The translations under genes were made by a program, and so were the position numbers. Below the pieces are notes generated by a model that did no database searches, had not been told where the DNA came from, and saw only the letters and a program-made list of their open reading frames with translations. Of a stretch of 64,000 nucleotides of DNA, positions 1-64,000 are shown in pieces; positions within the stretch are counted from its first letter, which is position 1; every line of letters starts with the position of its first letter. The stretch lies in NCBI GenBank assembly GCA_016930695.1, contig JAFGGD010000026.1:1-64000 (forward strand). The letters run 5' to 3'. The DNA comes from Candidatus Eisenbacteria bacterium. Lineage in GTDB: Bacteria > Orphanbacterota > Orphanbacteria > Orphanbacterales > Orphanbacteraceae.

Positions 1-467
1 AACCGTCGACGTTTCGCCATGGTCTCTCCTCCTCAGTTCCGGAGAGTCCACCTTAGCATGCTGTCCGATTATTGGGGACCACCTCTGTCAATCTCTATCA
101 CCTTTTGCACCATCTGCTTACACAACCACGGAATGTAGAGAGTCAACTGAAGGCCGGGCGGTTAACGACGCATGGGTACGGGGGTTACAGGCTCGGAATA
201 TTGAACTTAGCCCCCGCGGCTCCCTCGCGCACGATTCCAAAGACCCACAGTCCCCGCCTGTGGCTCAACCACGACGTGAAAGTCTCGGACTCTCGGGGAT
301 CGATAAGTCGCAGTGGGACAAGGCGGATGCAATTGAGTGGATGGACAGGTAGTCCGCCGCAACGAGGAGAGTAAGTTGTGGTAATCTATTAACAGCGCGA
401 TTCGTGTTTTTGTAAGGTCAAATGGAAGGGTGTTGGCGAATTATTTTGTGGGTCGGCCGTAGATCGA
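1..467. other. Intergenic stretch, no gene recognised
   Basis: No convincing coding region. The only plus-strand ORF here, 100 codons starting at 72, lacks a ribosome-binding site, has no recognisable motif and its codon use is unlike the neighbouring genes. The stretch looks less GC-rich than the rest of the window, as expected for a promoter-bearing spacer upstream of the membrane glycosyltransferase. I could not single out a promoter with confidence. Confidence 0.4.
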
Positions 468-1847
468 ATGGAACCGCCCATGGTAATTGAGAGCGAACGA
501 ATCGAATGTGATACAGCATCCTTCGGACGGTCGGTAGCGCTTATTCTCCTGCTGGCGCTCGCGCTTCGTCTCCTTCTCTTCTTCCTGACTTTGAATTATC
601 AGCCGAGGTACGATGAAAACCGCTATCTTGAGCTCGCCGGGAGTCTGGCGGCCGGAGAAGGATTCAAGACCGGAGACCAACTCTCGGCGAGACCCCCCCT
701 CTATCCCTTTTTTCTTTGCGGTATTCAAAAACTTTTCGGCGAAGGGCTGGTCCCGATCCGTTTGGTGCAGATCTTCCTGTCGCTCATCATCGTGTGGGCG
801 GCCATGGTGCTCGGGAGGCGTGTGGGCGGTTCCCGTACCGGTGTCTGGACGGGACTCATCATCGCGGTCTACCCCGAATTCGTCGCGTTTCCAATACTCG
901 CCTTTTCAGAAAATCTCTATGTCCCTCTTCTGATCACCGCCCTCGCTCTTCTCGTGAGTCCAACCGGAAATGTCTCTTATCGGTCGTTAATCGTTGCGGG
1001 CTTTATGCTCGGGCTTTCGGCTCTTTCCCGTTCCATCGCGGTCCCGATCACTCTTTTCTCGGCGGCCGGCATGTTCGTTGCCGGAATCCGAAGAGACCGT
1101 TTCCCGCTATTTAGAGTGGCTCTCCTCCTTGCCGTCGTTTTCCTGGTCATCGCCCCCTGGACGATTCGCAACTATCGGGTTCTGGGAAGCTTCATTCTGA
1201 TCGATAGCCATTCTGCTATCACTCTCTATACCGGCAACAATCCCTATATTCCGGATTGGTACGCCGAAGGCCCCACGACCCGTCGGACGGTGCCGGAGGG
1301 AGAGGAATTCTGGAGAGAAAAGCTTCCTTCGCCCGGCATCGGAACGGAGGAGAACCGCCAAGCCTTACTTCGGGGGCTCACTATCCAATACTGGAAGGAA
1401 CACCCAGGAATGGCGGTCCGGAAGAGTGCGCTCAAACTCGCGAGATTCATCGGGGGAGGAGATACGGGAATCCGGCAGGTGTTCACTCCGAAGAAGAGGC
1501 AAGCCGTACTACCTCCCTGGCTCGTGCTCCTGAACGTCTTCACCGTTTTTGTATCGATTTTGGCTTTTACCGGTACGGTAGTGGCATCAGTCACCAATCG
1601 TGCCTGGAAGAGTAATGGGAAGGAATTACTAGCCGCTTTCCTGCTCGCCAACTTGATTATCCACGTGTTTGTTTTCGCCATCGCGAGGCATCGCGTCCCC
1701 ATCCTGCCGGTTTTGTTTGTGTTCTCCGTCCGGGTTCTCCTCTCCCGCCGTTTCGTTTGGAGTGCATTTCGGAAACGGGCTATCGGTTGGGCTCTGGTAG
1801 CATGTCTATGGGGGTTCGGGATCCTGAGCCTGTTTGTTCGAAGTTAG
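468..1847 (+). CDS. GT39/PMT-like membrane glycosyltransferase
   Basis: A 459-residue polytopic inner-membrane protein of the ArnT/dolichyl-phosphate-mannose mannosyltransferase type (GT-C fold). These enzymes transfer a sugar from a polyprenyl-phosphate donor to an acceptor on the outer face of the membrane. After a short cytoplasmic N-terminus the first helix covers about residues 22-42. It is followed by an Asp-Glu pair (residues 49-50, YDENRYLELA), placed where family members keep a catalytic acidic loop, then the RPPLYP motif typical of GT39 proteins. Roughly ten further hydrophobic segments follow. A second in-frame ATG at 480 is possible; neither start has a good ribosome-binding site. 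No genes for a sugar pathway are adjacent, so donor and acceptor are unknown. The fold class is clear; the exact substrate is not. Confidence 0.85.
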   Translation: MEPPMVIESERIECDTASFGRSVALILLLALALRLLLFFLTLNYQPRYDENRYLELAGSLAAGEGFKTGDQLSARPPLYPFFLCGIQKLFGEGLVPIRLVQIFLSLIIVWAAMVLGRRVGGSRTGVWTGLIIAVYPEFVAFPILAFSENLYVPLLITALALLVSPTGNVSYRSLIVAGFMLGLSALSRSIAVPITLFSAAGMFVAGIRRDRFPLFRVALLLAVVFLVIAPWTIRNYRVLGSFILIDSHSAITLYTGNNPYIPDWYAEGPTTRRTVPEGEEFWREKLPSPGIGTEENRQALLRGLTIQYWKEHPGMAVRKSALKLARFIGGGDTGIRQVFTPKKRQAVLPPWLVLLNVFTVFVSILAFTGTVVASVTNRAWKSNGKELLAAFLLANLIIHVFVFAIARHRVPILPVLFVFSVRVLLSRRFVWSAFRKRAIGWALVACLWGFGILSLFVRS

Positions 1848-2142
1848 TCGTTCATGGCAAGGCGAACATGGGGATCCCGGTGACCACTTTTCAACCAAAA
1901 CATCCTATCCGGCATAGCCTACCGCCGTTCGAACAGGACTTCCGAACGGGTCGCCCCGTACGGAGGATCCGATTGAGAGTTTCAGTGGGAAGAACAGGCT
2001 CCGGCGACGCCCGAGATCTGGGGGGACGAGGTCCGCGAGCCGGCTCTCACGTAGCAGGAGGTGGTGAATGCTTCTATGGTGAGGAACGATCTCCGCGGGG
2101 TTTCCGTATTCGTCGATCTAGCGAGTCGTCCGCTGCTTACGG
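1848..2142. other. Spacer between convergent genes
   Basis: The glycosyltransferase and the glycerophosphodiesterase converge on this 295-bp stretch. A strong purine-rich ribosome-binding-like sequence (AGGAGGTGGTGA) at about 2055-2066 precedes start codons. The ATG frame stops after four codons, and the GTG frame runs antisense through the phosphodiesterase gene, so I do not call a gene. No intrinsic terminator is obvious. Confidence 0.4.
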
Positions 2143-3048
2143 CTACTGCCGCTGAAGATTCGCCCCGTGCAAAGCCAGCGCCTTGGATGCGAACTCCACG
2201 TCATCCGTTGCGAGGACGTCCGCCCCGTTCCGCAAGAGATCCAAGTAGACGTCGACGCCCCTGGATCTCGCCTTCCGATCCAGGTTGCCCAAGGTGCCCA
2301 GAATGGCGCAGATCCCTTGCTCGTGAAGAAGTCGATAGACGTCTCCCGACGGTTCGGACACCCCGACGAACGCGATTAGATTCTGAGATGGGACGGCGCT
2401 CCGGAGCATGTATTCGACACCTTCGACATCACCCGCCGAACAGGAAATACTCAGCTCGTTGTCCAGGCGATAATACGTCTCGGCGCTGCGCCAGCCGTAT
2501 GCGATAACGATGACACGATCGTGCGCTCGCCGGGTCCGAATGATGTCAACGATTTCTTCGGGAGTTACGGGGTCCTTGACGTCCAGCTCGAGCACCGCCT
2601 TGCCTTTCGCCCAGCACAGGGCCTCATCCAGGGTCGGTATTTCGTACTCGGTTACCACGCCGTTGCCGTCGACCAGGCGCAACTCCTCGAGTTCGACGAG
2701 AGTGAAATCCGATATGCCGCCCCGTCCGGTAGTCGTGCGATCGAGATTGTCATCGTGCATGAGCACCAAGGCGCCGTCCTTCGATCTTCGCACATCGCAC
2801 TCGATCAGGCACGGAGCATAGTCGAGAGCCCTTTCGAACGTGGCGATACAGTTCTCGGGAAAACCGTCAGCCGGTCCGCCCCTGTGAGCACCGAGAAGAG
2901 GGGTCTTTCCGGGATGCCACCGCAGGTACTCGCGCAGTCCGGCGGGGCCCTCGAAGGAAACATAGTGCTTCTGTGTTCCCTCGGTTTGAACGCAGGAGAT
3001 GCAGAGTACGATCAGAGCGACCGCGGGCAGTATCTTTCTCATTCCCAT
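2143..3048 (-). CDS. Glycerophosphodiester phosphodiesterase, exported
   Basis: A 301-residue GDPD-family enzyme that would hydrolyse glycerophosphodiesters to glycerol-3-phosphate and an alcohol. The conserved active-site landmarks are present: HRGG at residues 55-58, PEN at 64-66, the E83-x-D85 metal-binding pair and H98-D99. The N-terminus is a signal peptide ending in a Cys-containing region (LCISC, residues 15-19), so a lipoprotein is likely although the lipobox is imperfect. It therefore probably acts in the periplasm on deacylated phospholipids. It stands alone between a convergent glycosyltransferase and the upstream SBBP protein on the same strand. A candidate extended -10 promoter lies about 45 bp upstream. 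Confidence 0.9.
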   Translation of the reverse strand: MGMRKILPAVALIVLCISCVQTEGTQKHYVSFEGPAGLREYLRWHPGKTPLLGAHRGGPADGFPENCIATFERALDYAPCLIECDVRRSKDGALVLMHDDNLDRTTTGRGGISDFTLVELEELRLVDGNGVVTEYEIPTLDEALCWAKGKAVLELDVKDPVTPEEIVDIIRTRRAHDRVIVIAYGWRSAETYYRLDNELSISCSAGDVEGVEYMLRSAVPSQNLIAFVGVSEPSGDVYRLLHEQGICAILGTLGNLDRKARSRGVDVYLDLLRNGADVLATDDVEFASKALALHGANLQRQ

Positions 3049-3091
3049 CTCCGATACGGCGCGAAAATTGATTCAAAAAAACACCGAATTC

Positions 3092-3100
3092 AGTCTAGCA
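3092..3100 (-). promoter_or_regulatory. Candidate extended -10 promoter of the GDPD gene
   Basis: On the minus strand TGCTAGACT fits an extended -10 (TGn followed by TAnnnT) and lies about 45 bp before the GDPD start. No -35 is recognisable. It is the weakest member of the set of extended -10 elements in this window. Confidence 0.3.
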
Positions 3101-3239
3101 CACCTCCCCGATCTCCCGTTCCCCCAATCATCCTGGCCGGCATCGGGATATATTTTGGAGGCGAACCGATCCCGGCAGCGGCATGTTCCGCGCGGTGCGA
3201 ACACGTGGAACACCCCATCGATTGAATGGGCAACGACGC

Positions 3240-6200
3240 CTATCTGACAAGTGTGATCTTCCTCGAAACCACCTTGCCGCCCGCCTTGAGACGCACGAAA
3301 TAGACGCCGGAGGAGACATCGCGTCCCTCACGGTCTCTTCCGTTCCACGCAACGGTGAATGTGCCGGCGTCATGAAACCCTCTCAATAATACCGCGACAA
3401 GTCGCCCCGCCACATCGTGGATCGTAAGATCGACCGCACCGGGTTGGCGCAGATGAAAAGTAACCCGTGTGGAAGGGTTGAACGGATTGGGGCGGTTGCC
3501 TTCAATCCCGTAGGCGGGCGGGACGCGATCCGGTAAGCGGTCGACGGCGGTTTCGATCTCGGGAAGATCTAGTCCCAGCACGAATGCGTCCAGCGATCCA
3601 TTATGAGAGTTGTCGAAAGAGAGCCAACTGACGGGAAAGTCGTAGGACTCCGTTCTCCCCGCGACAAACATGCGTCCCGACGAACCAACTCCGATGCCGA
3701 AACCACGTTCGTCCGAACGTCCCCCCAGAAAGGTTGAGTAATCAATACCTTCTCCGGATGGTAATAGCCTAACAGCAAATGCATCAGATGGCCCGTCATA
3801 CTTTTCGTCGAACGCCCCGATGGTTGTGGGAAAGTCACCGGACTCCGTCTGGCCCGTCACGTATACGAATCCAGAATCGTCCACCGCAATGCCGTGAGCC
3901 TCATCTTCGGCTGATCCTCCGAGGAACGTGGAGTAAACCAGGCTGCTCCCAACGGCGCTCAACTTGGTGATGAACGCTTTGTCGTTCACGAAGCAGGTGT
4001 CGAAGGCGCCCGGTGTTACCGGAAAATCCTGCGAGTTGGTTTCGCCGGCGATGTAAGCGTTGCCTTCTCCGTCCAGCGTTATCGCCCACGCCTCGTCGTT
4101 CCCTTCTCCGCCCAGGTAGGTCGAATAGGCGAGGCCCGCCATGCCCGGCTCGAGTCTCGTTACGAACCCATCCCAGTTGTTCATGCCCGGGATGGAATCA
4201 TTGTAGGTTTCGTCAAAAGCACCGGGCGTAATCGGAAAGGAATCCGACTCGGTGTACCCGGTCACGAAAGCGTCCCCCGAAGCGCCCACGACGATCGACG
4301 TGCCGTAATCGGACCACTCGCCTCCCAGATAGGTAGAACTCTGCATAGTACTTCCCGACACATCGAGTTGACACGCGAATGCGTCGTAATGAAAACCATT
4401 GAGGTTGGGTTGGTAAGCGCCCGGGGTGGTCGGAAAGTCGAGGGACCAAGTCGCGCCGGTCACGTTCGCCTCGCCCGTGACGCGCAAGTCGATGTCGCGC
4501 CCTTCATCGCCGCCCGATCCTCCTATATACGTCGAATAGGCGAGGCTGTTCCCGCCCGGCATCAGCTGCGTGACGAAAGCGTCCTTGTCGCCATTATAAC
4601 TTTCATCAAAGGCGCCCGCGGTAGTGGGAAAGTCGGAGGATTCCGTGGTGCCCGTCACGAAGGGGAATCCCGCGCCGTTCACAACGATACCGGCCGCCTC
4701 ATCTTCCGAGCTTCCCCCCAACAATGTGATCCAGAACGGGGTCGAATTGTCGGAGTTAAGAGCGGCCACGAAGATGTCCGTATCGCCTCCGAGAGTGCTG
4801 TCGTACGCCCCGGTGGTGGTCGGGAAATCGGGAGAGCAGGTGATTCCCGATAGGAATACGCTTCCCCTGACAAAGAGGTCCTTCGACTCATCATCGTCGG
4901 CGCCCCCGATGAAAGTGCTCCAGAGGAGGTGCGTATTGAAGGAATCGAGGTAGATATCGGCTTCCGCGGGATCGCCCTCCGAAACGGCTACGCCCACGGC
5001 TGTTCCCGTGTGGTGTCCGGGCGCCGAGGCGTGGAGATCGTAGTCGCCGTAGGGGAGCCCGTCGATGATGTAATGTCCCGCGGGATCTGTCGTGTCGCAA
5101 CCGGAGAAAGCTCCTTCGGCCATAACGATCGCTCCGCTCAAAGCGCCACCGGGACCGCTCACGATTCCCTCTACCGTTCCGCTCTCCAAATCAAGGGCGA
5201 AGTCGACGACGATCGTGTCGTCTACAACGACTTCGTTGCCCGGCATAGTCTGTGGATTGTATCCATCGGCCTCGGCGGTGATGTCATAGAGGCCGGTTGG
5301 AAGGTCTTCCAGGATGTAGTATCCGCTCGCGTCCGTCGTGTCGGCTAACGTTACCTCTCCTACAGCTGTCACCTCGGCTCCCTCGATCGGCCCACGGGCG
5401 AGGGCGACGGTTCCCTCCACGGCGCCTCTCTGGCGCGTCAGGCAGGCGTTCACAGCAGTCGCTTCGTCCGCGACGACGACGACACCCGGTTCGATGTCAT
5501 CGTAGTAACCGACGGCTGTTGTGGTTACGATGTAGGTCCCCGTCTTCAATTCCGGGATGTGATAGCCTCCGTTCGGGCCGGTCGTGTCGGCGGCGGTCGA
5601 CGGTCCCACGGCCGTGACGATCGCTCCGCCGATCAAGTCGCGATCACCGCTCACCGATCCGGCGATGTCGCCCCGTCCGCCGGTGTACATCTTGAGTGCG
5701 ACGGCGTCGTGGCTCCCGTTGTGCGTGGGATCAAAGCATCCGGCCGTCGTCGGGAAATCGGTCTCCGGACTATATCCGACGACGACGGCGCTTTTCCAAC
5801 TATCTAAGGCGAGACCGATGGATCTTTCCTCCTGCGTTCCCGAGCCCCCGATATACGTTCCATAAAGAAGCTCGTCGCCATCCGAGTTCAGACGGACCAG
5901 ATAGAAGTCCGACGATCCGTTGATCGTGCTGTCGTAGGCGCCCGGCGTGGTCGGGAAATCGCTCGATGATGTCTTCCCCGTGAGGTACGCTTCTCCATCC
6001 ACGTCACAGGCTATTCCCATCGGGTTGATTTCGGAATCGCTGCCGCCGCCACCCACAAAAGTGGAATAGGCCAAGCCCGTTCCCCAGTAGTTCACCTTGG
6101 TGATGAACGCGTCGTTTATCCCGTTGTGGGATTCGTCGAATGCTCCTGAGGTGGTGGGGAATCCCGGTCCGGCGTGGCCGGTCACATACGCGTATCCGGA

Positions 6201-7745
6201 TGAATCGAGAGCGATGCCGCATCCGAAATCCGCGGCCGAGCCGCCCAGAAATGTCGAATACTGCAACGCGTCGGCCGCGAGCCGGATCCAGCAAACGAAG
6301 GCGTCTTCGTTTCCGTTGTGCGTCTCGTCGTAGGCCCCGGATGTGGTGGGGAAGTCCGTCGATTGCGTCATTCCAGTCACGTAGGCGTACCCGGAGCGAA
6401 CGGCGATGTCGACGACTCTGTCGTAGCTGCTGCCCCCGAGGAACGTGGAGTACTCGAGCGAAGAGCCGTCGGCGGAAAACTTGGTGACAAAGCCTTCGTA
6501 CCCCATCACGTCTGCCGTCGTATCGAACACTCCGGGGGTAATCGGAAAGTCCGTTGAGCGAGCCTGTCCGGCGACATAGGCGCAACGCCCGGCGTCGAGC
6601 GCGATGGCATATCCCATTTCCGGCCACGCGACGGGAACCGGATCATCCCCCCCCAGATACGTGGAATAGACAAGCGCGCCGCCCGAGGGATTCAACTTGG
6701 CGACAAAAACATCGTAGGTGCCGGCCAGAGAACGGTCATACGCCCCTGCGGTCGTTGGAAAATCGGAGGAAGCCGTGAGGCCCGTCAGATAGGCGTTCTT
6801 CTGATCGTCCACGGCGATCCCGCGCCCCCAGTCTTCCTTGTCTCCACCGAGATAGGTTCCATAGACGAGAAAGCTCCCGGTCGTGTCGATTTTGACGACG
6901 AAAGCGTCATAGGTGTATTCGGCCTGCGTCTCGTCATAAGCGCCCGCCGTCGTCGGGAAATCGCTGCTTTGTGTCGTCCCGACGATGTAGCTGAATCCGA
7001 GATGGTCGATGCAAACATCGTGAGCGACGTCCGAGTACTCGCCCCCGATAAACGTGCTCCATTCCAGATCCGAAACGCCCCTTCCTGTTCCGGCCTCACC
7101 CCCCGCCGCCTCCCATCGGAACGAACGGGGCGCTCCCGCCTCTGCCGTGCGCCGTTCCGTCAGCACGCCGATCGCGGTCTCCAGACGGATCGAGCCGTCG
7201 GCCGCGGAGACGACCCGGTCGGCGCCCTCATAACGGAAGTCCACCTGAGATGGATCGGCGCCTGAGACGGAACGAATCGCGCAAGCAAGAGCTCCCGCCT
7301 CATAGCGGAAGAGAAGATCGATGCCGGGCCAGAGATCCCGGTAAACGACCTCTCGATATGTCCGAACATCCGCCCGCCACTTCTCCGGGTCGTTCCCGAG
7401 GAAGTAGTTGAAGCGGGTCTCGGTCTCATGGCGTCCCGTCGGGAAAACGTCGGAGTTCGCGCCCTCGAATAAAACACGAAGCACACATCCCTCCGGCCCG
7501 GGGGCCGCCGCCTTGCAATCAAACACGATCCCTTCCGATGTGGCATAGATCTCACCACATGGATTGCGCAGGTAGAAACGGACCTCTTCATCCAGTTGCC
7601 CTTGATTTTCGATGAATCCGACGGCGACGGGTTGCTCTCCGGAGCCTTGGCCGGCGGCCAAACAGATTCCCGGCAGAAAGGCGACAACCAGCATCCATGC
7701 AAGAAGAGGAGATCGGCCCAGAGGAATGGGGGTTCTTCCGGTCAT
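3240..7745 (-). CDS. SBBP-repeat surface protein, two 7-blade propellers
   Basis: A 1501-residue exported protein. Order of parts: signal peptide (about 1-31); a globular N-terminal domain starting IENQGQLDEEV, seen in front of SBBP repeats in other proteins (about 45-225); seven SBBP repeats with STFLGG- and DFPTTAGAYD-like motifs; three tandem carboxypeptidase-regulatory-like Ig modules (each with an AxxTTDxxGxYxIxxLxxGxY pattern); seven more SBBP repeats; and a C-terminal FlgD-Ig/T9SS-like domain beginning NRPNPFNPST and ending in a basic tail. Seven plus seven repeats suggests two seven-bladed beta-propellers. There are no catalytic motifs, so an extracellular binding or structural role is inferred. 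A GGGAGA ribosome-binding site and a strong promoter precede the gene. Confidence 0.88.
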   Translation of the reverse strand: MTGRTPIPLGRSPLLAWMLVVAFLPGICLAAGQGSGEQPVAVGFIENQGQLDEEVRFYLRNPCGEIYATSEGIVFDCKAAAPGPEGCVLRVLFEGANSDVFPTGRHETETRFNYFLGNDPEKWRADVRTYREVVYRDLWPGIDLLFRYEAGALACAIRSVSGADPSQVDFRYEGADRVVSAADGSIRLETAIGVLTERRTAEAGAPRSFRWEAAGGEAGTGRGVSDLEWSTFIGGEYSDVAHDVCIDHLGFSYIVGTTQSSDFPTTAGAYDETQAEYTYDAFVVKIDTTGSFLVYGTYLGGDKEDWGRGIAVDDQKNAYLTGLTASSDFPTTAGAYDRSLAGTYDVFVAKLNPSGGALVYSTYLGGDDPVPVAWPEMGYAIALDAGRCAYVAGQARSTDFPITPGVFDTTADVMGYEGFVTKFSADGSSLEYSTFLGGSSYDRVVDIAVRSGYAYVTGMTQSTDFPTTSGAYDETHNGNEDAFVCWIRLAADALQYSTFLGGSAADFGCGIALDSSGYAYVTGHAGPGFPTTSGAFDESHNGINDAFITKVNYWGTGLAYSTFVGGGGSDSEINPMGIACDVDGEAYLTGKTSSSDFPTTPGAYDSTINGSSDFYLVRLNSDGDELLYGTYIGGSGTQEERSIGLALDSWKSAVVVGYSPETDFPTTAGCFDPTHNGSHDAVALKMYTGGRGDIAGSVSGDRDLIGGAIVTAVGPSTAADTTGPNGGYHIPELKTGTYIVTTTAVGYYDDIEPGVVVVADEATAVNACLTRQRGAVEGTVALARGPIEGAEVTAVGEVTLADTTDASGYYILEDLPTGLYDITAEADGYNPQTMPGNEVVVDDTIVVDFALDLESGTVEGIVSGPGGALSGAIVMAEGAFSGCDTTDPAGHYIIDGLPYGDYDLHASAPGHHTGTAVGVAVSEGDPAEADIYLDSFNTHLLWSTFIGGADDDESKDLFVRGSVFLSGITCSPDFPTTTGAYDSTLGGDTDIFVAALNSDNSTPFWITLLGGSSEDEAAGIVVNGAGFPFVTGTTESSDFPTTAGAFDESYNGDKDAFVTQLMPGGNSLAYSTYIGGSGGDEGRDIDLRVTGEANVTGATWSLDFPTTPGAYQPNLNGFHYDAFACQLDVSGSTMQSSTYLGGEWSDYGTSIVVGASGDAFVTGYTESDSFPITPGAFDETYNDSIPGMNNWDGFVTRLEPGMAGLAYSTYLGGEGNDEAWAITLDGEGNAYIAGETNSQDFPVTPGAFDTCFVNDKAFITKLSAVGSSLVYSTFLGGSAEDEAHGIAVDDSGFVYVTGQTESGDFPTTIGAFDEKYDGPSDAFAVRLLPSGEGIDYSTFLGGRSDERGFGIGVGSSGRMFVAGRTESYDFPVSWLSFDNSHNGSLDAFVLGLDLPEIETAVDRLPDRVPPAYGIEGNRPNPFNPSTRVTFHLRQPGAVDLTIHDVAGRLVAVLLRGFHDAGTFTVAWNGRDREGRDVSSGVYFVRLKAGGKVVSRKITLVR

Positions 7746-7760
7746 GACGACGTCTCCCGG

Positions 7761-7795
7761 CGTCGGCCGAATCCGCGGAGCCGTCTTGGCCGACG
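7761..7795 (-). other. Hairpin in the 5' leader of the SBBP gene
   Basis: Perfect 8-bp inverted repeat (CGTCGGCC at 7761-7768 with GGCCGACG at 7788-7795), enclosing a 19-nt loop that is itself GC-rich. It ends 16 nt before the start codon, overlapping the approach to the ribosome-binding site, so it could modulate translation. The function is inferred only. Confidence 0.35.
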
Positions 7796-7914
7796 GTGTT
7801 GATTGTCCATAAATACGGGTGCGGCAAGAAGGCCCTGACCGGAGTTGCGTTGGGGCGAATCGAGTTGAAGAGGGACGGGTCAGGGGAATCCTATCACCCT
7901 TTTCACCGTCGCTT

Positions 7915-7943
7915 ACAATAACACATTACAGTTTCATTGTCAA
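7915..7943 (-). promoter_or_regulatory. Strong sigma-70-like promoter of the SBBP gene
   Basis: Minus strand: consensus -35 TTGACA (7943-7938), 17-bp spacer, -10 TATTGT (7920-7915). The predicted transcript begins near 7908, giving a leader of about 160 nt that contains the hairpin at 7761-7795. The same -35/-17/-10 combination recurs upstream of the RRM gene at 49049-49077. Confidence 0.7.
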
Positions 7944-8215
7944 AGTGCGGGGACGCGCGTGGCGATAGCGGCGAGCGCCCACGCGGTCTCCCTGATTCAA
8001 TCCGTCGTTAGCGGCGAAGCGGTCTTCTTTCGTGGGTGGTGGGACAAACAAACAACTGCGTCCGTGTCGGCCCGCCGGCCGGAAGAAAGGGCTTGCGGGT
8101 TCGAAGAGCCCCGTTTCGGTGCCGGATGGAATGATCGGGAAGGACGGATTCGGGAGGACGCATGCCATCGCCGGTTTCGTGATCAGCAACGCCTCCCCGG
8201 GCGACGCGGACGGAT

Positions 8216-9538
8216 CTATTTGGAAAGACGACGGTACCTTTTGGGGTGACGGATGCTTCGCTGGGGGCGTGCGCTCCGTCGTACATGGTCATTGCCATGT
8301 GTTTTCGGGGCGGGCAGACTGGACCGAAAAGCCTCATCGCAATGATAGGCGTGTTCCATCTCGGCGGGTACCGGTTTGCCCAGCAGGCGTTCGATGTCCC
8401 GCAGGTAGGCCCGATCCTCGGCGCAGCAGAACGAAATGGCGTCGCCGTCCGCCCCCGCCCGAGCCGTGCGTCCGATACGGTGCACATAGGTCTCGGCTTC
8501 AACGGGCAGATCGTAGTTGATCACGTGCGTGATGTCGTCCACGTCCAGGCCTCGCGCCGCCACATCGGTGGCGACCAACACCCGGAAGCGGCCCTGCTTG
8601 AATCCTTCCAACGCCCTGGTCCGCGCGGCCTGGCTCTTGTTGCCGTGGATGGAAGCACCCTGAATTCCCGCCGAGTTCAGCTTTTTCAAAACGCGGTTCG
8701 CGATGTGCTTCATCTGGGTGAAAACGAGAACCTTATTGACCCGGGGATCGTTCAGCAGAGAGACGAGCAGCGCGTTTTTGTCCTTCTTTTCTACGAAGAG
8801 CACTTTCTGCGCGATGCGCTCCACGGCGGGCTGTCCGGGGGTGATGCTCACCCGTATCGGGTCGGGGACCATGGTGTATGCCAGCTCCTCGATTTTGGGG
8901 GCCATTGTGGCCGAAAAGAAAAGGGTCTGACGCTCGGCGGGAATGTGGGACAACACCCGCTTGATGTCGGGAATGAAGCCCATGTCGAGCATCCGGTCCA
9001 CCTCGTCGAGAATGAAGACCTCCACCGCGTCCAAGTGGACGTAACCCTGCTGCATCAAATCGAGCAGCCGGCCGGGCGTGGCCACGAGAATATCCACTCC
9101 GCGGTTCAGAGCCTTGACCTGCTGAAACTGGTTTACACCTCCGATGATCACGGTGCTGCTTATGCGTAGAAAACGCCCATAGGTCCGGATGCTCTCACTG
9201 ATCTGCGCCGCGAGTTCGCGGGTAGGAGTAAGAATGAGGGCCCGGGGGGTTCCCTTCTCGGGTCGCCGGTAGTCGCCTGCGAGGCGTTGCAGAAGCGGCA
9301 GGGTAAAGGCGGCGGTTTTCCCCGTGCCGGTTTGGGCGCTGCCCAGAAGATCCCGCCCGGCAAGCAGGTGCGGAATGCACTGTTCCTGTATGGGAGTGGG
9401 AACCTCGTATCCCGATGCGGCCACGGCCCGCTGAATCTCCGGTATCAGGTCGCTAAAAGCACCCGACCGAAACTGGGGATGGGATCCTTGGATCGGATGG
9501 TCCGTGCGCGGGAGCCGCGCGTGTGCGTTCTCTTTCAT
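8216..9538 (-). CDS. rhlE: RhlE-type DEAD-box RNA helicase
   Basis: A 440-residue ATP-dependent RNA helicase. Visible motifs: F and Q motifs (GAFSDL at 26-31; PTPIQ, 47-51), Walker A AQTGTGKT (68-75), PTRELA (105-110), TPGR (154-157), motif II DEVD (178-181), SAT (209-211) and motif [12 protein letters not shown] near the end of domain 2, followed by a basic tail. Motif II reads DEVD instead of the usual DEAD. Family members remodel RNA duplexes in ribosome assembly, RNA decay and cold adaptation. An AAGGAAAA ribosome-binding site precedes the ATG, and a promoter with TATAAT lies about 160 bp upstream, leaving a long 5' leader as is common for cold-inducible helicases. Confidence 0.92.
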
Positions 9539-9694
9539 GTTTTCCTTGGTCCGGCGTTCTACGAATCTCTCTACCCGCCGGACGCGTGGAAAAGAAAGGA
9601 CCGCAATTATCGCGGCAACTGATGATGGATAGCCCTCTTGGACTACAGAGGCTCGCTTTCTACGAAGCCTTCGCGAAAATGAGCATTCGTACTA

Positions 9695-9722
9695 ATTATA
9701 GTGCATGAGGCCGGAAGCGCAA
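9695..9722 (-). promoter_or_regulatory. Promoter of the rhlE-type gene
   Basis: Minus strand: TTGCGC (9722-9717), 16-bp spacer, perfect -10 TATAAT (9700-9695). The transcript would start near 9688, about 150 nt before the ATG. Confidence 0.6.
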
Positions 9723-10034
9723 GTGAAAAAGCAGAAAGCGCATAGGCGGTTCCGTGCCGGGGACGCTCCCGTCCATTCCATCCGGAGCCGGGAATGGTGC
9801 CCCGGCGCCGGTTCACCGGATTGCAAGCCCATTCAAGAATCCCACTTGGGCGGCCACCGGGATCACGGGTCGAACCGACGCCCCTTCGCTTCGCGATCGG
9901 AGGTTTGATGGTATCGGCTTGCGAATGTTGGAGTTAACCGCCGCGGTGCGATCGCGGACCGCTCCTCTCCCGGAACCCGGAGACCCTGCTCCGGTCCGCT
10001 GCGAGCACGACGGCTGAATGTGGGTACATAAAAA
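9723..10034. other. Divergent intergenic region, nothing recognised
   Basis: This lies between the rhlE promoter and the promoter of the next plus-strand gene. The small ORFs on both strands lack ribosome-binding sites and recognisable motifs. I see no terminator, repeat or structured RNA that I can defend. Confidence 0.4.
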
Positions 10035-10046
10035 TGATACTATAAT
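10035..10046 (+). promoter_or_regulatory. Candidate promoter of the 10102 gene
   Basis: TGATACTATAAT contains a perfect -10 (TATAAT, 10041-10046). No clear -35 is present. A start site near 10053 lies downstream of the longest possible ATG (10018), which supports the ATG at 10102 as the true start. Confidence 0.45.
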
Positions 10047-10101
10047 GAAGACGGTTCTCCGAGAAGCCGGTCTGAAGTGCGCTTTGCCGGAGGAATCCCC
10101 C

Positions 10102-12021
10102 ATGCCCCCTGTTCCCTTGCCGTCGCGGTCTCGCTTCCGCGCGATTGCGGCGACCCTCGTCGCTCTTCTCTTCCTGGTTCCGGCCCTCTCTTTCGCCGTG
10201 GACCCCGCCGGTGGATTCGGCGGAGGGCCGATCGCGGGTGCGATCACCATCACGGTGATCGACGAACTGACCGGGCTCCCCCTGGAGGATGCCTACGTGC
10301 AGGTGGGGCCCGCGCCTTCCCTGCCGTTCATCGGAAACACGGGGCGGACCGACACGAATGGATCGATCACGTTTGTCTCACCCGATCTCGCCGGGCCGGT
10401 GACCGTCACCGCCGGCAAGGAGGGGCACTCCTACTCGACGGCGGTGGACGTGGACGCATCGGTCGTGGTTCTCCCGGTCCGGCCCATCGGCGCTTCCTAC
10501 GATCGACCGACCTATTCGGGAGAAATCACTTCCGGTTTCGACATCGTCTGGAACGACGGCAAGTGGGACGCGGCGGTCGTTTGGCACACGATTCCGATCC
10601 GGGGGCTTCTGCCCATGATCGACGACCTGATGTCGGGTAGTCTCTCGCGGCTTTCGCCCTTGGTGATCGAGAACTTCCCCCTCGTCGGTGAAGCGGACAT
10701 CCCCGGCGCGGTCTACGTGCCTTTCCAAATCGACCTCCTGCTCTACCCGCTCGAGAGGACCCCCTACGTCATCTTCGTCGAGGACGAAGGGCCCACCGAT
10801 CTGTGGGCGATATACGGCCGGATCAGCGTCGTCACCGTGCTCGCCGAACTCGTCAAACCGGAGCCCGATCTCTTTAATCTGATCCTCGGTTTCGACATTC
10901 GCCGGTACGGTCTCGAGGAAGAGATTCAGGTGGACGGCTCCGGAACTCAGGACTTCGATCTCACCATCGAGCGGGGGGCGGATGTGTGGATTCCGGTCGA
11001 GGGGGGCGTTCCGGGGGTGGAGGTGCTCGTCGCGGGCGTGGCCGACCTGGACGGTCTCGCGGGAGACGGCCGGCTCTTCCCGAGCGGCTTCGCGGCCGTG
11101 CCGGGGGACAGCCAGGCCGTGCTCGGTATTCCGACTCTCGGCGCGGGAGTGCCGGGAAACCCGGACTACATCTTCGGCGTGGTCATGACCGACACGAACG
11201 AAGTGCTCGGCAACAGCGCCGTGCTCGTGCGTGCGGGGCTCGCGCCGGGCGACACGGCGTCGACTCCCGAGTTTCTCGAGTTCTCCACGATAACCGCGGC
11301 CGACTCGCTGATCGCCTGGTCGTCCATGGCGAATGTGGAGTCGGGTTTGTTCCCCGACGTCCATGAGATGCGTATCTCCTATGTCCGTTCCGTGGAGGAC
11401 ACGTCACCCCAGGCGGAGCCCGGCGACACCATCGACATCGCCGAGGTTTTGTGGACGTTCCACGCGGACGGCGCGGCGACGGGGGTCTCGATCCCCCTGC
11501 TCGGCGCGGACGCCCCGGAGGTGTTCATCGATACGGACCTTACCCCCGACGAGGACCGGCACGACGCGTCGATCACCGGATTCCTGATCGGCGGAGCGCC
11601 GTGCGGCTTCGACTTCGACGACTGGGATCTCGCGGACCGGAGCCGGTACGGCACGCACTTCGCGGGGAACGTGACGAAGGACATTCCTCTACCGGTCTCG
11701 CCGTTCACGTCGGTCGCCGGGCCGAATGGCGACGAGGCCGCCCGCCCGCCTCTCCTCGGGCTCCCCTCGCCGAATCCGTTTCGCAAAGAGACGACAATCC
11801 GTTTTTGTGCGTCCAAGCCCGGGATCAGGCCGCACCTCGCCGTTTACAATGTTTTGGGAAGGAGGGTGAGAGAGCTCACGTGCGGAATCGACCGCGGCAG
11901 CCTCACCGCGACTTGGGACGGCCGGGACGACACGGGCCGCGCCGTGCCCTCCGGTATCTACCTGATTCGGATGAGAACGGAAGGGGAGACCATCACTCGG
12001 AAAGTCGTGAAGACGAAGTAG
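10102..12021 (+). CDS. Exported protein with CTD sorting domain
   Basis: A 639-residue exported protein of unknown function. The start at 10102 is preferred over 10018 because GGAGG lies at 10089-10093 and a clean signal peptide follows (basic start, hydrophobic core, cleavage near LSFA). The first mature domain resembles a carboxypeptidase-regulatory/Ig-like fold (TVIDELTGLPLEDAYV, then DTNGSITF). The middle, about 400 residues, is not recognised; it is acidic and shows no catalytic motif. The last ~85 residues are the FlgD-Ig/T9SS-like domain (LPSPNPFRKET...), ending in a basic tail. It probably reaches the cell surface by the same route as the four other proteins with this domain. It converges on the next gene. 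Confidence 0.75.
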   Translation: MPPVPLPSRSRFRAIAATLVALLFLVPALSFAVDPAGGFGGGPIAGAITITVIDELTGLPLEDAYVQVGPAPSLPFIGNTGRTDTNGSITFVSPDLAGPVTVTAGKEGHSYSTAVDVDASVVVLPVRPIGASYDRPTYSGEITSGFDIVWNDGKWDAAVVWHTIPIRGLLPMIDDLMSGSLSRLSPLVIENFPLVGEADIPGAVYVPFQIDLLLYPLERTPYVIFVEDEGPTDLWAIYGRISVVTVLAELVKPEPDLFNLILGFDIRRYGLEEEIQVDGSGTQDFDLTIERGADVWIPVEGGVPGVEVLVAGVADLDGLAGDGRLFPSGFAAVPGDSQAVLGIPTLGAGVPGNPDYIFGVVMTDTNEVLGNSAVLVRAGLAPGDTASTPEFLEFSTITAADSLIAWSSMANVESGLFPDVHEMRISYVRSVEDTSPQAEPGDTIDIAEVLWTFHADGAATGVSIPLLGADAPEVFIDTDLTPDEDRHDASITGFLIGGAPCGFDFDDWDLADRSRYGTHFAGNVTKDIPLPVSPFTSVAGPNGDEAARPPLLGLPSPNPFRKETTIRFCASKPGIRPHLAVYNVLGRRVRELTCGIDRGSLTATWDGRDDTGRAVPSGIYLIRMRTEGETITRKVVKTK

Positions 12022-12113
12022 GGAAGGTAAGGCATCGAAGGATCGATGCAACCCGCTGATTCCGGAAGAAGGTTAATAGGAGCGAGGGGGCACCGGGGCG
12101 ATTCGCGCCGGTC

Positions 12114-13424
12114 CTATCGGAGAACGATCGCCTTCCTTCGACCGACGACCCGGCCGTTCGCCTGGAGGCGCATGAGATAGACGCCGCTGCCGACCTTCTC
12201 GCCCCTTCGGTCGCGGCCGTCCCAGATCACGGTGTGGCGGCCGGTGGAGCGATTCGACGCGTGGAGGGAACGGACCTCCCGGCCGGCGAGGTCGAAGACG
12301 CCCAGGCATACGTCGGAAGGGGATCGGAGAAGGAAGGAAACGGCGGTCTCGTTCGTGAAGGGATTCGGCAGCGCGTCGAGCCGGTCGTTCGACCACGGAG
12401 CGGCGTCCGCGACGCCCACGGAAACACACACCGAGCACCCATCCTCGAATTCACGGTAGCAGAGCAGGGACGATTCCCCGCCGTCATCGACGGTCATGAA
12501 AAGTGAACGCGAGCCGGCGAAACAGTCGTCCGCGGAAACAACGGCGATCCCCTCGTTGTTCTGGCTGCTCGGTCCCGAGAACCGCCGGAGGGCGGTGAGT
12601 TCCCTGCGGCTTTCCCCGAGAACCTCCGACGATGCCAGATCGAAGACGGACAACACGTCGAATCCCGCGTCGTGCCAGGCGTACAGCTCACCGGTGGAGC
12701 GGTCGAACTCCAGCGCCGCGGTTTCCGAATATCCCGTCCCGTACTCGCCCACGAAAGTGAAACCGCCGGCAAGGCGGTCGAGATCGAAAACGAAAACGTT
12801 CCCTCCGTTTTGGTGAGCCACGAACATCAGCCCGCCCATGCCGCCGCCGCTCACTCGGGGGAGACCGTCCGCGTCCACGAAACCGGCCGCCGCGAGGCAC
12901 GAGTCGGGGACGAAAGTGATCCCTTCCGCGCCCGATCCTCCGGACAAGGGGAGGTAGGAGCTCGTGTTCCAATCGTTCGTGAGGACCGCCGCGCCGTAGG
13001 TGGATACGTCGTACTCTTTGATTCGTTCCTCTCCCTCGACGATCGCATAGATCACGTCTTCCTCGAAGTCCGCCTGAGTGACTCCCTCGAAGTCGCCGAA
13101 ACCGGTCCACTCCCCCCGGTTCCCGTCGCGGGAATCGACTTCATACCCGCCGCTTCCGTCTTCCACGATCGCCCAGAGTTTCGAGGCGCTCCCTCCTGGC
13201 CCGTTCCGGCAAACCCAGAGGGTTCTCGTGACGGGATTCCAGACCGCGCCGCTCAGGTCGTTGTAAAAATCGTTGACGCCGGGTCCTTCGATCTCCGTGA
13301 GATTGATCGCCGAGGAGAGGGGTTCCGCCGGCCATGGATCGAGCGCGGAGGCGTTCGTCCCGGCAAGGAGAGCCAGCACGATACCCGTGAGCCAAAGGAA
13401 TGATCGGGTGGAAGAGTGCCGCAA
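12114..13424 (-). CDS. SdiA-regulated/phytase-like propeller protein with CTD
   Basis: A 436-residue exported protein. The start codon is TTG, supported by GGAGG seven bases upstream and by the following signal peptide (hydrophobic run around 10-26, then NASALDPW). Residues about 40-330 resemble the SdiA-regulated / esterase-like-phytase beta-propeller: LSGAVWNPVTRTLWV, DFEGVTQ, EGITFVPD and NNEGIAVV are the repeated strand/loop motifs. Such domains can bind calcium and sometimes hydrolyse phosphoesters, but the activity here is unknown. The C-terminal ~85 residues form the FlgD-Ig/T9SS-like sorting domain (LPNPFTNETAVSF to the basic end). A perfect extended -10 lies 76 bp upstream. Confidence 0.75.
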   Translation of the reverse strand: MRHSSTRSFLWLTGIVLALLAGTNASALDPWPAEPLSSAINLTEIEGPGVNDFYNDLSGAVWNPVTRTLWVCRNGPGGSASKLWAIVEDGSGGYEVDSRDGNRGEWTGFGDFEGVTQADFEEDVIYAIVEGEERIKEYDVSTYGAAVLTNDWNTSSYLPLSGGSGAEGITFVPDSCLAAAGFVDADGLPRVSGGGMGGLMFVAHQNGGNVFVFDLDRLAGGFTFVGEYGTGYSETAALEFDRSTGELYAWHDAGFDVLSVFDLASSEVLGESRRELTALRRFSGPSSQNNEGIAVVSADDCFAGSRSLFMTVDDGGESSLLCYREFEDGCSVCVSVGVADAAPWSNDRLDALPNPFTNETAVSFLLRSPSDVCLGVFDLAGREVRSLHASNRSTGRHTVIWDGRDRRGEKVGSGVYLMRLQANGRVVGRRKAIVLR

Positions 13425-13499
13425 CGCCCGTCCTCCATGGGGGGAGCCGGAGAGCCGCCGCCCGGGGGAGCGGGTGCTTGGGGCGGCGATCGCCCCTCA

Positions 13500-13508
13500 A
13501 TTATACCA
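13500..13508 (-). promoter_or_regulatory. Extended -10 promoter (TGGTATAAT) of the 12114-13424 gene
   Basis: Minus-strand TGGTATAAT is a perfect extended -10 with TG one base before a consensus hexamer. No -35 is needed for such promoters and none is obvious. It faces the phytase-like gene, whose TTG start is 76 bp downstream. Confidence 0.55.
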
Positions 13509-13606
13509 TTTCCGGAAGGGGCGATCGGCCGTCAAAAGGGCCGTTTCTGCGCGGCCGTGAACGCCTTTCCACCGGCCCGGCGCGTGCGAGCGAGGCGTTC
13601 TATCTC

Positions 13607-13635
13607 TTGAAGGCGCGAGTATACTTTAGTAATAT
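13607..13635 (+). promoter_or_regulatory. Promoter of the formylglycine-enzyme-like lipoprotein gene
   Basis: TTGAAG (13607-13612), 17-bp spacer, TAATAT (13630-13635). The transcript would start near 13642, with a short leader to the ATG at 13681. An overlapping TATACT at 13620 lacks a suitably placed -35. Confidence 0.5.
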
Positions 13636-13680
13636 AGTCAGGCTCCCTGTCGCCGTTTGCCCGCACACAAGGAGGATGCC

Positions 13681-14787
13681 ATGCCCCCCAGCATGAGAAC
13701 GCGTATCGGTCGTGGGAACGGCCGGAGAACCCTCATTCTATTGATCGGCGTCGTGTCCCTCGCCGCTTTTCTCGCCGCCCTTGTCGGTTGCGACGAGGAG
13801 GCGCCGAGCGAGATCCGTGTCTCGGACGGGATCGAGGAGTGCGGAGCGCTCTCCATCCGCGCGGACGCCGGCGCCCGGCAGGTGGTGCCCCCGCCGGAAG
13901 GGCCGCACGCCGCTTACGACCCGGGGCTGAGCCGCAAGAAGATCCCCATGTCGCTCGTTCCCGCCGGTTCCTTCGTCATGGGGGACACCATCGCCGCCTG
14001 CGGAATCGACGAAAGAGTGATTACCCTGACGCGCGACTATCATCTCGGCCGATACGAGATCACCAACGGGCAATATCGGGACGCCCTTCAGTGGGCCTAC
14101 AACGCGGGTCTCGTCACGGCCACTTCCTCGACGGTCAAGGACAATTTGGACGGCTCCACCGTCGAGCTGCTCGACCTGAACGACTTCGATTGCCGGATTT
14201 CCTTCAGCGATGACGTGTTCACCGTCGATCCGGGGATGAAGGACCATCCGGTGATCGAAGTTTCCTGGTATGGAGCGGCCGCCTATTGCGACTGGCTCAG
14301 CATGCGCGAGGGAAAGCCACGGGCCTACGACCATTCCACATGGCTGTGCAACGGAGGGGACCCCTACGGCGCGGTCGGTTATCGCCTCCCGACCGATGCG
14401 GAGTGGGAATACGCGGCCCGATACGACGACGAGCGGGTTTATCCGTGGGGGGACGACTCGCCGGTGTGTGAACTGGTGAACGCCTTTGCCGGCACTTTCT
14501 GCGTGGGGGCGACCTCTCCCGTGGGCGCTTATCCCTCGGCACCCGCCACGCTCCAGCTCTTCGACATGGCGGGGAACGTGATGGAGTGGTGCGGCGATTG
14601 GTTCGTCTGCTCCCTCGGCACGGATCCGGAGACGGATCCCGCCGGTCCCGCCGCCGGGACGTCCAGGCTGGTGCGCGGCGGGGGCTGGAACAGCGGAGCC
14701 GACGACCTGCGCTGCGCGCGACGGAATCTGGATGATCCCCAAAACACGAATGGGAACGTCGGATTCCGGATCGCCCGTACCGATTGA
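13681..14787 (+). CDS. Lipoprotein with formylglycine-enzyme-like (SUMF1) domain
   Basis: A 368-residue lipoprotein. I prefer ATG 13681 because GGAGG (13671-13675) sits five bases upstream. The N-terminus has a basic start, a hydrophobic core and a lipobox ending AALVGC. The mature part is a formylglycine-generating-enzyme-type fold: MSLVPAGSFVMG, YEITNGQYRDAL, HPVIEVSWYGAAAYCDWL, GYRLPTDAEWEYAAR, DMAGNVMEWCGDW and LVRGGGWNSGADDLR..GFR. The two redox cysteines of true sulfatase-activating enzymes are not in the GGGWN segment, so a binding or structural role is more likely than sulfatase maturation. No sulfatase is nearby. Type IX secretion proteins GldK/PorK share this architecture, an alternative worth testing given the sorting-domain proteins around it. 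Confidence 0.82.
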   Translation: MPPSMRTRIGRGNGRRTLILLIGVVSLAAFLAALVGCDEEAPSEIRVSDGIEECGALSIRADAGARQVVPPPEGPHAAYDPGLSRKKIPMSLVPAGSFVMGDTIAACGIDERVITLTRDYHLGRYEITNGQYRDALQWAYNAGLVTATSSTVKDNLDGSTVELLDLNDFDCRISFSDDVFTVDPGMKDHPVIEVSWYGAAAYCDWLSMREGKPRAYDHSTWLCNGGDPYGAVGYRLPTDAEWEYAARYDDERVYPWGDDSPVCELVNAFAGTFCVGATSPVGAYPSAPATLQLFDMAGNVMEWCGDWFVCSLGTDPETDPAGPAAGTSRLVRGGGWNSGADDLRCARRNLDDPQNTNGNVGFRIARTD

Positions 14788-14932
14788 TTCGGCCGTTACC
14801 GGATCGACCTAGATCGCGCCGTGGAACACGGTTACCCACGAGCCCGGGGGGGGCGACCCCGGGCCCGTGCCGTTTACGGTCTGCGCCGGCGCGTGATTCC
14901 GCGGAGGATCTCGACCACGGAGAAGCCTTCTT

Positions 14933-14941
14933 TGGTAAAAT
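14933..14941 (+). promoter_or_regulatory. Candidate extended -10 promoter of rsgA
   Basis: TGGTAAAAT, an extended -10, lies 74 bp before the preferred rsgA start at 15015. This argues against the longer ORF that would begin at 14784. Confidence 0.4.
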
Positions 14942-15014
14942 GCCATGGAAGCCGGCCGCCGTTTCGGTTCGATGCGTCATGCGATCCAGGCGGCGTGACG
15001 GATGGGGAAAAGCC

Positions 15015-16079
15015 ATGGATCTTTCCGCTTACGGTTGGAACGAGGATTGGGAACGGCTGTTCCGCGAGGCCGGCATTCCCGTCGGGCACCCCGCGCGGAT
15101 CGTCGCGGAGCATCGCGGATCGTATCGCGTGCGTGCCCCGGAAGGGGAGATGTCCGCGCGGGTGACCGGACGTTTCCGGCACGCGGCCTCCGGTCCCGCC
15201 GACCTTCCCGCCGTCGGCGACTGGGTGGTCATCGAGTCGGACGGCGGAGGCGAAGCCGTTATTCACGCCGTTCTTCCCCGCGCCGCCAAGTTCTCCCGAA
15301 AGACGGCGGGGGCGCGGACGGAGGAACAGGTCGTAGCGGCGAACGTGGACACGGTGTGGATCGTCTCCGCCTTCGGTTACGACCTCAACCCTTCCCGTAT
15401 TGAGCGCTACATCGCCCTGGTCCGGCAGGGGGGCGCGTCCCCCGTGGTCGTGTTGACCAAGGCGGATCTGGCGGATGAGACGGAACGGACCGTCGAAGAG
15501 CTCGGTCTACGCCTCGCGGACACGCCCGTCCACGCCGTGAGCGCGTTATGCGACTCGGGGCTGGATCCCCTGCGCGCCTATCTCGCCCCGGGGCGCACCA
15601 TCGCCCTGCTCGGCTCCACGGGAGCGGGAAAGTCGACCTTGCTGAACCGTCTCGCCGGGCGCGAGGTGATGGCGACCGCGGGCCTCCGAAAGGGCGTGGA
15701 GAAGGGGCGGCACAAGACGACCCATCGCCAGCTGGTGCTTCTCCCCTCCGGCGGATTGCTCCTGGACACGCCGGGGATGCGCGAGCTGCAACTCTGGGAA
15801 GCGGACGAGGGGATCGCGACGAGTTTCGCCGACATCGACGCTCTCGCCGACGGCTGCCGCTTCCGAGATTGCACCCATGAATCGGAGCCGGGGTGCGCGG
15901 TCCGCGCCGCCGTCGAAGCGGGCGATCTCCCGCAGGAGCGGCTGGACAGTTTTCATAAGCTGAAGAAAGAAGCAGCCTACTTCGATCGAAAACTGGACGT
16001 TCGATCGGCGATGGAGAAGGAACGTCGGATGAAATGGATCGCCAAGGAGCGACGGCGCTATTTCAACAAGAAGGACTGA
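15015..16079 (+). CDS. rsgA: Ribosome small-subunit-dependent GTPase RsgA
   Basis: A 354-residue circularly permuted GTPase that checks late 30S ribosomal subunit maturation. The start at 15015 (MDLSAYGWNEDWERLF) gives the usual family length, and a candidate promoter lies between it and the longer upstream ORF start. Parts in order: an OB-fold with the region around ADLPAVGDWVV, the permuted G4 motif LTKADL, the Walker A-like GSTGAGKST, the G3 motif DTPGMREL, and a C-terminal zinc-binding knuckle GCRFRDCTHESEPGC with the expected Cys/Cys-His/Cys spacing. It is monocistronic in appearance. The assignment is firm; only the start is uncertain. Confidence 0.93.
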   Translation: MDLSAYGWNEDWERLFREAGIPVGHPARIVAEHRGSYRVRAPEGEMSARVTGRFRHAASGPADLPAVGDWVVIESDGGGEAVIHAVLPRAAKFSRKTAGARTEEQVVAANVDTVWIVSAFGYDLNPSRIERYIALVRQGGASPVVVLTKADLADETERTVEELGLRLADTPVHAVSALCDSGLDPLRAYLAPGRTIALLGSTGAGKSTLLNRLAGREVMATAGLRKGVEKGRHKTTHRQLVLLPSGGLLLDTPGMRELQLWEADEGIATSFADIDALADGCRFRDCTHESEPGCAVRAAVEAGDLPQERLDSFHKLKKEAAYFDRKLDVRSAMEKERRMKWIAKERRRYFNKKD

Positions 16080-16156
16080 CCGGCTCTTTCCCGGGCGGAC
16101 GGAGCGCCCGCCGGCCGATTCGTCCGTTTTATATGTTTGAAACGGGAGTGCGTCGG

Positions 16157-16891
16157 ATGAAGAAACGAATCGCTTTTCTCCTCTTGCTCGCCGCGTCGAT
16201 CCCTATGACGGAAGCCGCCCACGCCCACGGATGGCATTCCGGCCGCTGGCACGAGAAGTACGCGGACGTGCTCGCCGTGCCGTCCCTCTTTTTTACCTAC
16301 CGGCACGGCGTGTTGGCCGGGAGCTACCCCGAAGGGGAATCCACGACGGAAGTGCGTTTCAGTGATGTCTGCGCCTATTTGGGGCACGTCTGCCTTTGCG
16401 GCGCCGGGGGCTACAAAATCGCCGCCGAGGCCGTGCGGGAGATGGGAGGGCTGGAGAAACTTCCGGAGAGGGGAGAGTTCATTTTGATCAGCGGCAGGGA
16501 CCACGCCGTCGGCGACGTAATCGCCTATGTTCTTGGCTGCGCGAGAAGATCGGATCCCGAGAAAAGCACGTATTTCATCCGTTCCGTCGACGGCCTGCCG
16601 AGGCGGGAATACCGGTACGTAATCGCCTATCCCCCGACCCGCTCCGCATTGCGAGTCGTTTACCGCAAGCATCTTCTCGTGGGTAACGAGGCTATGGACG
16701 GCCTCTGGGAGATCGAGCTCGGTTACGACGAGGATCCGGGTTCGGTGGGGGAGACGGACGTGGATCTGTACCGCGATATGATGGAGACCATGGTCCGGGA
16801 TGTCCTCTTTGACCGGAAAGAGGGGTTGATCGAAACACGGATGATTCCCTATGACGAATTCACCGCCCTTCTCGACTCCTTGCGGGGGTGA
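16157..16891 (+). CDS. Secreted FmdE-like protein
   Basis: A 244-residue protein with a clear signal peptide (MKKRIAFLLLLAASIP to about residue 24). The start at 16157 is chosen for that signal and a GGGAG eight bases upstream. The segment GHVCLCGAGGYKIAAEAV resembles the HGHxCpGxxxGYR signature of the FmdE family, named after a molybdenum formylmethanofuran dehydrogenase operon. A second block with an AVGDVIAYVLGC pattern also fits. The His and Cys residues would form a metal site. FmdE proteins are usually cytoplasmic, so an exported version is unusual. No molybdenum or methanofuran genes are near. The function is unknown; a metal-binding periplasmic protein is my inference. Confidence 0.55.
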   Translation: MKKRIAFLLLLAASIPMTEAAHAHGWHSGRWHEKYADVLAVPSLFFTYRHGVLAGSYPEGESTTEVRFSDVCAYLGHVCLCGAGGYKIAAEAVREMGGLEKLPERGEFILISGRDHAVGDVIAYVLGCARRSDPEKSTYFIRSVDGLPRREYRYVIAYPPTRSALRVVYRKHLLVGNEAMDGLWEIELGYDEDPGSVGETDVDLYRDMMETMVRDVLFDRKEGLIETRMIPYDEFTALLDSLRG

Positions 16892-17216
16892 TGGATAGGC
16901 GGTTTTCCCTCCTCCGCCGGCCCGCTCCGGTCGCCGGAGCCGTCGCGTCGCCTCGGGCGGGGCGCGGAACCGCGCCTCCGGATTCTTCCTTCAACGCGCA
17001 CCGATTATCGTATACACTTACGCGGTAGCTTGTTCGCGCCCCCCGCCACGCATCGCGCGCGTGGCGTATGTTGGGAGGCGCCTCATAGGGACCGGTTACG
17101 GGAATCCCCGAACATAAGGCCGTTTTCGAGGATTCCCCGAGCGGACCCATCCGGGGGCTACGACCCGGCCGGCCCCGCCTCAGTTCGACTCAAGCGGTCC
17201 AGAAAGGGGGTTCACG
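16892..17216 (+). other. Structured leader/spacer upstream of the flavoenzyme gene
   Basis: This 325-bp gap contains TATACA at 17011-17016 as a possible -10 with no good -35. Several inverted repeats follow, of which the clearest is GGGAATCC (17100-17107) pairing with GGATTCCC (17130-17137). I see no terminator and no ORF with a ribosome-binding site. The ~190-nt putative leader may be regulatory, but it matches no riboswitch consensus that I know. Confidence 0.35.
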
Positions 17217-18566
17217 GTGAAGGCAGCGGAAGTCGTGATCATCGGCGGAAGCGCCGCAGGCCCGGTCGCGGGAATCACCGCCAAGAGGCATTATGGAGAT
17301 ATCGACGTCCTCCTGATTCGTAAGGAGGGCAAGGCCAAGGTGATGGTCCCGTGCGGCATCCCCTACATCTTCGGAACCGTCGGTTCGCCGGATAAAAACG
17401 TGATTCCCGATGGTCTCCTCTCCAACAACGGCATCGATTTGATGATCGACGAGGTGACGAAGATCGATCGCCGGGCGAAAACGCTGAAGACCGCCTCCGG
17501 CGAGACCGTGTCCTACGGGAAACTGATTCTGGCGACCGGTTCGGAGCCGGTCCGCCCCCCGATTCCGGGCATGGATCTGGAGAATGTTTTTCCCGTCTGG
17601 AAGGACGCCGATTACCTGGCAGATGCCCGGGCGGTGCTGGAAAAGGCGAAGAACGTCGTGATCATCGGCGGGGGATTCATCGGGGCGGAGATGGCCGACG
17701 AGTGCCGGAAGATGGGAGACGCGAGCGTCACCATCGTCGAGATGCTTCCCCACTGCCTCATGCTGGCCATGGACACCGAGTTTTGCGCCAAGGCGGAGGA
17801 GAAGCTGAAGGAGAGGGGAATCCGGATCGTCGTCGATAACGGCGTGAAGACGATCCGGGGAAGCGGGAAAGTCGAGTCGGTGGAACTGCAAAACGGCGAT
17901 GAGCTGAAGGCGGACGCCGTGATCATCGGCATCGGCGCGGCGCCGAACACGGCACTCGCGCGAGATGCGGGTCTCGAGATCGGAGAGACGAAGGGCATAC
18001 GGGTCGATGAATACATGCGGACCGGCGATGAGGACATCTTCGCGGTCGGGGATTGCGCGGAGAAGTGGTCCTTCTTCACCGGGAAGCCTTCGGGTCTTAG
18101 GCTCGCGTCCATCGCGACCACCGAAGCCCGTATCGCCGGGGCGAACGTGCGGGAGCTGAAGAGAGAGAACCCGGGAGCCATCGGCGTGTTTGCCACCGCC
18201 TTCGACAATCTCGCCGTCGCAGCCTCGGGACTCACGGAGAAAGCCGCCGCCGCCGCCGGTTTCGACGTGGTCGTCGCCACGGCCGCTTCGATGGACAGGC
18301 ATCCCGGATGTATGCCCAGCGCGGTCGAGATGAAGATCAAACTGGTCTTCGACAAGAAATCGCGGAAGCTGCTGGGCGGCGAAGTGTGCGGCGGCGCCTC
18401 GACGGCGGAGATGGCGAACGTCATCGCCATGGCGATCCAGAATGGCATGACCGCCGAGGAGATCGCCCTCTTCCAGATGGGGACTCACCCGGCGCTGACC
18501 GCGTCGCCCATCGCCTATCAGCTGGTCAACGCGGCGGAGATCGCCCTGGCCACGATGAAAAAATAA
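17217..18566 (+). CDS. CoA-disulfide-reductase/NADH-oxidase-like flavoenzyme
   Basis: A 449-residue FAD- and NAD(P)-dependent pyridine nucleotide-disulfide oxidoreductase. GTG start with AGAAAGGGGG six bases upstream. The FAD-binding motif VIIGGSAAGPVAG is at residues 6-18, a single-cysteine active site VPCGIPY at about 44-50, ATGSEP at about 107-112, a second nucleotide-binding motif VIIGGGFIGAEMAD, and the FAD motif EDIFAVGDCAE. The C-terminal dimerisation domain ends with HPALTASPIAYQ. One catalytic Cys instead of a CxxxxC pair places it with CoA-disulfide reductases, NADH oxidases/peroxidases and NAD(P)H sulfur reductases. The exact substrate (CoA disulfide, polysulfide, peroxide or oxygen) cannot be read from sequence. 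A strong hairpin terminator follows. Confidence 0.87.
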   Translation: MKAAEVVIIGGSAAGPVAGITAKRHYGDIDVLLIRKEGKAKVMVPCGIPYIFGTVGSPDKNVIPDGLLSNNGIDLMIDEVTKIDRRAKTLKTASGETVSYGKLILATGSEPVRPPIPGMDLENVFPVWKDADYLADARAVLEKAKNVVIIGGGFIGAEMADECRKMGDASVTIVEMLPHCLMLAMDTEFCAKAEEKLKERGIRIVVDNGVKTIRGSGKVESVELQNGDELKADAVIIGIGAAPNTALARDAGLEIGETKGIRVDEYMRTGDEDIFAVGDCAEKWSFFTGKPSGLRLASIATTEARIAGANVRELKRENPGAIGVFATAFDNLAVAASGLTEKAAAAAGFDVVVATAASMDRHPGCMPSAVEMKIKLVFDKKSRKLLGGEVCGGASTAEMANVIAMAIQNGMTAEEIALFQMGTHPALTASPIAYQLVNAAEIALATMKK

Positions 18567-18603
18567 AGGGGAAGTCGAAAACCCCGTACGGTTTGAAAAG
18601 AAG

Positions 18604-18633
18604 GGGCCCGGCGCGTCGACGCCGGGCCCTTTT
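18604..18633. terminator. Bidirectional intrinsic terminator
   Basis: Ten-base perfect stem GGGCCCGGCG / CGCCGGGCCC with a six-base loop, followed by TTTT on the plus strand. On the other strand it is followed by the T-rich run CTTCTTTTC. It separates the convergent flavoenzyme and acetyltransferase genes and can serve both. Confidence 0.78.
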
Positions 18634-18649
18634 CACGGTGAGACATCGT

Positions 18650-19069
18650 TCAATCGTCCGGTTCCAGCCGCTTGCCCAGGCTCACCACATCATCCGTCTT
18701 GTATCCGATTCGCTTGTAGAACGCGATCACCTCGGTATTGGCGCTTCGAACTTGCAGGTTGATTTTCGGGCAGCCTGCGGCACGAAGACGTTCTTCGGCT
18801 TCACGCATCATGCGCTTGCCCATTCCACGCCGGCGGAATTCCGGATGGACCGCGAGATAGTTGATCCAACCTCTGTGCCCCTCGTAACCGGCCATGACGC
18901 TGCAAACGATCCTGTCCTCCATGCACCCGACCAGAAACATTTCCGGTTGTACTTTCAGCTTTCGCCGGATATCGCGATGGGGATCATTCCAAGGGACCAC
19001 CAAGCCGCAGTCGGCCCAAAGAAGGACGACCTGCTCTTCGTCAATCGGTTCATACGGTCTGATTTTCAT
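18650..19069 (-). CDS. ypeA: YpeA-type GNAT acetyltransferase
   Basis: A 139-residue GCN5-related N-acetyltransferase. It closely resembles Escherichia coli YpeA in length and in landmark motifs: PWNDPHRDI, AGYEGHRGWINYLAVHPEFRR, the acetyl-CoA binding RRRGMGKRMM, GCPKINLQV and the end YKTDDVVSLGKRL. The start at 19069 (MKIRPYE) matches the YpeA N-terminus; an upstream in-frame ATG at 19117 would add 16 residues. The acceptor substrate of this family is not established, to my knowledge. It is a single gene convergent with the flavoenzyme and shares its terminator. Confidence 0.88.
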   Translation of the reverse strand: MKIRPYEPIDEEQVVLLWADCGLVVPWNDPHRDIRRKLKVQPEMFLVGCMEDRIVCSVMAGYEGHRGWINYLAVHPEFRRRGMGKRMMREAEERLRAAGCPKINLQVRSANTEVIAFYKRIGYKTDDVVSLGKRLEPDD

Positions 19070-19117
19070 CCCACTCATCCCGGATCGAAAAAGAGAAAAA
19101 TGAGCAGCCGCTTTCAT

Positions 19118-19667
19118 GTTCTCATTTTTTCCGCTGCCCGGCGACAGAGGAATGCGGGAAAGGTTCCTTCTCGGACGAGCGTCGGATGGGCGGCGCGAAA
19201 GCGGCGAACGGCGGGTTCACATGCGGCGCGTGGAGGGGCCTTAGAAATGTCGGAGTCGAAGACGGGATTCGGCGGCGGGACGGCGCTCCCGGAAACCACC
19301 GGGATTCCGTAAGCCTCCGGGAGGCTAACTAGTTGTACGGCAATGTGAAAAGAGTATTTTAAGGAGGCGGGTGTACAGTCGAATGTTGTCTTGCTATAAT
19401 TAAGCGACGACTCGAGTGTTTCGGGCGAAACCCACCGATCGCCCCCCATTGTTCCCGACAACGATTCCCACCGAGATCGCGGCCCGCCGGGTCAACCCAC
19501 CGGCATCGGCGGACCGGATGGAGACGTTTTTCCGGCCCTTTCACGGGGGCCGGGGATGTGGTGGTTTTCGATCCGACGGGAGAGGAACGGCGCTCTCGCG
19601 CGGGGCCGGACCGGGACGGCAGCGGCTCGGGCGGACTCCGATCGCAGGAGTGGCCGGCGGGGTGGGT
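19118..19667. other. Divergent spacer and 5' leader
   Basis: This lies between the acetyltransferase and the TMTC-like gene. It contains a promoter at 19371-19400. The region after it is GC-rich and open in the frame of the downstream gene (from a GTG at 19416). It reads as low-complexity Arg/Gly/Pro-rich sequence, so it is probably leader and not protein. No other gene is seen. Confidence 0.4.
19371..19400 (+). promoter_or_regulatory. Promoter of the TMTC-like gene
   Basis: TGTACA (19371-19376), 18-bp spacer, consensus -10 TATAAT (19395-19400). The transcript would begin near 19407, only nine bases before the earliest possible start codon (GTG 19416). This favours a start further downstream. 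Confidence 0.5.
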
Positions 19668-21548
19668 ATGGCGATGAGCGGGACGAGAAGCGCTACCCGG
19701 TCCGGCAACCGGACAGGCGCGGGATCCGCCGCGAAGGAACGACCGACCGACGGGTCGCGGGGTCGGAGAGGATTGCGCGGGAAGCGGGGCGCGGGCTTTC
19801 TAAGCGAAAAAACGGCGCTTCCTCTCGTCCTTTTCCTTTTTATCGCGGCGAACCTCTTCGTGTACGCGCGGGTCGGCGGCTTCGACTTCATCAACTACGA
19901 CGATCCCGTCTATGTTACGGAAAACGAGTTCGTCCGCTCGGGACTTACCCTCGAGGGCCTGAAGGAGGCCTTCACCTCTTTCCGCGGGTTCGCCTGGCAG
20001 CCGGTCACATGGGTTTCCCTCATGCTGGACGCGGAGGTTCGTGGGATCGATCCGGGCTATTTTCATCTGGTCAATCTGCTCTTCCACATCGCCAACACAA
20101 TCAGCCTCTTTCTTCTTCTACGGCGAATGACCGGCGCCTTCTGGCGAAGCGCATTTGTGGCGGGACTTTTCGCCCTCCACCCTCTGCGGGTCGAGTCGGT
20201 CGCCTGGATCTCCGAGAGGAAGGACGTGCTCGGCCTCTTCTGGGGGCTCGCCTCCCTTCACGCTTACACGGATTACGCCCGTCGCGGCAAACGATCTCTC
20301 CTCGTCCTCACCGGTTTTTTCCAGGCGCTCAGTCTGATGGCGAAACCGATGCTGGTCACTCTTCCCTTCCTGCTGATCCTGTTCGACTACTGGCCTCTTC
20401 GTCGCTTGGCGGCGGGGCCGTCGCCGGCGAGCAGGTTCTATCCGGCGCGGCTTCTCCGCGAAAAGATCCCGCTCTTTCTCGTCACCGCCTTTTTCGTGGG
20501 GATCACGGCGCTCGCGCAAAAGCCGGTCGAGGGGATCGGAGGCAATGTCGTCTCCCTTCCTCTGGGCGACAAGGCGGCGAACGCCGCCGTCTCCTATGTC
20601 CGTTACGTCGGAAAGATTCTGCGGCCGTCGGATCTCTCGATCCTCTATCCCCACCCGAGCCTCTCCGGCGGAGTTCCCCTCTCCGCACAACAAGTCCTCG
20701 GGTCGGCCGCGGCGCTCCTGGCGGTCTCCTGGGCGGCATGGCGCCTGCGGCGGCGGCGTTACCTCCCCGTCGGGTGGTTTTGGTTTCTAGGATCGATGGT
20801 GCCGATCATCGGATTCGTACAGGTTGGGTTGCACGCCATCGCCGATCGATACACCTACTTCCCCTCCATCGGCCTTTTCGTGATGGTTGTCTGGGGAGTC
20901 GCGGAGATCGCCTCGGCGGCCGAGAAGCGCCGTTTCCTGCCGGCCCGCCGGTTGGCCATCGGGGTCGCGATGCTTCTGCTCACCGGTTGCGCCCTCGCTT
21001 CCCGGGAGCGCGTTGCCTGCTGGCATGACTCGCTTACCCTGTACGCCGATGCCCTGCGCGCCGGTCCGGTCAGCCCGCGAGTCCTCTACAACTACGGTTG
21101 CGCGCTTATGCGGTCGGGGCGCGGCGGCGAGGCGATTGGTGTTTTCAAGGAGACGATCCGCCTGGATCCGAGCTATGGAAAGGCGTACAACAATTTAGGT
21201 CTTGCCTATCGAGAGAAGGGGCTCAAGGACGAGGCGGCGCGGTGTTTTCGGGACGCCCTCCGCCTGGATCCCGGCCACGTCTCCGCCGCGGTCAATCTGA
21301 GCGCGCTCCTCGCCGAGAGCGGAGACATCGAAGGGGCGATCGAATGCCGCCGCCGTGTCGCGGTCCTGAACGGAAGCGATTCCAAGAACCGGAACGATCT
21401 CGGAGTCCTTCTCGCCATGAGCGGGCGTTACACGGAAGCGGAGGCCGAGTTCCGCCGGGCGCTGGAACTCTCGCCCGGCTTTCCAGAAGCCCGGGAAAAT
21501 CTGGAGCAGTTGCTCCGGTGCCGCCCCTACAGCAGGAGAGCGGAATGA
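19668..21548 (+). CDS. TMTC-like membrane glycosyltransferase with TPR domain
   Basis: A 626-residue protein from ATG 19668 (preceded by GGGGTGGG); the frame is open from GTG 19416, so up to 84 more residues are possible. About ten membrane helices carry the signature of TPR-containing O-mannosyltransferase-like proteins: NYDDPVYVTEN, GYFHLVNLLFHIAN, ALHPLRVESVAWISERKDVL, SLMAKPMLVTLPFLL, FDYWPL and HAIADRYTYFPSIGLF. The C-terminus has four tetratricopeptide repeats (NYGCALMRSGRGGEAI, NNLGLAYREKGLKDEA and so on). A GT-C-type transfer of sugar to exported proteins is the family-based inference. Substrate and partners are unknown. It could glycosylate the large surface proteins encoded in this window. 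Confidence 0.82.
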   Translation: MAMSGTRSATRSGNRTGAGSAAKERPTDGSRGRRGLRGKRGAGFLSEKTALPLVLFLFIAANLFVYARVGGFDFINYDDPVYVTENEFVRSGLTLEGLKEAFTSFRGFAWQPVTWVSLMLDAEVRGIDPGYFHLVNLLFHIANTISLFLLLRRMTGAFWRSAFVAGLFALHPLRVESVAWISERKDVLGLFWGLASLHAYTDYARRGKRSLLVLTGFFQALSLMAKPMLVTLPFLLILFDYWPLRRLAAGPSPASRFYPARLLREKIPLFLVTAFFVGITALAQKPVEGIGGNVVSLPLGDKAANAAVSYVRYVGKILRPSDLSILYPHPSLSGGVPLSAQQVLGSAAALLAVSWAAWRLRRRRYLPVGWFWFLGSMVPIIGFVQVGLHAIADRYTYFPSIGLFVMVVWGVAEIASAAEKRRFLPARRLAIGVAMLLLTGCALASRERVACWHDSLTLYADALRAGPVSPRVLYNYGCALMRSGRGGEAIGVFKETIRLDPSYGKAYNNLGLAYREKGLKDEAARCFRDALRLDPGHVSAAVNLSALLAESGDIEGAIECRRRVAVLNGSDSKNRNDLGVLLAMSGRYTEAEAEFRRALELSPGFPEARENLEQLLRCRPYSRRAE

Positions 21549-21700
21549 CGGAACGGGCCGGAGGCGGCCGCCGCCGGCCGGCCGGGACGCGCATCACCGG
21601 GAGGGAGATGCGGCGTGTTTCGCGGCATCGCCCGGCTTCTTTCGCGCGCCGCTGTTCTCGGACGGAACGCGGCCGCGACCTCGGGGATCGGTGAGGCGTT
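21549..21700. other. Short convergent spacer, nothing recognised
   Basis: The TMTC-like gene and pbpC end here, facing each other. No hairpin with a T-run on either strand was found. Confidence 0.4.
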
Positions 21701-24028
21701 TCAGCGGGAGGGGTCGTCGCGCACGACGATATCGATCGATCGGGAGCGTCCCTCGTCGTCCATGCAGAGAAGTGTGTGGCGGCCCGGGTCCGGGGAGATG
21801 AACAGGTCGTCCCTGGGCGCTCCCGAGTAGACGAGCCGCCCGTCGAGAAACCAGAAGATCCTGCCGGTGCCGTTGGCGACCTGCGCGTCCAGAAGAACTT
21901 TCTGGTAGCGGCGATCCACGTTGGCGCGTAGCCGGTAGACGGAGCCGTCGATCGGCGACCGGATCAGCGGAGCGGCCCCGTTCGCGAGCCGCGAACAATC
22001 GGGGTCATGCTCGGGAATCTCGTCGATCGGATGTCCGTTTCTCTCCATCCAGGTGGCGATCTCGGGAGGCCAGAGGGCGACGATCCTTTCCTCGCAGTCC
22101 CTCCCCATGCGGCAGTGGGGGCAGAGCCGATAGCCGGTCTTCCGGTCGACGAGAATCCGCCGATGCACGTCGCAGGGGGTTTGCGGTGAAAGACCGGGCA
22201 GGAAGAGTTCCTTCTTGTGGGTGGGGCAGTCGGCGTTGGGGGGGAGGCCGCTCGCCGCGCAGACGGTCCTCTCCGCGACCGTAGGGGGACGCGCGAACCA
22301 CACGCCGTCGTCCGGTCGATCCAACGCCGCGAAGATCTCGAAGAGAATCGGCGCCGCCGTCTCCGCGCCGACGAGCGCGGGGACGCCCGAGCCGTCGAAG
22401 TTTCCGACCCAGACGCCGACGGCGTGTCGCGGGTCGTAGCCGATGCTCCATGCGTCGCGATGGCCGTAAGAGGTTCCGGTCTTCCAGGCGACCTTGGGGA
22501 TGTGGATCGCCTGCTCCCAAACCGCCGGCAACTCCGGCCGGCGGAGCCCGGTCAGCATCTCTCCGAGAATGAAACAAGCGCCTTCTCCCAGAAGGCGGCG
22601 ACCCTCGGCGCGCGGCTCGTCCCGGAGCGCGATGCATGGGGAGAAGAGCCCCCCCGCGGCGACGCCGCGATAGACGTTGGTCAGTTCCAGAAGAGTGATC
22701 CCCGCGCCGCCCAGTGCGAGAGAGAGACCGTAGTGTTCTTTCCCTTCGGGAAGGGTCGTGACCCCGGCGTCGCGCAGGAAGGAATGGAGACCGCGGTTGC
22801 CCAGGCGCGCGTACAGGTTGACGGCCGGAACGTTGAGGGAGCGTTCCAGCGCTTCCTCCGCGGTGACGGCGCCGCTATTCCGTCCGTCGTAGTTGACCGG
22901 CCGGTAGCCGGAGTAGTCGACGGGCGCGTCGGCCAGGATCGTGCTCGGCGTGATCAATCCCTGATCGAGTCCGAGGGCGTAGAGAAAGGGTTTGAGCGCC
23001 GAGCCGGGGGAGCGGGGGGCGGTCGCGCCGTTGACCTGTCCGCAGGCGCCGTCGTCGAAGAAGTCGAGCGATCCGATGAGCGCCAGCAGCTCGCCGGTTT
23101 CGACGTCCAATACCACGGCGGCGGCGTTGGTGATCCCCCTCCGGGCAAGCTCAGCGGCGTGCCGCGCGAGGACGCCGGCCGTCGCCGCCTGCGCTTCGCC
23201 GTCGATGGTCGTTTCCAGACGCTCTCTCTCCGGACGCTTCGCCGCCAGCATGTCCGACAGGTGCGGCGCGCGAAAAGGCATGGAGTAACGGCGCGCCTCG
23301 ATCGGTTCCGTCTCCGCGCGCCGCGCCTCCGCCTCGGTGATCGCGCCCCGCGCGACCATCCGTTCGAGCACCCGCCCCCGCGCGCGCCGCGCCGCTTCGG
23401 GGTCGAGGTCCGGCCTGTTGGCGTTGGGATTTTTGGGAATCGCCGCGAGCAGCGCCGCCTCGCCGATGCTCAGTCGTTCCACGCTCTTGTCGAAGTAGAT
23501 GCGCGCCGCGGCGCCCGCGCCCACCACGTTTCCGCCGTAGGGAGCCATGTCGAGATAGAGGGCGAGGATTTCCTTCTTCGTGTACGTCCGTTCGATCTGG
23601 AGCGACCGGAAAGCCTCAATGATTTTATTGCGAAACGTTCGTTCCTTGGGTTCCATGAGGCGCGCGAGCTGCATGGTGATCGTCGAACCGCCCTGTACCA
23701 CGCGCCCCGCTCGGATATTCACGAGGAGCGCCCGCGCGATCGAGAGGGGATTGATCCCGGCGTGGTAACGGAAGAAGCGGTCCTCGTAGGCCAGGACGGA
23801 TCGTTCGAGATGCTCGGAGAATCCGTCCGTTCCGGAGCGGAGCCGCCACATCCCGTCCGGGGCGAGGTAGACGCGGAGAACCTCTCCCCGGCGGTCGAAG
23901 ACGACCCGGGAACCGGGCGGCGACAGCTTCCCGCGCGGGAGCGGAAAGGCGCGGTGGGCCGCCTCGAAGAGGAGGAACGGCGCCGCGACGAGGACGGCGG
24001 CGGCGAGAATGAGTCGGTTCCGGCGCAT
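21701..24028 (-). CDS. pbpC: Penicillin-binding protein 1C
   Basis: A 775-residue bifunctional class A penicillin-binding protein of the PbpC type. After an N-terminal signal anchor (about 6-25), the glycosyltransferase domain has EDRFFRYHAG (catalytic Glu 82), QGGSTITMQLARL and KEILALYLDMAPYGG. The transpeptidase domain has the nucleophile motif SALK (about residue 343), SLN and KTGTSYGHRDAW (about 518). A PBP1C-specific C-terminal domain follows, including a Cys-rich stretch (CAASGLPPNADCPTHKK). It polymerises and cross-links peptidoglycan in the periplasm. Its ATG lies one base after the stop of the alpha-2-macroglobulin gene, the arrangement known from enterobacterial yfhM-pbpC, so the two are co-transcribed and probably act together. 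Confidence 0.94.
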   Translation of the reverse strand: MRRNRLILAAAVLVAAPFLLFEAAHRAFPLPRGKLSPPGSRVVFDRRGEVLRVYLAPDGMWRLRSGTDGFSEHLERSVLAYEDRFFRYHAGINPLSIARALLVNIRAGRVVQGGSTITMQLARLMEPKERTFRNKIIEAFRSLQIERTYTKKEILALYLDMAPYGGNVVGAGAAARIYFDKSVERLSIGEAALLAAIPKNPNANRPDLDPEAARRARGRVLERMVARGAITEAEARRAETEPIEARRYSMPFRAPHLSDMLAAKRPERERLETTIDGEAQAATAGVLARHAAELARRGITNAAAVVLDVETGELLALIGSLDFFDDGACGQVNGATAPRSPGSALKPFLYALGLDQGLITPSTILADAPVDYSGYRPVNYDGRNSGAVTAEEALERSLNVPAVNLYARLGNRGLHSFLRDAGVTTLPEGKEHYGLSLALGGAGITLLELTNVYRGVAAGGLFSPCIALRDEPRAEGRRLLGEGACFILGEMLTGLRRPELPAVWEQAIHIPKVAWKTGTSYGHRDAWSIGYDPRHAVGVWVGNFDGSGVPALVGAETAAPILFEIFAALDRPDDGVWFARPPTVAERTVCAASGLPPNADCPTHKKELFLPGLSPQTPCDVHRRILVDRKTGYRLCPHCRMGRDCEERIVALWPPEIATWMERNGHPIDEIPEHDPDCSRLANGAAPLIRSPIDGSVYRLRANVDRRYQKVLLDAQVANGTGRIFWFLDGRLVYSGAPRDDLFISPDPGRHTLLCMDDEGRSRSIDIVVRDDPSR

Positions 24029-24029
24029 C

Positions 24030-27000
24030 TCAATCGGCGGGGCGCACGGTGATCCGTCCGCCCGATGCGACCGATGATTTCATGGGCGCGTACATCGCTT
24101 CGGCGCGAACCGGCGGCCGCGTGAACTCTCCCGCCGTGACGGCGCGAAGGCCGTAGTAGTACTTCTCGGTTTCCCCCTGCCGCAGGTCGCCGTAAAAGAC
24201 GATCCGGTCGTCCCGGAAATCCATGTAGACCGGGCCGCGCGTCTTCTTGTCGATCCAGGTGAGGGCGCGGCGCGACTGAAGCCGCGGGTTCTCGATCTCC
24301 AGACCGGCGGGGAGAAGGTCGACCACGGCCACGTTTTCGACGTCGCCGGAAAGAGCGCGCACGGTCACCTCGGCGACCACCAAGTCCCCCTGGCGGAAAG
24401 CGTCCGATCGGATCGGAACGCCCTCCTCGTCGAGATAGCGCCGTCGCACTTCGATGTCGCGGTCGTACTCTTCGATGTGGCGTCCCGAGGGGATGCCGTC
24501 GGCGCGCCAGTAGTAATAGCAAACGCCGTTTCCCGTCAGGTCGAGCGACACCTCGCCGCCCCCCCAGTCCCGTCCGGCGAAACGGTCGCCGCGGTTGTCG
24601 AATGGCCCGAGCTCGCGGCCGTCGATCCGCGCGACGCCCCGGAAGGATCCGTCCCCCTGCTGCGTCCGCATGATCTTCCCGAGCGCAAGAAGGGCGAAAG
24701 CGTTCTCCTGGGTCGTTTCCCAGCGGCGGTTCTTCTCGGCCGCGTCCGTCAGCGACCGCACGAGAACGGGCACCACCGGATTGCGCGGGTCCACTTCGGC
24801 CAGAACGTCGAGGCAGATCGCCGTCCCCCGAACGGGGGAATGCAGGATGCCGCCGGATTCCGCCGCCTCTTCGGGGGCCGACGTGGGGGCCGCGGATTTG
24901 GGAAGGAGCCGGTGCGCGGTGACCATGTCCCCCGCGAGGGCGAAGGCTCCGGCGAGCTGATAGAGCGAGTAGTCGGCCAGCCGGTCCGTGGTGCTGTTCA
25001 GGAGGAAGTTCATGGAGGCGCGTTCGGGCGCGCCCGCGAGCGACGCCAGGTAGCAGGCATAGGCGGAGAGCGCGTATTCACGATCCTTGTTCTGCGAGTT
25101 CATCCGGGCGTAACCGGGGAGCAGGCGGACCATCCGGTCGTAAACGCGATCCGTAACGGTGTAACCGTTGCGCCGCGCCTCGATCAGAAAGTGAATCGCG
25201 TAGAGATTGCACCAGTCGTTCACGTGGCCGCCGCCCGGCCAATAGGAGAACGCGCCGTCGGGGAGCTGCATGGATTCGATCTCGGCGATCCCCTCGGCGA
25301 CATAGTAATCGCCGCCGCCGCCGCCGAAAAGTGCCGGATCGACGAGGCGCGCGAGGTCGTCGAAGTAGAGGAGGGGGAAGAGACCGGAGACCTTCTGTTC
25401 CAGGCAACCGTGTGGGTAACGGAGCAGGTACTGCAGCCCGGCTCCGAAACGGACGGCCGGGAAGGATGAGAGGGAGAGCGAGAAGTCCGCGCTCCCCTCG
25501 ATCCAGTCTCCGGGGAGAACGAAGGAGGCGGGCATGGAGTCGGTGACGACGCCGCTTCCGGCGAGTGTGAGCATCGGGGCGGGCGGGCGGAGGGGCGCCT
25601 TCACGCGGATCTCGGAGCGCTCTCCTCCTCCTTCGGCGGTGAGAAGGAACTCGATTTCCCCGGCGCCTTCGTCCGCTTCGACCTCGAAGAACGCCACGTC
25701 CTCCGTTCCGTCCGGGATGGAAAGCCGCGCCGTCGCCGCTCCTCGAATCCGGGCCGGTCCATGCGCGTCCAGCCGGACGGCGATCTCCGATTCCGCGCCG
25801 GTTCCGTTATAGACGGCCACCGGCACGGTGAACCGATCCCCGCCGGCGAGGAAGCGCGGAAAGGTGGGGGTCATCTGGATCGGCCGGCGCACGATCACCC
25901 GGTTCTCCCCGCCGCCGAATCGGTCGTCCGCCGCGGCGGCCGCCATCAGGCGGATCGTCCCGGCGAATTCGGGGATCGGGAAAGTCACGCGCCCGTGTCC
26001 CCGATCGTCGGTGCGGACCAGCCCCGACCAGAACGACACGGGTCGGACCCGCTGGACGGCCACGGGACTCAGCTGGCGCTTACGCGCGGTCTCCACGTCG
26101 CCCGAAGACGACGAGGCGAGAGGCTCGAACTCGGGGAGCACCGCGCCGTAGAGATCGTGGGAGCGGACGAGAAGACGGCGCCGGCCGAGAAAGTGGGCGT
26201 GCGGATCGGGGGTCTGAAAGTCGGTGAGCCGGCAGATCCCTTCGTCGACGGCGGCGATGGTGACGTCCGCCGCGCGCCCACGCAATCCGTTCACGCGGAA
26301 GTCGACGGTCAGCTCGCGCTCGGGAAGGATCACGTCGGGCGCTTCGAGTTCGACGGCGAGCCGCCTGTCCTCGGTGTCGACTTTCAGCGGGATCACCCCG
26401 AAGGCGCGGATCGGCGTGTCGGGCTCCAGGTTTTCCGTCGAGTGGATCAGATGAGCCGAGAGGTAAACGTTGGGGAGATATTCCTCCCGCACGGGGATCT
26501 CGACCATGGCGGTGTTTTCCGAGAGCGTGAGTATGCGGTGGCTCAGCACGCGCTCCCGCTCGACGGTCAGGAGGAGCTTTCCGGAGAAGGGGGCGCGGAT
26601 CTGCAGCTTAGCCGTGTCGCCGGTCCGATAGACGTCTCGGTCCAGGTCGAGTTCGACGCGGTCCGGTCGGTCCATCGCCCAAGGGGCGTACCCCCATCCG
26701 CTGGCGTAGAAACCGATGGAGGCGGCGGCGCCCGTTTCGGGATCCTCCGTCACCACGAGAAAGCTGCCGTAGTCCTCCGGGGTGACGGTGAACGAGGCGA
26801 CGCCGGCGGAGGTGGTTACGGAGAACTCCCGCTGCGGTTCCTCGACCCGCTCCGAAACGTAACGGTATCCGCGTTGCCCGGTGTCGCGGAGAATCGACTG
26901 CCACACGACGCGATGGAAAGTGACCCGTAAAGATCTTCCCTCCAAGGGGCGGCCGTCCGGCGCGACCAGGGCGTATTCGATCTCCACCGGCTTGCCGCGC

Positions 27001-29480
27001 TCGGCGTATCCCGAGGAACTCCGGCGGAGGCCCACGTAGCGTGGATGGGGGTGGATCAGTACCGCGCGATAGGCGGTCACGCCGCGTCCGCCCGGCTCGA
27101 GAACGGTCGCCGAGAGGATCCCCCGCAGGCCGGCGGGAGGCCGCAGGTCGCCGGGAACGGCGAAGAGGTAACGATGGCGGCCCTCCTCGTCCAGAAGGGC
27201 CTCTCCGAGGGGAAACTTGCCGCCGGGGAACGCTTCGCCCCGATCGCGGAAGACGAATCCCTCCCAGCCGGGTGGAGTGAAATCGTGATCGACGATCTCG
27301 ACGGAGGCGTCGACACGTCTTCCCGCGGCGGGGGGGCCGAACAGGGTGAGCGCCTCCACGTCGATCGCCATGGTGTCGCCGGGCTCGTATTCGTCTTTTG
27401 AGGTGTGAAGGGACGCTTTCATGCGGTCGGGAATGAAATCCTCGACGCTGAACCGGACGCGTCCGATCTCGGTTTCCTCGCCGACGTTCAACATCGCCGT
27501 GTAGCCGCCGGTGCGCGCGTGCTCCGGGAGTGGAACCAGAAATTCGACGGCGCCCCCGTCGTTCGGGACGCCCCGCTGCTCGGAGAGGATCCGACCATCC
27601 GGGGAAACGACGGCGAGTCGAACCGGAAAGGGAGTCGGGGGGAGCAGATCCGGACCGCGAAGGAACGCCGCCAGGGCGGCCGTTTCTCCCGGCCGATACA
27701 CGCCCCTTTCCGTGTAGAGGAAGGCGTCGTATCCGTCGGTGAGCGAAGGACGGCCGTCCACATCGAAACTTCCCGTGGAAAGAATCCGGCGATCGAGTTC
27801 GAGGAAGGAGTAGTCGTCGCCGTGGGCTGCGGTGATCAGATAGGGGGTGAAATCCTCCGTTCGATCCCGCGGCGGTTCCAGGACGGCGATCCCCTCCGCG
27901 TCGGTCCGCGCCGTGGCGAGAAGCTGGTTGTTCCGGCTGAGGAGGCGGATCTCGGCGTCCGCGATCGGGTCGAGGGTCAGGAGGGAGTTCGCCCAGATCA
28001 AGAGCCGGTCGCCGCTCTCCTTCGCCGTCAGGCCGATGTCCGTCGCCACCACCCAGCGCATGGCGCGGCGCCAGCGCGTCTCCGTCGAATAGGCGACGAA
28101 CTGATACACGCCCCATCCGTGTTCGTCCAGAATTTCGGCGACGCTCAGGGGGGTGGTGGACGGCGCGTTACCGGCGTCCGCGATGGGGATGCCGAAACGC
28201 TTCACCTCCCGGCCCAGGGAACGCAAGGAGTAGTAACCGTACTCCGCGGCGGGATCCACGTCGTCGAGAAGATGAACCAGGTTGTTGGGAAAGATCTGGT
28301 TCACCTGGAGGGACACGCTGTCCACGTTGATCGTCTCGAGGGCGATGTTGAGGAGGCCGCCGCGGGTGAGATAGAAACCATCGCCGCGCCAGCCGATCTG
28401 CGGCGGGATGTCCTTTCCGCGGAGGACGACGGAGGTGGAGAAGTCGCGCGATATCGGGGATCCGTCCACAGCCCGCAGGCCGGAGCCGAAGGAAACACGG
28501 TAGGTCTTTCCGGCCTCGAAATCGCCGCGGAGCGTGACCCGCCGATGGCCGGCCGTGACGGTGATCTCCACGGGCGGATCCAAAACGACGAAGCGGACCG
28601 CCTGGTCCCGGGAGACCGGAAGGTTGAAGTCGACGGCGATCGCCGGTTTTTCTCCGGGCTCTTCCGACGGATACACACGCTCGACGCGGAGGTCCACCTG
28701 ACCGGGTAGGGTGAGGGGTTCCCGATGGTCCCGCTCGAGAGGTAGACCGCCGTCCATGCAGTCCAGCCCCGCCCGCACGATCAGGGAGAGGCCCGCTTCT
28801 TCCGCGTCGCGCCGAACCTCGTCCGCCCGGATGGTGATGACCGTCGAAGGTTCCTTTTCCGCCACGGCGAACACGATGGATTCACCGTCGTCGTATTGAA
28901 GCTCCATGTTCCGGGAGGCTTCCGCCGGATCGACGGGGAAGTTGAATCGCACCGTGCCGAGCAGGCGGGCTTTATCGTTCCTGTCCGGAAGGAATTCGTA
29001 AAGGAGACGGGCGTCCAGAACGCGGAACCGGGGTGTGTGAAACGAGAATTCCCGGTTCCCTTCGAGTCGGCGGCCGAAACTCTCGAAGAGCGCGGGGGAG
29101 AGGGCCATTCGATATTGCGTCGAGGGGCGGAGCATCGCTTCGGGGAAAAATCGGATTTTGTCCCGAGCGATCCAGAGCCGTTCCCCGGGAATCGGCGGAT
29201 CGAAGCGCAGGGAGAGGCTGTCGATCGTCGAACCGACCAGTGAGTCCGGGATGACGGGTTCGGAAAAGCGAAGCGTGAAGTTGGTGGTTTGGGTAACCTC
29301 GCCTTCGGGGGAGAGAGAGAGCACCTCGACGGAGGAACCGGATCCTCCACAGGAGATGGACGACATCATCGCCGCTGCGAAAAATGTCGCGAGAAGGCGC
29401 GGGACGGGACGGCCGCCGAACCGGCCGGTAAGGATGGGAGAGAGAGGGGACGGCGACGATCGGCGGGACGGGTGGGGCAT
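24030..29480 (-). CDS. Bacterial alpha-2-macroglobulin lipoprotein
   Basis: An 1816-residue protein from ATG 29480, chosen for AGGAGGG upstream and a signal peptide ending in a lipobox (SSISC). It is a YfhM-type bacterial alpha-2-macroglobulin: N-terminal Ig-like MG domains, a central bait-like region, an SEPV-type beginning (FTLRFSEPVIPDS), and the thioester motif CLEQ at about residues 1359-1362 (YPHGCLEQ), followed by the alpha/alpha toroid thioester domain and a C-terminal receptor-like domain. Family knowledge: a periplasmic lipoprotein that traps attacking proteases through its thioester and protects the cell when the envelope is breached. PbpC, translated from the next ORF, would repair the wall. 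The thioester is intact, so it is predicted to be active. Confidence 0.93.
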   Translation of the reverse strand: MPHPSRRSSPSPLSPILTGRFGGRPVPRLLATFFAAAMMSSISCGGSGSSVEVLSLSPEGEVTQTTNFTLRFSEPVIPDSLVGSTIDSLSLRFDPPIPGERLWIARDKIRFFPEAMLRPSTQYRMALSPALFESFGRRLEGNREFSFHTPRFRVLDARLLYEFLPDRNDKARLLGTVRFNFPVDPAEASRNMELQYDDGESIVFAVAEKEPSTVITIRADEVRRDAEEAGLSLIVRAGLDCMDGGLPLERDHREPLTLPGQVDLRVERVYPSEEPGEKPAIAVDFNLPVSRDQAVRFVVLDPPVEITVTAGHRRVTLRGDFEAGKTYRVSFGSGLRAVDGSPISRDFSTSVVLRGKDIPPQIGWRGDGFYLTRGGLLNIALETINVDSVSLQVNQIFPNNLVHLLDDVDPAAEYGYYSLRSLGREVKRFGIPIADAGNAPSTTPLSVAEILDEHGWGVYQFVAYSTETRWRRAMRWVVATDIGLTAKESGDRLLIWANSLLTLDPIADAEIRLLSRNNQLLATARTDAEGIAVLEPPRDRTEDFTPYLITAAHGDDYSFLELDRRILSTGSFDVDGRPSLTDGYDAFLYTERGVYRPGETAALAAFLRGPDLLPPTPFPVRLAVVSPDGRILSEQRGVPNDGGAVEFLVPLPEHARTGGYTAMLNVGEETEIGRVRFSVEDFIPDRMKASLHTSKDEYEPGDTMAIDVEALTLFGPPAAGRRVDASVEIVDHDFTPPGWEGFVFRDRGEAFPGGKFPLGEALLDEEGRHRYLFAVPGDLRPPAGLRGILSATVLEPGGRGVTAYRAVLIHPHPRYVGLRRSSSGYAERGKPVEIEYALVAPDGRPLEGRSLRVTFHRVVWQSILRDTGQRGYRYVSERVEEPQREFSVTTSAGVASFTVTPEDYGSFLVVTEDPETGAAASIGFYASGWGYAPWAMDRPDRVELDLDRDVYRTGDTAKLQIRAPFSGKLLLTVERERVLSHRILTLSENTAMVEIPVREEYLPNVYLSAHLIHSTENLEPDTPIRAFGVIPLKVDTEDRRLAVELEAPDVILPERELTVDFRVNGLRGRAADVTIAAVDEGICRLTDFQTPDPHAHFLGRRRLLVRSHDLYGAVLPEFEPLASSSSGDVETARKRQLSPVAVQRVRPVSFWSGLVRTDDRGHGRVTFPIPEFAGTIRLMAAAAADDRFGGGENRVIVRRPIQMTPTFPRFLAGGDRFTVPVAVYNGTGAESEIAVRLDAHGPARIRGAATARLSIPDGTEDVAFFEVEADEGAGEIEFLLTAEGGGERSEIRVKAPLRPPAPMLTLAGSGVVTDSMPASFVLPGDWIEGSADFSLSLSSFPAVRFGAGLQYLLRYPHGCLEQKVSGLFPLLYFDDLARLVDPALFGGGGGDYYVAEGIAEIESMQLPDGAFSYWPGGGHVNDWCNLYAIHFLIEARRNGYTVTDRVYDRMVRLLPGYARMNSQNKDREYALSAYACYLASLAGAPERASMNFLLNSTTDRLADYSLYQLAGAFALAGDMVTAHRLLPKSAAPTSAPEEAAESGGILHSPVRGTAICLDVLAEVDPRNPVVPVLVRSLTDAAEKNRRWETTQENAFALLALGKIMRTQQGDGSFRGVARIDGRELGPFDNRGDRFAGRDWGGGEVSLDLTGNGVCYYYWRADGIPSGRHIEEYDRDIEVRRRYLDEEGVPIRSDAFRQGDLVVAEVTVRALSGDVENVAVVDLLPAGLEIENPRLQSRRALTWIDKKTRGPVYMDFRDDRIVFYGDLRQGETEKYYYGLRAVTAGEFTRPPVRAEAMYAPMKSSVASGGRITVRPAD

Positions 29481-29914
29481 GCGGAAACCCTCCTCGGATA
29501 CGGGTCGTGTGCCATTCGATCGGATGAAGTTTACCTGCTTAGAAACCCGGTCGCAACCGGGGAGAGGGCGCGGGCGGGTCGGACGCGCGTGCCGGCGAAG
29601 AGGGGCGGGGGATGGCCGCTTTCGCGGATAAGATTCCAAACCGCCGCCGAACCTCCGGATTGTCCGAGGCGCAACTCGTTGTATATATGGCCGTTAGTGT
29701 TCGCGACGCGTGAATGCGCGTCGGGGGTGCTTTTATTATGTTTGGATAATGTGCTTTGCGGGCGCCCTCTCATCGCCCGCGGCGCCGACGACCAAACCTT
29801 TCCGTGCGGGAGAGTGAAGAGGCCGAAGGCGAGGGTTCTTTCCGGGAAGGGCCGCCCCTCCTTTCCGGCGAGGGATGATACGCGGACCGAGGGTCCGACG
29901 GAGGTTTTCGATCG
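29481..29914. other. Divergent promoter region
   Basis: This lies between the alpha-2-macroglobulin operon and the membrane-protein gene. An AT-rich island at 29670-29750 holds several -10-like hexamers on both strands. The best plus-strand candidate is listed separately. No ORF with a ribosome-binding site is seen. Confidence 0.4.
29660..29687 (+). promoter_or_regulatory. Candidate promoter toward the 29915 gene
   Basis: TTGTCC (29660-29665), 16-bp spacer, TATATA (29682-29687). A GATAAT at 29745 preceded by TTTG is an alternative closer to the gene. Confidence 0.3.
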
Positions 29915-31072
29915 ATGGCGAGCAAGCAAACGTTTTCCCCGCTGATCTATCTGGCATCGCTCGGCGCGGGAGGCATTTCCGTGATCCCCTTTGCCTTCCT
30001 GCAGTACACGCATCCGCACCCGAAAGGGCTGGTGCGCATCGAACACCTGGCCGGCGCGGACGTTTCCGCGGTTCAACAGGCGCTCTTCTTCGGGCTGGAA
30101 GCGGTCATGATCCTCTTCGTGCTCATCCACGTGGTTTTATCACTCGCATTCCTGCCCGGCCTGATTCGATGGATTCGCGGCGGGGAATACTCGGATTTCA
30201 TGCGCGATCCCCTGAAGAACGGCGGCATCCTCGCCCCCTTCATATCGCTCTGTATGACCATGAACGTCTTCGTGGGGCCGGTTCGGTTTTTCATTCCGGG
30301 ACTCGCGGACAATCTGCAAGGTCTGATGCTCCCCGCGTTGATCGGTTGGGCGATCCTCTGGTTTTTCGTGCTTCGCATGGAAATCAAACTGATGCGCATC
30401 TCCTTCGTGGAGAGCTTCGATTACCACAAGGTCAGCTTCGGTTGGCTGCTCCATCCCTTCGCCCTCGGAATGATCACGGTGACCGGCACCGGTTTCGCCG
30501 CGCTCGCGCAGAGCCCGGCGATCGCGCATACCGCCGCCTTCCTCTCTCTCGTGTCGGGGACGCTCGGCCTTTTCCTTTTGGGCGTGAAGCTGATCAGTGT
30601 CTTCAATAGTCACTTCGCCGCCCGGGGCTTGCCGGAGAAGCAGTCCCTCCCGAGTTTCCTCATCGTCGTTCCCAACGTCACCCTCTACGCGATCAGCGGT
30701 TACCGCCTCATGCATTATCTTCACGCGAAGTGGGACATGCACACGGAGGTCTTCAGCTTCCTCATCATCACCCTCTCCTTCGCCTTTGAACTGTGGTACG
30801 TCGTTTTCGGACTTCGGCTCCTCTCCGATTATCTGAAGAACCATTTTCCGAAGCGGGAGTTCTATGTCACCCAATGGGGTTTCGTTTGCCCCGTCGTCGC
30901 CTTCGCCGTTCTGGGTTCGTTCTTCTACAAGGTCTTCGTGCCCAATCCGCTTACCTATGCGTTCGTTCTGCTGACGGCATTGAGCGCGGTCGTTCTCTTC
31001 TTTCATCTGTTGAAAAAGCAGTGCCGCTGCTCCGGACTTCTCTTCTGCAAGCCCGACGGGGAGTGTATGTAG
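29915..31072 (+). CDS. Ten-helix membrane protein with Cys-rich tail
   Basis: A 385-residue integral membrane protein with about ten hydrophobic segments and no signal peptide. It opens with FSPLIYLASLGAGGIS and contains conserved-looking charged/His motifs between helices (HPHPKG, SFGWLLHPFALGMITVTGTG). The overall plan, an even number of helices with short loops, resembles TehA/SLAC1-type anion channels or tellurite-resistance transporters. My recollection is that a (seleno)protein family named TsoY has a similar opening, but that is only a lead. The C-terminus is a short cytoplasmic tail with four cysteines (CRCSGLLFCKPDGEC), suggestive of metal or redox chemistry. No close neighbours indicate a substrate. 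Confidence 0.6.
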   Translation: MASKQTFSPLIYLASLGAGGISVIPFAFLQYTHPHPKGLVRIEHLAGADVSAVQQALFFGLEAVMILFVLIHVVLSLAFLPGLIRWIRGGEYSDFMRDPLKNGGILAPFISLCMTMNVFVGPVRFFIPGLADNLQGLMLPALIGWAILWFFVLRMEIKLMRISFVESFDYHKVSFGWLLHPFALGMITVTGTGFAALAQSPAIAHTAAFLSLVSGTLGLFLLGVKLISVFNSHFAARGLPEKQSLPSFLIVVPNVTLYAISGYRLMHYLHAKWDMHTEVFSFLIITLSFAFELWYVVFGLRLLSDYLKNHFPKREFYVTQWGFVCPVVAFAVLGSFFYKVFVPNPLTYAFVLLTALSAVVLFFHLLKKQCRCSGLLFCKPDGECM

Positions 31073-31211
31073 GGAGAGGGCGGGAGAGAGCGGCAAAGAA
31101 GAACGGGAGGGAGAAGAGGGTATTCCGCGAGGACGAATGGGCGCGGAGAGTCGAAAGGGATTTCCGGGCTTCGCCTGCGCATCTTGTGTCCGAACAAGGC
31201 GTTGGGCTCGG

Positions 31212-32519
31212 TCAGTCTGCGCGCGCCTCGAACAGGAAGTGATCGAGAACGGGGAGGACCAGAGAGGGCGACGTTTCGTGGTATCCCCGGAACCAAACCA
31301 ACCCGACGCGGTCCCCGGCTTCTCCTTCCGCATAGATCTTCTGTACGGCGCGCCACTCCTCCACCATCGCTTCGGGCCTTCCGAATAGATCGTAAGCCCC
31401 CATCTCTATAACGAGCGGCCGAGGCCGGACAAGGCGGGCAAGGTCCGCGAAGTCGAAATAGACGTGGTAGGGGTGGTTGAAGATCGATTGGTCCGCCCAG
31501 TACACCTCGCTCTCCAGGCCGTAATGCTCCTCCAGCATGGCGCGGCTGAACTTCATCGCGCCGCTCGAGACCACGGCGTCGATTCTCGCGTCAATCGCGG
31601 CAAGCAGGACCGCCAGCCGTCCTCCATAAGAGATGCCGTACACCGCGAGCGGAAGCGCCCCGAGTTCCGGGTCGGAGCGGACGTGGTCCACGACGGCGAG
31701 AAGTTTCTGGAGATCGATCGAGTACTTTGTGTTTTTGGAGTAAAGCATGCCCAGGCCGTGGATGTTGGTGTTGAGGCGGCTCACGCCGAGCACGTACGGC
31801 GCGAAGACCATGTAGCCGTCGCGGGCGAGTTCCGCGCCGAAGGCGCGCGTGTAGTCACGCCCTTCCAATCCCACCACCTTTTCCGGAGCGCCGGAGTGGC
31901 CGTGCAGGGCGATCACCACTCCCCGGGGGGCTTCCCGCGCCGGAGCGGCGGTGTAAAGGGGGAAGGAGATCGCGGGGATGCGGCTCTGCATTTCGAGTCG
32001 CGAGACGATCATCGATTCGTTTTCCGACACGCGCTCGCGCCCGAGTACCGCCCCCGCCGGGGCCGCGTCGGCGACGCCGAGCGTTTCTTTTAAGAACGAA
32101 CGTTGTGTCGCGAAAGGATCTCCCTCTCCCTGCGCGGGCTCGGCCGCCCAAAAAACGTCGTGGAGGCGCCGTGCCTCCGCCTTCCGCTCTTGCGAGGCGA
32201 GGTAGTCTGCGACGTCCCGGTAATGACCGTAATAGCGGTAGGAGGGGAACCGAGACGGTCCCGTTCCGTTCCTCTCCGGACCGGTGGAGTATACGTAAGC
32301 GGATTCGGGAGAAAAGGGAGAGGAAGGTTCGCCGAAACCGGCGAGCGCCTCGGGGGGGACGGGCGCGTCATACCGGAGTGCGGCGCTTTCTCGGTTCGGA
32401 GCGGCGCGGTCCGGGCGAGGGAGTAGCCGCCCAAGCCCGACGTATTTCTGCAGAAGCACGCCGCAGCTGAAGACGGCCAGGATCAGGATCGCACGGGCGA
32501 AGGCGCTTCTCCGTTTCAT
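31212..32519 (-). CDS. Alpha/beta hydrolase, membrane-anchored or exported
   Basis: A 435-residue serine hydrolase. The start at 32519 is supported by GAGGAG seven bases upstream and by the N-terminal hydrophobic segment (about 6-30) that follows. The frame continues further upstream without a ribosome-binding site. Catalytic landmarks: HGHSG oxyanion region, nucleophile elbow GISYGG, an Asp in MGAYDLFG and the terminal His in FRGYHET. It resembles dipeptidyl-peptidase/acetyl-xylan-esterase-like hydrolases, and the substrate cannot be inferred. It is transcribed divergently from the isochorismatase operon. Confidence 0.83.
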   Translation of the reverse strand: MKRRSAFARAILILAVFSCGVLLQKYVGLGRLLPRPDRAAPNRESAALRYDAPVPPEALAGFGEPSSPFSPESAYVYSTGPERNGTGPSRFPSYRYYGHYRDVADYLASQERKAEARRLHDVFWAAEPAQGEGDPFATQRSFLKETLGVADAAPAGAVLGRERVSENESMIVSRLEMQSRIPAISFPLYTAAPAREAPRGVVIALHGHSGAPEKVVGLEGRDYTRAFGAELARDGYMVFAPYVLGVSRLNTNIHGLGMLYSKNTKYSIDLQKLLAVVDHVRSDPELGALPLAVYGISYGGRLAVLLAAIDARIDAVVSSGAMKFSRAMLEEHYGLESEVYWADQSIFNHPYHVYFDFADLARLVRPRPLVIEMGAYDLFGRPEAMVEEWRAVQKIYAEGEAGDRVGLVWFRGYHETSPSLVLPVLDHFLFEARAD

Positions 32520-32668
32520 TTCGTTTCTCCTCGACGGCGGATATCCCGAGGTCGATTCTCGCACGCCGCCGCCGACGATGCGAGAACAGCCTTCTAACAA
32601 ATTGAATAATAACCGGATGCGTTCTCGGCGGCGGCGGCGAAGCAATGCTCGGGAAGGCGCGGAAGAGA

Positions 32669-32677
32669 TGGTACACT
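32669..32677 (+). promoter_or_regulatory. Extended -10 promoter of the isochorismatase operon
   Basis: TGGTACACT lies 78 bp before the ATG at 32755. It has the TGGTAnAnT form seen upstream of several other genes here. Confidence 0.48.
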
Positions 32678-32754
32678 TTCCGCGCGGGTCCGGCCGGATT
32701 CGCGTTCGGGACAAGGAGAAACGTTCCCCTTCGGGGGGGTGTGGAGCGGAAAGG

Positions 32755-33426
32755 ATGACGCGAAAAGAGAGATACTTCACGCCGGATACGATCGACGGGC
32801 GCGCCGCCGCGTTTCTCCGGGAGACGAACGCCGTGCGGCGGACGGGGACGACACTCTTTGATCCTCGCCGCTCGGCGCTCCTGGTTCTGGATCTACAGAA
32901 ATATTTTTTGGACGAAGACTCCCACGCCTTCGTTCCCGGCGGCCCGGCGATTCTGCCGCGTGTGCGCGATCTGGCGGAAGCCTACGCGGAAATGGGGCTT
33001 CCTCTCTTTTTTACGCGCCACGGGAACGATGTGCGAAACGCGGGGCGCATGGCGGATTGGTGGGGCGACATGATCGGCGTGAACGATCCGCGCGGCGAGA
33101 TCATCGAAGGGATCGGCGCTGGAAAAGGGACCGTGATCGTGAAAAGCCAGTACGATGCCTTCCACGAAACCGGCCTTGCGGAGATTCTTCGGCAACGATC
33201 GGTGGAGCAGGTCGTCGTCTGCGGCGTGGTCGCACACCTTTGCTGCGAGAGCACCGCCCGGTCCGCGTTCGTCCGCGGTTTTCACGTCTTCTTCACCGTG
33301 GACGCCACCGCCGATTATCACGAAGATTTCCACCGCGCCTCCCTGCTCAATCTCGCGCATGGTTTCGCCGTTCCGATTTTGGCGGGCGATCTTCTGCGCG
33401 CGATGAAGAACGCCGATGCCCGCTGA
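32755..33426 (+). CDS. Isochorismatase-family cysteine hydrolase
   Basis: A 223-residue member of the isochorismatase-like superfamily (nicotinamidase, N-carbamoylsarcosine amidase and related hydrolases). The ATG at 32755 has GGAG upstream. The catalytic triad is visible: Asp in LVLDLQKYF, Lys in VKSQYDAF and Cys in VCGVVAHLCCESTARSA, with the cis-peptide motif GVVAH just before the nucleophile. These enzymes cleave amide or, rarely, vinyl-ether bonds of small molecules. It is the first gene of a tight three-gene operon: its end overlaps the next start by 11 bp. The context does not include isochorismate, NAD or pyrimidine pathways, so the substrate is unknown. Confidence 0.87.
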   Translation: MTRKERYFTPDTIDGRAAAFLRETNAVRRTGTTLFDPRRSALLVLDLQKYFLDEDSHAFVPGGPAILPRVRDLAEAYAEMGLPLFFTRHGNDVRNAGRMADWWGDMIGVNDPRGEIIEGIGAGKGTVIVKSQYDAFHETGLAEILRQRSVEQVVVCGVVAHLCCESTARSAFVRGFHVFFTVDATADYHEDFHRASLLNLAHGFAVPILAGDLLRAMKNADAR

Positions 33427-34306
33427 GCCTGTCGTCGTCATCGTAGGAGCCGGCCCGGCGGGCCTGGCGGCGGCGATGCAACTGCGCCGCTGCGGTGTCG
33501 CGCCCGTGGTCTTGGAGCGGGACGAACCGGGTGGTCTTCTCCCAAACGCCGGCTCGGTCGAGAACTATCCGGGTTTCCCGGCCGGCATTCCGGGGTGGGA
33601 GCTGGCGGCGCTCATGAAGGAGCAGGCCGCGCGGGCGGGTGTTCGCGTGACAAAAGCCGAGGCGACTTCACTCGTCCGAGAGGGAGACCGAATCCTCATC
33701 GGCTCCACCGCCGGGACGATCCGCGCGGGCGCAGCGGTGATCGCCACCGGAACGGAACCGCGTCTATGGACAGATCCGAAGGGGATCGCCGAGGCCGCCG
33801 ATAAGGTTCTCTACGAGATTCGCTCCATCCGGCGGGCGCGCGGGATGCGGATCGGAATCGTCGGCGCCGGCGACGCCGCCTTCGACTACGCCCTCACCCT
33901 CTCCGCCGCGAACGAGGTCTTTCTCATGAATCGAGGAAAGGAGGCGCGCTGCATTCCCCTTCTCCGCGAGCGCGTTCGCGCCGCCCCGCGGGTCGTTTAT
34001 GAAGAGGAGACGGCCGTCATCGCGATACGGAAGGAGAATGAAGGCGGCCTGCTGCTCGAAAGGACCGGACCTTTCGGCGCCGACCGTTTCAAGGTGGATT
34101 ACCTGGTGGCGGCGATCGGGCGCGATCCGTGTCTCGGCTGGACCGGGCTCTCTCCGGAACCGTCGCGAGGGGACGGGCGCGGAGAGACATTTCACGTGAT
34201 CGGCGATGCGGCGAACGGCGACTATCGCCAAACGACGATCGCCGTCGGGGACGGCGTGCGCGCGGCGATGCGGATCGCCCGTCACCTCATGGGGAGACAA
34301 GGTTGA
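33416..34306 (+). CDS. Thioredoxin-reductase-like flavoprotein lacking CxxC
   Basis: A 296-residue FAD/NAD(P)-binding protein. FAD motif VVIVGAGPAGLAAAMQL (residues about 6-22), the TrxR-like phrase ENYPGFPAGIPG, ATGTEP, a second dinucleotide motif RIGIVGAGDAAFDYAL and a final GDAANGDYRQTTIAVGDG. This layout matches thioredoxin reductases and ferredoxin:NADP reductases. The redox-active CxxC that TrxR carries just before the second Rossmann motif is absent, and that stretch is also shortened. It therefore probably passes electrons to a carrier or acts on a small substrate. It overlaps the isochorismatase gene by 11 bp and the radical SAM gene by 4 bp, so it may be the electron donor for that enzyme (inference). 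Confidence 0.85.
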   Translation: MPAEPVVVIVGAGPAGLAAAMQLRRCGVAPVVLERDEPGGLLPNAGSVENYPGFPAGIPGWELAALMKEQAARAGVRVTKAEATSLVREGDRILIGSTAGTIRAGAAVIATGTEPRLWTDPKGIAEAADKVLYEIRSIRRARGMRIGIVGAGDAAFDYALTLSAANEVFLMNRGKEARCIPLLRERVRAAPRVVYEEETAVIAIRKENEGGLLLERTGPFGADRFKVDYLVAAIGRDPCLGWTGLSPEPSRGDGRGETFHVIGDAANGDYRQTTIAVGDGVRAAMRIARHLMGRQG

Positions 34307-35292
34307 GAATCGTAGCTTCTTCCGGGGACGATCGAGTAGCCCGGGTCTATCTCGCCGAGACGGCCGGCGGCGGCCTGCTGGAGTTCGCCGAATCGGTGCA
34401 GCCGCCGATTCCACGCGACAAGAAATGGGTCCTCCTCGTGTCTACCCTTTTCGGATGTCCGATCGGTTGCGCCATGTGCGACGCCGGCGGCGACTTCAAG
34501 GGAAAGCCGACGGCGGAGGAGATTTTCTCGCAGATCGACATTCTCGTAAAGAGCCGGTTCCCCGGGGGGGAGGTCCCCTGCGCCCTCTTTAAAGTGCAGT
34601 TCGCGCGAATGGGGGAGCCCTCACTCAATCCCGCGGTGATCGACGTGCTCAGAGAGCTGCCGGACCGCCTGCGCGCGCCTGGGCTGATCCCTTCCGTGTC
34701 CACCGTCGCCCCATTCGCCGCCGGGGACTTTTTCGAGAGGCTTCTGGAGATCAAGGGGGAGCGCTACACGGGAGGCCGTTTCCAGCTTCAGTTTTCCGTC
34801 CACACAACCGACGACGAGCTGCGGAATCGTCTCATCCCGGCGCGGAAGTGGGGCTTGCGTGAGATCGCCGAATACGGCGAGCGTTTTTACGAGCCCGGCG
34901 ACCGTCGGATCACCCTCAACTTCGCCCCCGCGCGAGAGACGCCGGTAGACCCCGCCGTTCTACGTAGATACTTCGACCCTGAACGGTTCATCGTCAAGAT
35001 CACGCCGCTCAACCCGACCTACCGCGCCCGCGAGAACGGCCTCGATACGTACATCGATCCGGCGCGCGACGACGAGGATTACGAGATGGTCCTCGCGCTC
35101 CGCGCCGCGGGCTACCGAGTGATCGTCAGCGTCGGCGAGTTGGTGGAAAACCACATCGGAAGCAACTGCGGGCAATATGTCCGGCGCAGCCTTCTGGCGG
35201 AGAGCGGAATGGCGGACGGGTACACCTATCCGGTGCGGGAGCACGCGCCGCCCGAGACGCTCGAAGGAGGAGGCGCCTCGCCGCCCCGCTAG
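34303..35292 (+). CDS. RlmN/Cfr-like radical SAM enzyme
   Basis: A 329-residue radical SAM protein. The start is TTG at 34303 (TTGA overlap with the previous stop), with GGGGAG six bases upstream. The 4Fe-4S motif is C52-x3-C56-x2-C59 (GCPIGCAMC). Downstream blocks follow the RlmN pattern: ARMGEPSLNPAV, FSVHTTDDELRNRLIP, ITPLNPTYRA and SNCGQYVRR (Cys 289). The last corresponds to the methyl-carrying cysteine of RlmN/Cfr rRNA adenosine methyltransferases. The resolving cysteine, seven residues before the first cluster Cys in RlmN, is Leu 45 here, and the ~90-residue N-terminal accessory domain is missing. It is therefore a divergent relative, with an unknown methyl or carbon transfer reaction on RNA or a small molecule. 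Confidence 0.85.
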   Translation: MRIVASSGDDRVARVYLAETAGGGLLEFAESVQPPIPRDKKWVLLVSTLFGCPIGCAMCDAGGDFKGKPTAEEIFSQIDILVKSRFPGGEVPCALFKVQFARMGEPSLNPAVIDVLRELPDRLRAPGLIPSVSTVAPFAAGDFFERLLEIKGERYTGGRFQLQFSVHTTDDELRNRLIPARKWGLREIAEYGERFYEPGDRRITLNFAPARETPVDPAVLRRYFDPERFIVKITPLNPTYRARENGLDTYIDPARDDEDYEMVLALRAAGYRVIVSVGELVENHIGSNCGQYVRRSLLAESGMADGYTYPVREHAPPETLEGGGASPPR

Positions 35293-35305
35293 CCTGTCTC
35301 GTACG

Positions 35306-36112
35306 CTAGGACCGCCGGCGTCTCCGGCGGCCGTAGTTGAGGCGGGTGACCACGTAGGTTCCGCTTCGTTCGTCCGTCTTCAGGGAGATGTGGCCCGCCT
35401 CCTGCGCATCCTCGAGCAGTTCGCTGAAACTCCGGAATCCGTAGCTCGATTCGTTGAAAGAGGGGCGTTTCCGCTTCATCGTATCCTTGACGAGCGAAGA
35501 GTAAATCACCTCATAGTTCTCGCGCTGTAGGGCGCGGATGACGTCGAATAAAAGAAAGTAGAGTTCCCGCTTGTCCGCTGGGATCTTCTTCCCTTCGGAC
35601 GGCGTCGCTCCGGGTGTTTCCTCTTCGCCCAGGTCCTCGTAGTAGAGGAACTCGTCGCAGTTGTCGGCGAGCAGCTTGGAAGTGGACTTCTTCATGCCGA
35701 GGCCGATGACGTACTTCCCGTTCTCTTTCAGCTTGGAAACGAGGGGGGAGAAATCACTGTCGCCGGAGACGACCACGAAGGTGTTGATGTGTTCCTTGCT
35801 GTAGCTGAGATCCATCGCGTCGACGCAGAGGCGGATGTCCGCCGAGTTCTTACCCGTCTGGGAACGCTTCGGAATCTCGATCAGTTCGACGCCCGACTCG
35901 TGTAGTTCCTTGGTGTACTCCCGGAACTTCCCCCCCCAGTCGGCGTAGGCCGTCTTGACGAGGACCTTCCCTTTCTCGACGAGGCGGTCGAGGACGCGGT
36001 GAATGTCGAACTCTTTTTTCCGGCGGCCGGAAAAGCCGAGCGCCAGGTTTTCGAAATCGATGAAGACGGCCAGGTTGCGCTCCTGTCCGCTGCCGGCCGT
36101 TGTGTTGCCCAT
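35306..36112 (-). CDS. NYN (PIN-like) RNase with OST-HTH/LOTUS domain
   Basis: A 268-residue protein. The N-terminal NYN domain has the metal-binding acidic clusters expected for a nuclease: AVFIDFENLAL (about 15-25), SADIRLCVDAMDL and VVVSGDSDFSPLVSKL. After a linker (about 165-180), the C-terminal part, DKRELYFLLFDVIRAL through SYGFRSFSELLEDA, is an OST-HTH/LOTUS-type winged helix that binds RNA. The tail is Arg-rich. Bacterial NYN-OST-HTH proteins are predicted RNases with poorly known targets. It stands alone, divergent from the asparaginase-like gene. Confidence 0.85.
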   Translation of the reverse strand: MGNTTAGSGQERNLAVFIDFENLALGFSGRRKKEFDIHRVLDRLVEKGKVLVKTAYADWGGKFREYTKELHESGVELIEIPKRSQTGKNSADIRLCVDAMDLSYSKEHINTFVVVSGDSDFSPLVSKLKENGKYVIGLGMKKSTSKLLADNCDEFLYYEDLGEEETPGATPSEGKKIPADKRELYFLLFDVIRALQRENYEVIYSSLVKDTMKRKRPSFNESSYGFRSFSELLEDAQEAGHISLKTDERSGTYVVTRLNYGRRRRRRS

Positions 36113-36337
36113 GGGGAACCTCCCGTTTCGGGTTTCGATGCTCCGCGCGTCCGCTCATTCTGTCACCGCATCCCTCTTTCGCCAAGGGAATAGAAGGCGC
36201 TTCGCCGAGCGCGGCGCCTCGGATCGGGCTTTTCGTCGCCCGGGGCGGACGGGTGGGGCCTGGAACATATTGTCAAACCACACGATGCATCGCCGCGTTC
36301 GGAATCGATCCGGTCACGCGGAGGGGGAACCGAAAGG

Positions 36338-36346
36338 TGGTACAAT
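36338..36346 (+). promoter_or_regulatory. Extended -10 promoter of the asparaginase-like gene
   Basis: TGGTACAAT lies 43 bp before the ATG. No -35 is recognisable. It is identical to the element upstream of the ABC-F gene (44022-44030). Confidence 0.52.
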
Positions 36347-36388
36347 CCTAGGTCCGGTTGGACCGGGCATCGAGAAAGGACGAGAGAA

Positions 36389-36886
36389 ATGGAAAAGGCT
36401 ATTCGCATATTCGTGACGGGCGGCACCTTCGACAAGGAATACAATGAGCTGACCGGCGATCTATTCTTCAAGGATTCCCACGTTCCGGCGGTGCTCCGGA
36501 TGGGGAGGAGCCGGATGGAGATGAACATCCGGAACCTGATGATGATCGACAGTCGCTCCATGACGGATGACGATCGGGCCATCATCGCGAAGAACTGTCG
36601 CTCCGCTCTCGAGGAAAGGATCATCATCACGCACGGGACGGACACGATGGTGGAGACCGCCGCGATCCTCGCGAAGGAGGTGGAGGGGAAGACGATCGTC
36701 ATCACCGGCGCGATGATCCCCTACACCTTCGGCAGCTCGGACGGCCTCTTCAACATGGGGAGCGCCCTCGCCTTCGTACAGACCCTTCCCCCCGGAGTCT
36801 ACGTCGCCATGAACGGCCGCTACTTCGATTGGAACAACGTCCGCAAGAACCGAAAGACCGGCGAGTTCGAGGAACTCGACGGCTGA
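36389..36886 (+). CDS. Single-domain asparaginase-like protein
   Basis: A 165-residue protein matching only the N-terminal domain of L-asparaginases (normally about 330 residues). Both threonine motifs of the active site are present: FVTGGTFD near the N-terminus and ITHGTDTMVETA. So are VITGAMIPY and SDGLFNMGSALAF. The C-terminal domain, which completes the active site of the neighbouring subunit in classical enzymes, is absent, and the sequence after the stop does not encode it. Short asparaginase-domain proteins exist in other bacteria, so this is probably a natural form and not a truncation. The activity is uncertain. The ribosome-binding site is AAGGACGAG. Confidence 0.82.
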   Translation: MEKAIRIFVTGGTFDKEYNELTGDLFFKDSHVPAVLRMGRSRMEMNIRNLMMIDSRSMTDDDRAIIAKNCRSALEERIIITHGTDTMVETAAILAKEVEGKTIVITGAMIPYTFGSSDGLFNMGSALAFVQTLPPGVYVAMNGRYFDWNNVRKNRKTGEFEELDG

Positions 36887-37019
36887 CTCGGGCGCGGGCC
36901 CGATCGTGGGGCGGGACGCGGCGCCCGCCCCCGATGACTTTTCATCACGTTCTCCCCGCCACGCTTTCGTCCAGGGCCCCTCCGCCGGGTTATTCCACTG
37001 GAAATCATCGGGTTATCCA

Positions 37020-37028
37020 TGGTATACT
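37020..37028 (+). promoter_or_regulatory. Extended -10 promoter of the 1527-residue beta-helix gene
   Basis: TGGTATACT lies 77 bp before the GTG start, giving a short leader of about 70 nt. Confidence 0.5.
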
Positions 37029-37104
37029 ACCGTCTGCTTTCAAGTCTGCCCGACACAGATTCGCCTTTCAACAATTTGCTCGACTCTTTTGAGGAGGTTC
37101 CCCG

Positions 37105-40100
37105 GTGCGCGTTCCAACCCTCTTGTCAGGGATCATCGCCCTTTTCGTCGCGACCTGTCCGGTCGCCGCCCGAACCTTCAACATTCAGCCGGACGGAATG
37201 GGGGACGCCCCGACCATCGCCGCGGGAATCGATTCCGCCGCTTACGGCGACACGGTACTCGTCGGGTGCGGCGTATATGAAGAGACGGATATCGCGATGA
37301 AGAGCGGCGTGAAGCTGCTCGGATCAACGGGGGACCCCTCTTGCGTCGTTATTGACGGGGCGGCGTCCGGCCGTCTGTTTTCCATCGTATCCTGCGACAG
37401 CACGACGGAAATCGCAGGGATCACCTTCCGAGACGGCTACGCCATGGCCGGCGACGGCGGCGCGGTTTATCTCGGCGGGTACATGAACCCGGCCCACCCC
37501 CTTTTCCGCGGCTGCCGTTTCGAGGAAAACAGGGCTTACGCTCGGGGCGGGGCGGTGTTCGTCTACGATCAGTGTCGCCCTCGTTTCATCGGATGCGTGT
37601 TCAACGAAAACGACTGCACCGACGTGGGAGGCGCCGTCGCCACCGGGGCGAACGCCGATCCTTGGTTCGAGGACTGTGTCTTCACGGGAAACCACTCCAC
37701 CCAGAACGGCGGCGCCGTAAACATCGGAGACGCCTCCTCCACCTTCCGGCGCTGTGATTTTCAAGGCAACGTGGCGGATCATATGGGGGGCGCACTGGCG
37801 ATGAACGGCTTCGGCGGCGCGGCCGTGGACACGTGCCTTTTCGCCGGCAACTCCGCCGAGAACGCGGGGGGCGCCCTCTTTTGCGGCAACTACAGCTATG
37901 GTTCCCTTCACGGTTGCACCATCGTCGGCAACTCCGCGCCCCTGGGGAGCGGCATTGCCTTCGGCAACGCAAGCGGCTTCGCGGACCGCGTCATCATCGC
38001 CTTCAACCAAGAGGGCGCGGCGGTTTACGAGCAGCTGCCGGGTGATTCGGTGACCTTCACCTGCTCCGACATCTTCGGTAACCCCGGCGGCGACTGGATC
38101 GGCGACAACGCCGTTCAGCTCGGCCAGAACGGCAACTTATTCGCCGATCCCCTCTTCTGCGGAGACGCGAACACCGGCGACTCGCTCACCCTCCGAAGCG
38201 ATTCCCCCTGCGCGGAAGCGAACAACCTCGAATGCGGGCTGGTCGGCGCGCGTCCGCAGGGCTGCATCCCCACGCGAGAGTGGGTCGGATGGGGGGACGG
38301 GGAATCCTGGGAGGACCCCTACAACTGGAGTCCCACCGGGCTCCCGGATTCCATTGATGCGGTGCTCATCAAGCCGGACGACCCCGACACCGTGATCTTC
38401 ACGGGCGGTGGTCCGGTCCACAGCCTCGACCTCGGCTGGGAGGTCGCGGCGGTCCTTTTACGGATCGACGCGGACACGCTCACCTTGCTGCAAGGCGGCC
38501 GGAACGATTTGGGCGCCCTGCACGTCGCCTCCGGCGCGGCGATGGAGATCCCCTTCGGTGCGACCTTCGACAACCTGGATGGAGGCGAGATCGTCCTCGC
38601 CGGCGGGGACATCGCCGGCGAAGGGATCGTCGTGAACGGCGGAGAAATCCGGAAGGACGAGGGAAGGCGCGGCTCGCGTTCGATCAGCGCCGTGAGGTGC
38701 GGCGTCGAAAACCGCCATGACGATCCGGGCGACGGCGCGATCCGCGTCTGGGACGGCGTACTGAACTTCCAGGGAGAGTTCGTCAACGCGGGATCGCTTC
38801 TCGTGGACGAGGGGGCCGAAGCGCTGCTCGATCCGGGGGACGGCATGCTCCGCTCACCGTATTACGTGAACACCGGTTTCGTGACCATCCTCAACGAAGG
38901 GGTCCTTCGGATCGGCGGCGGGCGCGTTTTCCGGAACGATCCGGGAGGGGACGTACGTCTCGAAGGGAGTTCCCTCGCCGGCGAGGGAACCTTCCTGAAC
39001 GGGGGCGTGGTCCGCTGCGTCGAGCATTATCGGGACGCTCGCGCCATCAACTCCATCTCCTGCGGTTTCGAGAACGCCCGGGAGGATCCGGGCGACGGCG
39101 CCATCGTGCTGGAAAGCGGGATCACCTCCATCGAGGGAGAATTCGCCAACGCCGGTTCCCTTCTCGTGAACACGGGCGCCGAGGCGCTCCTCGATCCGGG
39201 CGACGGCATGCTGCGGGCGGAAAGCTTTTTGAATGAAGGATGGGTCGTGGTCGATATCGGCGCCGTCTTTACCATCGCCGACTTCGCCACCGTCTTTTGG
39301 AACCGAAACGGCGGCGTCTTCGATCTCCGCGGCGGGGATCTCGGCGGCGAGGGTCTTTTCCGCAACGCGGGACAACTGAAGAAGACGGGCGCGTCGCCAT
39401 TCACCGACCGCTCCTTCAGTTACCTCGGCTGCCGCTGCGAGAACCAGCGTCACGACGATCCCGGCGACGGGGCGATCCGCGTCGAAGAGGGGACTCTCGC
39501 CGTCACCGGTGAGACGGACAACGAAGGAGAAATTCACGTCGAGGAGGGCGCGGGCCTGACGGTGGGGGACGCCGGCGGGAAGGCCGCGGGAGATCGTTCC
39601 GGCGGACTCGTCAACGGCGGAGAGGTGTTCGTGGAAGGCGGGGCCTCGTTCGATCTCTACGCGGTCTTGGAGAACGAACCCACCGCCGATTTTCGTCTCG
39701 CCGGCGTCGCCACGGTCCGGAACGGCGCGGAGTGGCGGAACACCGGTTCGCTGGTCGTCGAAGAGGCGGGCGTTCTCACCCTCGAAGCGGGCCGTTCCAC
39801 CTCCCCCGGTCTCTTCGATAACGGCGGTCTTCTCTGGATCCCCGCGGACGGCTCGGTCGTCAACGAGGGAAGTTTCCTCCACCAAGAAAACGCGGTGCTC
39901 GGCGGCGCGGGGACATTCGACAACACCGCCGGGAGCTTCTCCAACGACGGCGTCCTCCGTCCCGGCGCGCCGATCGGAGACTTCCGTTTTCTCGGGGACT
40001 TCTCGATGAGCCCGCTCTCGGAGGTAAACATCGACATCGGCGGGATCTCCCCGGGAACCACCTATGACCGGCTTCTCGTTACCGGCTCCATCGATTTCGG

Positions 40101-41688
40101 GGGCGCGGTCCAGGTGCGTCTCTCCGGATACATTCCCTCGCCGGGGGATGACTTCCAGGTGATCCAGGGGAGCGGCGGTCCTCTCCGCGACGGCTTTGTC
40201 GCGTGTTACGGCGGCTTGATCGTCCCCGGCGGGCTCTATCTGCAGCCGGTCCAGGAGACGAACGCCCTCTCTTTCACGACCACGGGCTCGCCCCCTCCGA
40301 ACGGGGCGCCCGACGCCGCGAACGATTTGTACGAAACGGTCTTACACGAGCCGATCGTTCTTTCTCTTCTCGCCAACGATATCGACCCGGACGCCGATCC
40401 TCTTCGGATCCTCCTGCTCGGCACGGAGGGGACCGCGGGGATCGCGCGGATCGACGCGGGTGATTCCACGGTTACCTACACGCCGCCGCCGGACTTCGCC
40501 GGCGCGGACGCCTTCACCTATCTGGTGTCCGACTGCGAGGGCGGTTCCGATTCGGCGACCGTCACGATCCTCGTCGATCACACGTCGCATGCGATTCGCG
40601 TTCCCGGCGACGCCGCGACGATCGCGGAGGGCCTCGCCGCGGCGGAATACGGCGACACCGTTCTGGTCGAGTCGGGCGTCTACCGTGAGCACGATCTGGC
40701 GATGAAGTCGGGGGTGAAGCTCTTCGGGGTAGAGCGCGCCGGGGCGAAGGTGCGGATCGACGCCGAGGGAACCGGCCGCGTGCTTCTCTGTGAGGAGGCG
40801 GACGACGCGACACGGATCGAGGGGATCGTTTTCCGGAACGGCTCGGCGGCGATGGGAGCGGGGGTTCTCTGCGTGAACGCCTCACCCGTCTTCCGGAACT
40901 GCGCCTTCACCGGGAACGCGGCCTCCGGGGGCGGAGGCGGGTTCCACTGCGATTCCCGATCCGAGCCCGTTTTCGAAGGATGCACTTTCGCGGGGAACCG
41001 CGCCGCCGAAGGGGGCGCCCTGTATGTCGAAGGCGCCGCGATCGGTTTCGACCGCGTGCTGATACGGGGAAACGGCGCGGCCTCCGGACCGGAGATCTTT
41101 CACGCCGCGGGTTCGTCGCTCGATTTCGCCGGTTGCGTCGTGGACACCGGCGGCGTCGCCGGCGCCGGAACAATCGTCTGGGGCGGCGATTGCGTCGCCG
41201 AGGATCCTCTCTTCTGCGTTCCCGCCGCGCCCGCCGCCGCCCCGACGGCGGAGGGGAATTACCATGTCGACGTCGCCTCCGTTTGCCTGTCCGGTACGGA
41301 GCGAATCGGCGCCTTCGGCGCGGGTTGCCGAAACGGCCGTGTCTTCGAGGAGGAAGAAGAGGAGGGCGGGCACGCCGTCCGCCCGGACGGAAGAGAGAGG
41401 AACGCGTCGATTCTCGGCCCGAGCGTTCCGAGATTCTTCGTGTTTCCGAATCCCTCGCGCGGCGGCGTCACCGTCGAGTACGCCTGCCCCGCCTCCGCAC
41501 CCGGCCGGCTCTCCGTGTACGGCGTGAGCGGGCGCCTCGTTCGCTCCTACGAGTTGAACGGGCCGTCGGGCGCGGTCCGCTGGGACGGCACCGGCGCGGG
41601 AGGAACGCGCGTCGCCCCGGGCGTCTATTTTCTACGGCTCGTCGCGGGGGACGAGGTGGAAACACGCCGTGTCACGTTGATCCGCTGA
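37105..41688 (+). CDS. Beta-helix surface protein with DPGDG repeats and CTD
   Basis: A 1527-residue exported protein. GTG start with GAGGAGG seven bases upstream. Order: signal peptide (1-22); right-handed parallel beta-helix (about 23-385, starting with the DAPTIAAGIDSAAYGDTVLV pattern); a W-rich module GDGESWEDPYNWSPTGLPDS (about 395-420); a long repeat region (about 430-960) in which ~120-residue units each carry an N-x-GGE block, a Cys-x-xEN motif and two DPGDG motifs; an Ig/cadherin-like domain with NDIDPDADPLRI (about 1070-1155); a second beta-helix (about 1158-1400); and the FlgD-Ig/T9SS-like C-terminal domain. It has no catalytic residues that I can recognise. An adhesin or surface-layer role is inferred. 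It is a paralogue of the 55533 gene. Confidence 0.82.
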   Translation: MRVPTLLSGIIALFVATCPVAARTFNIQPDGMGDAPTIAAGIDSAAYGDTVLVGCGVYEETDIAMKSGVKLLGSTGDPSCVVIDGAASGRLFSIVSCDSTTEIAGITFRDGYAMAGDGGAVYLGGYMNPAHPLFRGCRFEENRAYARGGAVFVYDQCRPRFIGCVFNENDCTDVGGAVATGANADPWFEDCVFTGNHSTQNGGAVNIGDASSTFRRCDFQGNVADHMGGALAMNGFGGAAVDTCLFAGNSAENAGGALFCGNYSYGSLHGCTIVGNSAPLGSGIAFGNASGFADRVIIAFNQEGAAVYEQLPGDSVTFTCSDIFGNPGGDWIGDNAVQLGQNGNLFADPLFCGDANTGDSLTLRSDSPCAEANNLECGLVGARPQGCIPTREWVGWGDGESWEDPYNWSPTGLPDSIDAVLIKPDDPDTVIFTGGGPVHSLDLGWEVAAVLLRIDADTLTLLQGGRNDLGALHVASGAAMEIPFGATFDNLDGGEIVLAGGDIAGEGIVVNGGEIRKDEGRRGSRSISAVRCGVENRHDDPGDGAIRVWDGVLNFQGEFVNAGSLLVDEGAEALLDPGDGMLRSPYYVNTGFVTILNEGVLRIGGGRVFRNDPGGDVRLEGSSLAGEGTFLNGGVVRCVEHYRDARAINSISCGFENAREDPGDGAIVLESGITSIEGEFANAGSLLVNTGAEALLDPGDGMLRAESFLNEGWVVVDIGAVFTIADFATVFWNRNGGVFDLRGGDLGGEGLFRNAGQLKKTGASPFTDRSFSYLGCRCENQRHDDPGDGAIRVEEGTLAVTGETDNEGEIHVEEGAGLTVGDAGGKAAGDRSGGLVNGGEVFVEGGASFDLYAVLENEPTADFRLAGVATVRNGAEWRNTGSLVVEEAGVLTLEAGRSTSPGLFDNGGLLWIPADGSVVNEGSFLHQENAVLGGAGTFDNTAGSFSNDGVLRPGAPIGDFRFLGDFSMSPLSEVNIDIGGISPGTTYDRLLVTGSIDFGGAVQVRLSGYIPSPGDDFQVIQGSGGPLRDGFVACYGGLIVPGGLYLQPVQETNALSFTTTGSPPPNGAPDAANDLYETVLHEPIVLSLLANDIDPDADPLRILLLGTEGTAGIARIDAGDSTVTYTPPPDFAGADAFTYLVSDCEGGSDSATVTILVDHTSHAIRVPGDAATIAEGLAAAEYGDTVLVESGVYREHDLAMKSGVKLFGVERAGAKVRIDAEGTGRVLLCEEADDATRIEGIVFRNGSAAMGAGVLCVNASPVFRNCAFTGNAASGGGGGFHCDSRSEPVFEGCTFAGNRAAEGGALYVEGAAIGFDRVLIRGNGAASGPEIFHAAGSSLDFAGCVVDTGGVAGAGTIVWGGDCVAEDPLFCVPAAPAAAPTAEGNYHVDVASVCLSGTERIGAFGAGCRNGRVFEEEEEEGGHAVRPDGRERNASILGPSVPRFFVFPNPSRGGVTVEYACPASAPGRLSVYGVSGRLVRSYELNGPSGAVRWDGTGAGGTRVAPGVYFLRLVAGDEVETRRVTLIR

Positions 41689-41711
41689 TCGGTGCGCCGA
41701 ACAGAGTTTAT

Positions 41712-43022
41712 TCATGAATTGTGGGGGGCCCGGGACGATCGTTCCGGGCCTTTCCCGCGCCGCCTCCCGATGAGGATGGGGAGCGCCGCCGCGATCTTCC
41801 GCGCGCCGAGGCGCGACGCCCGTCCGAGGAGCACGAGAGAAGGAGCCGGATCGGAGAGGGAAAGAAGCGCGAAGGAGCGGACGCCCGCGAGCGAGAGGAG
41901 CCACCGGTGGAAGGGGAGGGTTCCCTTCTTGCGCTGCGACAGAAGCGACTGAACGTCCCAGGAGAGATGGACGTACTTGACTCCCTCTCGGAAGGGTGGC
42001 GTCGCCGGCGCGTCCTCCCCGATCACGTCCAGGTAGTGGATGTAGGGGATGTCCACGCCGGAATCCACCGCGAGCTGTTCGCCGGAGACCGTTCGCGGGT
42101 TGAGGTCCAGCAGCTTAAAGGAACCGTCCCGATCATCCCGCTTGTACTCGATCGAAGCGACCCCGCTGTATGCGAGCGCGCTCAGAAGAAGGATGGACTG
42201 CTCCGCCGTTGTCTCGTTTCGCTCGGAGACTTGGAGGCTTCCGTTGCCGAAATGGACGGGGTGCTGGCGCAGCTTCCTCTTGGTGAAGAGGACGAGGGGG
42301 CGGGAACGGCGGTCCCAACAGGAGAGATAGCCGTACAGGGCGTTGTCGCCTCCGGGAACGATCTCTTGAATCATCAAGGGCTCGCCGGGTCGCCACATCT
42401 TTCGGTAGAGGCGCTCCAGGTCATGTCGGTCCCGGGCGACGGCCAGCTTCTCCGCCCCCCCCCGTCTCCGCCAGAGATGGGAGCGCGTCGGCTTGACCAA
42501 GCAGGGGAACCCGATTTCGCCCGGGTCCGGGTTCGCCTCGTCCGGCGGGCCTTCCGGGAAGCGTGTTTCGGGGACGGGGACGCCGGTTTCGGCGGCGAAT
42601 CGGTAGAGGAGCGCCTTGTCGCACGCGACGGAGAGCGCGTCGTCGTTCGGGATGTTGAAACGAAAGCGTTCCGCCAGGAGGCGGCGGTGCCGGGCGACGA
42701 AGAGGACCTCATCGTCCCCCGCGGGGATCAACACCGGCCGGGGATCGGCGCCGTCGGCGCAGAGGAGGAGGCGGTCCAGCCAGGCGCCTTCGTTTTCGCG
42801 GAAGTCGGGGAGAAGGATGGGCCGGGCGTAGCGGGAATAGTGGCCGGGAGGGCGTGGGGGCGATTCCAGGGCGAAAACCGGGATTCCCCTGCGCCCCAGG
42901 CTCCGCATCACGGCCAGCCCGGCGGTGGTCGCTCCCAACACGTAGACCGGTGACTTGCGGCCGCGCCTCGGCCGCCTCGGGTGAGCGCTCTTTGGGGACA
43001 TCGGGGAATCGCCCTGTTTCAT
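41712..43022 (-). CDS. ATP-grasp carboxylate-amine ligase
   Basis: A 436-residue soluble ATP-grasp protein of the carboxylate-amine ligase type (carbamoyl-phosphate-synthase-large-subunit-like / D-aspartate-ligase-like). The N-terminal Rossmann-like domain has VYVLGATTAGLAVMRSLG and ALESPPRPPGHYSRY. The ATP-grasp core shows CDKALLYRFAAETGVPVPETRFP, GFPCLVKPTRS (ATP-binding Lys), MIQEIVPGGDNALYGY and the metal site IEYKRD...KLLDLNPRT. Such enzymes join a carboxylate and an amine through an acyl-phosphate. The N-terminus may instead begin at an internal ATG at 43001. The gene is preceded by a leader containing a probable intrinsic terminator. Its last codons overlap a terminator hairpin serving the convergent beta-helix gene. 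Confidence 0.85.
   Translation of the reverse strand: MKQGDSPMSPKSAHPRRPRRGRKSPVYVLGATTAGLAVMRSLGRRGIPVFALESPPRPPGHYSRYARPILLPDFRENEGAWLDRLLLCADGADPRPVLIPAGDDEVLFVARHRRLLAERFRFNIPNDDALSVACDKALLYRFAAETGVPVPETRFPEGPPDEANPDPGEIGFPCLVKPTRSHLWRRRGGAEKLAVARDRHDLERLYRKMWRPGEPLMIQEIVPGGDNALYGYLSCWDRRSRPLVLFTKRKLRQHPVHFGNGSLQVSERNETTAEQSILLLSALAYSGVASIEYKRDDRDGSFKLLDLNPRTVSGEQLAVDSGVDIPYIHYLDVIGEDAPATPPFREGVKYVHLSWDVQSLLSQRKKGTLPFHRWLLSLAGVRSFALLSLSDPAPSLVLLGRASRLGARKIAAALPILIGRRRGKGPERSSRAPHNS
41727..41753 (+). terminator. Terminator hairpin after the beta-helix gene
   Basis: GGCCCGG (41727-41733) pairs with CCGGGCC (41744-41750), extendable to ten pairs around a GATC loop, followed by TTT. It lies 38 bp after the beta-helix stop and inside the 3' end of the convergent ATP-grasp gene. 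The short T-run makes it a moderate candidate. Confidence 0.5.
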
Positions 43023-43085
43023 CGCGCGCCGCCGGGTGGAGTAGAGACCCGGCGCAGCGTACCGGCGCGGGGGATCCTCCGCAAT

Positions 43086-43137
43086 AAAAAAGCGCGGGGG
43101 GTGAGTGAGGGTCGCCCCCTCTCGCCCTGGCCCGCGC
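43086..43137 (-). terminator. Leader terminator upstream of the ATP-grasp gene
   Basis: On the minus strand GCGCGGG (43137-43131) pairs with CCCGCGC (43098-43092), and six Ts follow (43091-43086). The long loop contains a second GGG/CCC hairpin. It ends 64 nt before the ATG of the ATP-grasp gene. With a candidate promoter at 43242-43270 it would cut the transcript short unless antitermination occurs. Alternatively it ends a separate small RNA. Confidence 0.5.
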
Positions 43138-43241
43138 CCGGTCCGACGGCTCGCAAATCCCTGGTCCGATGGGAATGTGACTACGTATCCGCCGGGCCGG
43201 CGATCGAACGGCGAGCCGAACTCGTTCGTTCAATCGCGCAC

Positions 43242-43270
43242 ATCTTAATCTAAGTCAACAAAACAGGCAA
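43242..43270 (-). promoter_or_regulatory. Candidate promoter of the ATP-grasp leader
   Basis: Minus strand TTGCCT (43270-43265), 17-bp spacer, TAAGAT (43247-43242), each four of six matches to consensus. The predicted leader is about 210 nt and includes the terminator at 43086-43137. Confidence 0.3.
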
Positions 43271-43316
43271 TAAAGAAAAAGGGGGTGATTCTCCTCGGCG
43301 GGGGGGGTGCCTCCTT

Positions 43317-43844
43317 TTATTCCAAACCGTCTCCGGGGCGCCGCCGATCCGTCGACCAGTCGATTCCCACGCTCCACCCGGGATCGTTCGCGCCGATCGT
43401 GCCTCCCAGAATCGCCCCGGTCGCGGCCATCGCCCCGGCCATGTACCACGCGTTCCGGTAGTCGTCCGAGCCGGAGAGCGCATTGGCGAGGATCCCGAGA
43501 AAGAGCCCGGTTTGGGCGCCCGCGCCCAGCCCTTTCATCGTGCATTGAAAACGGGAAAGCTCGTAGACGCGGGGGCGGTAGAGCTGTTCCACCGGATAGG
43601 CGCCGAAGCGGTTGAAAGAGAGTGTGGTCGGTGACCGCGTCGTCTCGGTTTCCGCGGGTTCCTTCCGTTCCTCGGGAGGGGTGAGGCGGAGCCGCGCGTC
43701 CCGCAGAAGCCAGCCGGTGTATGCCGACGGGGCGCGGAGTCGCGGGCCGGTCCGTTCGGGGTCGGGCGGCGTTTCATCCGCCGCGGCGAAGGCTCGTGCG
43801 ACGAAGAAAAAGAGAAGGATCGGAAACAGGGCCGGCCGAAACAT
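43317..43844 (-). CDS. Small exported/membrane protein, function unknown
   Basis: A 175-residue protein that I do not recognise. The start at 43844 is chosen for its signal peptide (MFRPALFPILLFFFVARAFA) and an AAAAGG upstream; an in-frame ATG at 43886 is less likely. The mature part is Pro/Arg/Glu-rich to about residue 75. A Gly/Ala-rich hydrophobic segment (GLGAGAQTGLFLGILANAL, then AGAMAATGAILGGTIGA) follows, which could be a glycine-zipper membrane hairpin. It is a single gene convergent with nothing close. Glycine-zipper lipoprotein-like envelope proteins are a possible comparison, but this is speculative. Confidence 0.55.
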   Translation of the reverse strand: MFRPALFPILLFFFVARAFAAADETPPDPERTGPRLRAPSAYTGWLLRDARLRLTPPEERKEPAETETTRSPTTLSFNRFGAYPVEQLYRPRVYELSRFQCTMKGLGAGAQTGLFLGILANALSGSDDYRNAWYMAGAMAATGAILGGTIGANDPGWSVGIDWSTDRRRPGDGLE

Positions 43845-43884
43845 GGTCGTACCTTTTGGGCAGGGGCGGGTGAACCTCGACATC

Positions 43885-43914
43885 ATTGTAAATCATGATT
43901 CGTTCCGTCCGCAA
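43885..43914 (-). promoter_or_regulatory. Candidate promoter of the 43317-43844 gene
   Basis: Minus strand TTGCGG (43914-43909), 18-bp spacer, TACAAT (43890-43885), placed 41 bp before the ATG. Confidence 0.4.
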
Positions 43915-44021
43915 GGAGAACGGGCGTCATCGGGCGGTGCGCCGGACCGGCCCGCGCGGCGCGTGGAACGTGTACGGTCGTTCCGGGAGAATCCGCCGGG
44001 GGGGCTCATAGTCGAGATTCA

Positions 44022-44030
44022 TGGTACAAT
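44022..44030 (+). promoter_or_regulatory. Extended -10 promoter of the ABC-F leader
   Basis: TGGTACAAT, identical to the element at 36338-36346. The transcript would start near 44037, leaving a 220-nt leader before the ABC-F ATG. Confidence 0.52.
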
Positions 44031-44072
44031 AGCTTCGTGGGGCCGAAGAGAGCCCCGGGAGGAATCGGCACG

Positions 44073-44084
44073 GTGAAGATCTAA
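44073..44084 (+). CDS. Possible three-codon leader ORF
   Basis: GTG AAG ATC TAA with a strong ribosome-binding site GGGAGGA (44057-44063), nine bases upstream. A ribosome would be loaded early in the ABC-F leader RNA, upstream of the antiterminator and terminator. Leader ORFs in this position are typical of ribosome-sensing attenuators of antibiotic-resistance ABC-F genes. This one is extremely short and could be chance. Confidence 0.35.
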   Translation: MKI

Positions 44085-44170
44085 AGCACACGAAGAAAGC
44101 GCCGCTCCGGCGGAGCGGACGGGGGCATCTCCGGACGGGGCGGGTCCCCTTCTTCGCGGGTTTTTCGAAT

Positions 44171-44234
44171 CGCGGCCGGTCCGACATGCGTACGAGGAAT
44201 GGACGGGCCGCGGGTAACCGCGGCTTTTTCTTTT
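44171..44234 (+). promoter_or_regulatory. Antiterminator/terminator pair (attenuator) of the ABC-F gene
   Basis: Terminator: GCCGCGG (44207-44213), a GTAA tetraloop, CCGCGGC (44218-44224), then TTTTTCTTTT (44225-44234), ending 25 nt before the ABC-F ATG. Antiterminator: 44171-44182 can pair with 44201-44212 in 11 of 12 positions (CGCGGCC with GGCCGCG, a G-G mismatch, then four more pairs). This uses up the 5' arm of the terminator, so the two structures are mutually exclusive. That is the layout of a transcription attenuator. Confidence 0.65.
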
Positions 44235-44263
44235 CGAAGAGTCCGACGGGAATCGGGACATGA
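44186..44263 (+). CDS. Possible 25-codon leader peptide overlapping the ABC-F start
   Basis: ATG at 44186 opens a 25-residue frame (MRTRNGRAAGNRGFFF then SKSPTGIGT). Its TGA overlaps the ABC-F ATG in an ATGA arrangement, allowing translational coupling. It runs through the terminator hairpin, so a ribosome on it would melt the hairpin. There is no good ribosome-binding site, which keeps confidence low. Confidence 0.3.
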   Translation: MRTRNGRAAGNRGFFFSKSPTGIGT

Positions 44264-45774
44264 AAAACATCGGTATCGAGTTCGAGGATGTCGGTTTCCT
44301 CTACGACGATGGATCGGCGCCGCTCCTCGCCGGTTTTACATGCCGATTCGCGGAGGGATGGACCGGCGTGGTGGGGGCGAACGGCTCGGGGAAGACCACT
44401 CTGCTCCGTCTCGCCGTCGGCGATCTCCGACCCCGGACCGGGCGGATCCGCATCCCCGGGCCGGCCCTTTACGGCGAGCAGAGAACCGACGTCCCGCCGG
44501 CGGATCTGGGGGGTTTTCTCAGGAGCGCCGACCCCGAGGCGTGCCGCCTGCGGGGCGCGCTCCACGTCGGCGGGGATTGGGACCGGCGCTGGAGCACGCT
44601 CAGCCACGGTGAAAGGAAGAGGACGCAAATCGCCGTCCTCCTCAGGCGCGAGCCGATGGTGCTCGCCGTGGACGAACCGACGAACCATCTGGACGGGGAG
44701 GCGCGTGGGCTGTTGATCGACGCACTCGGCGCATTCCGCGGCGTCGGCCTTCTGGTCAGCCATGACCGGGAGCTGCTCGACCGCCTCTGCGCGCGATGCC
44801 TGTTCCTCGATCCCCCCGAGGCGATCCTGCGGCCGGGCGGGTACGGAGAGGGGGCGCGCGAGGCGGCGCGGGAGAGGACGGAAGCGGTCCGGCGCCGGGA
44901 GATCGCTCGGGGAGAGCGCCGGCGTCTGGAGCGGGAGGCGGACCGCCGCCGGCGAGAATCGGAGCGGGGGGAGAAGGGGCTGTCGAAGAAGAGGCTCGAC
45001 GCGAAAGACCGGGACGGTCGCGCGAAGGCGAATCTCGCCCGGCTGACCGGCAAGGACGGCGCGGCGGCCCGACGTCTCCGAAACATGGAGGACCGGGCGG
45101 CGCGCGCCGCGTCGAAGGAGGAAGAGATCCGTCCGCGAAAGGCGTACGAAACGGGCATCGCCCTCCCCGGGACGAAGAGCCCCCGCGACTACCTCCTGCG
45201 TCTCTCCGCCGGGACGATCCCCCTGGGCGGCGGCGCGCTCCGTCATCCCGATTTGGCCGTCGGTCGCGACGATCGCGTCGCGCTGATCGGACCGAACGGA
45301 GCGGGAAAGAGCACCCTGGTGGAGAGGATCATCCGCTCCATCGATCTGCCGGAGGGGCGTGTGGTCTACATCCCGCAGGAGATCGACCTCGATCGATCGG
45401 CGGCGATCCTGGACGAGGCGCGAAGCCTCCCCCGCGCGGAGCTGGGGAGGATGATGAGCGTGGTCAGTCGTCTCGGATCCCGGCCGGAGCGTCTGCTCGG
45501 GAGCGGCGCGCCGACGCCAGGGGAGATTCGCAAGCTGCTCCTCGCCGTCGGCGTGGCGCGGGAGCCGTGGCTCATCGTGCTCGACGAGCCGACCAACCAC
45601 ATGGACCTTCCTTCGGTGGAGTGCCTGGAGGAGGCGCTTGGCGGATTCCCCGGCGCGCTCCTCCTGGTGAGCCACGACACGGCCTTCCTCCGGCGGCTCA
45701 CCCGCGTCCGTTGGATGATCGACCGCGCCGGAGAACCGGAGAGTTTTGACCTCCGGGTCCGTGCTTGGAAATGA
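44260..45774 (+). CDS. ABC-F family ATPase
   Basis: A 504-residue soluble protein with two ABC domains and no membrane segments. ABC1: Walker A GANGSGKTT (about 41-49), signature LSHGERKR, Walker B VLAVDEPTNHLD. The long, highly charged linker between domains (about 195-300, rich in Arg, Glu and Lys) is the ribosome-reaching arm of ABC-F proteins. ABC2: Walker A GPNGAGKST, signature-like TPGEIRKLLL and Walker B LIVLDEPTNHMD. ABC-F proteins bind the ribosomal E site and either rescue stalled ribosomes or eject antibiotics from the peptidyl-transferase region. The upstream attenuator with leader ORFs suggests induction by ribosome-targeting drugs, as for other resistance ABC-Fs; the drug is unknown. 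Confidence 0.88.
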   Translation: MKNIGIEFEDVGFLYDDGSAPLLAGFTCRFAEGWTGVVGANGSGKTTLLRLAVGDLRPRTGRIRIPGPALYGEQRTDVPPADLGGFLRSADPEACRLRGALHVGGDWDRRWSTLSHGERKRTQIAVLLRREPMVLAVDEPTNHLDGEARGLLIDALGAFRGVGLLVSHDRELLDRLCARCLFLDPPEAILRPGGYGEGAREAARERTEAVRRREIARGERRRLEREADRRRRESERGEKGLSKKRLDAKDRDGRAKANLARLTGKDGAAARRLRNMEDRAARAASKEEEIRPRKAYETGIALPGTKSPRDYLLRLSAGTIPLGGGALRHPDLAVGRDDRVALIGPNGAGKSTLVERIIRSIDLPEGRVVYIPQEIDLDRSAAILDEARSLPRAELGRMMSVVSRLGSRPERLLGSGAPTPGEIRKLLLAVGVAREPWLIVLDEPTNHMDLPSVECLEEALGGFPGALLLVSHDTAFLRRLTRVRWMIDRAGEPESFDLRVRAWK

Positions 45775-45816
45775 GAGGGCGCGGGGCGATCCGCCGCGCC
45801 GCCGCCGGCCCGGGCT

Positions 45817-46815
45817 CTAAGGCGCGACCACGCCGTCGTAGATCTTCATGCGGCCGAAGATCCCTTGGAAGACGGTTCCGTGGGAGGAGTTGCTGATCCC
45901 CAGACCCCTGTCGTTGCCATGGTCGAGAACGGCATCCCTCTCACATGCCAAACCGTCGTCGAGATAAAGGCGGGCGGTTTGGCCGTCGTAGGTGATTCGC
46001 CCTTCGTGCCAGGCGCCGGGTGTGTAGCGCGCGGAGCTTCTCTGAACGACGCCGCCGTTGACCATCAGGGAGACGGTGCTGTCCGGTTCGAGGCGGAAGG
46101 ACATCCAGCGCCAGAGGTCGCCGCCGACGAAGACCGGATGGGAGCCCGGTCCGGCCGCGGCCGGTTTGAAACGGGCGCTGATGGTGAAGGCGGCGAAGTC
46201 GAGACTGTCGATGGTCGTCCCGGCGTGGCAACCGCCTTCGTTGATCCCGTCGAGGTAGACGCCGTTGCAGTAGATCCCCGCCTCCTGAAAAGGTGTGTTA
46301 TAGAGCGACATCGGTCCGTGGAATCCGGTCACGTCGCCGGCGTTCTCCACGAGCGGATAGTATGCGATCAGGCGGTCGTCGATCGAATCGGTCGCGGCGG
46401 CGAGCGGGTTGGAGAGGTCCGAAAGATTCCCGGCGGCGTCCTCGCTGCGGAGCGCGAAGAAATAGGACGCGCCCAGATCGAGCCCCGCTACGGTGAGTGT
46501 TTCCGGTTCCCCCGGCGCGCCCGGGATCGGTTCGCCGGAGAGGGTGTCCGCGGTGTCCCAGTTGCCGGTGGTAATCGTCGCCGAGGAATAGCGGAGATCG
46601 TAGCGGCTCACGTCGAATGTTTTGGCCGGGTCGGCCGGCGTGGTCCAGACAAGGGTGATCGACGAGTCGCCCGCCGATGCCGCGGAGAGATCGGCCACCG
46701 CCGCAGGTCCGGTTGTGTCCCCGCCTCCGCCGGTCGGTCCGTCGTCCCCGCCGCCGCACCCGGCGATCGGGAGAGCCGTCACGATCAACCAAGCGAGAGC
46801 CCTTCGCCGTCGCAT
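45817..46815 (-). CDS. Lipoprotein with fibronectin-III and LamG-like domains
   Basis: A 332-residue lipoprotein. The start at 46815 (MRRRRALAWL) is chosen for AGGAG upstream and for the lipobox ALPIAGC. A Gly/Asp-rich linker follows the lipid anchor. Next is a fibronectin-type-III domain (AVADLSAASAGDSSITLVWT ... YDLRY), then a LamG/concanavalin-A-like jelly-roll domain (about 155-332) with DDRLIAYYPLVENAGD, FTISARFKP, WHEGRITYDG and a final GRMKIYDG. Domains of this kind bind carbohydrate or protein ligands. No catalytic motif is present. A cell-surface or periplasmic binding role is inferred. Confidence 0.8.
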   Translation of the reverse strand: MRRRRALAWLIVTALPIAGCGGGDDGPTGGGGDTTGPAAVADLSAASAGDSSITLVWTTPADPAKTFDVSRYDLRYSSATITTGNWDTADTLSGEPIPGAPGEPETLTVAGLDLGASYFFALRSEDAAGNLSDLSNPLAAATDSIDDRLIAYYPLVENAGDVTGFHGPMSLYNTPFQEAGIYCNGVYLDGINEGGCHAGTTIDSLDFAAFTISARFKPAAAGPGSHPVFVGGDLWRWMSFRLEPDSTVSLMVNGGVVQRSSARYTPGAWHEGRITYDGQTARLYLDDGLACERDAVLDHGNDRGLGISNSSHGTVFQGIFGRMKIYDGVVAP

Positions 46816-46996
46816 CGCCCATCTCCTTTCGTTGATAAATGAAGAACGCCCCGGACGGCATGGCCGGTTTTCGATCCGCGCCATGCGCCTTCTCCCTAGT
46901 ATCAAAGCGGGCGGGAAGGCGTCTGTCAAGAAGGCGGGTGTCGGGGGTGCGGACGAGACATCCCTGTCCCAGACGGCCGAAGCGGCGGGAACCGGG

Positions 46997-48469
46997 TTAC
47001 AGGGAGCGTGAGACGATCCGCAGATGATGGCCGTAGATCGCCAGGGTGATCGCCGTGCCGAACGCACGGGGGTGGTGGAGAAGGGTGTGGCTCAGGAATC
47101 CCCAGTAGGCGCGCCGGCCGGAATGCCGGACACCGAGATACCAGAGGGTCTTGAGGAAGGCGAAGACACCCTCCCATCCGACATAGACGCCGGGTCCCGA
47201 GGGTCGCAGGTTTTGGAGAAATGTGCGGGCCCTCGTGTAATAGGTATTCGGTTCGTAGAGATCTCGCATGAGACGGCGATAACCCGACAGCAACTCGCCG
47301 CGGGAGAGCTTGGTGCGGAAGTTGCAGATCGTTTTCGTGTTGTTGCCGTCACTCTCGCCGAGGAGGCGGCCCTCGGCGGCGAGCCTTTTATAGAGACGGG
47401 TCCCGGGGAGGGCGGTGAGGAGACCCACCATGGCGGTCACCACGCCGGTCCTCTGGATGAAATCGTATTGGCGCCGGAAAACGTCGGCCGTGTCGCCGTC
47501 GAACCCGATGATGAATCCACCCATCACCTCGAGGCCGGCGGTCTGGATCGCGGAAATCGCCTCGCCGAGGTCGCGACGCGTGTTCTGTAATTTGTTGCAA
47601 GAGACCAGGTTGTCCACGTCGGGCGTTTCGATACCCAGAAAGACCTTCTTGAATCCCGCCTCGACCATCAGGCGGAGCAGCTCCGGTTCGTCCGCCAGAT
47701 CGACGGAGGCTTCGGTGAGGAAGTCCATGCGGGCGCCGGTGGCTTTGCGCCATTCGACCATGCGGACGAGCAGCTCGCGCACCCGTGGTTTGTGCCCGAG
47801 AAAATTGTCGTCCACGAGAAAGAGGGAACCCTTCCATCCCGCCTCGCGGAGCGCGTCCAGCTCGGCGATCACCTGGTCCGACGACTTCGTCCGCGGCGTG
47901 CGGCCGTTCAAAACGATCACGTCGCAGAACTCGCAGTCGTAGGGGCAGCCGCGGCAGAACTGGACCGGCATGCACGCGTAATCCCGGAAATTCACCAGGT
48001 CCCACCGGGGGATCGGAACGTTCTTCATGTCCGGGCGGCGCTCCGCCTCGTAGATCGGACGCACGCGGCCCGCCAGCATGTCGGCGACAAGCTCCGGCAT
48101 CAACTCTTCCGCCTCGCCGAGGACGAAGTGGGGGATTTCCGGGAAATCCTCGTGCCGGATGGTGAAGAGGGGCCCGCCGGCGATCACCGGACGTCCGAGA
48201 GCCCGGCAGCGCAATGCGGCCGCCTGCGCCGATTCCTGGTGAACGAGCATGGCGCTGATCATGACGTAATCGGCCCACAGGATCCATGAGTCGGAAAGGT
48301 CGGTTACGTTGAGATCAACCAGTTCGAGGTTCCAGGAACGGGGGAGGAGGGCGGCGACGGTGAGAAGGCCGAGAGGGGGCGACCCGGCTTTTTTGGATAT
48401 AAAAGGAAGAGCGTGCCGGAAGCTCCAGAATGTGTCCGGGGTCTTGGGAGAGAGAAGAAGAACGTTCAT
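46997..48469 (-). CDS. B12-binding-domain radical SAM enzyme
   Basis: A 490-residue enzyme. The start at 48469 has GGGGAGG upstream, so the longer frame to 48550 is rejected. Residues 1-140 form a cobalamin-binding-like Rossmann domain (MNVLLLSPKTPDTFW, SPPLGLLTVAALLP, VIAGGPLF). The radical SAM core has C-x3-C-x2-C in CRGCPYDCEFC (about 170-180) and TEASVDLADEPELLRLM, and a C-terminal domain of the type found in many such proteins (YYTRARTFL to the end). Relatives include hopanoid methylase HpnP and other lipid or cofactor methylases. The substrate is not deducible: no hopanoid genes are here. The RRM gene lies upstream on the same strand. Confidence 0.85.
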   Translation of the reverse strand: MNVLLLSPKTPDTFWSFRHALPFISKKAGSPPLGLLTVAALLPRSWNLELVDLNVTDLSDSWILWADYVMISAMLVHQESAQAAALRCRALGRPVIAGGPLFTIRHEDFPEIPHFVLGEAEELMPELVADMLAGRVRPIYEAERRPDMKNVPIPRWDLVNFRDYACMPVQFCRGCPYDCEFCDVIVLNGRTPRTKSSDQVIAELDALREAGWKGSLFLVDDNFLGHKPRVRELLVRMVEWRKATGARMDFLTEASVDLADEPELLRLMVEAGFKKVFLGIETPDVDNLVSCNKLQNTRRDLGEAISAIQTAGLEVMGGFIIGFDGDTADVFRRQYDFIQRTGVVTAMVGLLTALPGTRLYKRLAAEGRLLGESDGNNTKTICNFRTKLSRGELLSGYRRLMRDLYEPNTYYTRARTFLQNLRPSGPGVYVGWEGVFAFLKTLWYLGVRHSGRRAYWGFLSHTLLHHPRAFGTAITLAIYGHHLRIVSRSL

Positions 48470-48601
48470 TTCGCTACCTCCCCTCCGTTGCAGACCGAGT
48501 TGTGTTCGGGCGCCTGCTCGTCGCCCTTGTGCCCCGCCGGGCGAGGTCATGGCGGGCGGGGACCACCGGGGTGGGCCCCGCCCGATCGTGTGTGCGCCGT
48601 G

Positions 48602-48844
48602 TCAGCGGCGCGGCTGTGCCTTATCCACCTTCAGGTTGCGTCCGTTCATGTCGGCGCCGTTCAGGGCGCTGATGGCGGCTTCGCCGCCCGTATCGTCCAT
48701 TTCGACGAAACCGAAGCCGCGGGGACTGCCGGTTTGGCGATCGGTAACGACGTGAACGTCCTCAACGGTGCCGTGCTGGGAGAAAAGGGAGCGCAGATCC
48801 TCTTCGGTCGCGCTAAAGGGAAGGTTGCCGACGTACAGTCTCAT
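48602..48844 (-). CDS. RRM-type RNA-binding protein
   Basis: An 80-residue single RNA-recognition-motif protein. RNP2 is LYVGNLPF (residues 3-10) and RNP1 is RGFGFVEM (about 42-49), both with their aromatic residues intact. The start at 48844 (MRLYVGN) is the natural domain start; an ATG 19 codons upstream is possible. Bacterial RRM proteins are often cold-induced RNA chaperones. A near-consensus promoter lies 205 bp upstream, so the mRNA has a ~200-nt leader with an 8-bp hairpin at 48933-48953. That arrangement fits post-transcriptional or temperature control. Confidence 0.93.
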   Translation of the reverse strand: MRLYVGNLPFSATEEDLRSLFSQHGTVEDVHVVTDRQTGSPRGFGFVEMDDTGGEAAISALNGADMNGRNLKVDKAQPRR

Positions 48845-49048
48845 CTCGTATTCACGCTCCGTACCGCCCCTAACGATCAACCGCCGGTCTCCGGCGAGCA
48901 AAGAGCCCCGCGCGGAACCGATCCTACGGGCAGCGGGCCCGTTCGGCCCGCTCGCGCACTCGGGAACTTGTCTCCTTGACCGACATACGATTCAACGGGG
49001 GCGTCAACGGCGAGTCGATTCGGAAGGAGTACCCCACATACACTAAAC

Positions 49049-49077
49049 ACAATAGGCGAAGGCGGGGTGGTTGTCAA
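49049..49077 (-). promoter_or_regulatory. Strong sigma-70-like promoter of the RRM gene
   Basis: Minus strand: consensus TTGACA (49077-49072), exact 17-bp spacer, TATTGT (49054-49049). The predicted start is near 49042. Confidence 0.72.
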
Positions 49078-49132
49078 GGAAAGAACCCCGGGCGCCCCGC
49101 CGGAAGACCCGAATGAGTGCTTTCGGCGCTTT

Positions 49133-50104
49133 TCAGCCACGGGCGGGTCTCGCCTGGGCATCCCGATTCCCTTCCGCCGGCCGGTTTTCCGGGAAATGGG
49201 AGACCAGGTCGCTCTTTTCGCCGAACTGGGCGAGGAACTCCAGATCCATGCCGCGCAGCGTGAGGTGGACCGGGAGGAGAATCGTCGTCCCGACGACGGG
49301 GAGAAGGAGCAGCAAGAAGCCGGCGCAACAGGTCAGGAAGCCGAAGGTCGTGGTGATAATGAGCACGGCGATGTGCAAGACGAGGTAGAAGAGGCCGTAG
49401 AGAACGAACTCCCAGGCGTGTTCTTTAAGAACCGGCCAGAAGGTGCGCCACGCCGCCGTCGCCCGCAATCCGTGCTTGTACATGACGGGGACGACGAAGT
49501 GGAGCAGAAAGAAATCGACGTAGGTCGCGATGACGATGAGCACGCCGATCACGCTCCCCAGGAAGATGAATCCGGCCACGCCCAGCTCGGCGGGGAGGCT
49601 CGGCACGGCGATGGGGAGCACGGAGAGCGCGGCGAAAGCGGTGAGGGGGACTACCGAGACCATGCAGATCAGCGTGTAGACGAGCCGCCAAAGGAAAAGG
49701 GAGTCGCCCAGTTTGGCGTAGTTTTTCCAGGGATCCCGCACCGAAGCGCGGTCGTTCACCAGATTGTCCAGGTAAAGGAACTGGCCGCGCGAGCTGAGCC
49801 ACAGGAAAAGAAGGAAGAAGAAGAGGGCGATGATAACGATGAAGGCGATGATCGCCGCCGCCACGCCGCCGGCGAGCACCTCGCCGAGCCGGTCGGAGGC
49901 GCCGTCGTAGACGTGGCCCAAGGAACCGCCGCGTTGACGGAATCCGGAACCGCCGTTTCCGCCCGCCCCGGTGAAGTCGGTGAGTTCGGCGAGCCAGACC
50001 GTGAAGCCGATGATGAACCATTTGACCGGATCGAGAGGAGAGAAGAGGAGACGCTTCATTCTGCGCCACCCGCGGCCGAGCGGACCCGTGTAAGAGATCG
50101 ACAT
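49133..50104 (-). CDS. Multi-pass membrane protein, function unknown
   Basis: A 323-residue integral membrane protein. After a soluble N-terminal part (FSPLDPVKWFIIGFTVWL is near the first helix), about six strongly hydrophobic helices follow, separated by short loops. The RGQFLYLDNLVNDRASVRDPW segment between helices 2 and 3 is the most distinctive soluble part. Similar uncharacterised proteins in archaea and bacteria carry this SxGxFxxxDNLV pattern. No transporter or enzyme motif is seen. GAGGTG precedes the ATG. It may share a transcript with the PLP decarboxylase located 182 bp upstream on the same strand, but that gap is long. Confidence 0.65.
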   Translation of the reverse strand: MSISYTGPLGRGWRRMKRLLFSPLDPVKWFIIGFTVWLAELTDFTGAGGNGGSGFRQRGGSLGHVYDGASDRLGEVLAGGVAAAIIAFIVIIALFFFLLFLWLSSRGQFLYLDNLVNDRASVRDPWKNYAKLGDSLFLWRLVYTLICMVSVVPLTAFAALSVLPIAVPSLPAELGVAGFIFLGSVIGVLIVIATYVDFFLLHFVVPVMYKHGLRATAAWRTFWPVLKEHAWEFVLYGLFYLVLHIAVLIITTTFGFLTCCAGFLLLLLPVVGTTILLPVHLTLRGMDLEFLAQFGEKSDLVSHFPENRPAEGNRDAQARPARG

Positions 50105-50286
50105 GATTCACCTCGAAGGAATTCGTGTTGGGACGCCTTTCATCCGGTCCCATCGTACCGGTGGCGGCGCGTCGTCACCAAAGGAAAAATGACTGCGCCC
50201 GGCGGCTCCTCCGTCCGGTTGTCGGATTCCGTGGCGGGTCGCGCGGGGATCGGCACGGTGTTTCGAATACCGTTGAAGGAGCGGGT

Positions 50287-51762
50287 TTATTCGGCGGCGG
50301 TGAGTTCCGCGCCGATGCGGAGGATCGAGTCGACGAGCATATCCAGGTCGGCGTCGACGGTGCGGTGGTTGGTGAGGCAGACACGGATCGCCAGTCGGTT
50401 TCGCAGGAGTGTGGTGGAGGGGGCGGCGATCCCTCTCTCCTGGAGGAGGACCACGATCCGGCCGTTCAGTTCGTCGAGACGCTTTTCGTCGGCGCCGGGC
50501 GGCTGATAACGGAAGCAGACGATGTTCAGCGACGCCGGCGCGAGAAGCTCGAGCGCCGGCTCGGCGAGGACACGCTTCGCCAGCCGCGCCGCCTGCCGGC
50601 AGTTGTCCTCTATTTTCTCGGCGATGCGGCGGAGGCCGTGCTCCTTCATCAGGAACCAGACCTTGAGCGCCCGGAAGCCGCGGGAGAGTTCGGGGCCGTA
50701 CTCGCAGAACCAGGGATTGCCTCCGGCCAGCCCCGAGTCGGCGGGGAGGAGATAGTCGGGGCGGGAGGAAAAGGTTTGTAAGTGAAGGTCGTTTCGATTG
50801 ACCAGCACGCAACCGGCGTCGTACTGGACGTGCATCCATTTGTGAAAGTCGAAGGCGATCGAGTCGGCTTTCTCCACGCCCCGCAGGCGATCGCGTAGCC
50901 GGTCGCTCAGAACGGCGAGACCTCCGAAAGCGCCGTCCACGTGCATCCAGAGGCCGTGGTCGGCGCAGATGCGGGCGATGGCGCCGAGGTCGTCCATGGC
51001 GCCGGTGTTCACCGTTCCGGCGGACGCGACGACGCAGAAGGGGAGCCGCCCCTCCGCCGCGTCTCGGACGATCGCCTTGTCCAGCGCCTCCGTGTCCATC
51101 GTGAAGTCGTCGCGCACCGGGACGCGGCGGAGATTCTCCCCGCCGAGGCCGAGGATCTCCATCGCCTTCGCCACCGACACGTGGGCCTCTTCCGACGCGT
51201 AGGCGGTCAGGCGCTCGCCGCCGGCGCGGAGACCGCCGGCTCGGACGTCGCCCGCGGCCTTGTCGTTCCGCGCCACCGCCATGCCGATCAAGTTGCCCAT
51301 GCTGGTGCCGCTGGTCACGATGCCGCCGCATCCCGGCGGGAAGCCGAAGAGTTCGGCGGCCCAACGAAGGACCTGCCGCTCCACGTAGACGGCGCCGTGA
51401 TTGCGGCCGCCCACGTTGGAGTTCATCGCCGCGGCGAAGATTTCCGCCAGAATTCCACCCGGCGTGCCGGAGCCGTGCACCCATCCGAAAAAGCGGGGAT
51501 GGATGTTGCCCGTGGAGTGGGGAAGGATCAGGCGGCGCAGGTCGTCGCAGGCCCGCTCCGCCCCCTGCGGTTCGACGGGGAGCGGTTCGGCGAGGGAACG
51601 CTCCAGATCGGCGGGGAGCGGGCTCCAGACCGGTCGTTCGCGCACGTCGCGGATGTAATCCAGCGCGACGTCGAGCATGCGATGGGAGAGATCGCGGAAG
51701 GTATCCCAGTCCGCCGGGTCGAGCGACCGCTCGGCGGGGGTTTTCTCCGGTGCGTCTTTCAT
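50287..51762 (-). CDS. PLP-dependent group II (aromatic/glutamate-type) decarboxylase
   Basis: A 491-residue pyridoxal-phosphate enzyme of the DDC/tyrosine decarboxylase/glutamate decarboxylase family. Landmarks: HPRFFGWVHGSGTPGGILAE near the N-terminus, SNVGGRNHG, the PLP phosphate region VTSGTSMGNLIGM, THAS-equivalent SEEAHVSV, WMHVDGAFGG and the PLP-binding Lys in FDFHKWMH. It decarboxylates an amino acid to an amine and CO2, but I cannot choose among substrates (aromatic amino acids, glutamate, aspartate, diaminobutyrate). ATG 51762 is the natural start; the ribosome-binding site is weak. A structured leader RNA ending in an intrinsic terminator lies 195 bp upstream on the same strand. 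Confidence 0.87.
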   Translation of the reverse strand: MKDAPEKTPAERSLDPADWDTFRDLSHRMLDVALDYIRDVRERPVWSPLPADLERSLAEPLPVEPQGAERACDDLRRLILPHSTGNIHPRFFGWVHGSGTPGGILAEIFAAAMNSNVGGRNHGAVYVERQVLRWAAELFGFPPGCGGIVTSGTSMGNLIGMAVARNDKAAGDVRAGGLRAGGERLTAYASEEAHVSVAKAMEILGLGGENLRRVPVRDDFTMDTEALDKAIVRDAAEGRLPFCVVASAGTVNTGAMDDLGAIARICADHGLWMHVDGAFGGLAVLSDRLRDRLRGVEKADSIAFDFHKWMHVQYDAGCVLVNRNDLHLQTFSSRPDYLLPADSGLAGGNPWFCEYGPELSRGFRALKVWFLMKEHGLRRIAEKIEDNCRQAARLAKRVLAEPALELLAPASLNIVCFRYQPPGADEKRLDELNGRIVVLLQERGIAAPSTTLLRNRLAIRVCLTNHRTVDADLDMLVDSILRIGAELTAAE

Positions 51763-51799
51763 CGGTCCGTCATCCCTCGGGCCGGGGTCTAAACGAGAG

Positions 51800-51820
51800 C
51801 GCCCTCCCCCCCGGAGGGCG
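51800..51820. other. Hairpin close to the PLP decarboxylase start
   Basis: CGCCCTCC (51800-51807) pairs with GGAGGGCG (51813-51820) around a C-only loop, 38 bp before the decarboxylase ATG. There is no T-run. It may influence translation or mRNA stability. Confidence 0.35.
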
Positions 51821-51956
51821 ATGCCCCTCCATTGCACATCCCCGGGCGCGCCGCGTCAAGAGTGGAACCGTCGAACCCGTCGCCGCGGGGGCGACCGGTC
51901 ATCCGCTCCCTTTCCCGTTCTATGGCTTCCCCGCCGCCGGTCGGGGCGGGGTCGTG

Positions 51957-51989
51957 AAAAAGCGACTCCGCCCGTGGGGGCGGAGCCGC
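51957..51989 (-). terminator. Intrinsic terminator in the PLP decarboxylase leader
   Basis: Minus strand GCGGCTCCGCCC (51989-51978), loop CCAC, GGGCGGAGTCGC (51973-51962), then five Ts (51961-51957). One G-T pair forms only on the minus strand (it would be an A-C mismatch on the plus strand), which fixes the orientation. It either ends a separate RNA or attenuates the decarboxylase transcript. Confidence 0.78.
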
Positions 51990-52228
51990 ATGAGCGTCAG
52001 CTTCGGTGGCGTAGGGTTCCCCCTCCTCGAGGCGAACCGCGCAGCGCCACGCGCGCGTGGAAACCGGCCCCTTAAGGGGACGCCACCTCCACTATGCCGC
52101 AACAGTCAGATTGCACCGGACCACCTCCTCTCCGGGCGTGCCCCGAACGGCGAGTCCCAACCTCGCCCGGCGCCCTCTCCCGCCCGAAGTCGGACGCCGC
52201 CGCGGATCACGGCCGCGGGTGATTTCCT
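51957..52228 (-). ncRNA. Candidate structured RNA (unknown family)
   Basis: About 270 nt of non-coding sequence on the minus strand, between a candidate -10 (TATGAT) and an intrinsic terminator. An 8-bp helix joins 52080-52087 to 52005-52012. Inside it are CCCCTTAAGGGG (52068-52079), the 14-bp palindrome 52047-52060 and a GGTTC/GAACC stem (52015-52019 with 52034-52038) capped by the palindrome CCTCGAGG. A further GCAA/TTGC hairpin lies at about 52098-52115. I compared it by eye with tmRNA, RNase P, SRP, 6S, T-box, SAM, TPP, cobalamin, glycine, lysine and c-di-GMP consensus elements and saw no match. It could be an independent small RNA or the leader of the decarboxylase mRNA. Confidence 0.42.
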
Positions 52229-52234
52229 TTTTTA

Positions 52235-52240
52235 ATCATA
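52235..52240 (-). promoter_or_regulatory. Candidate -10 of the structured RNA
   Basis: Minus-strand TATGAT (five of six consensus). A matching -35 is poor (TCGACC at 19 bp), so this is tentative. Confidence 0.28.
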
Positions 52241-52370
52241 CCCCCGGCCGCCCCTTTCGGGTCGAAAAAAATGCGTCGCATCGACGGTCCGGCCGCCTCT
52301 CATCGAAGAGGTGACGCCCGTTCCCGCGATCCCCGCGCTTGGATGGGGCGGTGAATCGTTGCGGCTCCTC

Positions 52371-52399
52371 TTGACGGACCCCCCTCCTTTTTCTATCTC
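52371..52399 (+). promoter_or_regulatory. Candidate promoter of the CNNM leader or small RNA
   Basis: TTGACG (52371-52376), 17-bp spacer, TATCTC (52394-52399). The start would be near 52406, followed at 52522 by a strong terminator and at 52720 by the CNNM gene. A perfect 8-bp inverted repeat TCCTTTTT/AAAAAGGA (52385-52408) overlaps the -10 and start site and could be an operator. Confidence 0.35.
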
Positions 52400-52521
52400 C
52401 AAAAAGGAAAGGGCCGGACGAGGCGGATCCGCGCCGTCGCTCTCCCAAAGCAAACGCGCGGCCGCGCCGTCGCCATTCGACCGACCGGCCGTCCTTAGCG
52501 AACGGCGGCCGGACGGACCCG

Positions 52522-52555
52522 AAGCCCCGGAGGAGAGATCTTTCCGGGGCTTTTT
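52522..52555 (+). terminator. Intrinsic terminator upstream of the CNNM gene
   Basis: AAGCCCCGGA (52522-52531) pairs with TCCGGGGCTT (52543-52552), and the T-run TTTTT occupies 52551-52555. No plus-strand gene lies upstream within 6 kb. It must therefore end a leader RNA of the CNNM gene or a small RNA of about 150 nt. Confidence 0.76.
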
Positions 52556-52719
52556 ACGCATCCTCTTTCTTTTCTTCCGGTCCCCTTTCCGGTTCCGGGT
52601 GACGCCGCGCTCCGGGACCGTTATATTCACGGAAGACCGCGGGTGGGACGGACTCGATCCGGCCGGGTCGGAGCGGGAACGCGGGTCCGTTTTCCGCGCG
52701 AACACCGTGACGGGATTCC

Positions 52720-53838
52720 ATGGCCGTTCTCTTTTTCTATGTCGCCTTAGCCCTCGGAGTCTCTTTCCTCTGCTCCATCGCCGAGGCGGTGCTTCTCAGC
52801 GTCTCGGCCTCCTACATCGTGTCACTGGAGAGGGAGGGACGGAAATCGGGTCGCGTCCTGCGCCGGCTCAAATCGGACGTGGAGCGTCCCCTTGCGGCGA
52901 TCCTCAGTTTGAACACCATCGCCCACACGATCGGCGCGGCGGGCGCGGGAGCGCAGGCGGCGATCGTCTTCGGCAGCCGGGTGGTCGGTCTCGTCTCGGT
53001 GATCCTCACCCTCCTCATCCTCTTCCTTTCCGAAATCATCCCCAAGACGATCGGCGCGACTTACTGGCGTGAGCTCGCGCCCGTGATGGGAAGGATCATC
53101 TCCGCCGTGATGGTTCTGATGTATCCCTTCGTCGTCGTCTCCGGTTTTATCACGAGGAGTACGCGTCGCAAGAAGCCTCTTCTGGGGCTCCGCCGGGAGG
53201 AATTCGCGGCCATGGCCGACCTCGGCCGCGAAGAGGGACAGCTCCGGGAGCGGGAATCGAAGATTCTCCACAACCTCTTCCGCCTCCGTTCAATCGTGGT
53301 GAGCGACGTGATGACGCCGCGCACCGTCGTCTTCGCCCTCCCGGAGGAGGGGACCGTCGCCGAGTACGTCGCGCGGCACGGCGACAATTTCTTCTCCCGC
53401 ATTCCTGTCTACCGGGACGACCTGGACCACGTGACCGGCTTCGTCCTCCGCGGCGACGTGCTGAACGCCCACGCCCGGGGCCGGTTGGACGTCCCCCTCG
53501 CGGAGATCGCTCGCCCCATACCGCTGGTGTTTCGCAACAAGCCGCTCTCCGCGGTTTACGATTCTCTCGTCGGAAAGAGGGAGAAGATGGCGGTCGTTCT
53601 GGACGAACACGGCGGCACGGCGGGGATCGTCACGCTCGAGGACGTGATCGAGACGCTGCTCGGCCTGGAGATCGTCGACGAGATGGACCGGGCGGTGGAT
53701 ATGCGCGTGGTGGCGCGCCGGATGTGGGAGAAGAGGGCCAAGGGGCTCGGCATCCCTCCGGAGGCGTTCGGCGGTGATGGATGGCCGTCCGAAGAAGAGG
53801 ACGGCAAGGACGAAGAGATTCGCGGGGAAGAGGAGTGA
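52720..53838 (+). CDS. CNNM/CBS-domain transporter (HlyC/CorC family)
   Basis: A 372-residue membrane protein. The N-terminal CNNM transmembrane domain (about 1-150, four hydrophobic segments) includes CSIAEAVLLSVSASYIVSLE and LFLSEIIPKTIGATYW. A helical linker (ESKILHNLFRLRSIVVSDVMTPR) leads into two CBS domains (about 195-325: VFALPEEGTVAEYV, FSRIPVYRDDLDHVTGFVLRGDVL, MAVVLDEHGGTAGIVTLEDVIETLLG). The tail is acidic. CNNM/CorC proteins export or sense Mg2+ or related divalent cations with regulation by adenine nucleotides at the CBS pair. A leader with a terminator upstream suggests conditional expression; I see no match to the M-box consensus. Confidence 0.88.
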   Translation: MAVLFFYVALALGVSFLCSIAEAVLLSVSASYIVSLEREGRKSGRVLRRLKSDVERPLAAILSLNTIAHTIGAAGAGAQAAIVFGSRVVGLVSVILTLLILFLSEIIPKTIGATYWRELAPVMGRIISAVMVLMYPFVVVSGFITRSTRRKKPLLGLRREEFAAMADLGREEGQLRERESKILHNLFRLRSIVVSDVMTPRTVVFALPEEGTVAEYVARHGDNFFSRIPVYRDDLDHVTGFVLRGDVLNAHARGRLDVPLAEIARPIPLVFRNKPLSAVYDSLVGKREKMAVVLDEHGGTAGIVTLEDVIETLLGLEIVDEMDRAVDMRVVARRMWEKRAKGLGIPPEAFGGDGWPSEEEDGKDEEIRGEEE

Positions 53839-53904
53839 TAGCGGTCCCTTCTTGTCGAAAAATAGCGCGGGGGACGTGAAGGAGCTGTTCGTTCCCCGGA
53901 AGTC

Positions 53905-55077
53905 CTATACCGCCAGCCGCCAGATCGACCCGAACAGGGCGCCCCCGAGAATGATCCAGACCGGATTGACGCGGAAACGGAGGACCGCCACGGAGGCGAG
54001 GATCACGATCGCCCACGCCGGCGGGTCGAGAAGCACAGCCCGGCCGAGCTGAATCGTAACGATCGCCATCAGTGCGAGCGCGCCCGCGTTTACCGCGTCG
54101 AGAAAGGCGGCGGTCCAGGGGGACCGCCGGAGCCGCGGGATCACCGGGTTCAGAAGGAGGACGATGAAGAAGGAGGGGAGGAAGATGCCGATGGTCGCCA
54201 CCGCGGCTCCGGGCGCACCGGCGATCACATAACCGATAAAGGTCGCCGCCGAAAGGACCGGCCCGGGCGTGAACTGTCCGAGGGCGATCGCGTCCAGAAG
54301 CTGCGTGCGCGTCAACCAGCCGTACTTCCCCACCAGGTCCCCTTCGAGGAAGGCGATCAACACGTAACCGCTCCCGTAGAGCACCGCACCCACCTTCAGG
54401 AAGACGAGACCGAGCTTGAGGAGTGAAACTCCCGCCGCGGCGCCGGCTACGCCGCCCGCGGCGATCGTCTCGCCCGCCGTGGGAGCGCGGAGCGCAGGGA
54501 GCGCGAGTGAGACGCCTTTCGTCCCGTGCCGGCCGAAAAGCCCGTGGCCGAGCATCCCCGCGGCGCCGCCGGCGAGGAGGGCGAACACCGGCTCCACTCC
54601 GGCCACGGTGAGGAGGGCGACGAAAAGAGCGAGCGCCGCCGTGTGCGCGCCGATGATCGCCTTCTTGCCCAGCTTGCGGAGGGCGCCGAGGATGACGGCG
54701 ATTACCGCCGGCTTGATCCCGGCGAGGAAGGGCTCCACCGCGGGGAGCGCTCCGTAGCGCACATAGAACCACGCGAAGGCGCCGGTGAGCGCGACGGCGG
54801 GGAGGATGAACGCCGCGCCCGCGACGAAGAGTCCGCGCCGTCCCGCCCTCTCATAGCCGAGGTGCATGGTGATCTCGGTGGAGTTGGGACCGGGGATCAG
54901 GTTGGTCGCGCCGATCAGGTCGAGAAAGTGCTGCGTCGAAAGCCACCTTCGCCGCCGCACGAACTGGTCTTCCATGAGGGAGACGTGCGCCGCAGGCCCG
55001 CCGAAGGCGGTCAGCCCCAGCCGCAAAAAGATGAGGGCGATGGTCCCGAGGCTCTCGCGCTCTCTTCCGTCGTTCAT
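53905..55077 (-). CDS. chrA: Chromate transporter, ChrA family
   Basis: A 390-residue two-domain CHR-family transporter that exports chromate or related oxyanions. The start at 55077 has GGGGGA upstream, and the frame open to 55305 is leader. Each half contains the CHR motif: FGGPAAHVSLMEDQFVRRRRWL with LIGATNLIPGPNSTE in the N-terminal half, and GSGYVLIAFLEGDLVGKYGWL with IALGQFTPGPVLSAATFIGY in the C-terminal half. About ten hydrophobic segments are present. No chrB-type regulator is adjacent, so regulation is unknown. Confidence 0.92.
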   Translation of the reverse strand: MNDGRERESLGTIALIFLRLGLTAFGGPAAHVSLMEDQFVRRRRWLSTQHFLDLIGATNLIPGPNSTEITMHLGYERAGRRGLFVAGAAFILPAVALTGAFAWFYVRYGALPAVEPFLAGIKPAVIAVILGALRKLGKKAIIGAHTAALALFVALLTVAGVEPVFALLAGGAAGMLGHGLFGRHGTKGVSLALPALRAPTAGETIAAGGVAGAAAGVSLLKLGLVFLKVGAVLYGSGYVLIAFLEGDLVGKYGWLTRTQLLDAIALGQFTPGPVLSAATFIGYVIAGAPGAAVATIGIFLPSFFIVLLLNPVIPRLRRSPWTAAFLDAVNAGALALMAIVTIQLGRAVLLDPPAWAIVILASVAVLRFRVNPVWIILGGALFGSIWRLAV

Positions 55078-55245
55078 TCCGTTTCCCCCGCTTCGTCGAT
55101 CTCCGCCCCTTCCGGCGGCCGATCCGATCCGCCCCCCGTCTCGATTATCAAGATAGAGTATCCACGCGATCGGATTTGTTAAGATTCCATCGCCTGCGAG
55201 GCTCCTCGCCCGCATACGGCCAATCCATGATACAATAGGAAAGAC
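55078..55245. other. Divergent promoter region of chrA and the giant beta-helix gene
   Basis: This contains the extended -10 at 55228-55236 on the plus strand. No convincing promoter was fixed for chrA; GATACT and TTGATAAT-like sequences near 55150 on the minus strand are candidates. Confidence 0.35.
55228..55236 (+). promoter_or_regulatory. Extended -10 promoter of the giant beta-helix gene
   Basis: TGATACAAT, with a predicted start near 55243. The leader to the ATG at 55533 is about 290 nt and starts directly with the structured element at 55246-55313. Confidence 0.5.
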
Positions 55246-55313
55246 AATCGGTAGACGGTGAGCCGGGGAAAAGCCTGAAACACATCGCACCACCGATTTC
55301 CTCACCCCCCGTC
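55246..55313 (+). other. Interleaved stems at the transcript start (pseudoknot-like)
   Basis: AATCGGT (55246-55252) pairs perfectly with ACCGATT (55292-55298). A second helix joins GACGGTGAG (55254-55262) to CTCAC (55301-55305) and CGTC (55310-55313) with a C bulge. The arms occur in the order A-B-A'-B', so the helices form a pseudoknot or exclude one another. This is a riboswitch-like layout, but it matches no aptamer consensus known to me. Confidence 0.35.
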
Positions 55314-55532
55314 GTCGATTCTACTCTATTGCCGAACGAGCGCGCCCGTGATCCCCCGGCGGGGAGTGCCGGCCCGCTTTAATTTAGCTGCAAACAAACA
55401 AGGACACGATCCCGGCCGGTTCTCCGGATCGCCGCGCCTCCGTCCCCGCGCACGCGACGACCGTCGCCCTTCTCCGTGCGGATCGGAAGCCGGGTCCCGG
55501 CGTTCCGCCGGCGACGAGCGGCGAGGTGGACC

Positions 55533-58500
55533 ATGCAATCCCGGATATTCCGCAGGTCGATTTGTCTCACCCTCTTTCCCCTCCTTTTCATCGCCTTCGT
55601 CCCGCGCTCGGACGGCGCTCTACCCGCCGTTCAGGAGAGGCCCGGCGCGGAACGAATCGAAGGGGACGGCGCGCGCCCCTCACCCCTCCCGCGGGAGAAT
55701 GAACCGGACGTCCACTGGTTCGGCTTCTACGATCCGATCACCGGCGCGGCGGTGGAGGACTCGGTCTGGACCTTCGATCACGGCGCCGCCGATCCCCTCG
55801 AGGGGTGGGCCGCGGAAGACCGGACCGCCTGCGACTTCACCGCCTTCCGCTGGATCGACCCGTCCGAATGGTACGGCCACGACAACACGATCCCGGAGCC
55901 GGTCCTGAGCGGATACGGGAGCATCTGGTGCGGGTTCTACGAGGACCAGGCGGACTCCGCCGGATGGGTGAACGGCCTCGGCTACGGCAATCTGTGGAAG
56001 CAGTGGGTGGACGGTCCCGAGCTGACCTACGACGGAAGCGGATCGGTGGACGTCGATTTCATCTACTTCGCCGACACCGAGGAGGACTATGACTTCGTCT
56101 ACGTCATCGTCGACTTCCCCTCACTCGGCGTGATGGACACGATCGCGACCTTCGACGGGGTCGACGGCTCCCCCTCGATCCCCTCCTCCTTCAGCCGGAC
56201 CGTCGATTTCCAGACCCTCACCGGCGGGCTATCGGCGGCCTTCCACATCCGATTCCTCTTCGTCTCCGATTCGGGGTACTCGGACGAGGACGGGATATAC
56301 GATTGCACCAGCGGCCCCTTCTGCGTGGACGACATCCTGCTGACGAACAACATCGTCGGAGGGAACCGGAGCTACGATTTCGAAACGGGCCCGCAGGGGT
56401 TCACCCCGGGCTCCTTCGAGGGGGTCGGCGCCTGGCTGCTCGCCGACAACGAACATCACTACTCGCTCCCCCCTTATTCGGTTTGCGGCCTCCGGGACAG
56501 CATCCTCGCCATGCACGACGGCTCCCGGCAGCATCCGGACGGCCAGTTCACCGAAGCGTTCTCGCCGCCGGTGCCCGTGTCCTCCCTCGGCGCCGGGCCC
56601 TGGGTGATCTTCGCCGACTACGACATCTACGCCGATCTGCCCAGCGGGAGCTGCGAATACTGGCAGGTCGGATGGTCCTACTACCCCTACGACGCCGGGA
56701 ACGGACCGGAGTGGTCTCCGCGGGTGGGCAAGGACGCCAATTACTACACCGGCTCTCCGACCTGCTGGCGGGACCGCCTCTTCGGACGTTTCGAGGCGAT
56801 CGGCGACACCACGATTCCGGCCGACGCCGACTCGGTCCGCCTCGTCTTCGGTTTCCTCAATCTCTGTCCGGACGGGAGCGGCTGCGACTGCGCGTCGAAT
56901 CCCTCCCGGCCGAATCCCTTCTTCGACAACATCCGGATCGGCGTGAACGGGGCGCACGCGATTCACGTGCCCGGCGATTACGCGACGATTCAGACGGCGA
57001 TCGACTCCGCCGGGCCGGGGGACACGGTGGTCGTCGCGGCGGGGACCTATTCTCCCTCCACCAACGGTGAGGCCTTTCCGATCGAGATGAAGGGTCATGT
57101 CGCGCTCATCGCTCCTTCCGGACCCGCGTCGACCATCATCGACGCCGAGGGGACCGGGCGGGTGCTGGTCGCCCTCGAGGCGGGCCACACGCAGACCACC
57201 TTCCTCCGCGGTTTCACCGTCACCGGCGGCGTCGCGACCGGCGCGGACAGCACCGGCGGGGGTTTCTACGTGGACAGGTCGTCCGTACGGATCGACAGCT
57301 GCGTCTTCCACGGGAACACCGCCTCCTTCGCCGGCGGCGCCCTGTACGGTTCGTACGTCACGCCGCCGATCACCTCCTCCACCTTCGGGGGGAACGAAGC
57401 GCCCGCCGGGGCGGCGATCTACATCGAAGCGGAGGGGCTTTTCGCGATCGAACTGAATAACGTGATTGTCGCCTGGAACGACGGAGGCGCGGGGATCGCG
57501 ATGAGCGACACGGCGGCCTACGGCATCCTCGCCTGCTGCGACGTCTACGGCAACGAGGGGGGGGACTACGTCGGGTGCATCGAGGGACTGGAGGGTACGG
57601 ACGGCAACATCCGCGCCAACCCGGTCTTCTGCAACCTGGCCGCGGGGGACCTCCATCTGCACGCCGGATCCCCCTGCCTCGCCGCCCCCGGCTGCGGGCG
57701 GATCGGCGCTCTCGGCGCCGGCGACTGCTGGCGGACGTGGTACGTCCCCTCCGAAGCCCCGACGATACAGGCGGCGTTCGACACGTCGGCGGCGGGGGAT
57801 ACGGTGGAGATCGCCGCGGGCACCTACCACGAACATGATCTCGACATTCCCTCGCGGCGGACGGTGCGCGGCGCGACGGGCGACCCGGCGGACGTGATCG
57901 TGGACGCCCAGGATCTGGGCCGTGTGTTTTTGACCGAAGACGAAGGGATTCTCGTGGAAGACCTGACCCTGACGGGCGGGAACGCCTCCGGGAGCGGTTT
58001 GGACGGCCTCGGGGGCGGGTACTTCTGCGATTTTGGCGACTCCGTCACCTTCCGGAACTGCGTCTTCACCGATAACGAGTCGGTCGACCAAGGCGGGGGA
58101 GCCAGGACCATAGGCTATCATTTATTCGAGAATTGTATCTTCACGAATAATACGAGCGAGAACGGAGGCGGAATCTACACGAGCCAGGACAGCGTGATCC
58201 TGCGGAACTGCGTCTTCCAGGGGAACACCGTGACGAACCATGGGGGCGCGATCTTTGCCACGGACGGCGCGGTCCGGGTCGAAAGCTGCCTGGTGAGCGG
58301 GAACCAAGGAGTGGGAGGCGGCACGGCCGGAGGGGGCGCGAGTTTCGCCTCTTTGAGCCGGGCGACGGTCGTGGAAACGGAGATCTCCGGCAATACCGCC
58401 AATTACTGCGGCGGTGTTTCCTTCGCCGATCAGGGGAGCATGACCGGTTGCGTCATTGTCGGGAACGAGGGGCTCAACTACGGCGGGGGCGTCCAGCTTG

Positions 58501-61500
58501 GCGGGGCGACGGTCGGCTTTTCGAACTGCACCATCGCGTTCAACGACGCGCCGTTCGGAGCGGGTATCCTGAGCGCGTCCGGTTACCCCTCTCTCGACCG
58601 CTGCATCATCGCTTTCAACAAAACCGGTGAGGCGTTCTCCTGCGACTTCACCGCGCCCGTCTCCATCACCTGCACCGACATCTACGGAAACGACGGCGGC
58701 GACTGGATCGACAGCCTCGCCGCGCTGGACAGCGTGGACGGCAACTTCCACGCCGACCCGATGTTCTGCGGCTCCGAAAGCCCGGAGGACTCGCTGGCGC
58801 TCCGCGACGATTCCCCCTGCGCGATCGACACCTGCGCGCTCCAATCGCCCCGCGGCGTGATCGGCGCCCGTCCTGCGGGCTGCGGCGGCTCGGTGGTGAA
58901 CTGGAGCGGCGGCGGAGACGGCGTCTCCTGGAGCGACCCGGCCAACTGGGATCCGGCGAGGGTGCCGACGAGTTCCGACGCGGTCCGGATCGTCTCGGCG
59001 GAGAGCACGGTGGTCGTCGTCGCGATGGATACCACCGTCTACTCCCTCACCGTCGGCGGCGGCCGGGCGGAGAACAAGCTGGTGATCGAGTCGGACACGC
59101 TCACCCTCCTCGCGGGCGGCGGCAACTTCGGCGAGATCGAGATCCGTTCCGAGGCGGCGATCGAGATCGGCCTCGATCCCTCGGCGGTTTTCACCAACGA
59201 GGCGACCGGGCTGATCCGTCTCGTCGGCGGATCGATCATCGGCGAGGGGACATTCATCAACGGCGGCGAGGTGCGGAACGAGGACGACGGCGGGAAAAGC
59301 CGCGCCATCGGAACGATCGCCATCTCCTTCCTGAACGTGTTCGACGATCCGGGCGACGGGGCGATCGTGGTGGCGGGCGGAACCCTGGCGATCGAGGACG
59401 AGCTGGCGAACGCCGGGTCGCTCATGGTGCGCACCACCGCGACGATGATGCTCGATCCGGGCGACGGCGCGGTGCAGGCGGAAGGGATCACCAATTCGGG
59501 GGTCTGCGTCGTCGAAGACGGCGCGACATTCGACATCCGTCCCGAGCAGACGATCTTCCTGAACGAGGTCGGAGGCGTCTTCGTGCTCGAAGGGGGCGAC
59601 ATCACCGGACCGGGCCTCTTCCGGAACCGGGGAACGCTCATGAAGGACGAGACGCCCCGCGGCGGCCGCTCGACCGGCTCCATCGCGTGCGGATTCGAGA
59701 CCCTCTTCGAGGATCCCGGCGACGGGGCGATCGTCGTGAACGACGGGACGCTCGAGATCGAAGGGGAGTTCGCCAACGCCGGCTCCTGCTTCGTGCGGAA
59801 CACGACGGAGATGCTCCTCGATCCGGGGGACGGTCCGAACCAGAACGGCGGCCAGAACAACGAGGGCGTGATCGAAGTCGAGGAAGGGGCGACCCTCCGT
59901 GTGCAGGGGGAGGGGACGATTTTCGTCAACCGCGTCGGCGGCGAGGTGATCCTCTCCGGCGGCGACCTGGACGGGACCGGCACCTTCCGAAACCGCGGGA
60001 CGGTCCGCAAGATCGATCCGCCGGCGAAGTCGCGCGCGACGAGCCGGATCGGCTGTTCCTTCGCGAACCTTTTCGAGGATCCCGGCGACGGGGCGATCCT
60101 GGCCGAGGCGGGGGCGCTCGATATCGAGGGGACGTTCGATAACGGGGGGGAGGTGCGCGTCGACAGCGGCGCCGCGATCGATCTGGACAGCGCCTCCACG
60201 GCGGCGAACGACGGCTCCATCACCATAAAGGAGGATGGCGAGCTGGTGGTAGACGGCGACGTGACGAACGAGCCGTCCGGAGAGTGGATCGTCCGCGGCG
60301 AGACCCGGATCAACCCATCTGGAACCTTTACCAACGAAGGAACAACGGAGCTGGACGGCCCGGGCTCGTCCATCGTGAATGAGGGGACCTTCCTGCACGA
60401 GGAGAACGCGGTCCTCTCCGGAACGGGAACCTTCGACAACACCGTCGGGACCTTCACCGGAGACGGGATCTTCGCACCCGGTGGATCGCCCGGGATCCTC
60501 ACCTTCCTCGGCGATTTCGTTTCCGGGGCGACGAGCGAGATCCGCGTGGAGCTGGGGGGCACGGCGGCGGGGACCGAGTACGACCGCCTGGCGATCTCCG
60601 GCGACGCGACCCTCGGCGGCGGGATGCACGTCACCTATTGGAACGGCTTCGAACCGCTGGAAGGGGATAGCTTCGCGGTGGTGGTCTTCGGCGGGCGCGC
60701 GACGCGGGACGGATTCGACTGCTATTCCGGTCTCGGCTCCGAATCGAGCTATCTCCGGCCGAAGATTGAGTCGGACGCCTTCGCCCTGGTCGCCGTGGAC
60801 AGCACGGCCGCGAACCAGGACCCGTCGGCGGCGGCGGACGCGGAGAGCACCGACGCGGTGACGCCGATCGTGATCGACGTGCTCGCCAACGATTCCGACC
60901 CGGACATGGACCCTCTCCGGATCGTCGCCGTTTCTCTTGACGCGACGGTCGGAGACGCCTCCGTCGATCCGGGAGACACGACGATCACCTACACACCGAG
61001 TCCCTCCTTCGCCGGAACCGATTCGATCCGGTATCTGGTTACGGACTGTCTCGGCGGGATCGATTCCGCTTTGGTCGAGGTGGTGGTGGGACGGGCGCCG
61101 CGGGTTTGGACGGTGCCGGTCGCCGCGCCGACCATCGAAGCGGGGCTCGACTCCGCCTGGGAGAAGGACACGGTGGAGATCGCCGCGGGCACGTACTACG
61201 AACACGACATCGAACTGAAGGCGGGTGTGGTCCTGCGCGGCGGGACGGGCGACCCGGCGGACGTGATCGTCGATGCGGACTCGCTCGGGCGGGTCTTTCG
61301 CGCCTCCCAACTGAGCGACCCACCCCGCCTCGAAGCAATCACGATCACCGGAGGGTACTCTCCCGACCTGCTCGGAGTCGGGCTTCGTGTCTATCAGACG
61401 GACATGACCATTCACAACTGCCGATTCGTCGGCAACAGTTCGGGTTACCGCGCGGGAGGCCTGTATATCGCCTACTGCTCCCCGACGGTGACCGAGTGTC

Positions 61501-62342
61501 TCTTCGAGGATAATCACGCGGTAAGCGGAAGCACGGGGATCGGGGGGGGGATCTACTGTGTCCGCGACACGACCACATTCGATCAGTGCGTGGTCGCGGA
61601 GAACTCGGCGGATCTCGTGAGCGGCATATTCGGCAACCACTCCCTGGCGACCTTCTCCCGGTGCACGATCGTGGGGAACGTCTCTTATGATTCGGCCGAC
61701 GGGAGCGGGATCGGCCTCGAGAACAGCACCCAGGTCTACGAAAACAGCATCGTGGCGTTCCACGAAGGAGGGTCGGCGTTCCGGGTCATCGGCACGGGAG
61801 ATCCCTACCTCTTCTGCTGCGATATCTACGGGAACTCGGGGGGCGACTGGACGGGGAGGATCGCCGACCAGCTCGGCGTCGACGGCAACTTCTCCGCCGA
61901 TCCGTTCTTCTGCACGGTCGATGGGAACGCGAACGACCCCTACGGTATCGACGCCAAGTCCCCCTGCGCCGAGGCGGAGCAGCCCTCTTGCGGGCGGATC
62001 GGCGCGCGTCCGGCGGCGTGCACGGTGGTCGCCGTCGGCGAGGGAGGGAACGCACCGCCGCCGATGGCCTTCCGGCTCCACGCGAACCGTCCCAATCCGT
62101 TCAACCCGACGACGGCGATCCGCTTCGACATTCCCCGGGCGGGTGCCGTGCGGCTCGCGATCTACGATGTGCGGGGGCGGAGGGTGGCGGTGCTCGCCGA
62201 GGGGCGGTACGAGGCGGGCTCCTTCGAGGCGCGCTGGACCGGACTGGATTCGAGCGGACGAGCGGTCGCGTCGGGGATCTACTTCGCCCTCTTCGAGGCG
62301 GATGGTCACCGCGAGACGCGGAAGATGGTGCTCTTGCGGTAA
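55533..62342 (+). CDS. Giant beta-helix surface protein with DPGDG repeats and CTD
   Basis: A 2269-residue exported protein. ATG 55533 has GAGGTGG just upstream and starts a signal peptide (about 1-29). Order: a large N-terminal beta-rich region (about 60-470) with aromatic-rich carbohydrate-binding-like segments; beta-helix 1 (about 473-730); beta-helix 2 (about 734-1116); a W-rich module GDGVSWSDPANWDPARVP (about 1125); a repeat region (to about 1700) with ~122-residue units carrying two DPGDG motifs each; a cadherin/Ig-like domain with NDSDPDMDPLRI (about 1760-1850); beta-helix 3 (about 1856-2163); and the FlgD-Ig/T9SS-like C-terminal domain (NRPNPFNPTT). Helices 2 and 3 share long phrases such as GDPADVIVDA, so they arose by duplication. 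It is a likely adhesin or surface matrix protein. Confidence 0.83.
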   Translation: MQSRIFRRSICLTLFPLLFIAFVPRSDGALPAVQERPGAERIEGDGARPSPLPRENEPDVHWFGFYDPITGAAVEDSVWTFDHGAADPLEGWAAEDRTACDFTAFRWIDPSEWYGHDNTIPEPVLSGYGSIWCGFYEDQADSAGWVNGLGYGNLWKQWVDGPELTYDGSGSVDVDFIYFADTEEDYDFVYVIVDFPSLGVMDTIATFDGVDGSPSIPSSFSRTVDFQTLTGGLSAAFHIRFLFVSDSGYSDEDGIYDCTSGPFCVDDILLTNNIVGGNRSYDFETGPQGFTPGSFEGVGAWLLADNEHHYSLPPYSVCGLRDSILAMHDGSRQHPDGQFTEAFSPPVPVSSLGAGPWVIFADYDIYADLPSGSCEYWQVGWSYYPYDAGNGPEWSPRVGKDANYYTGSPTCWRDRLFGRFEAIGDTTIPADADSVRLVFGFLNLCPDGSGCDCASNPSRPNPFFDNIRIGVNGAHAIHVPGDYATIQTAIDSAGPGDTVVVAAGTYSPSTNGEAFPIEMKGHVALIAPSGPASTIIDAEGTGRVLVALEAGHTQTTFLRGFTVTGGVATGADSTGGGFYVDRSSVRIDSCVFHGNTASFAGGALYGSYVTPPITSSTFGGNEAPAGAAIYIEAEGLFAIELNNVIVAWNDGGAGIAMSDTAAYGILACCDVYGNEGGDYVGCIEGLEGTDGNIRANPVFCNLAAGDLHLHAGSPCLAAPGCGRIGALGAGDCWRTWYVPSEAPTIQAAFDTSAAGDTVEIAAGTYHEHDLDIPSRRTVRGATGDPADVIVDAQDLGRVFLTEDEGILVEDLTLTGGNASGSGLDGLGGGYFCDFGDSVTFRNCVFTDNESVDQGGGARTIGYHLFENCIFTNNTSENGGGIYTSQDSVILRNCVFQGNTVTNHGGAIFATDGAVRVESCLVSGNQGVGGGTAGGGASFASLSRATVVETEISGNTANYCGGVSFADQGSMTGCVIVGNEGLNYGGGVQLGGATVGFSNCTIAFNDAPFGAGILSASGYPSLDRCIIAFNKTGEAFSCDFTAPVSITCTDIYGNDGGDWIDSLAALDSVDGNFHADPMFCGSESPEDSLALRDDSPCAIDTCALQSPRGVIGARPAGCGGSVVNWSGGGDGVSWSDPANWDPARVPTSSDAVRIVSAESTVVVVAMDTTVYSLTVGGGRAENKLVIESDTLTLLAGGGNFGEIEIRSEAAIEIGLDPSAVFTNEATGLIRLVGGSIIGEGTFINGGEVRNEDDGGKSRAIGTIAISFLNVFDDPGDGAIVVAGGTLAIEDELANAGSLMVRTTATMMLDPGDGAVQAEGITNSGVCVVEDGATFDIRPEQTIFLNEVGGVFVLEGGDITGPGLFRNRGTLMKDETPRGGRSTGSIACGFETLFEDPGDGAIVVNDGTLEIEGEFANAGSCFVRNTTEMLLDPGDGPNQNGGQNNEGVIEVEEGATLRVQGEGTIFVNRVGGEVILSGGDLDGTGTFRNRGTVRKIDPPAKSRATSRIGCSFANLFEDPGDGAILAEAGALDIEGTFDNGGEVRVDSGAAIDLDSASTAANDGSITIKEDGELVVDGDVTNEPSGEWIVRGETRINPSGTFTNEGTTELDGPGSSIVNEGTFLHEENAVLSGTGTFDNTVGTFTGDGIFAPGGSPGILTFLGDFVSGATSEIRVELGGTAAGTEYDRLAISGDATLGGGMHVTYWNGFEPLEGDSFAVVVFGGRATRDGFDCYSGLGSESSYLRPKIESDAFALVAVDSTAANQDPSAAADAESTDAVTPIVIDVLANDSDPDMDPLRIVAVSLDATVGDASVDPGDTTITYTPSPSFAGTDSIRYLVTDCLGGIDSALVEVVVGRAPRVWTVPVAAPTIEAGLDSAWEKDTVEIAAGTYYEHDIELKAGVVLRGGTGDPADVIVDADSLGRVFRASQLSDPPRLEAITITGGYSPDLLGVGLRVYQTDMTIHNCRFVGNSSGYRAGGLYIAYCSPTVTECLFEDNHAVSGSTGIGGGIYCVRDTTTFDQCVVAENSADLVSGIFGNHSLATFSRCTIVGNVSYDSADGSGIGLENSTQVYENSIVAFHEGGSAFRVIGTGDPYLFCCDIYGNSGGDWTGRIADQLGVDGNFSADPFFCTVDGNANDPYGIDAKSPCAEAEQPSCGRIGARPAACTVVAVGEGGNAPPPMAFRLHANRPNPFNPTTAIRFDIPRAGAVRLAIYDVRGRRVAVLAEGRYEAGSFEARWTGLDSSGRAVASGIYFALFEADGHRETRKMVLLR

Positions 62343-62440
62343 TGTGGGAAGCACGGATCCTTCGTACGCGCACGGGCCGACACATCGTGTAAGGGCGCGC
62401 GTGCGTTTACGAGCAAAAGAGTAAAGCGGGGAAACGATTC

Positions 62441-62956
62441 ATGCCGGAAGGACGCCGGGGGGCGCGCGCTCATGACGAGACGCTGACCGGGGAGCACCGC
62501 CTCGGCGACGCCGGGCAGGCGATCTTCGCGGTTCTCTTCGCGGCGGTTTGGGTCGCCGACGCGTTCTTTCTGCGCGCCACCACCGGCGGGAACGGCGTCG
62601 TCCCCTTCGTGGTCCGCGCGCCGATCGGCGTCGCCGTCCTGATCATCTCCGGATGGATGGCCCGCACGGGCCTCCGGATCGTCTTCGGCGAAAAGAGGGA
62701 GAAGCCGGAGGTGATCCGAAAGGGGGTTTTCGGCGTGGTGCGACACCCGATCTACCTGAGCGAGATACTCCTGTACCTCGGACTCCTTCTCCTCAGCCTC
62801 TCGCTCGCGGCGACGGCGGTCTGGATCGCGGCGACGCTCTTCCTCGTTTTCCTCTGTCGCCACGAGGAGCGCCTCCTCCTGAAACGTTTCGGCGAGGAAT
62901 ACGCCCGCTACATGCGCGACGTGCCGATGCTCTTCCCGAGGCTCCGCCGGAAATAG
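62441..62956 (+). CDS. Isoprenylcysteine-carboxyl-methyltransferase-like membrane methyltransferase
   Basis: A 171-residue membrane protein of the ICMT/PEMT methyltransferase superfamily. Four hydrophobic segments are followed by the C-terminal SAM-binding signature: VIRKGVFGVVRHPIYLSE, then CRHEERLLLKRFGEEYARYMRDVP. In this superfamily the RHPxY and Glu-Glu blocks bind S-adenosylmethionine. The methyl acceptor in bacteria is mostly unknown (lipids, isoprenoid-linked or small hydrophobic compounds). It is located 98 bp after the giant beta-helix gene on the same strand, so co-transcription is possible. Convergent with the serine hydrolase gene. Confidence 0.85.
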   Translation: MPEGRRGARAHDETLTGEHRLGDAGQAIFAVLFAAVWVADAFFLRATTGGNGVVPFVVRAPIGVAVLIISGWMARTGLRIVFGEKREKPEVIRKGVFGVVRHPIYLSEILLYLGLLLLSLSLAATAVWIAATLFLVFLCRHEERLLLKRFGEEYARYMRDVPMLFPRLRRK

Positions 62957-62981
62957 GTCGTCCCGCCGTGCGCCGTTTTTC

Positions 62982-64000
62982 CTACCGCTCTTCCAGCCGC
63001 TTCAGCATCTCCGCGGCGTGCTCGAAGCCGGGGTCGACGGCGAGCGCCCGCCCGTACATTTCGACCGCCCGCTCGATCTCGCCGCGCGCAGCGAGCGCTT
63101 CGGCGAGCGAATCGTAGGCGTTCGCCGATTCGGGGAACATCTCCGCGTTCAGTGCGAAGAGGGCGATCGCCTCGTCGGTGCGGCCGTCCCCGAACAAGGC
63201 GTAGCCGAGGCCGTTCAGTTCGTTCTCGCCGAAGTCGTAACGCTCCGGCTCGCTCACGCGCAGCTCCCGGTATCGCGCGACCGCCGCGTCGATCCCCTCC
63301 GCCTCGAAGGCATGCCGGACCGCGAGGGCGACGGACATCCGCGGTTCCCTTTCGTATAAAATATCGACGATTCCCTGCGCCATGGAGGGGAGGGCGTTTT
63401 CATACAAATTGGCGATCAGCACGACCGCGATCCGGTCTTCCGGGATGCGCCAGAAGACGGTGTAGAAACCGTCCCCCTGGCCGGGGTGGCGGATGAGCGT
63501 TCTTTCGGCGCCTCCCGGGCCGAGCGGAGCGCGCAACACGAACCACCCGAAGCCGTAATTCCCCAAGCCGGGCGTGAACATCTCTTCCCGGGCTTCATCG
63601 GAGAGGACGATGTCGGTGTAGAGGGAGCGGTCCCAACGATAGAGATCCCGCACCGTCGAGCGGAGGCCGCCGGCGGAGGCGGCGAGCGTGGCGTGAACGA
63701 AGGGAGCCTTGCGGATCCCGTCCGTGCTTCGCTCGTATCCCTCGGCACGCATCGGCAAAATCACTTCGGGGTGATCCATTCCGGTGTGAAGGAGACCGGC
63801 CGGCTCCAGGATGAGTTCGGCGAGGACTTGCTCGTAGGGTCGGCCGGCCACCTCCTCGATCACGGCGCCGAGGATCAGGTAGGCCGCGTTGTTGTAGCCG
63901 AAGCGCTCCCCCGGTTCCCATTCCAGATCGCCGCTGCAGTAGGTCTCCACCTCCTCGCGAAGGGGCATGGGAGAGCAGGCGCGCTCCGCGATGAGACGGG
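62982..64000 (-). CDS. Class C beta-lactamase-like serine hydrolase with TPRs (5' end cut off)
   Basis: At least 339 codons; the frame remains open through the right edge, so the N-terminus, including the SxxK nucleophile motif, is missing. The visible part of the penicillin-binding-protein/beta-lactamase fold has the second motif FGYNNAAYLILG (the YxN triad), a TLAASAGGLRSTVRDLYRW block and the third motif as HPGQGDGF. After about residue 210 of the visible part come tetratricopeptide-like repeats (ENELNGLGYALFGDGRTDEAI, ANAYDSLAEALAARGEIERAV). Such proteins are usually exported esterases, D-amino-acid peptidases or carboxypeptidases with unknown natural substrate. The first in-window ATG (63968) is internal and is not the start. 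Confidence 0.85.
   Translation of the reverse strand, partial: RLIAERACSPMPLREEVETYCSGDLEWEPGERFGYNNAAYLILGAVIEEVAGRPYEQVLAELILEPAGLLHTGMDHPEVILPMRAEGYERSTDGIRKAPFVHATLAASAGGLRSTVRDLYRWDRSLYTDIVLSDEAREEMFTPGLGNYGFGWFVLRAPLGPGGAERTLIRHPGQGDGFYTVFWRIPEDRIAVVLIANLYENALPSMAQGIVDILYEREPRMSVALAVRHAFEAEGIDAAVARYRELRVSEPERYDFGENELNGLGYALFGDGRTDEAIALFALNAEMFPESANAYDSLAEALAARGEIERAVEMYGRALAVDPGFEHAAEMLKRLEER

Follow-up and report, generated by a model that had tools for sequence, protein, structure and literature searches.

Drug-sensing attenuators that control ABC-F genes have been described mainly in Firmicutes and Actinobacteria. In the vmlR leader of B. subtilis, an upstream open reading frame (uORF) encoding MIN lies within an anti-antiterminator, and antibiotic-induced stalling there permits read-through (PMC9226507). 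Besides MIN, the published three-codon uORFs encode MRI (cplR) and MK[L/Q] (vmlR2) (PMC9226507, PMC10201436). The window, that is, the whole stretch of 64,000 nucleotides of Candidatus Eisenbacteria DNA analysed here, contains a leader that, judged from its predicted folding and from related leaders, is very probably a transcription attenuator operated by the ribosome, as in vmlR and cplR; it would most likely sense a PTC drug and control an ABC-F that probably protects the ribosome. Like vmlR, it has a three-codon uORF with a strong Shine-Dalgarno sequence (SD), located inside a predicted anti-antiterminator that excludes the antiterminator, and a terminator just before the ABC-F gene (PMC9226507). 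Unlike vmlR, it is GC-rich and belongs to a non-Firmicute host, with a different leader sequence, a GTG start, an MKI peptide and an ABC-F of another subfamily. Moreover, vmlR has a separate SD-hiding hairpin and a NusG pause, whereas the likeness of the window leader is one of predicted helices (PMC9226507). The resemblance to cplR of C. difficile (MRI) lies in an M-[basic]-I uORF, a 5' hairpin over the uORF and a terminator at the ABC-F start; in cplR the terminator additionally sequesters the SD of that ABC-F gene, whereas the predicted role of the window terminator is termination (PMC10201436). Premature termination before an ABC-F gene is also found in rli53, the Listeria lmo0919/vgaL leader, where it responds to antibiotics; this leader is likened by description, and lmo0919/vgaL, unlike the window gene, is a Firmicute gene for an ARE1 ABC-F (PMC11550727).

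All elements of the window leader are on the plus strand. The gene 5' of it (43317–43886) is on the minus strand, so that the leader sits between divergent genes and its terminator belongs to the leader itself, ending no other transcription unit. Re-reading of the sequence showed the element coordinates of the initial annotation to be correct to within one base, and the elements themselves are present. The extended −10 promoter element is TGGTACAAT (44022–44030), from which transcription is predicted to start at ~44036–44038; no −35 hexamer was found in front of it. The motif TGNTANAAT occurs six times in the window (vs 0.73 expected), the five further extended −10 copies being at 13500, 14933, 19392, 36338 and 55228, and this excess suggests that it is a promoter type of the host organism. 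The three-codon ORF with a strong ribosome-binding site consists of the SD GGGAGG (44057–44062), a spacing of 10 and GTG AAG ATC TAA (44073–44084), which would encode (f)Met-Lys-Ile. The terminator, described earlier as GNRA-capped and 25 nt before the ATG, is GCCGCGG-GTAA-CCGCGGC (44207–44224) followed by the tail TTTTTCTTTT (44207–44234 in all), with a stem of 7–9 bp, a GTAA loop and a computed hairpin energy of −17.4 kcal/mol; its end at 44234 is indeed 25 nt 5' of the ABC-F ATG at 44260. The antiterminator said to take up the 5' arm of the terminator is formed by CGCGGCCGGTCC (44171–44182) and GGACGGGCCGCG (44201–44212), the latter overlapping that arm, with 11 of 12 positions paired and the remaining one G-G. 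A 25-codon ORF (44186–44263) that overlaps the ABC-F ATG in an ATGA exists as annotated; it has no SD, was dismissed on that ground as a second sensor and is probably incidental.

The structural evidence throughout comes from equilibrium folding. Minimum-free-energy (MFE) folding, for which the initial annotation had called, yielded the terminator together with a third element that it had overlooked, a predicted anti-antiterminator built from the uORF itself. In the MFE fold, 44061–44074, the region of the uORF SD and start codon, is paired to 44169–44182, i.e., to the antiterminator 5' arm, and the helix extends up to 44097/44150, giving a 5' strand of 44061–44097 and a 3' strand of 44150–44182. 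Its predicted probability in free RNA is ~0.83. RNA polymerase might pause at 44161–44165, where a GGG-UUUUU follows a long hairpin within the anti-antiterminator; a pause site is present in the vmlR leader too (PMC9226507). A ribosome was simulated by a 32-nt footprint over the uORF start codon (44058–44089) that was set unpairable. With this mask, P(terminator) dropped from ~0.95 to 0.03–0.09 (0.948 to 0.033, and 0.946 to 0.085 in a second run), and P(antiterminator) rose from ~0.07 to 0.93 (0.068 to 0.929). Terminator, antiterminator and anti-antiterminator are therefore predicted as three mutually exclusive structures.

Chance resemblance in GC-rich DNA would fit the fold energy of the whole leader, which is ordinary (z −0.78), although this measure is uninformative. 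It is scarcely credible given the controls on the switch itself and the recurrence of the arrangement in other phyla (see below). When the stretch between uORF and terminator was shuffled, none of 150 shuffles showed a drop in terminator probability this large; when 462 kb of the host genome was examined in the same way, with the mask at the same distance, one terminator-like hairpin out of 26 was switched, that of the present leader. The direction of the switch was unchanged over 25–50 °C and with each of the three 3' ends and each of the three parameter sets used; it was weaker with the Langdon parameters (P(terminator) 0.98 to 0.70), and the terminator was weak even before masking when the Andronescu parameters were applied at 50 °C. 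With a transcript 5' end at 44045 the predicted switch was gone. A stronger response to a ribosome on the start codon than to one on the stop codon was considered and rejected, since it was lost when 3' end and parameters were varied.

The region 44037–44234, having its own promoter and a strong terminator, would yield an RNA of ~200 nt and might accordingly be a constitutive terminator or a stand-alone small RNA, with the ABC-F expressed unregulated by leaky read-through. This is quite improbable, as the 25 nt before the ATG are too short for another promoter, the antiterminator and anti-antiterminator go beyond shuffles, the switch is unique among the 26 genomic terminators and uORFs recur in homologous leaders. 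A metabolite riboswitch or a protein-binding antiterminator in place of a ribosome-sensed uORF would by itself be compatible with the terminator/antiterminator pair. Nevertheless, an Rfam search of the window gave no match, and when the mask was slid along the leader, P(terminator) was lowest for mask offsets between −4 and +4 relative to the uORF footprint, which is thus at or near the most effective position. Moreover, it is the uORFs that recur in homologues and not the remaining leader sequence, and we regard this explanation as very improbable. The features found in the window are those of the vmlR/cplR type: an SD-led short uORF lies 5' of the ABC-F gene, and an intrinsic terminator separate from the upstream gene stands between the two. 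In silico, the antiterminator uses the terminator 5' arm, the anti-antiterminator holds the uORF, and a ribosome at the uORF start abolishes the terminator under both shuffle and genomic controls.

The gene behind the leader (44260–45774, plus strand) encodes an ABC-F ATPase of 504 aa with two ABC domains, seen as two PF00005 stretches, with invariant DE motifs in each; its AlphaFold model (pLDDT 88.8) has long linker helices. The subfamily has unusual signatures, LSHGERKR in the first domain and PSPGExRK in the second; a linker motif, KDxDxRAKxDxARxxGKD, is strongly conserved. The closest solved structures are VmlR, VgaA and VmlR2 by profile and VmlR2, VgaL and then E. coli EttA by fold, with the highest TM-score for LsaA. 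In a tree whose references were VgaA, MsrA, OptrA, EttA, YheS-like proteins and numerous further ABC-Fs, the window protein groups with its 54 relatives in a single clade (SH-aLRT 100) that contains none of these references. The protein is outside the clades of the named resistance families (Vga, Msr, OptrA) and below their curated cut-offs; its best NCBIfam match, the ribosomal protection-like ABC-F NF000355, scores 264.8 bits against a cut-off of 380 (relatives 253–310). Its sequence places it in an uncharacterised subfamily, distinct from the reference proteins of the Vga, Msr, OptrA, EttA and YheS groups. No close homologue was found in six other genomes of the phylum, and viral contigs and plasmids contained distant ABC-Fs only, while relatives of 32–53% identity are scattered over many phyla, a distribution that marks it as an accessory gene. 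Murina et al. described uncharacterised groups including DAF1, DAF2 and BAF1-3, and read a patchy distribution as pointing to a function in resistance (PMC6723617). An accessory resistance factor is expected to be patchy, which fits the absence from the six genomes and the scatter elsewhere; together with the VmlR-, VgaA- and LsaA-like structures, this makes it plausible that the window ABC-F is a resistance factor.

The uORF could instead sense general translation stress or a non-drug ribosome trap, with the ABC-F acting as a translation or rescue factor. For the predicted switch it suffices that a ribosome is retained close to the start of the uORF, and the clade is apart from resistance and housekeeping references alike and below the resistance cut-off, all of which would suit such a role. 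We consider it unlikely, because the patchy presence misfits a housekeeping factor, the nearest structures are mostly resistance ABC-Fs, and the characterised three-codon uORFs of the vmlR/cplR kind that were found in the literature all sense drugs (PMC9226507, PMC10201436).

Leaders of homologous ABC-F genes were compared with that of the window. SD-led three-codon uORFs were present in 9 of 33 leaders from outside Fermentibacterota, against 1.2 expected, and none of 200 shuffles reached nine; in the same leaders, uORFs of 2, 4, 6 and 7 codons showed no similar excess and those of 5 codons were borderline. The encoded peptides include MRN (L111), MRI (L112, as in cplR; PMC10201436), MKR (L031), MTR (L032), MIL (L042) and MRL (L055), among others, and L120, L121 and L124 have GTG-AAR-AAC-stop (MKN) with a weaker SD. 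The mask lowered the predicted probability of the terminator in L112 (0.92 to 0.10), L120 (1.00 to 0.00) and L124 (1.00 to 0.14), and that of an SD-hiding hairpin in L042 (0.98 to 0.25) and L055 (0.93 to 0.01). L121 and L032 showed a predicted switch only if the footprint was moved ~12 nt downstream, and L031 and L125 showed none. In L120, L121 and L124 the three helices differ in sequence while pairing is preserved; this comparison comprises three leaders, none of them a close homologue of the window leader. A test of SD accessibility in other leaders was clear for L111, L115 and L039 and showed no effect for L031, L125 and L128; on this measure L042 fell no further than from 0.99 to 0.80 and L055 stayed unchanged, though the hairpins of both switch in the mask test. 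No such leader was found 5' of the ABC-F in the Verrucomicrobiota members or in L002 and L116.

The uORFs of L040, L114 and L127 themselves form pairs with the SD, and shuffles are for this reason invalid as a null in the accessibility test. L040 is from the cultured spirochaete Brucepastera parasyntrophica RmG11. Its ATGATTAACTAA, 100 nt before the ABC-F start, is a MIN uORF without SD, identical in peptide to that of vmlR; it pairs directly with the ABC-F SD and appears to be leaderless, since it begins only a few bases 3' of a consensus promoter. L114 and L127 have longer uORFs (MRLFRY... and MRIIRY...) ~61 nt before the gene that overlap the ABC-F start region, codons 3–6 pairing with a CGGAG SD. 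The Fermentibacterota have a compact arrangement: in 23 leaders, the ABC-F SD and start codon pair with a uORF of 5–6 codons that lies ~56 nt from the gene. The peptides include MIISF, MNTSF, MIILS and MILSIR (L133–L152, L037, L038, L113, L141 and L151, leaders ~75 nt 5' of the ABC-F). These leaders are predicted to be compact translation attenuators that hide the SD. In this respect they resemble the ermC-type translation attenuators, from which the window leader differs in that its output is termination.

The earlier reading of this locus as an attenuator-type leader is strongly supported by the mutually exclusive structures, the recurrence of uORFs in other phyla and the architecture shared with vmlR and cplR. 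When no drug is present, ribosomes would complete or quit the uORF, its SD and start region would pair with 44150–44182, and the anti-antiterminator so formed would block the antiterminator, halting RNA polymerase at 44234. An initiating or just-started ribosome trapped on the uORF would cover 44058–44089, allowing the antiterminator (44171–44182/44201–44212) to form, so that the terminator would be lost and the ABC-F expressed; the protein would then probably dislodge the trapping drug from the ribosome. Within this mechanism, we infer the translation of the uORF, the inducing drug and the resistance function of the ABC-F. The trapping signal is most likely a PTC drug, i.e., a pleuromutilin, a lincosamide or a streptogramin A, because the vmlR and cplR attenuators work by antibiotic stalling on three-codon uORFs. 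Macrolides would be less likely inducers, since three codons would be too few for a nascent chain to reach into the tunnel, and too few for the arrest that macrolides typically cause.

Attenuation of this kind is already known; what is new is the branch of ABC-F proteins and the host phyla in which it appears. Genes of a separate ABC-F clade are preceded by the putative three-codon sensor in Spirochaetota, in Aminicenantes and in a number of further little-studied phyla, and Fermentibacterota have a related version that hides the SD. Also new, as far as leader sequences indicate, is the recurrence, beyond Firmicutes and Actinobacteria, of a minimal uORF whose RNA output can be exchanged; a literature search, incomplete in its coverage, returned no report of such a uORF/ABC-F recurrence there. 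The evidence leans somewhat towards a more general picture, in which an uncharacterised ABC-F subfamily, patchy over many phyla, keeps a minimal uORF as its constant sensor, whereas both the RNA output (a terminator or an SD-hiding hairpin) and nearly all of the leader sequence are swapped between lineages. Such a subfamily would represent a large and so far undescribed group of inducible genes for ribosome protection beyond Firmicutes and Actinobacteria. The three-codon sensor in Spirochaetota, Aminicenantes and the other little-studied phyla would point to natural antibiotic pressure there, would allow resistance factors among uncharacterised ABC-Fs to be recognised by a sequence-only test, and would make the PLSA-sensing hypothesis directly testable by reporter.
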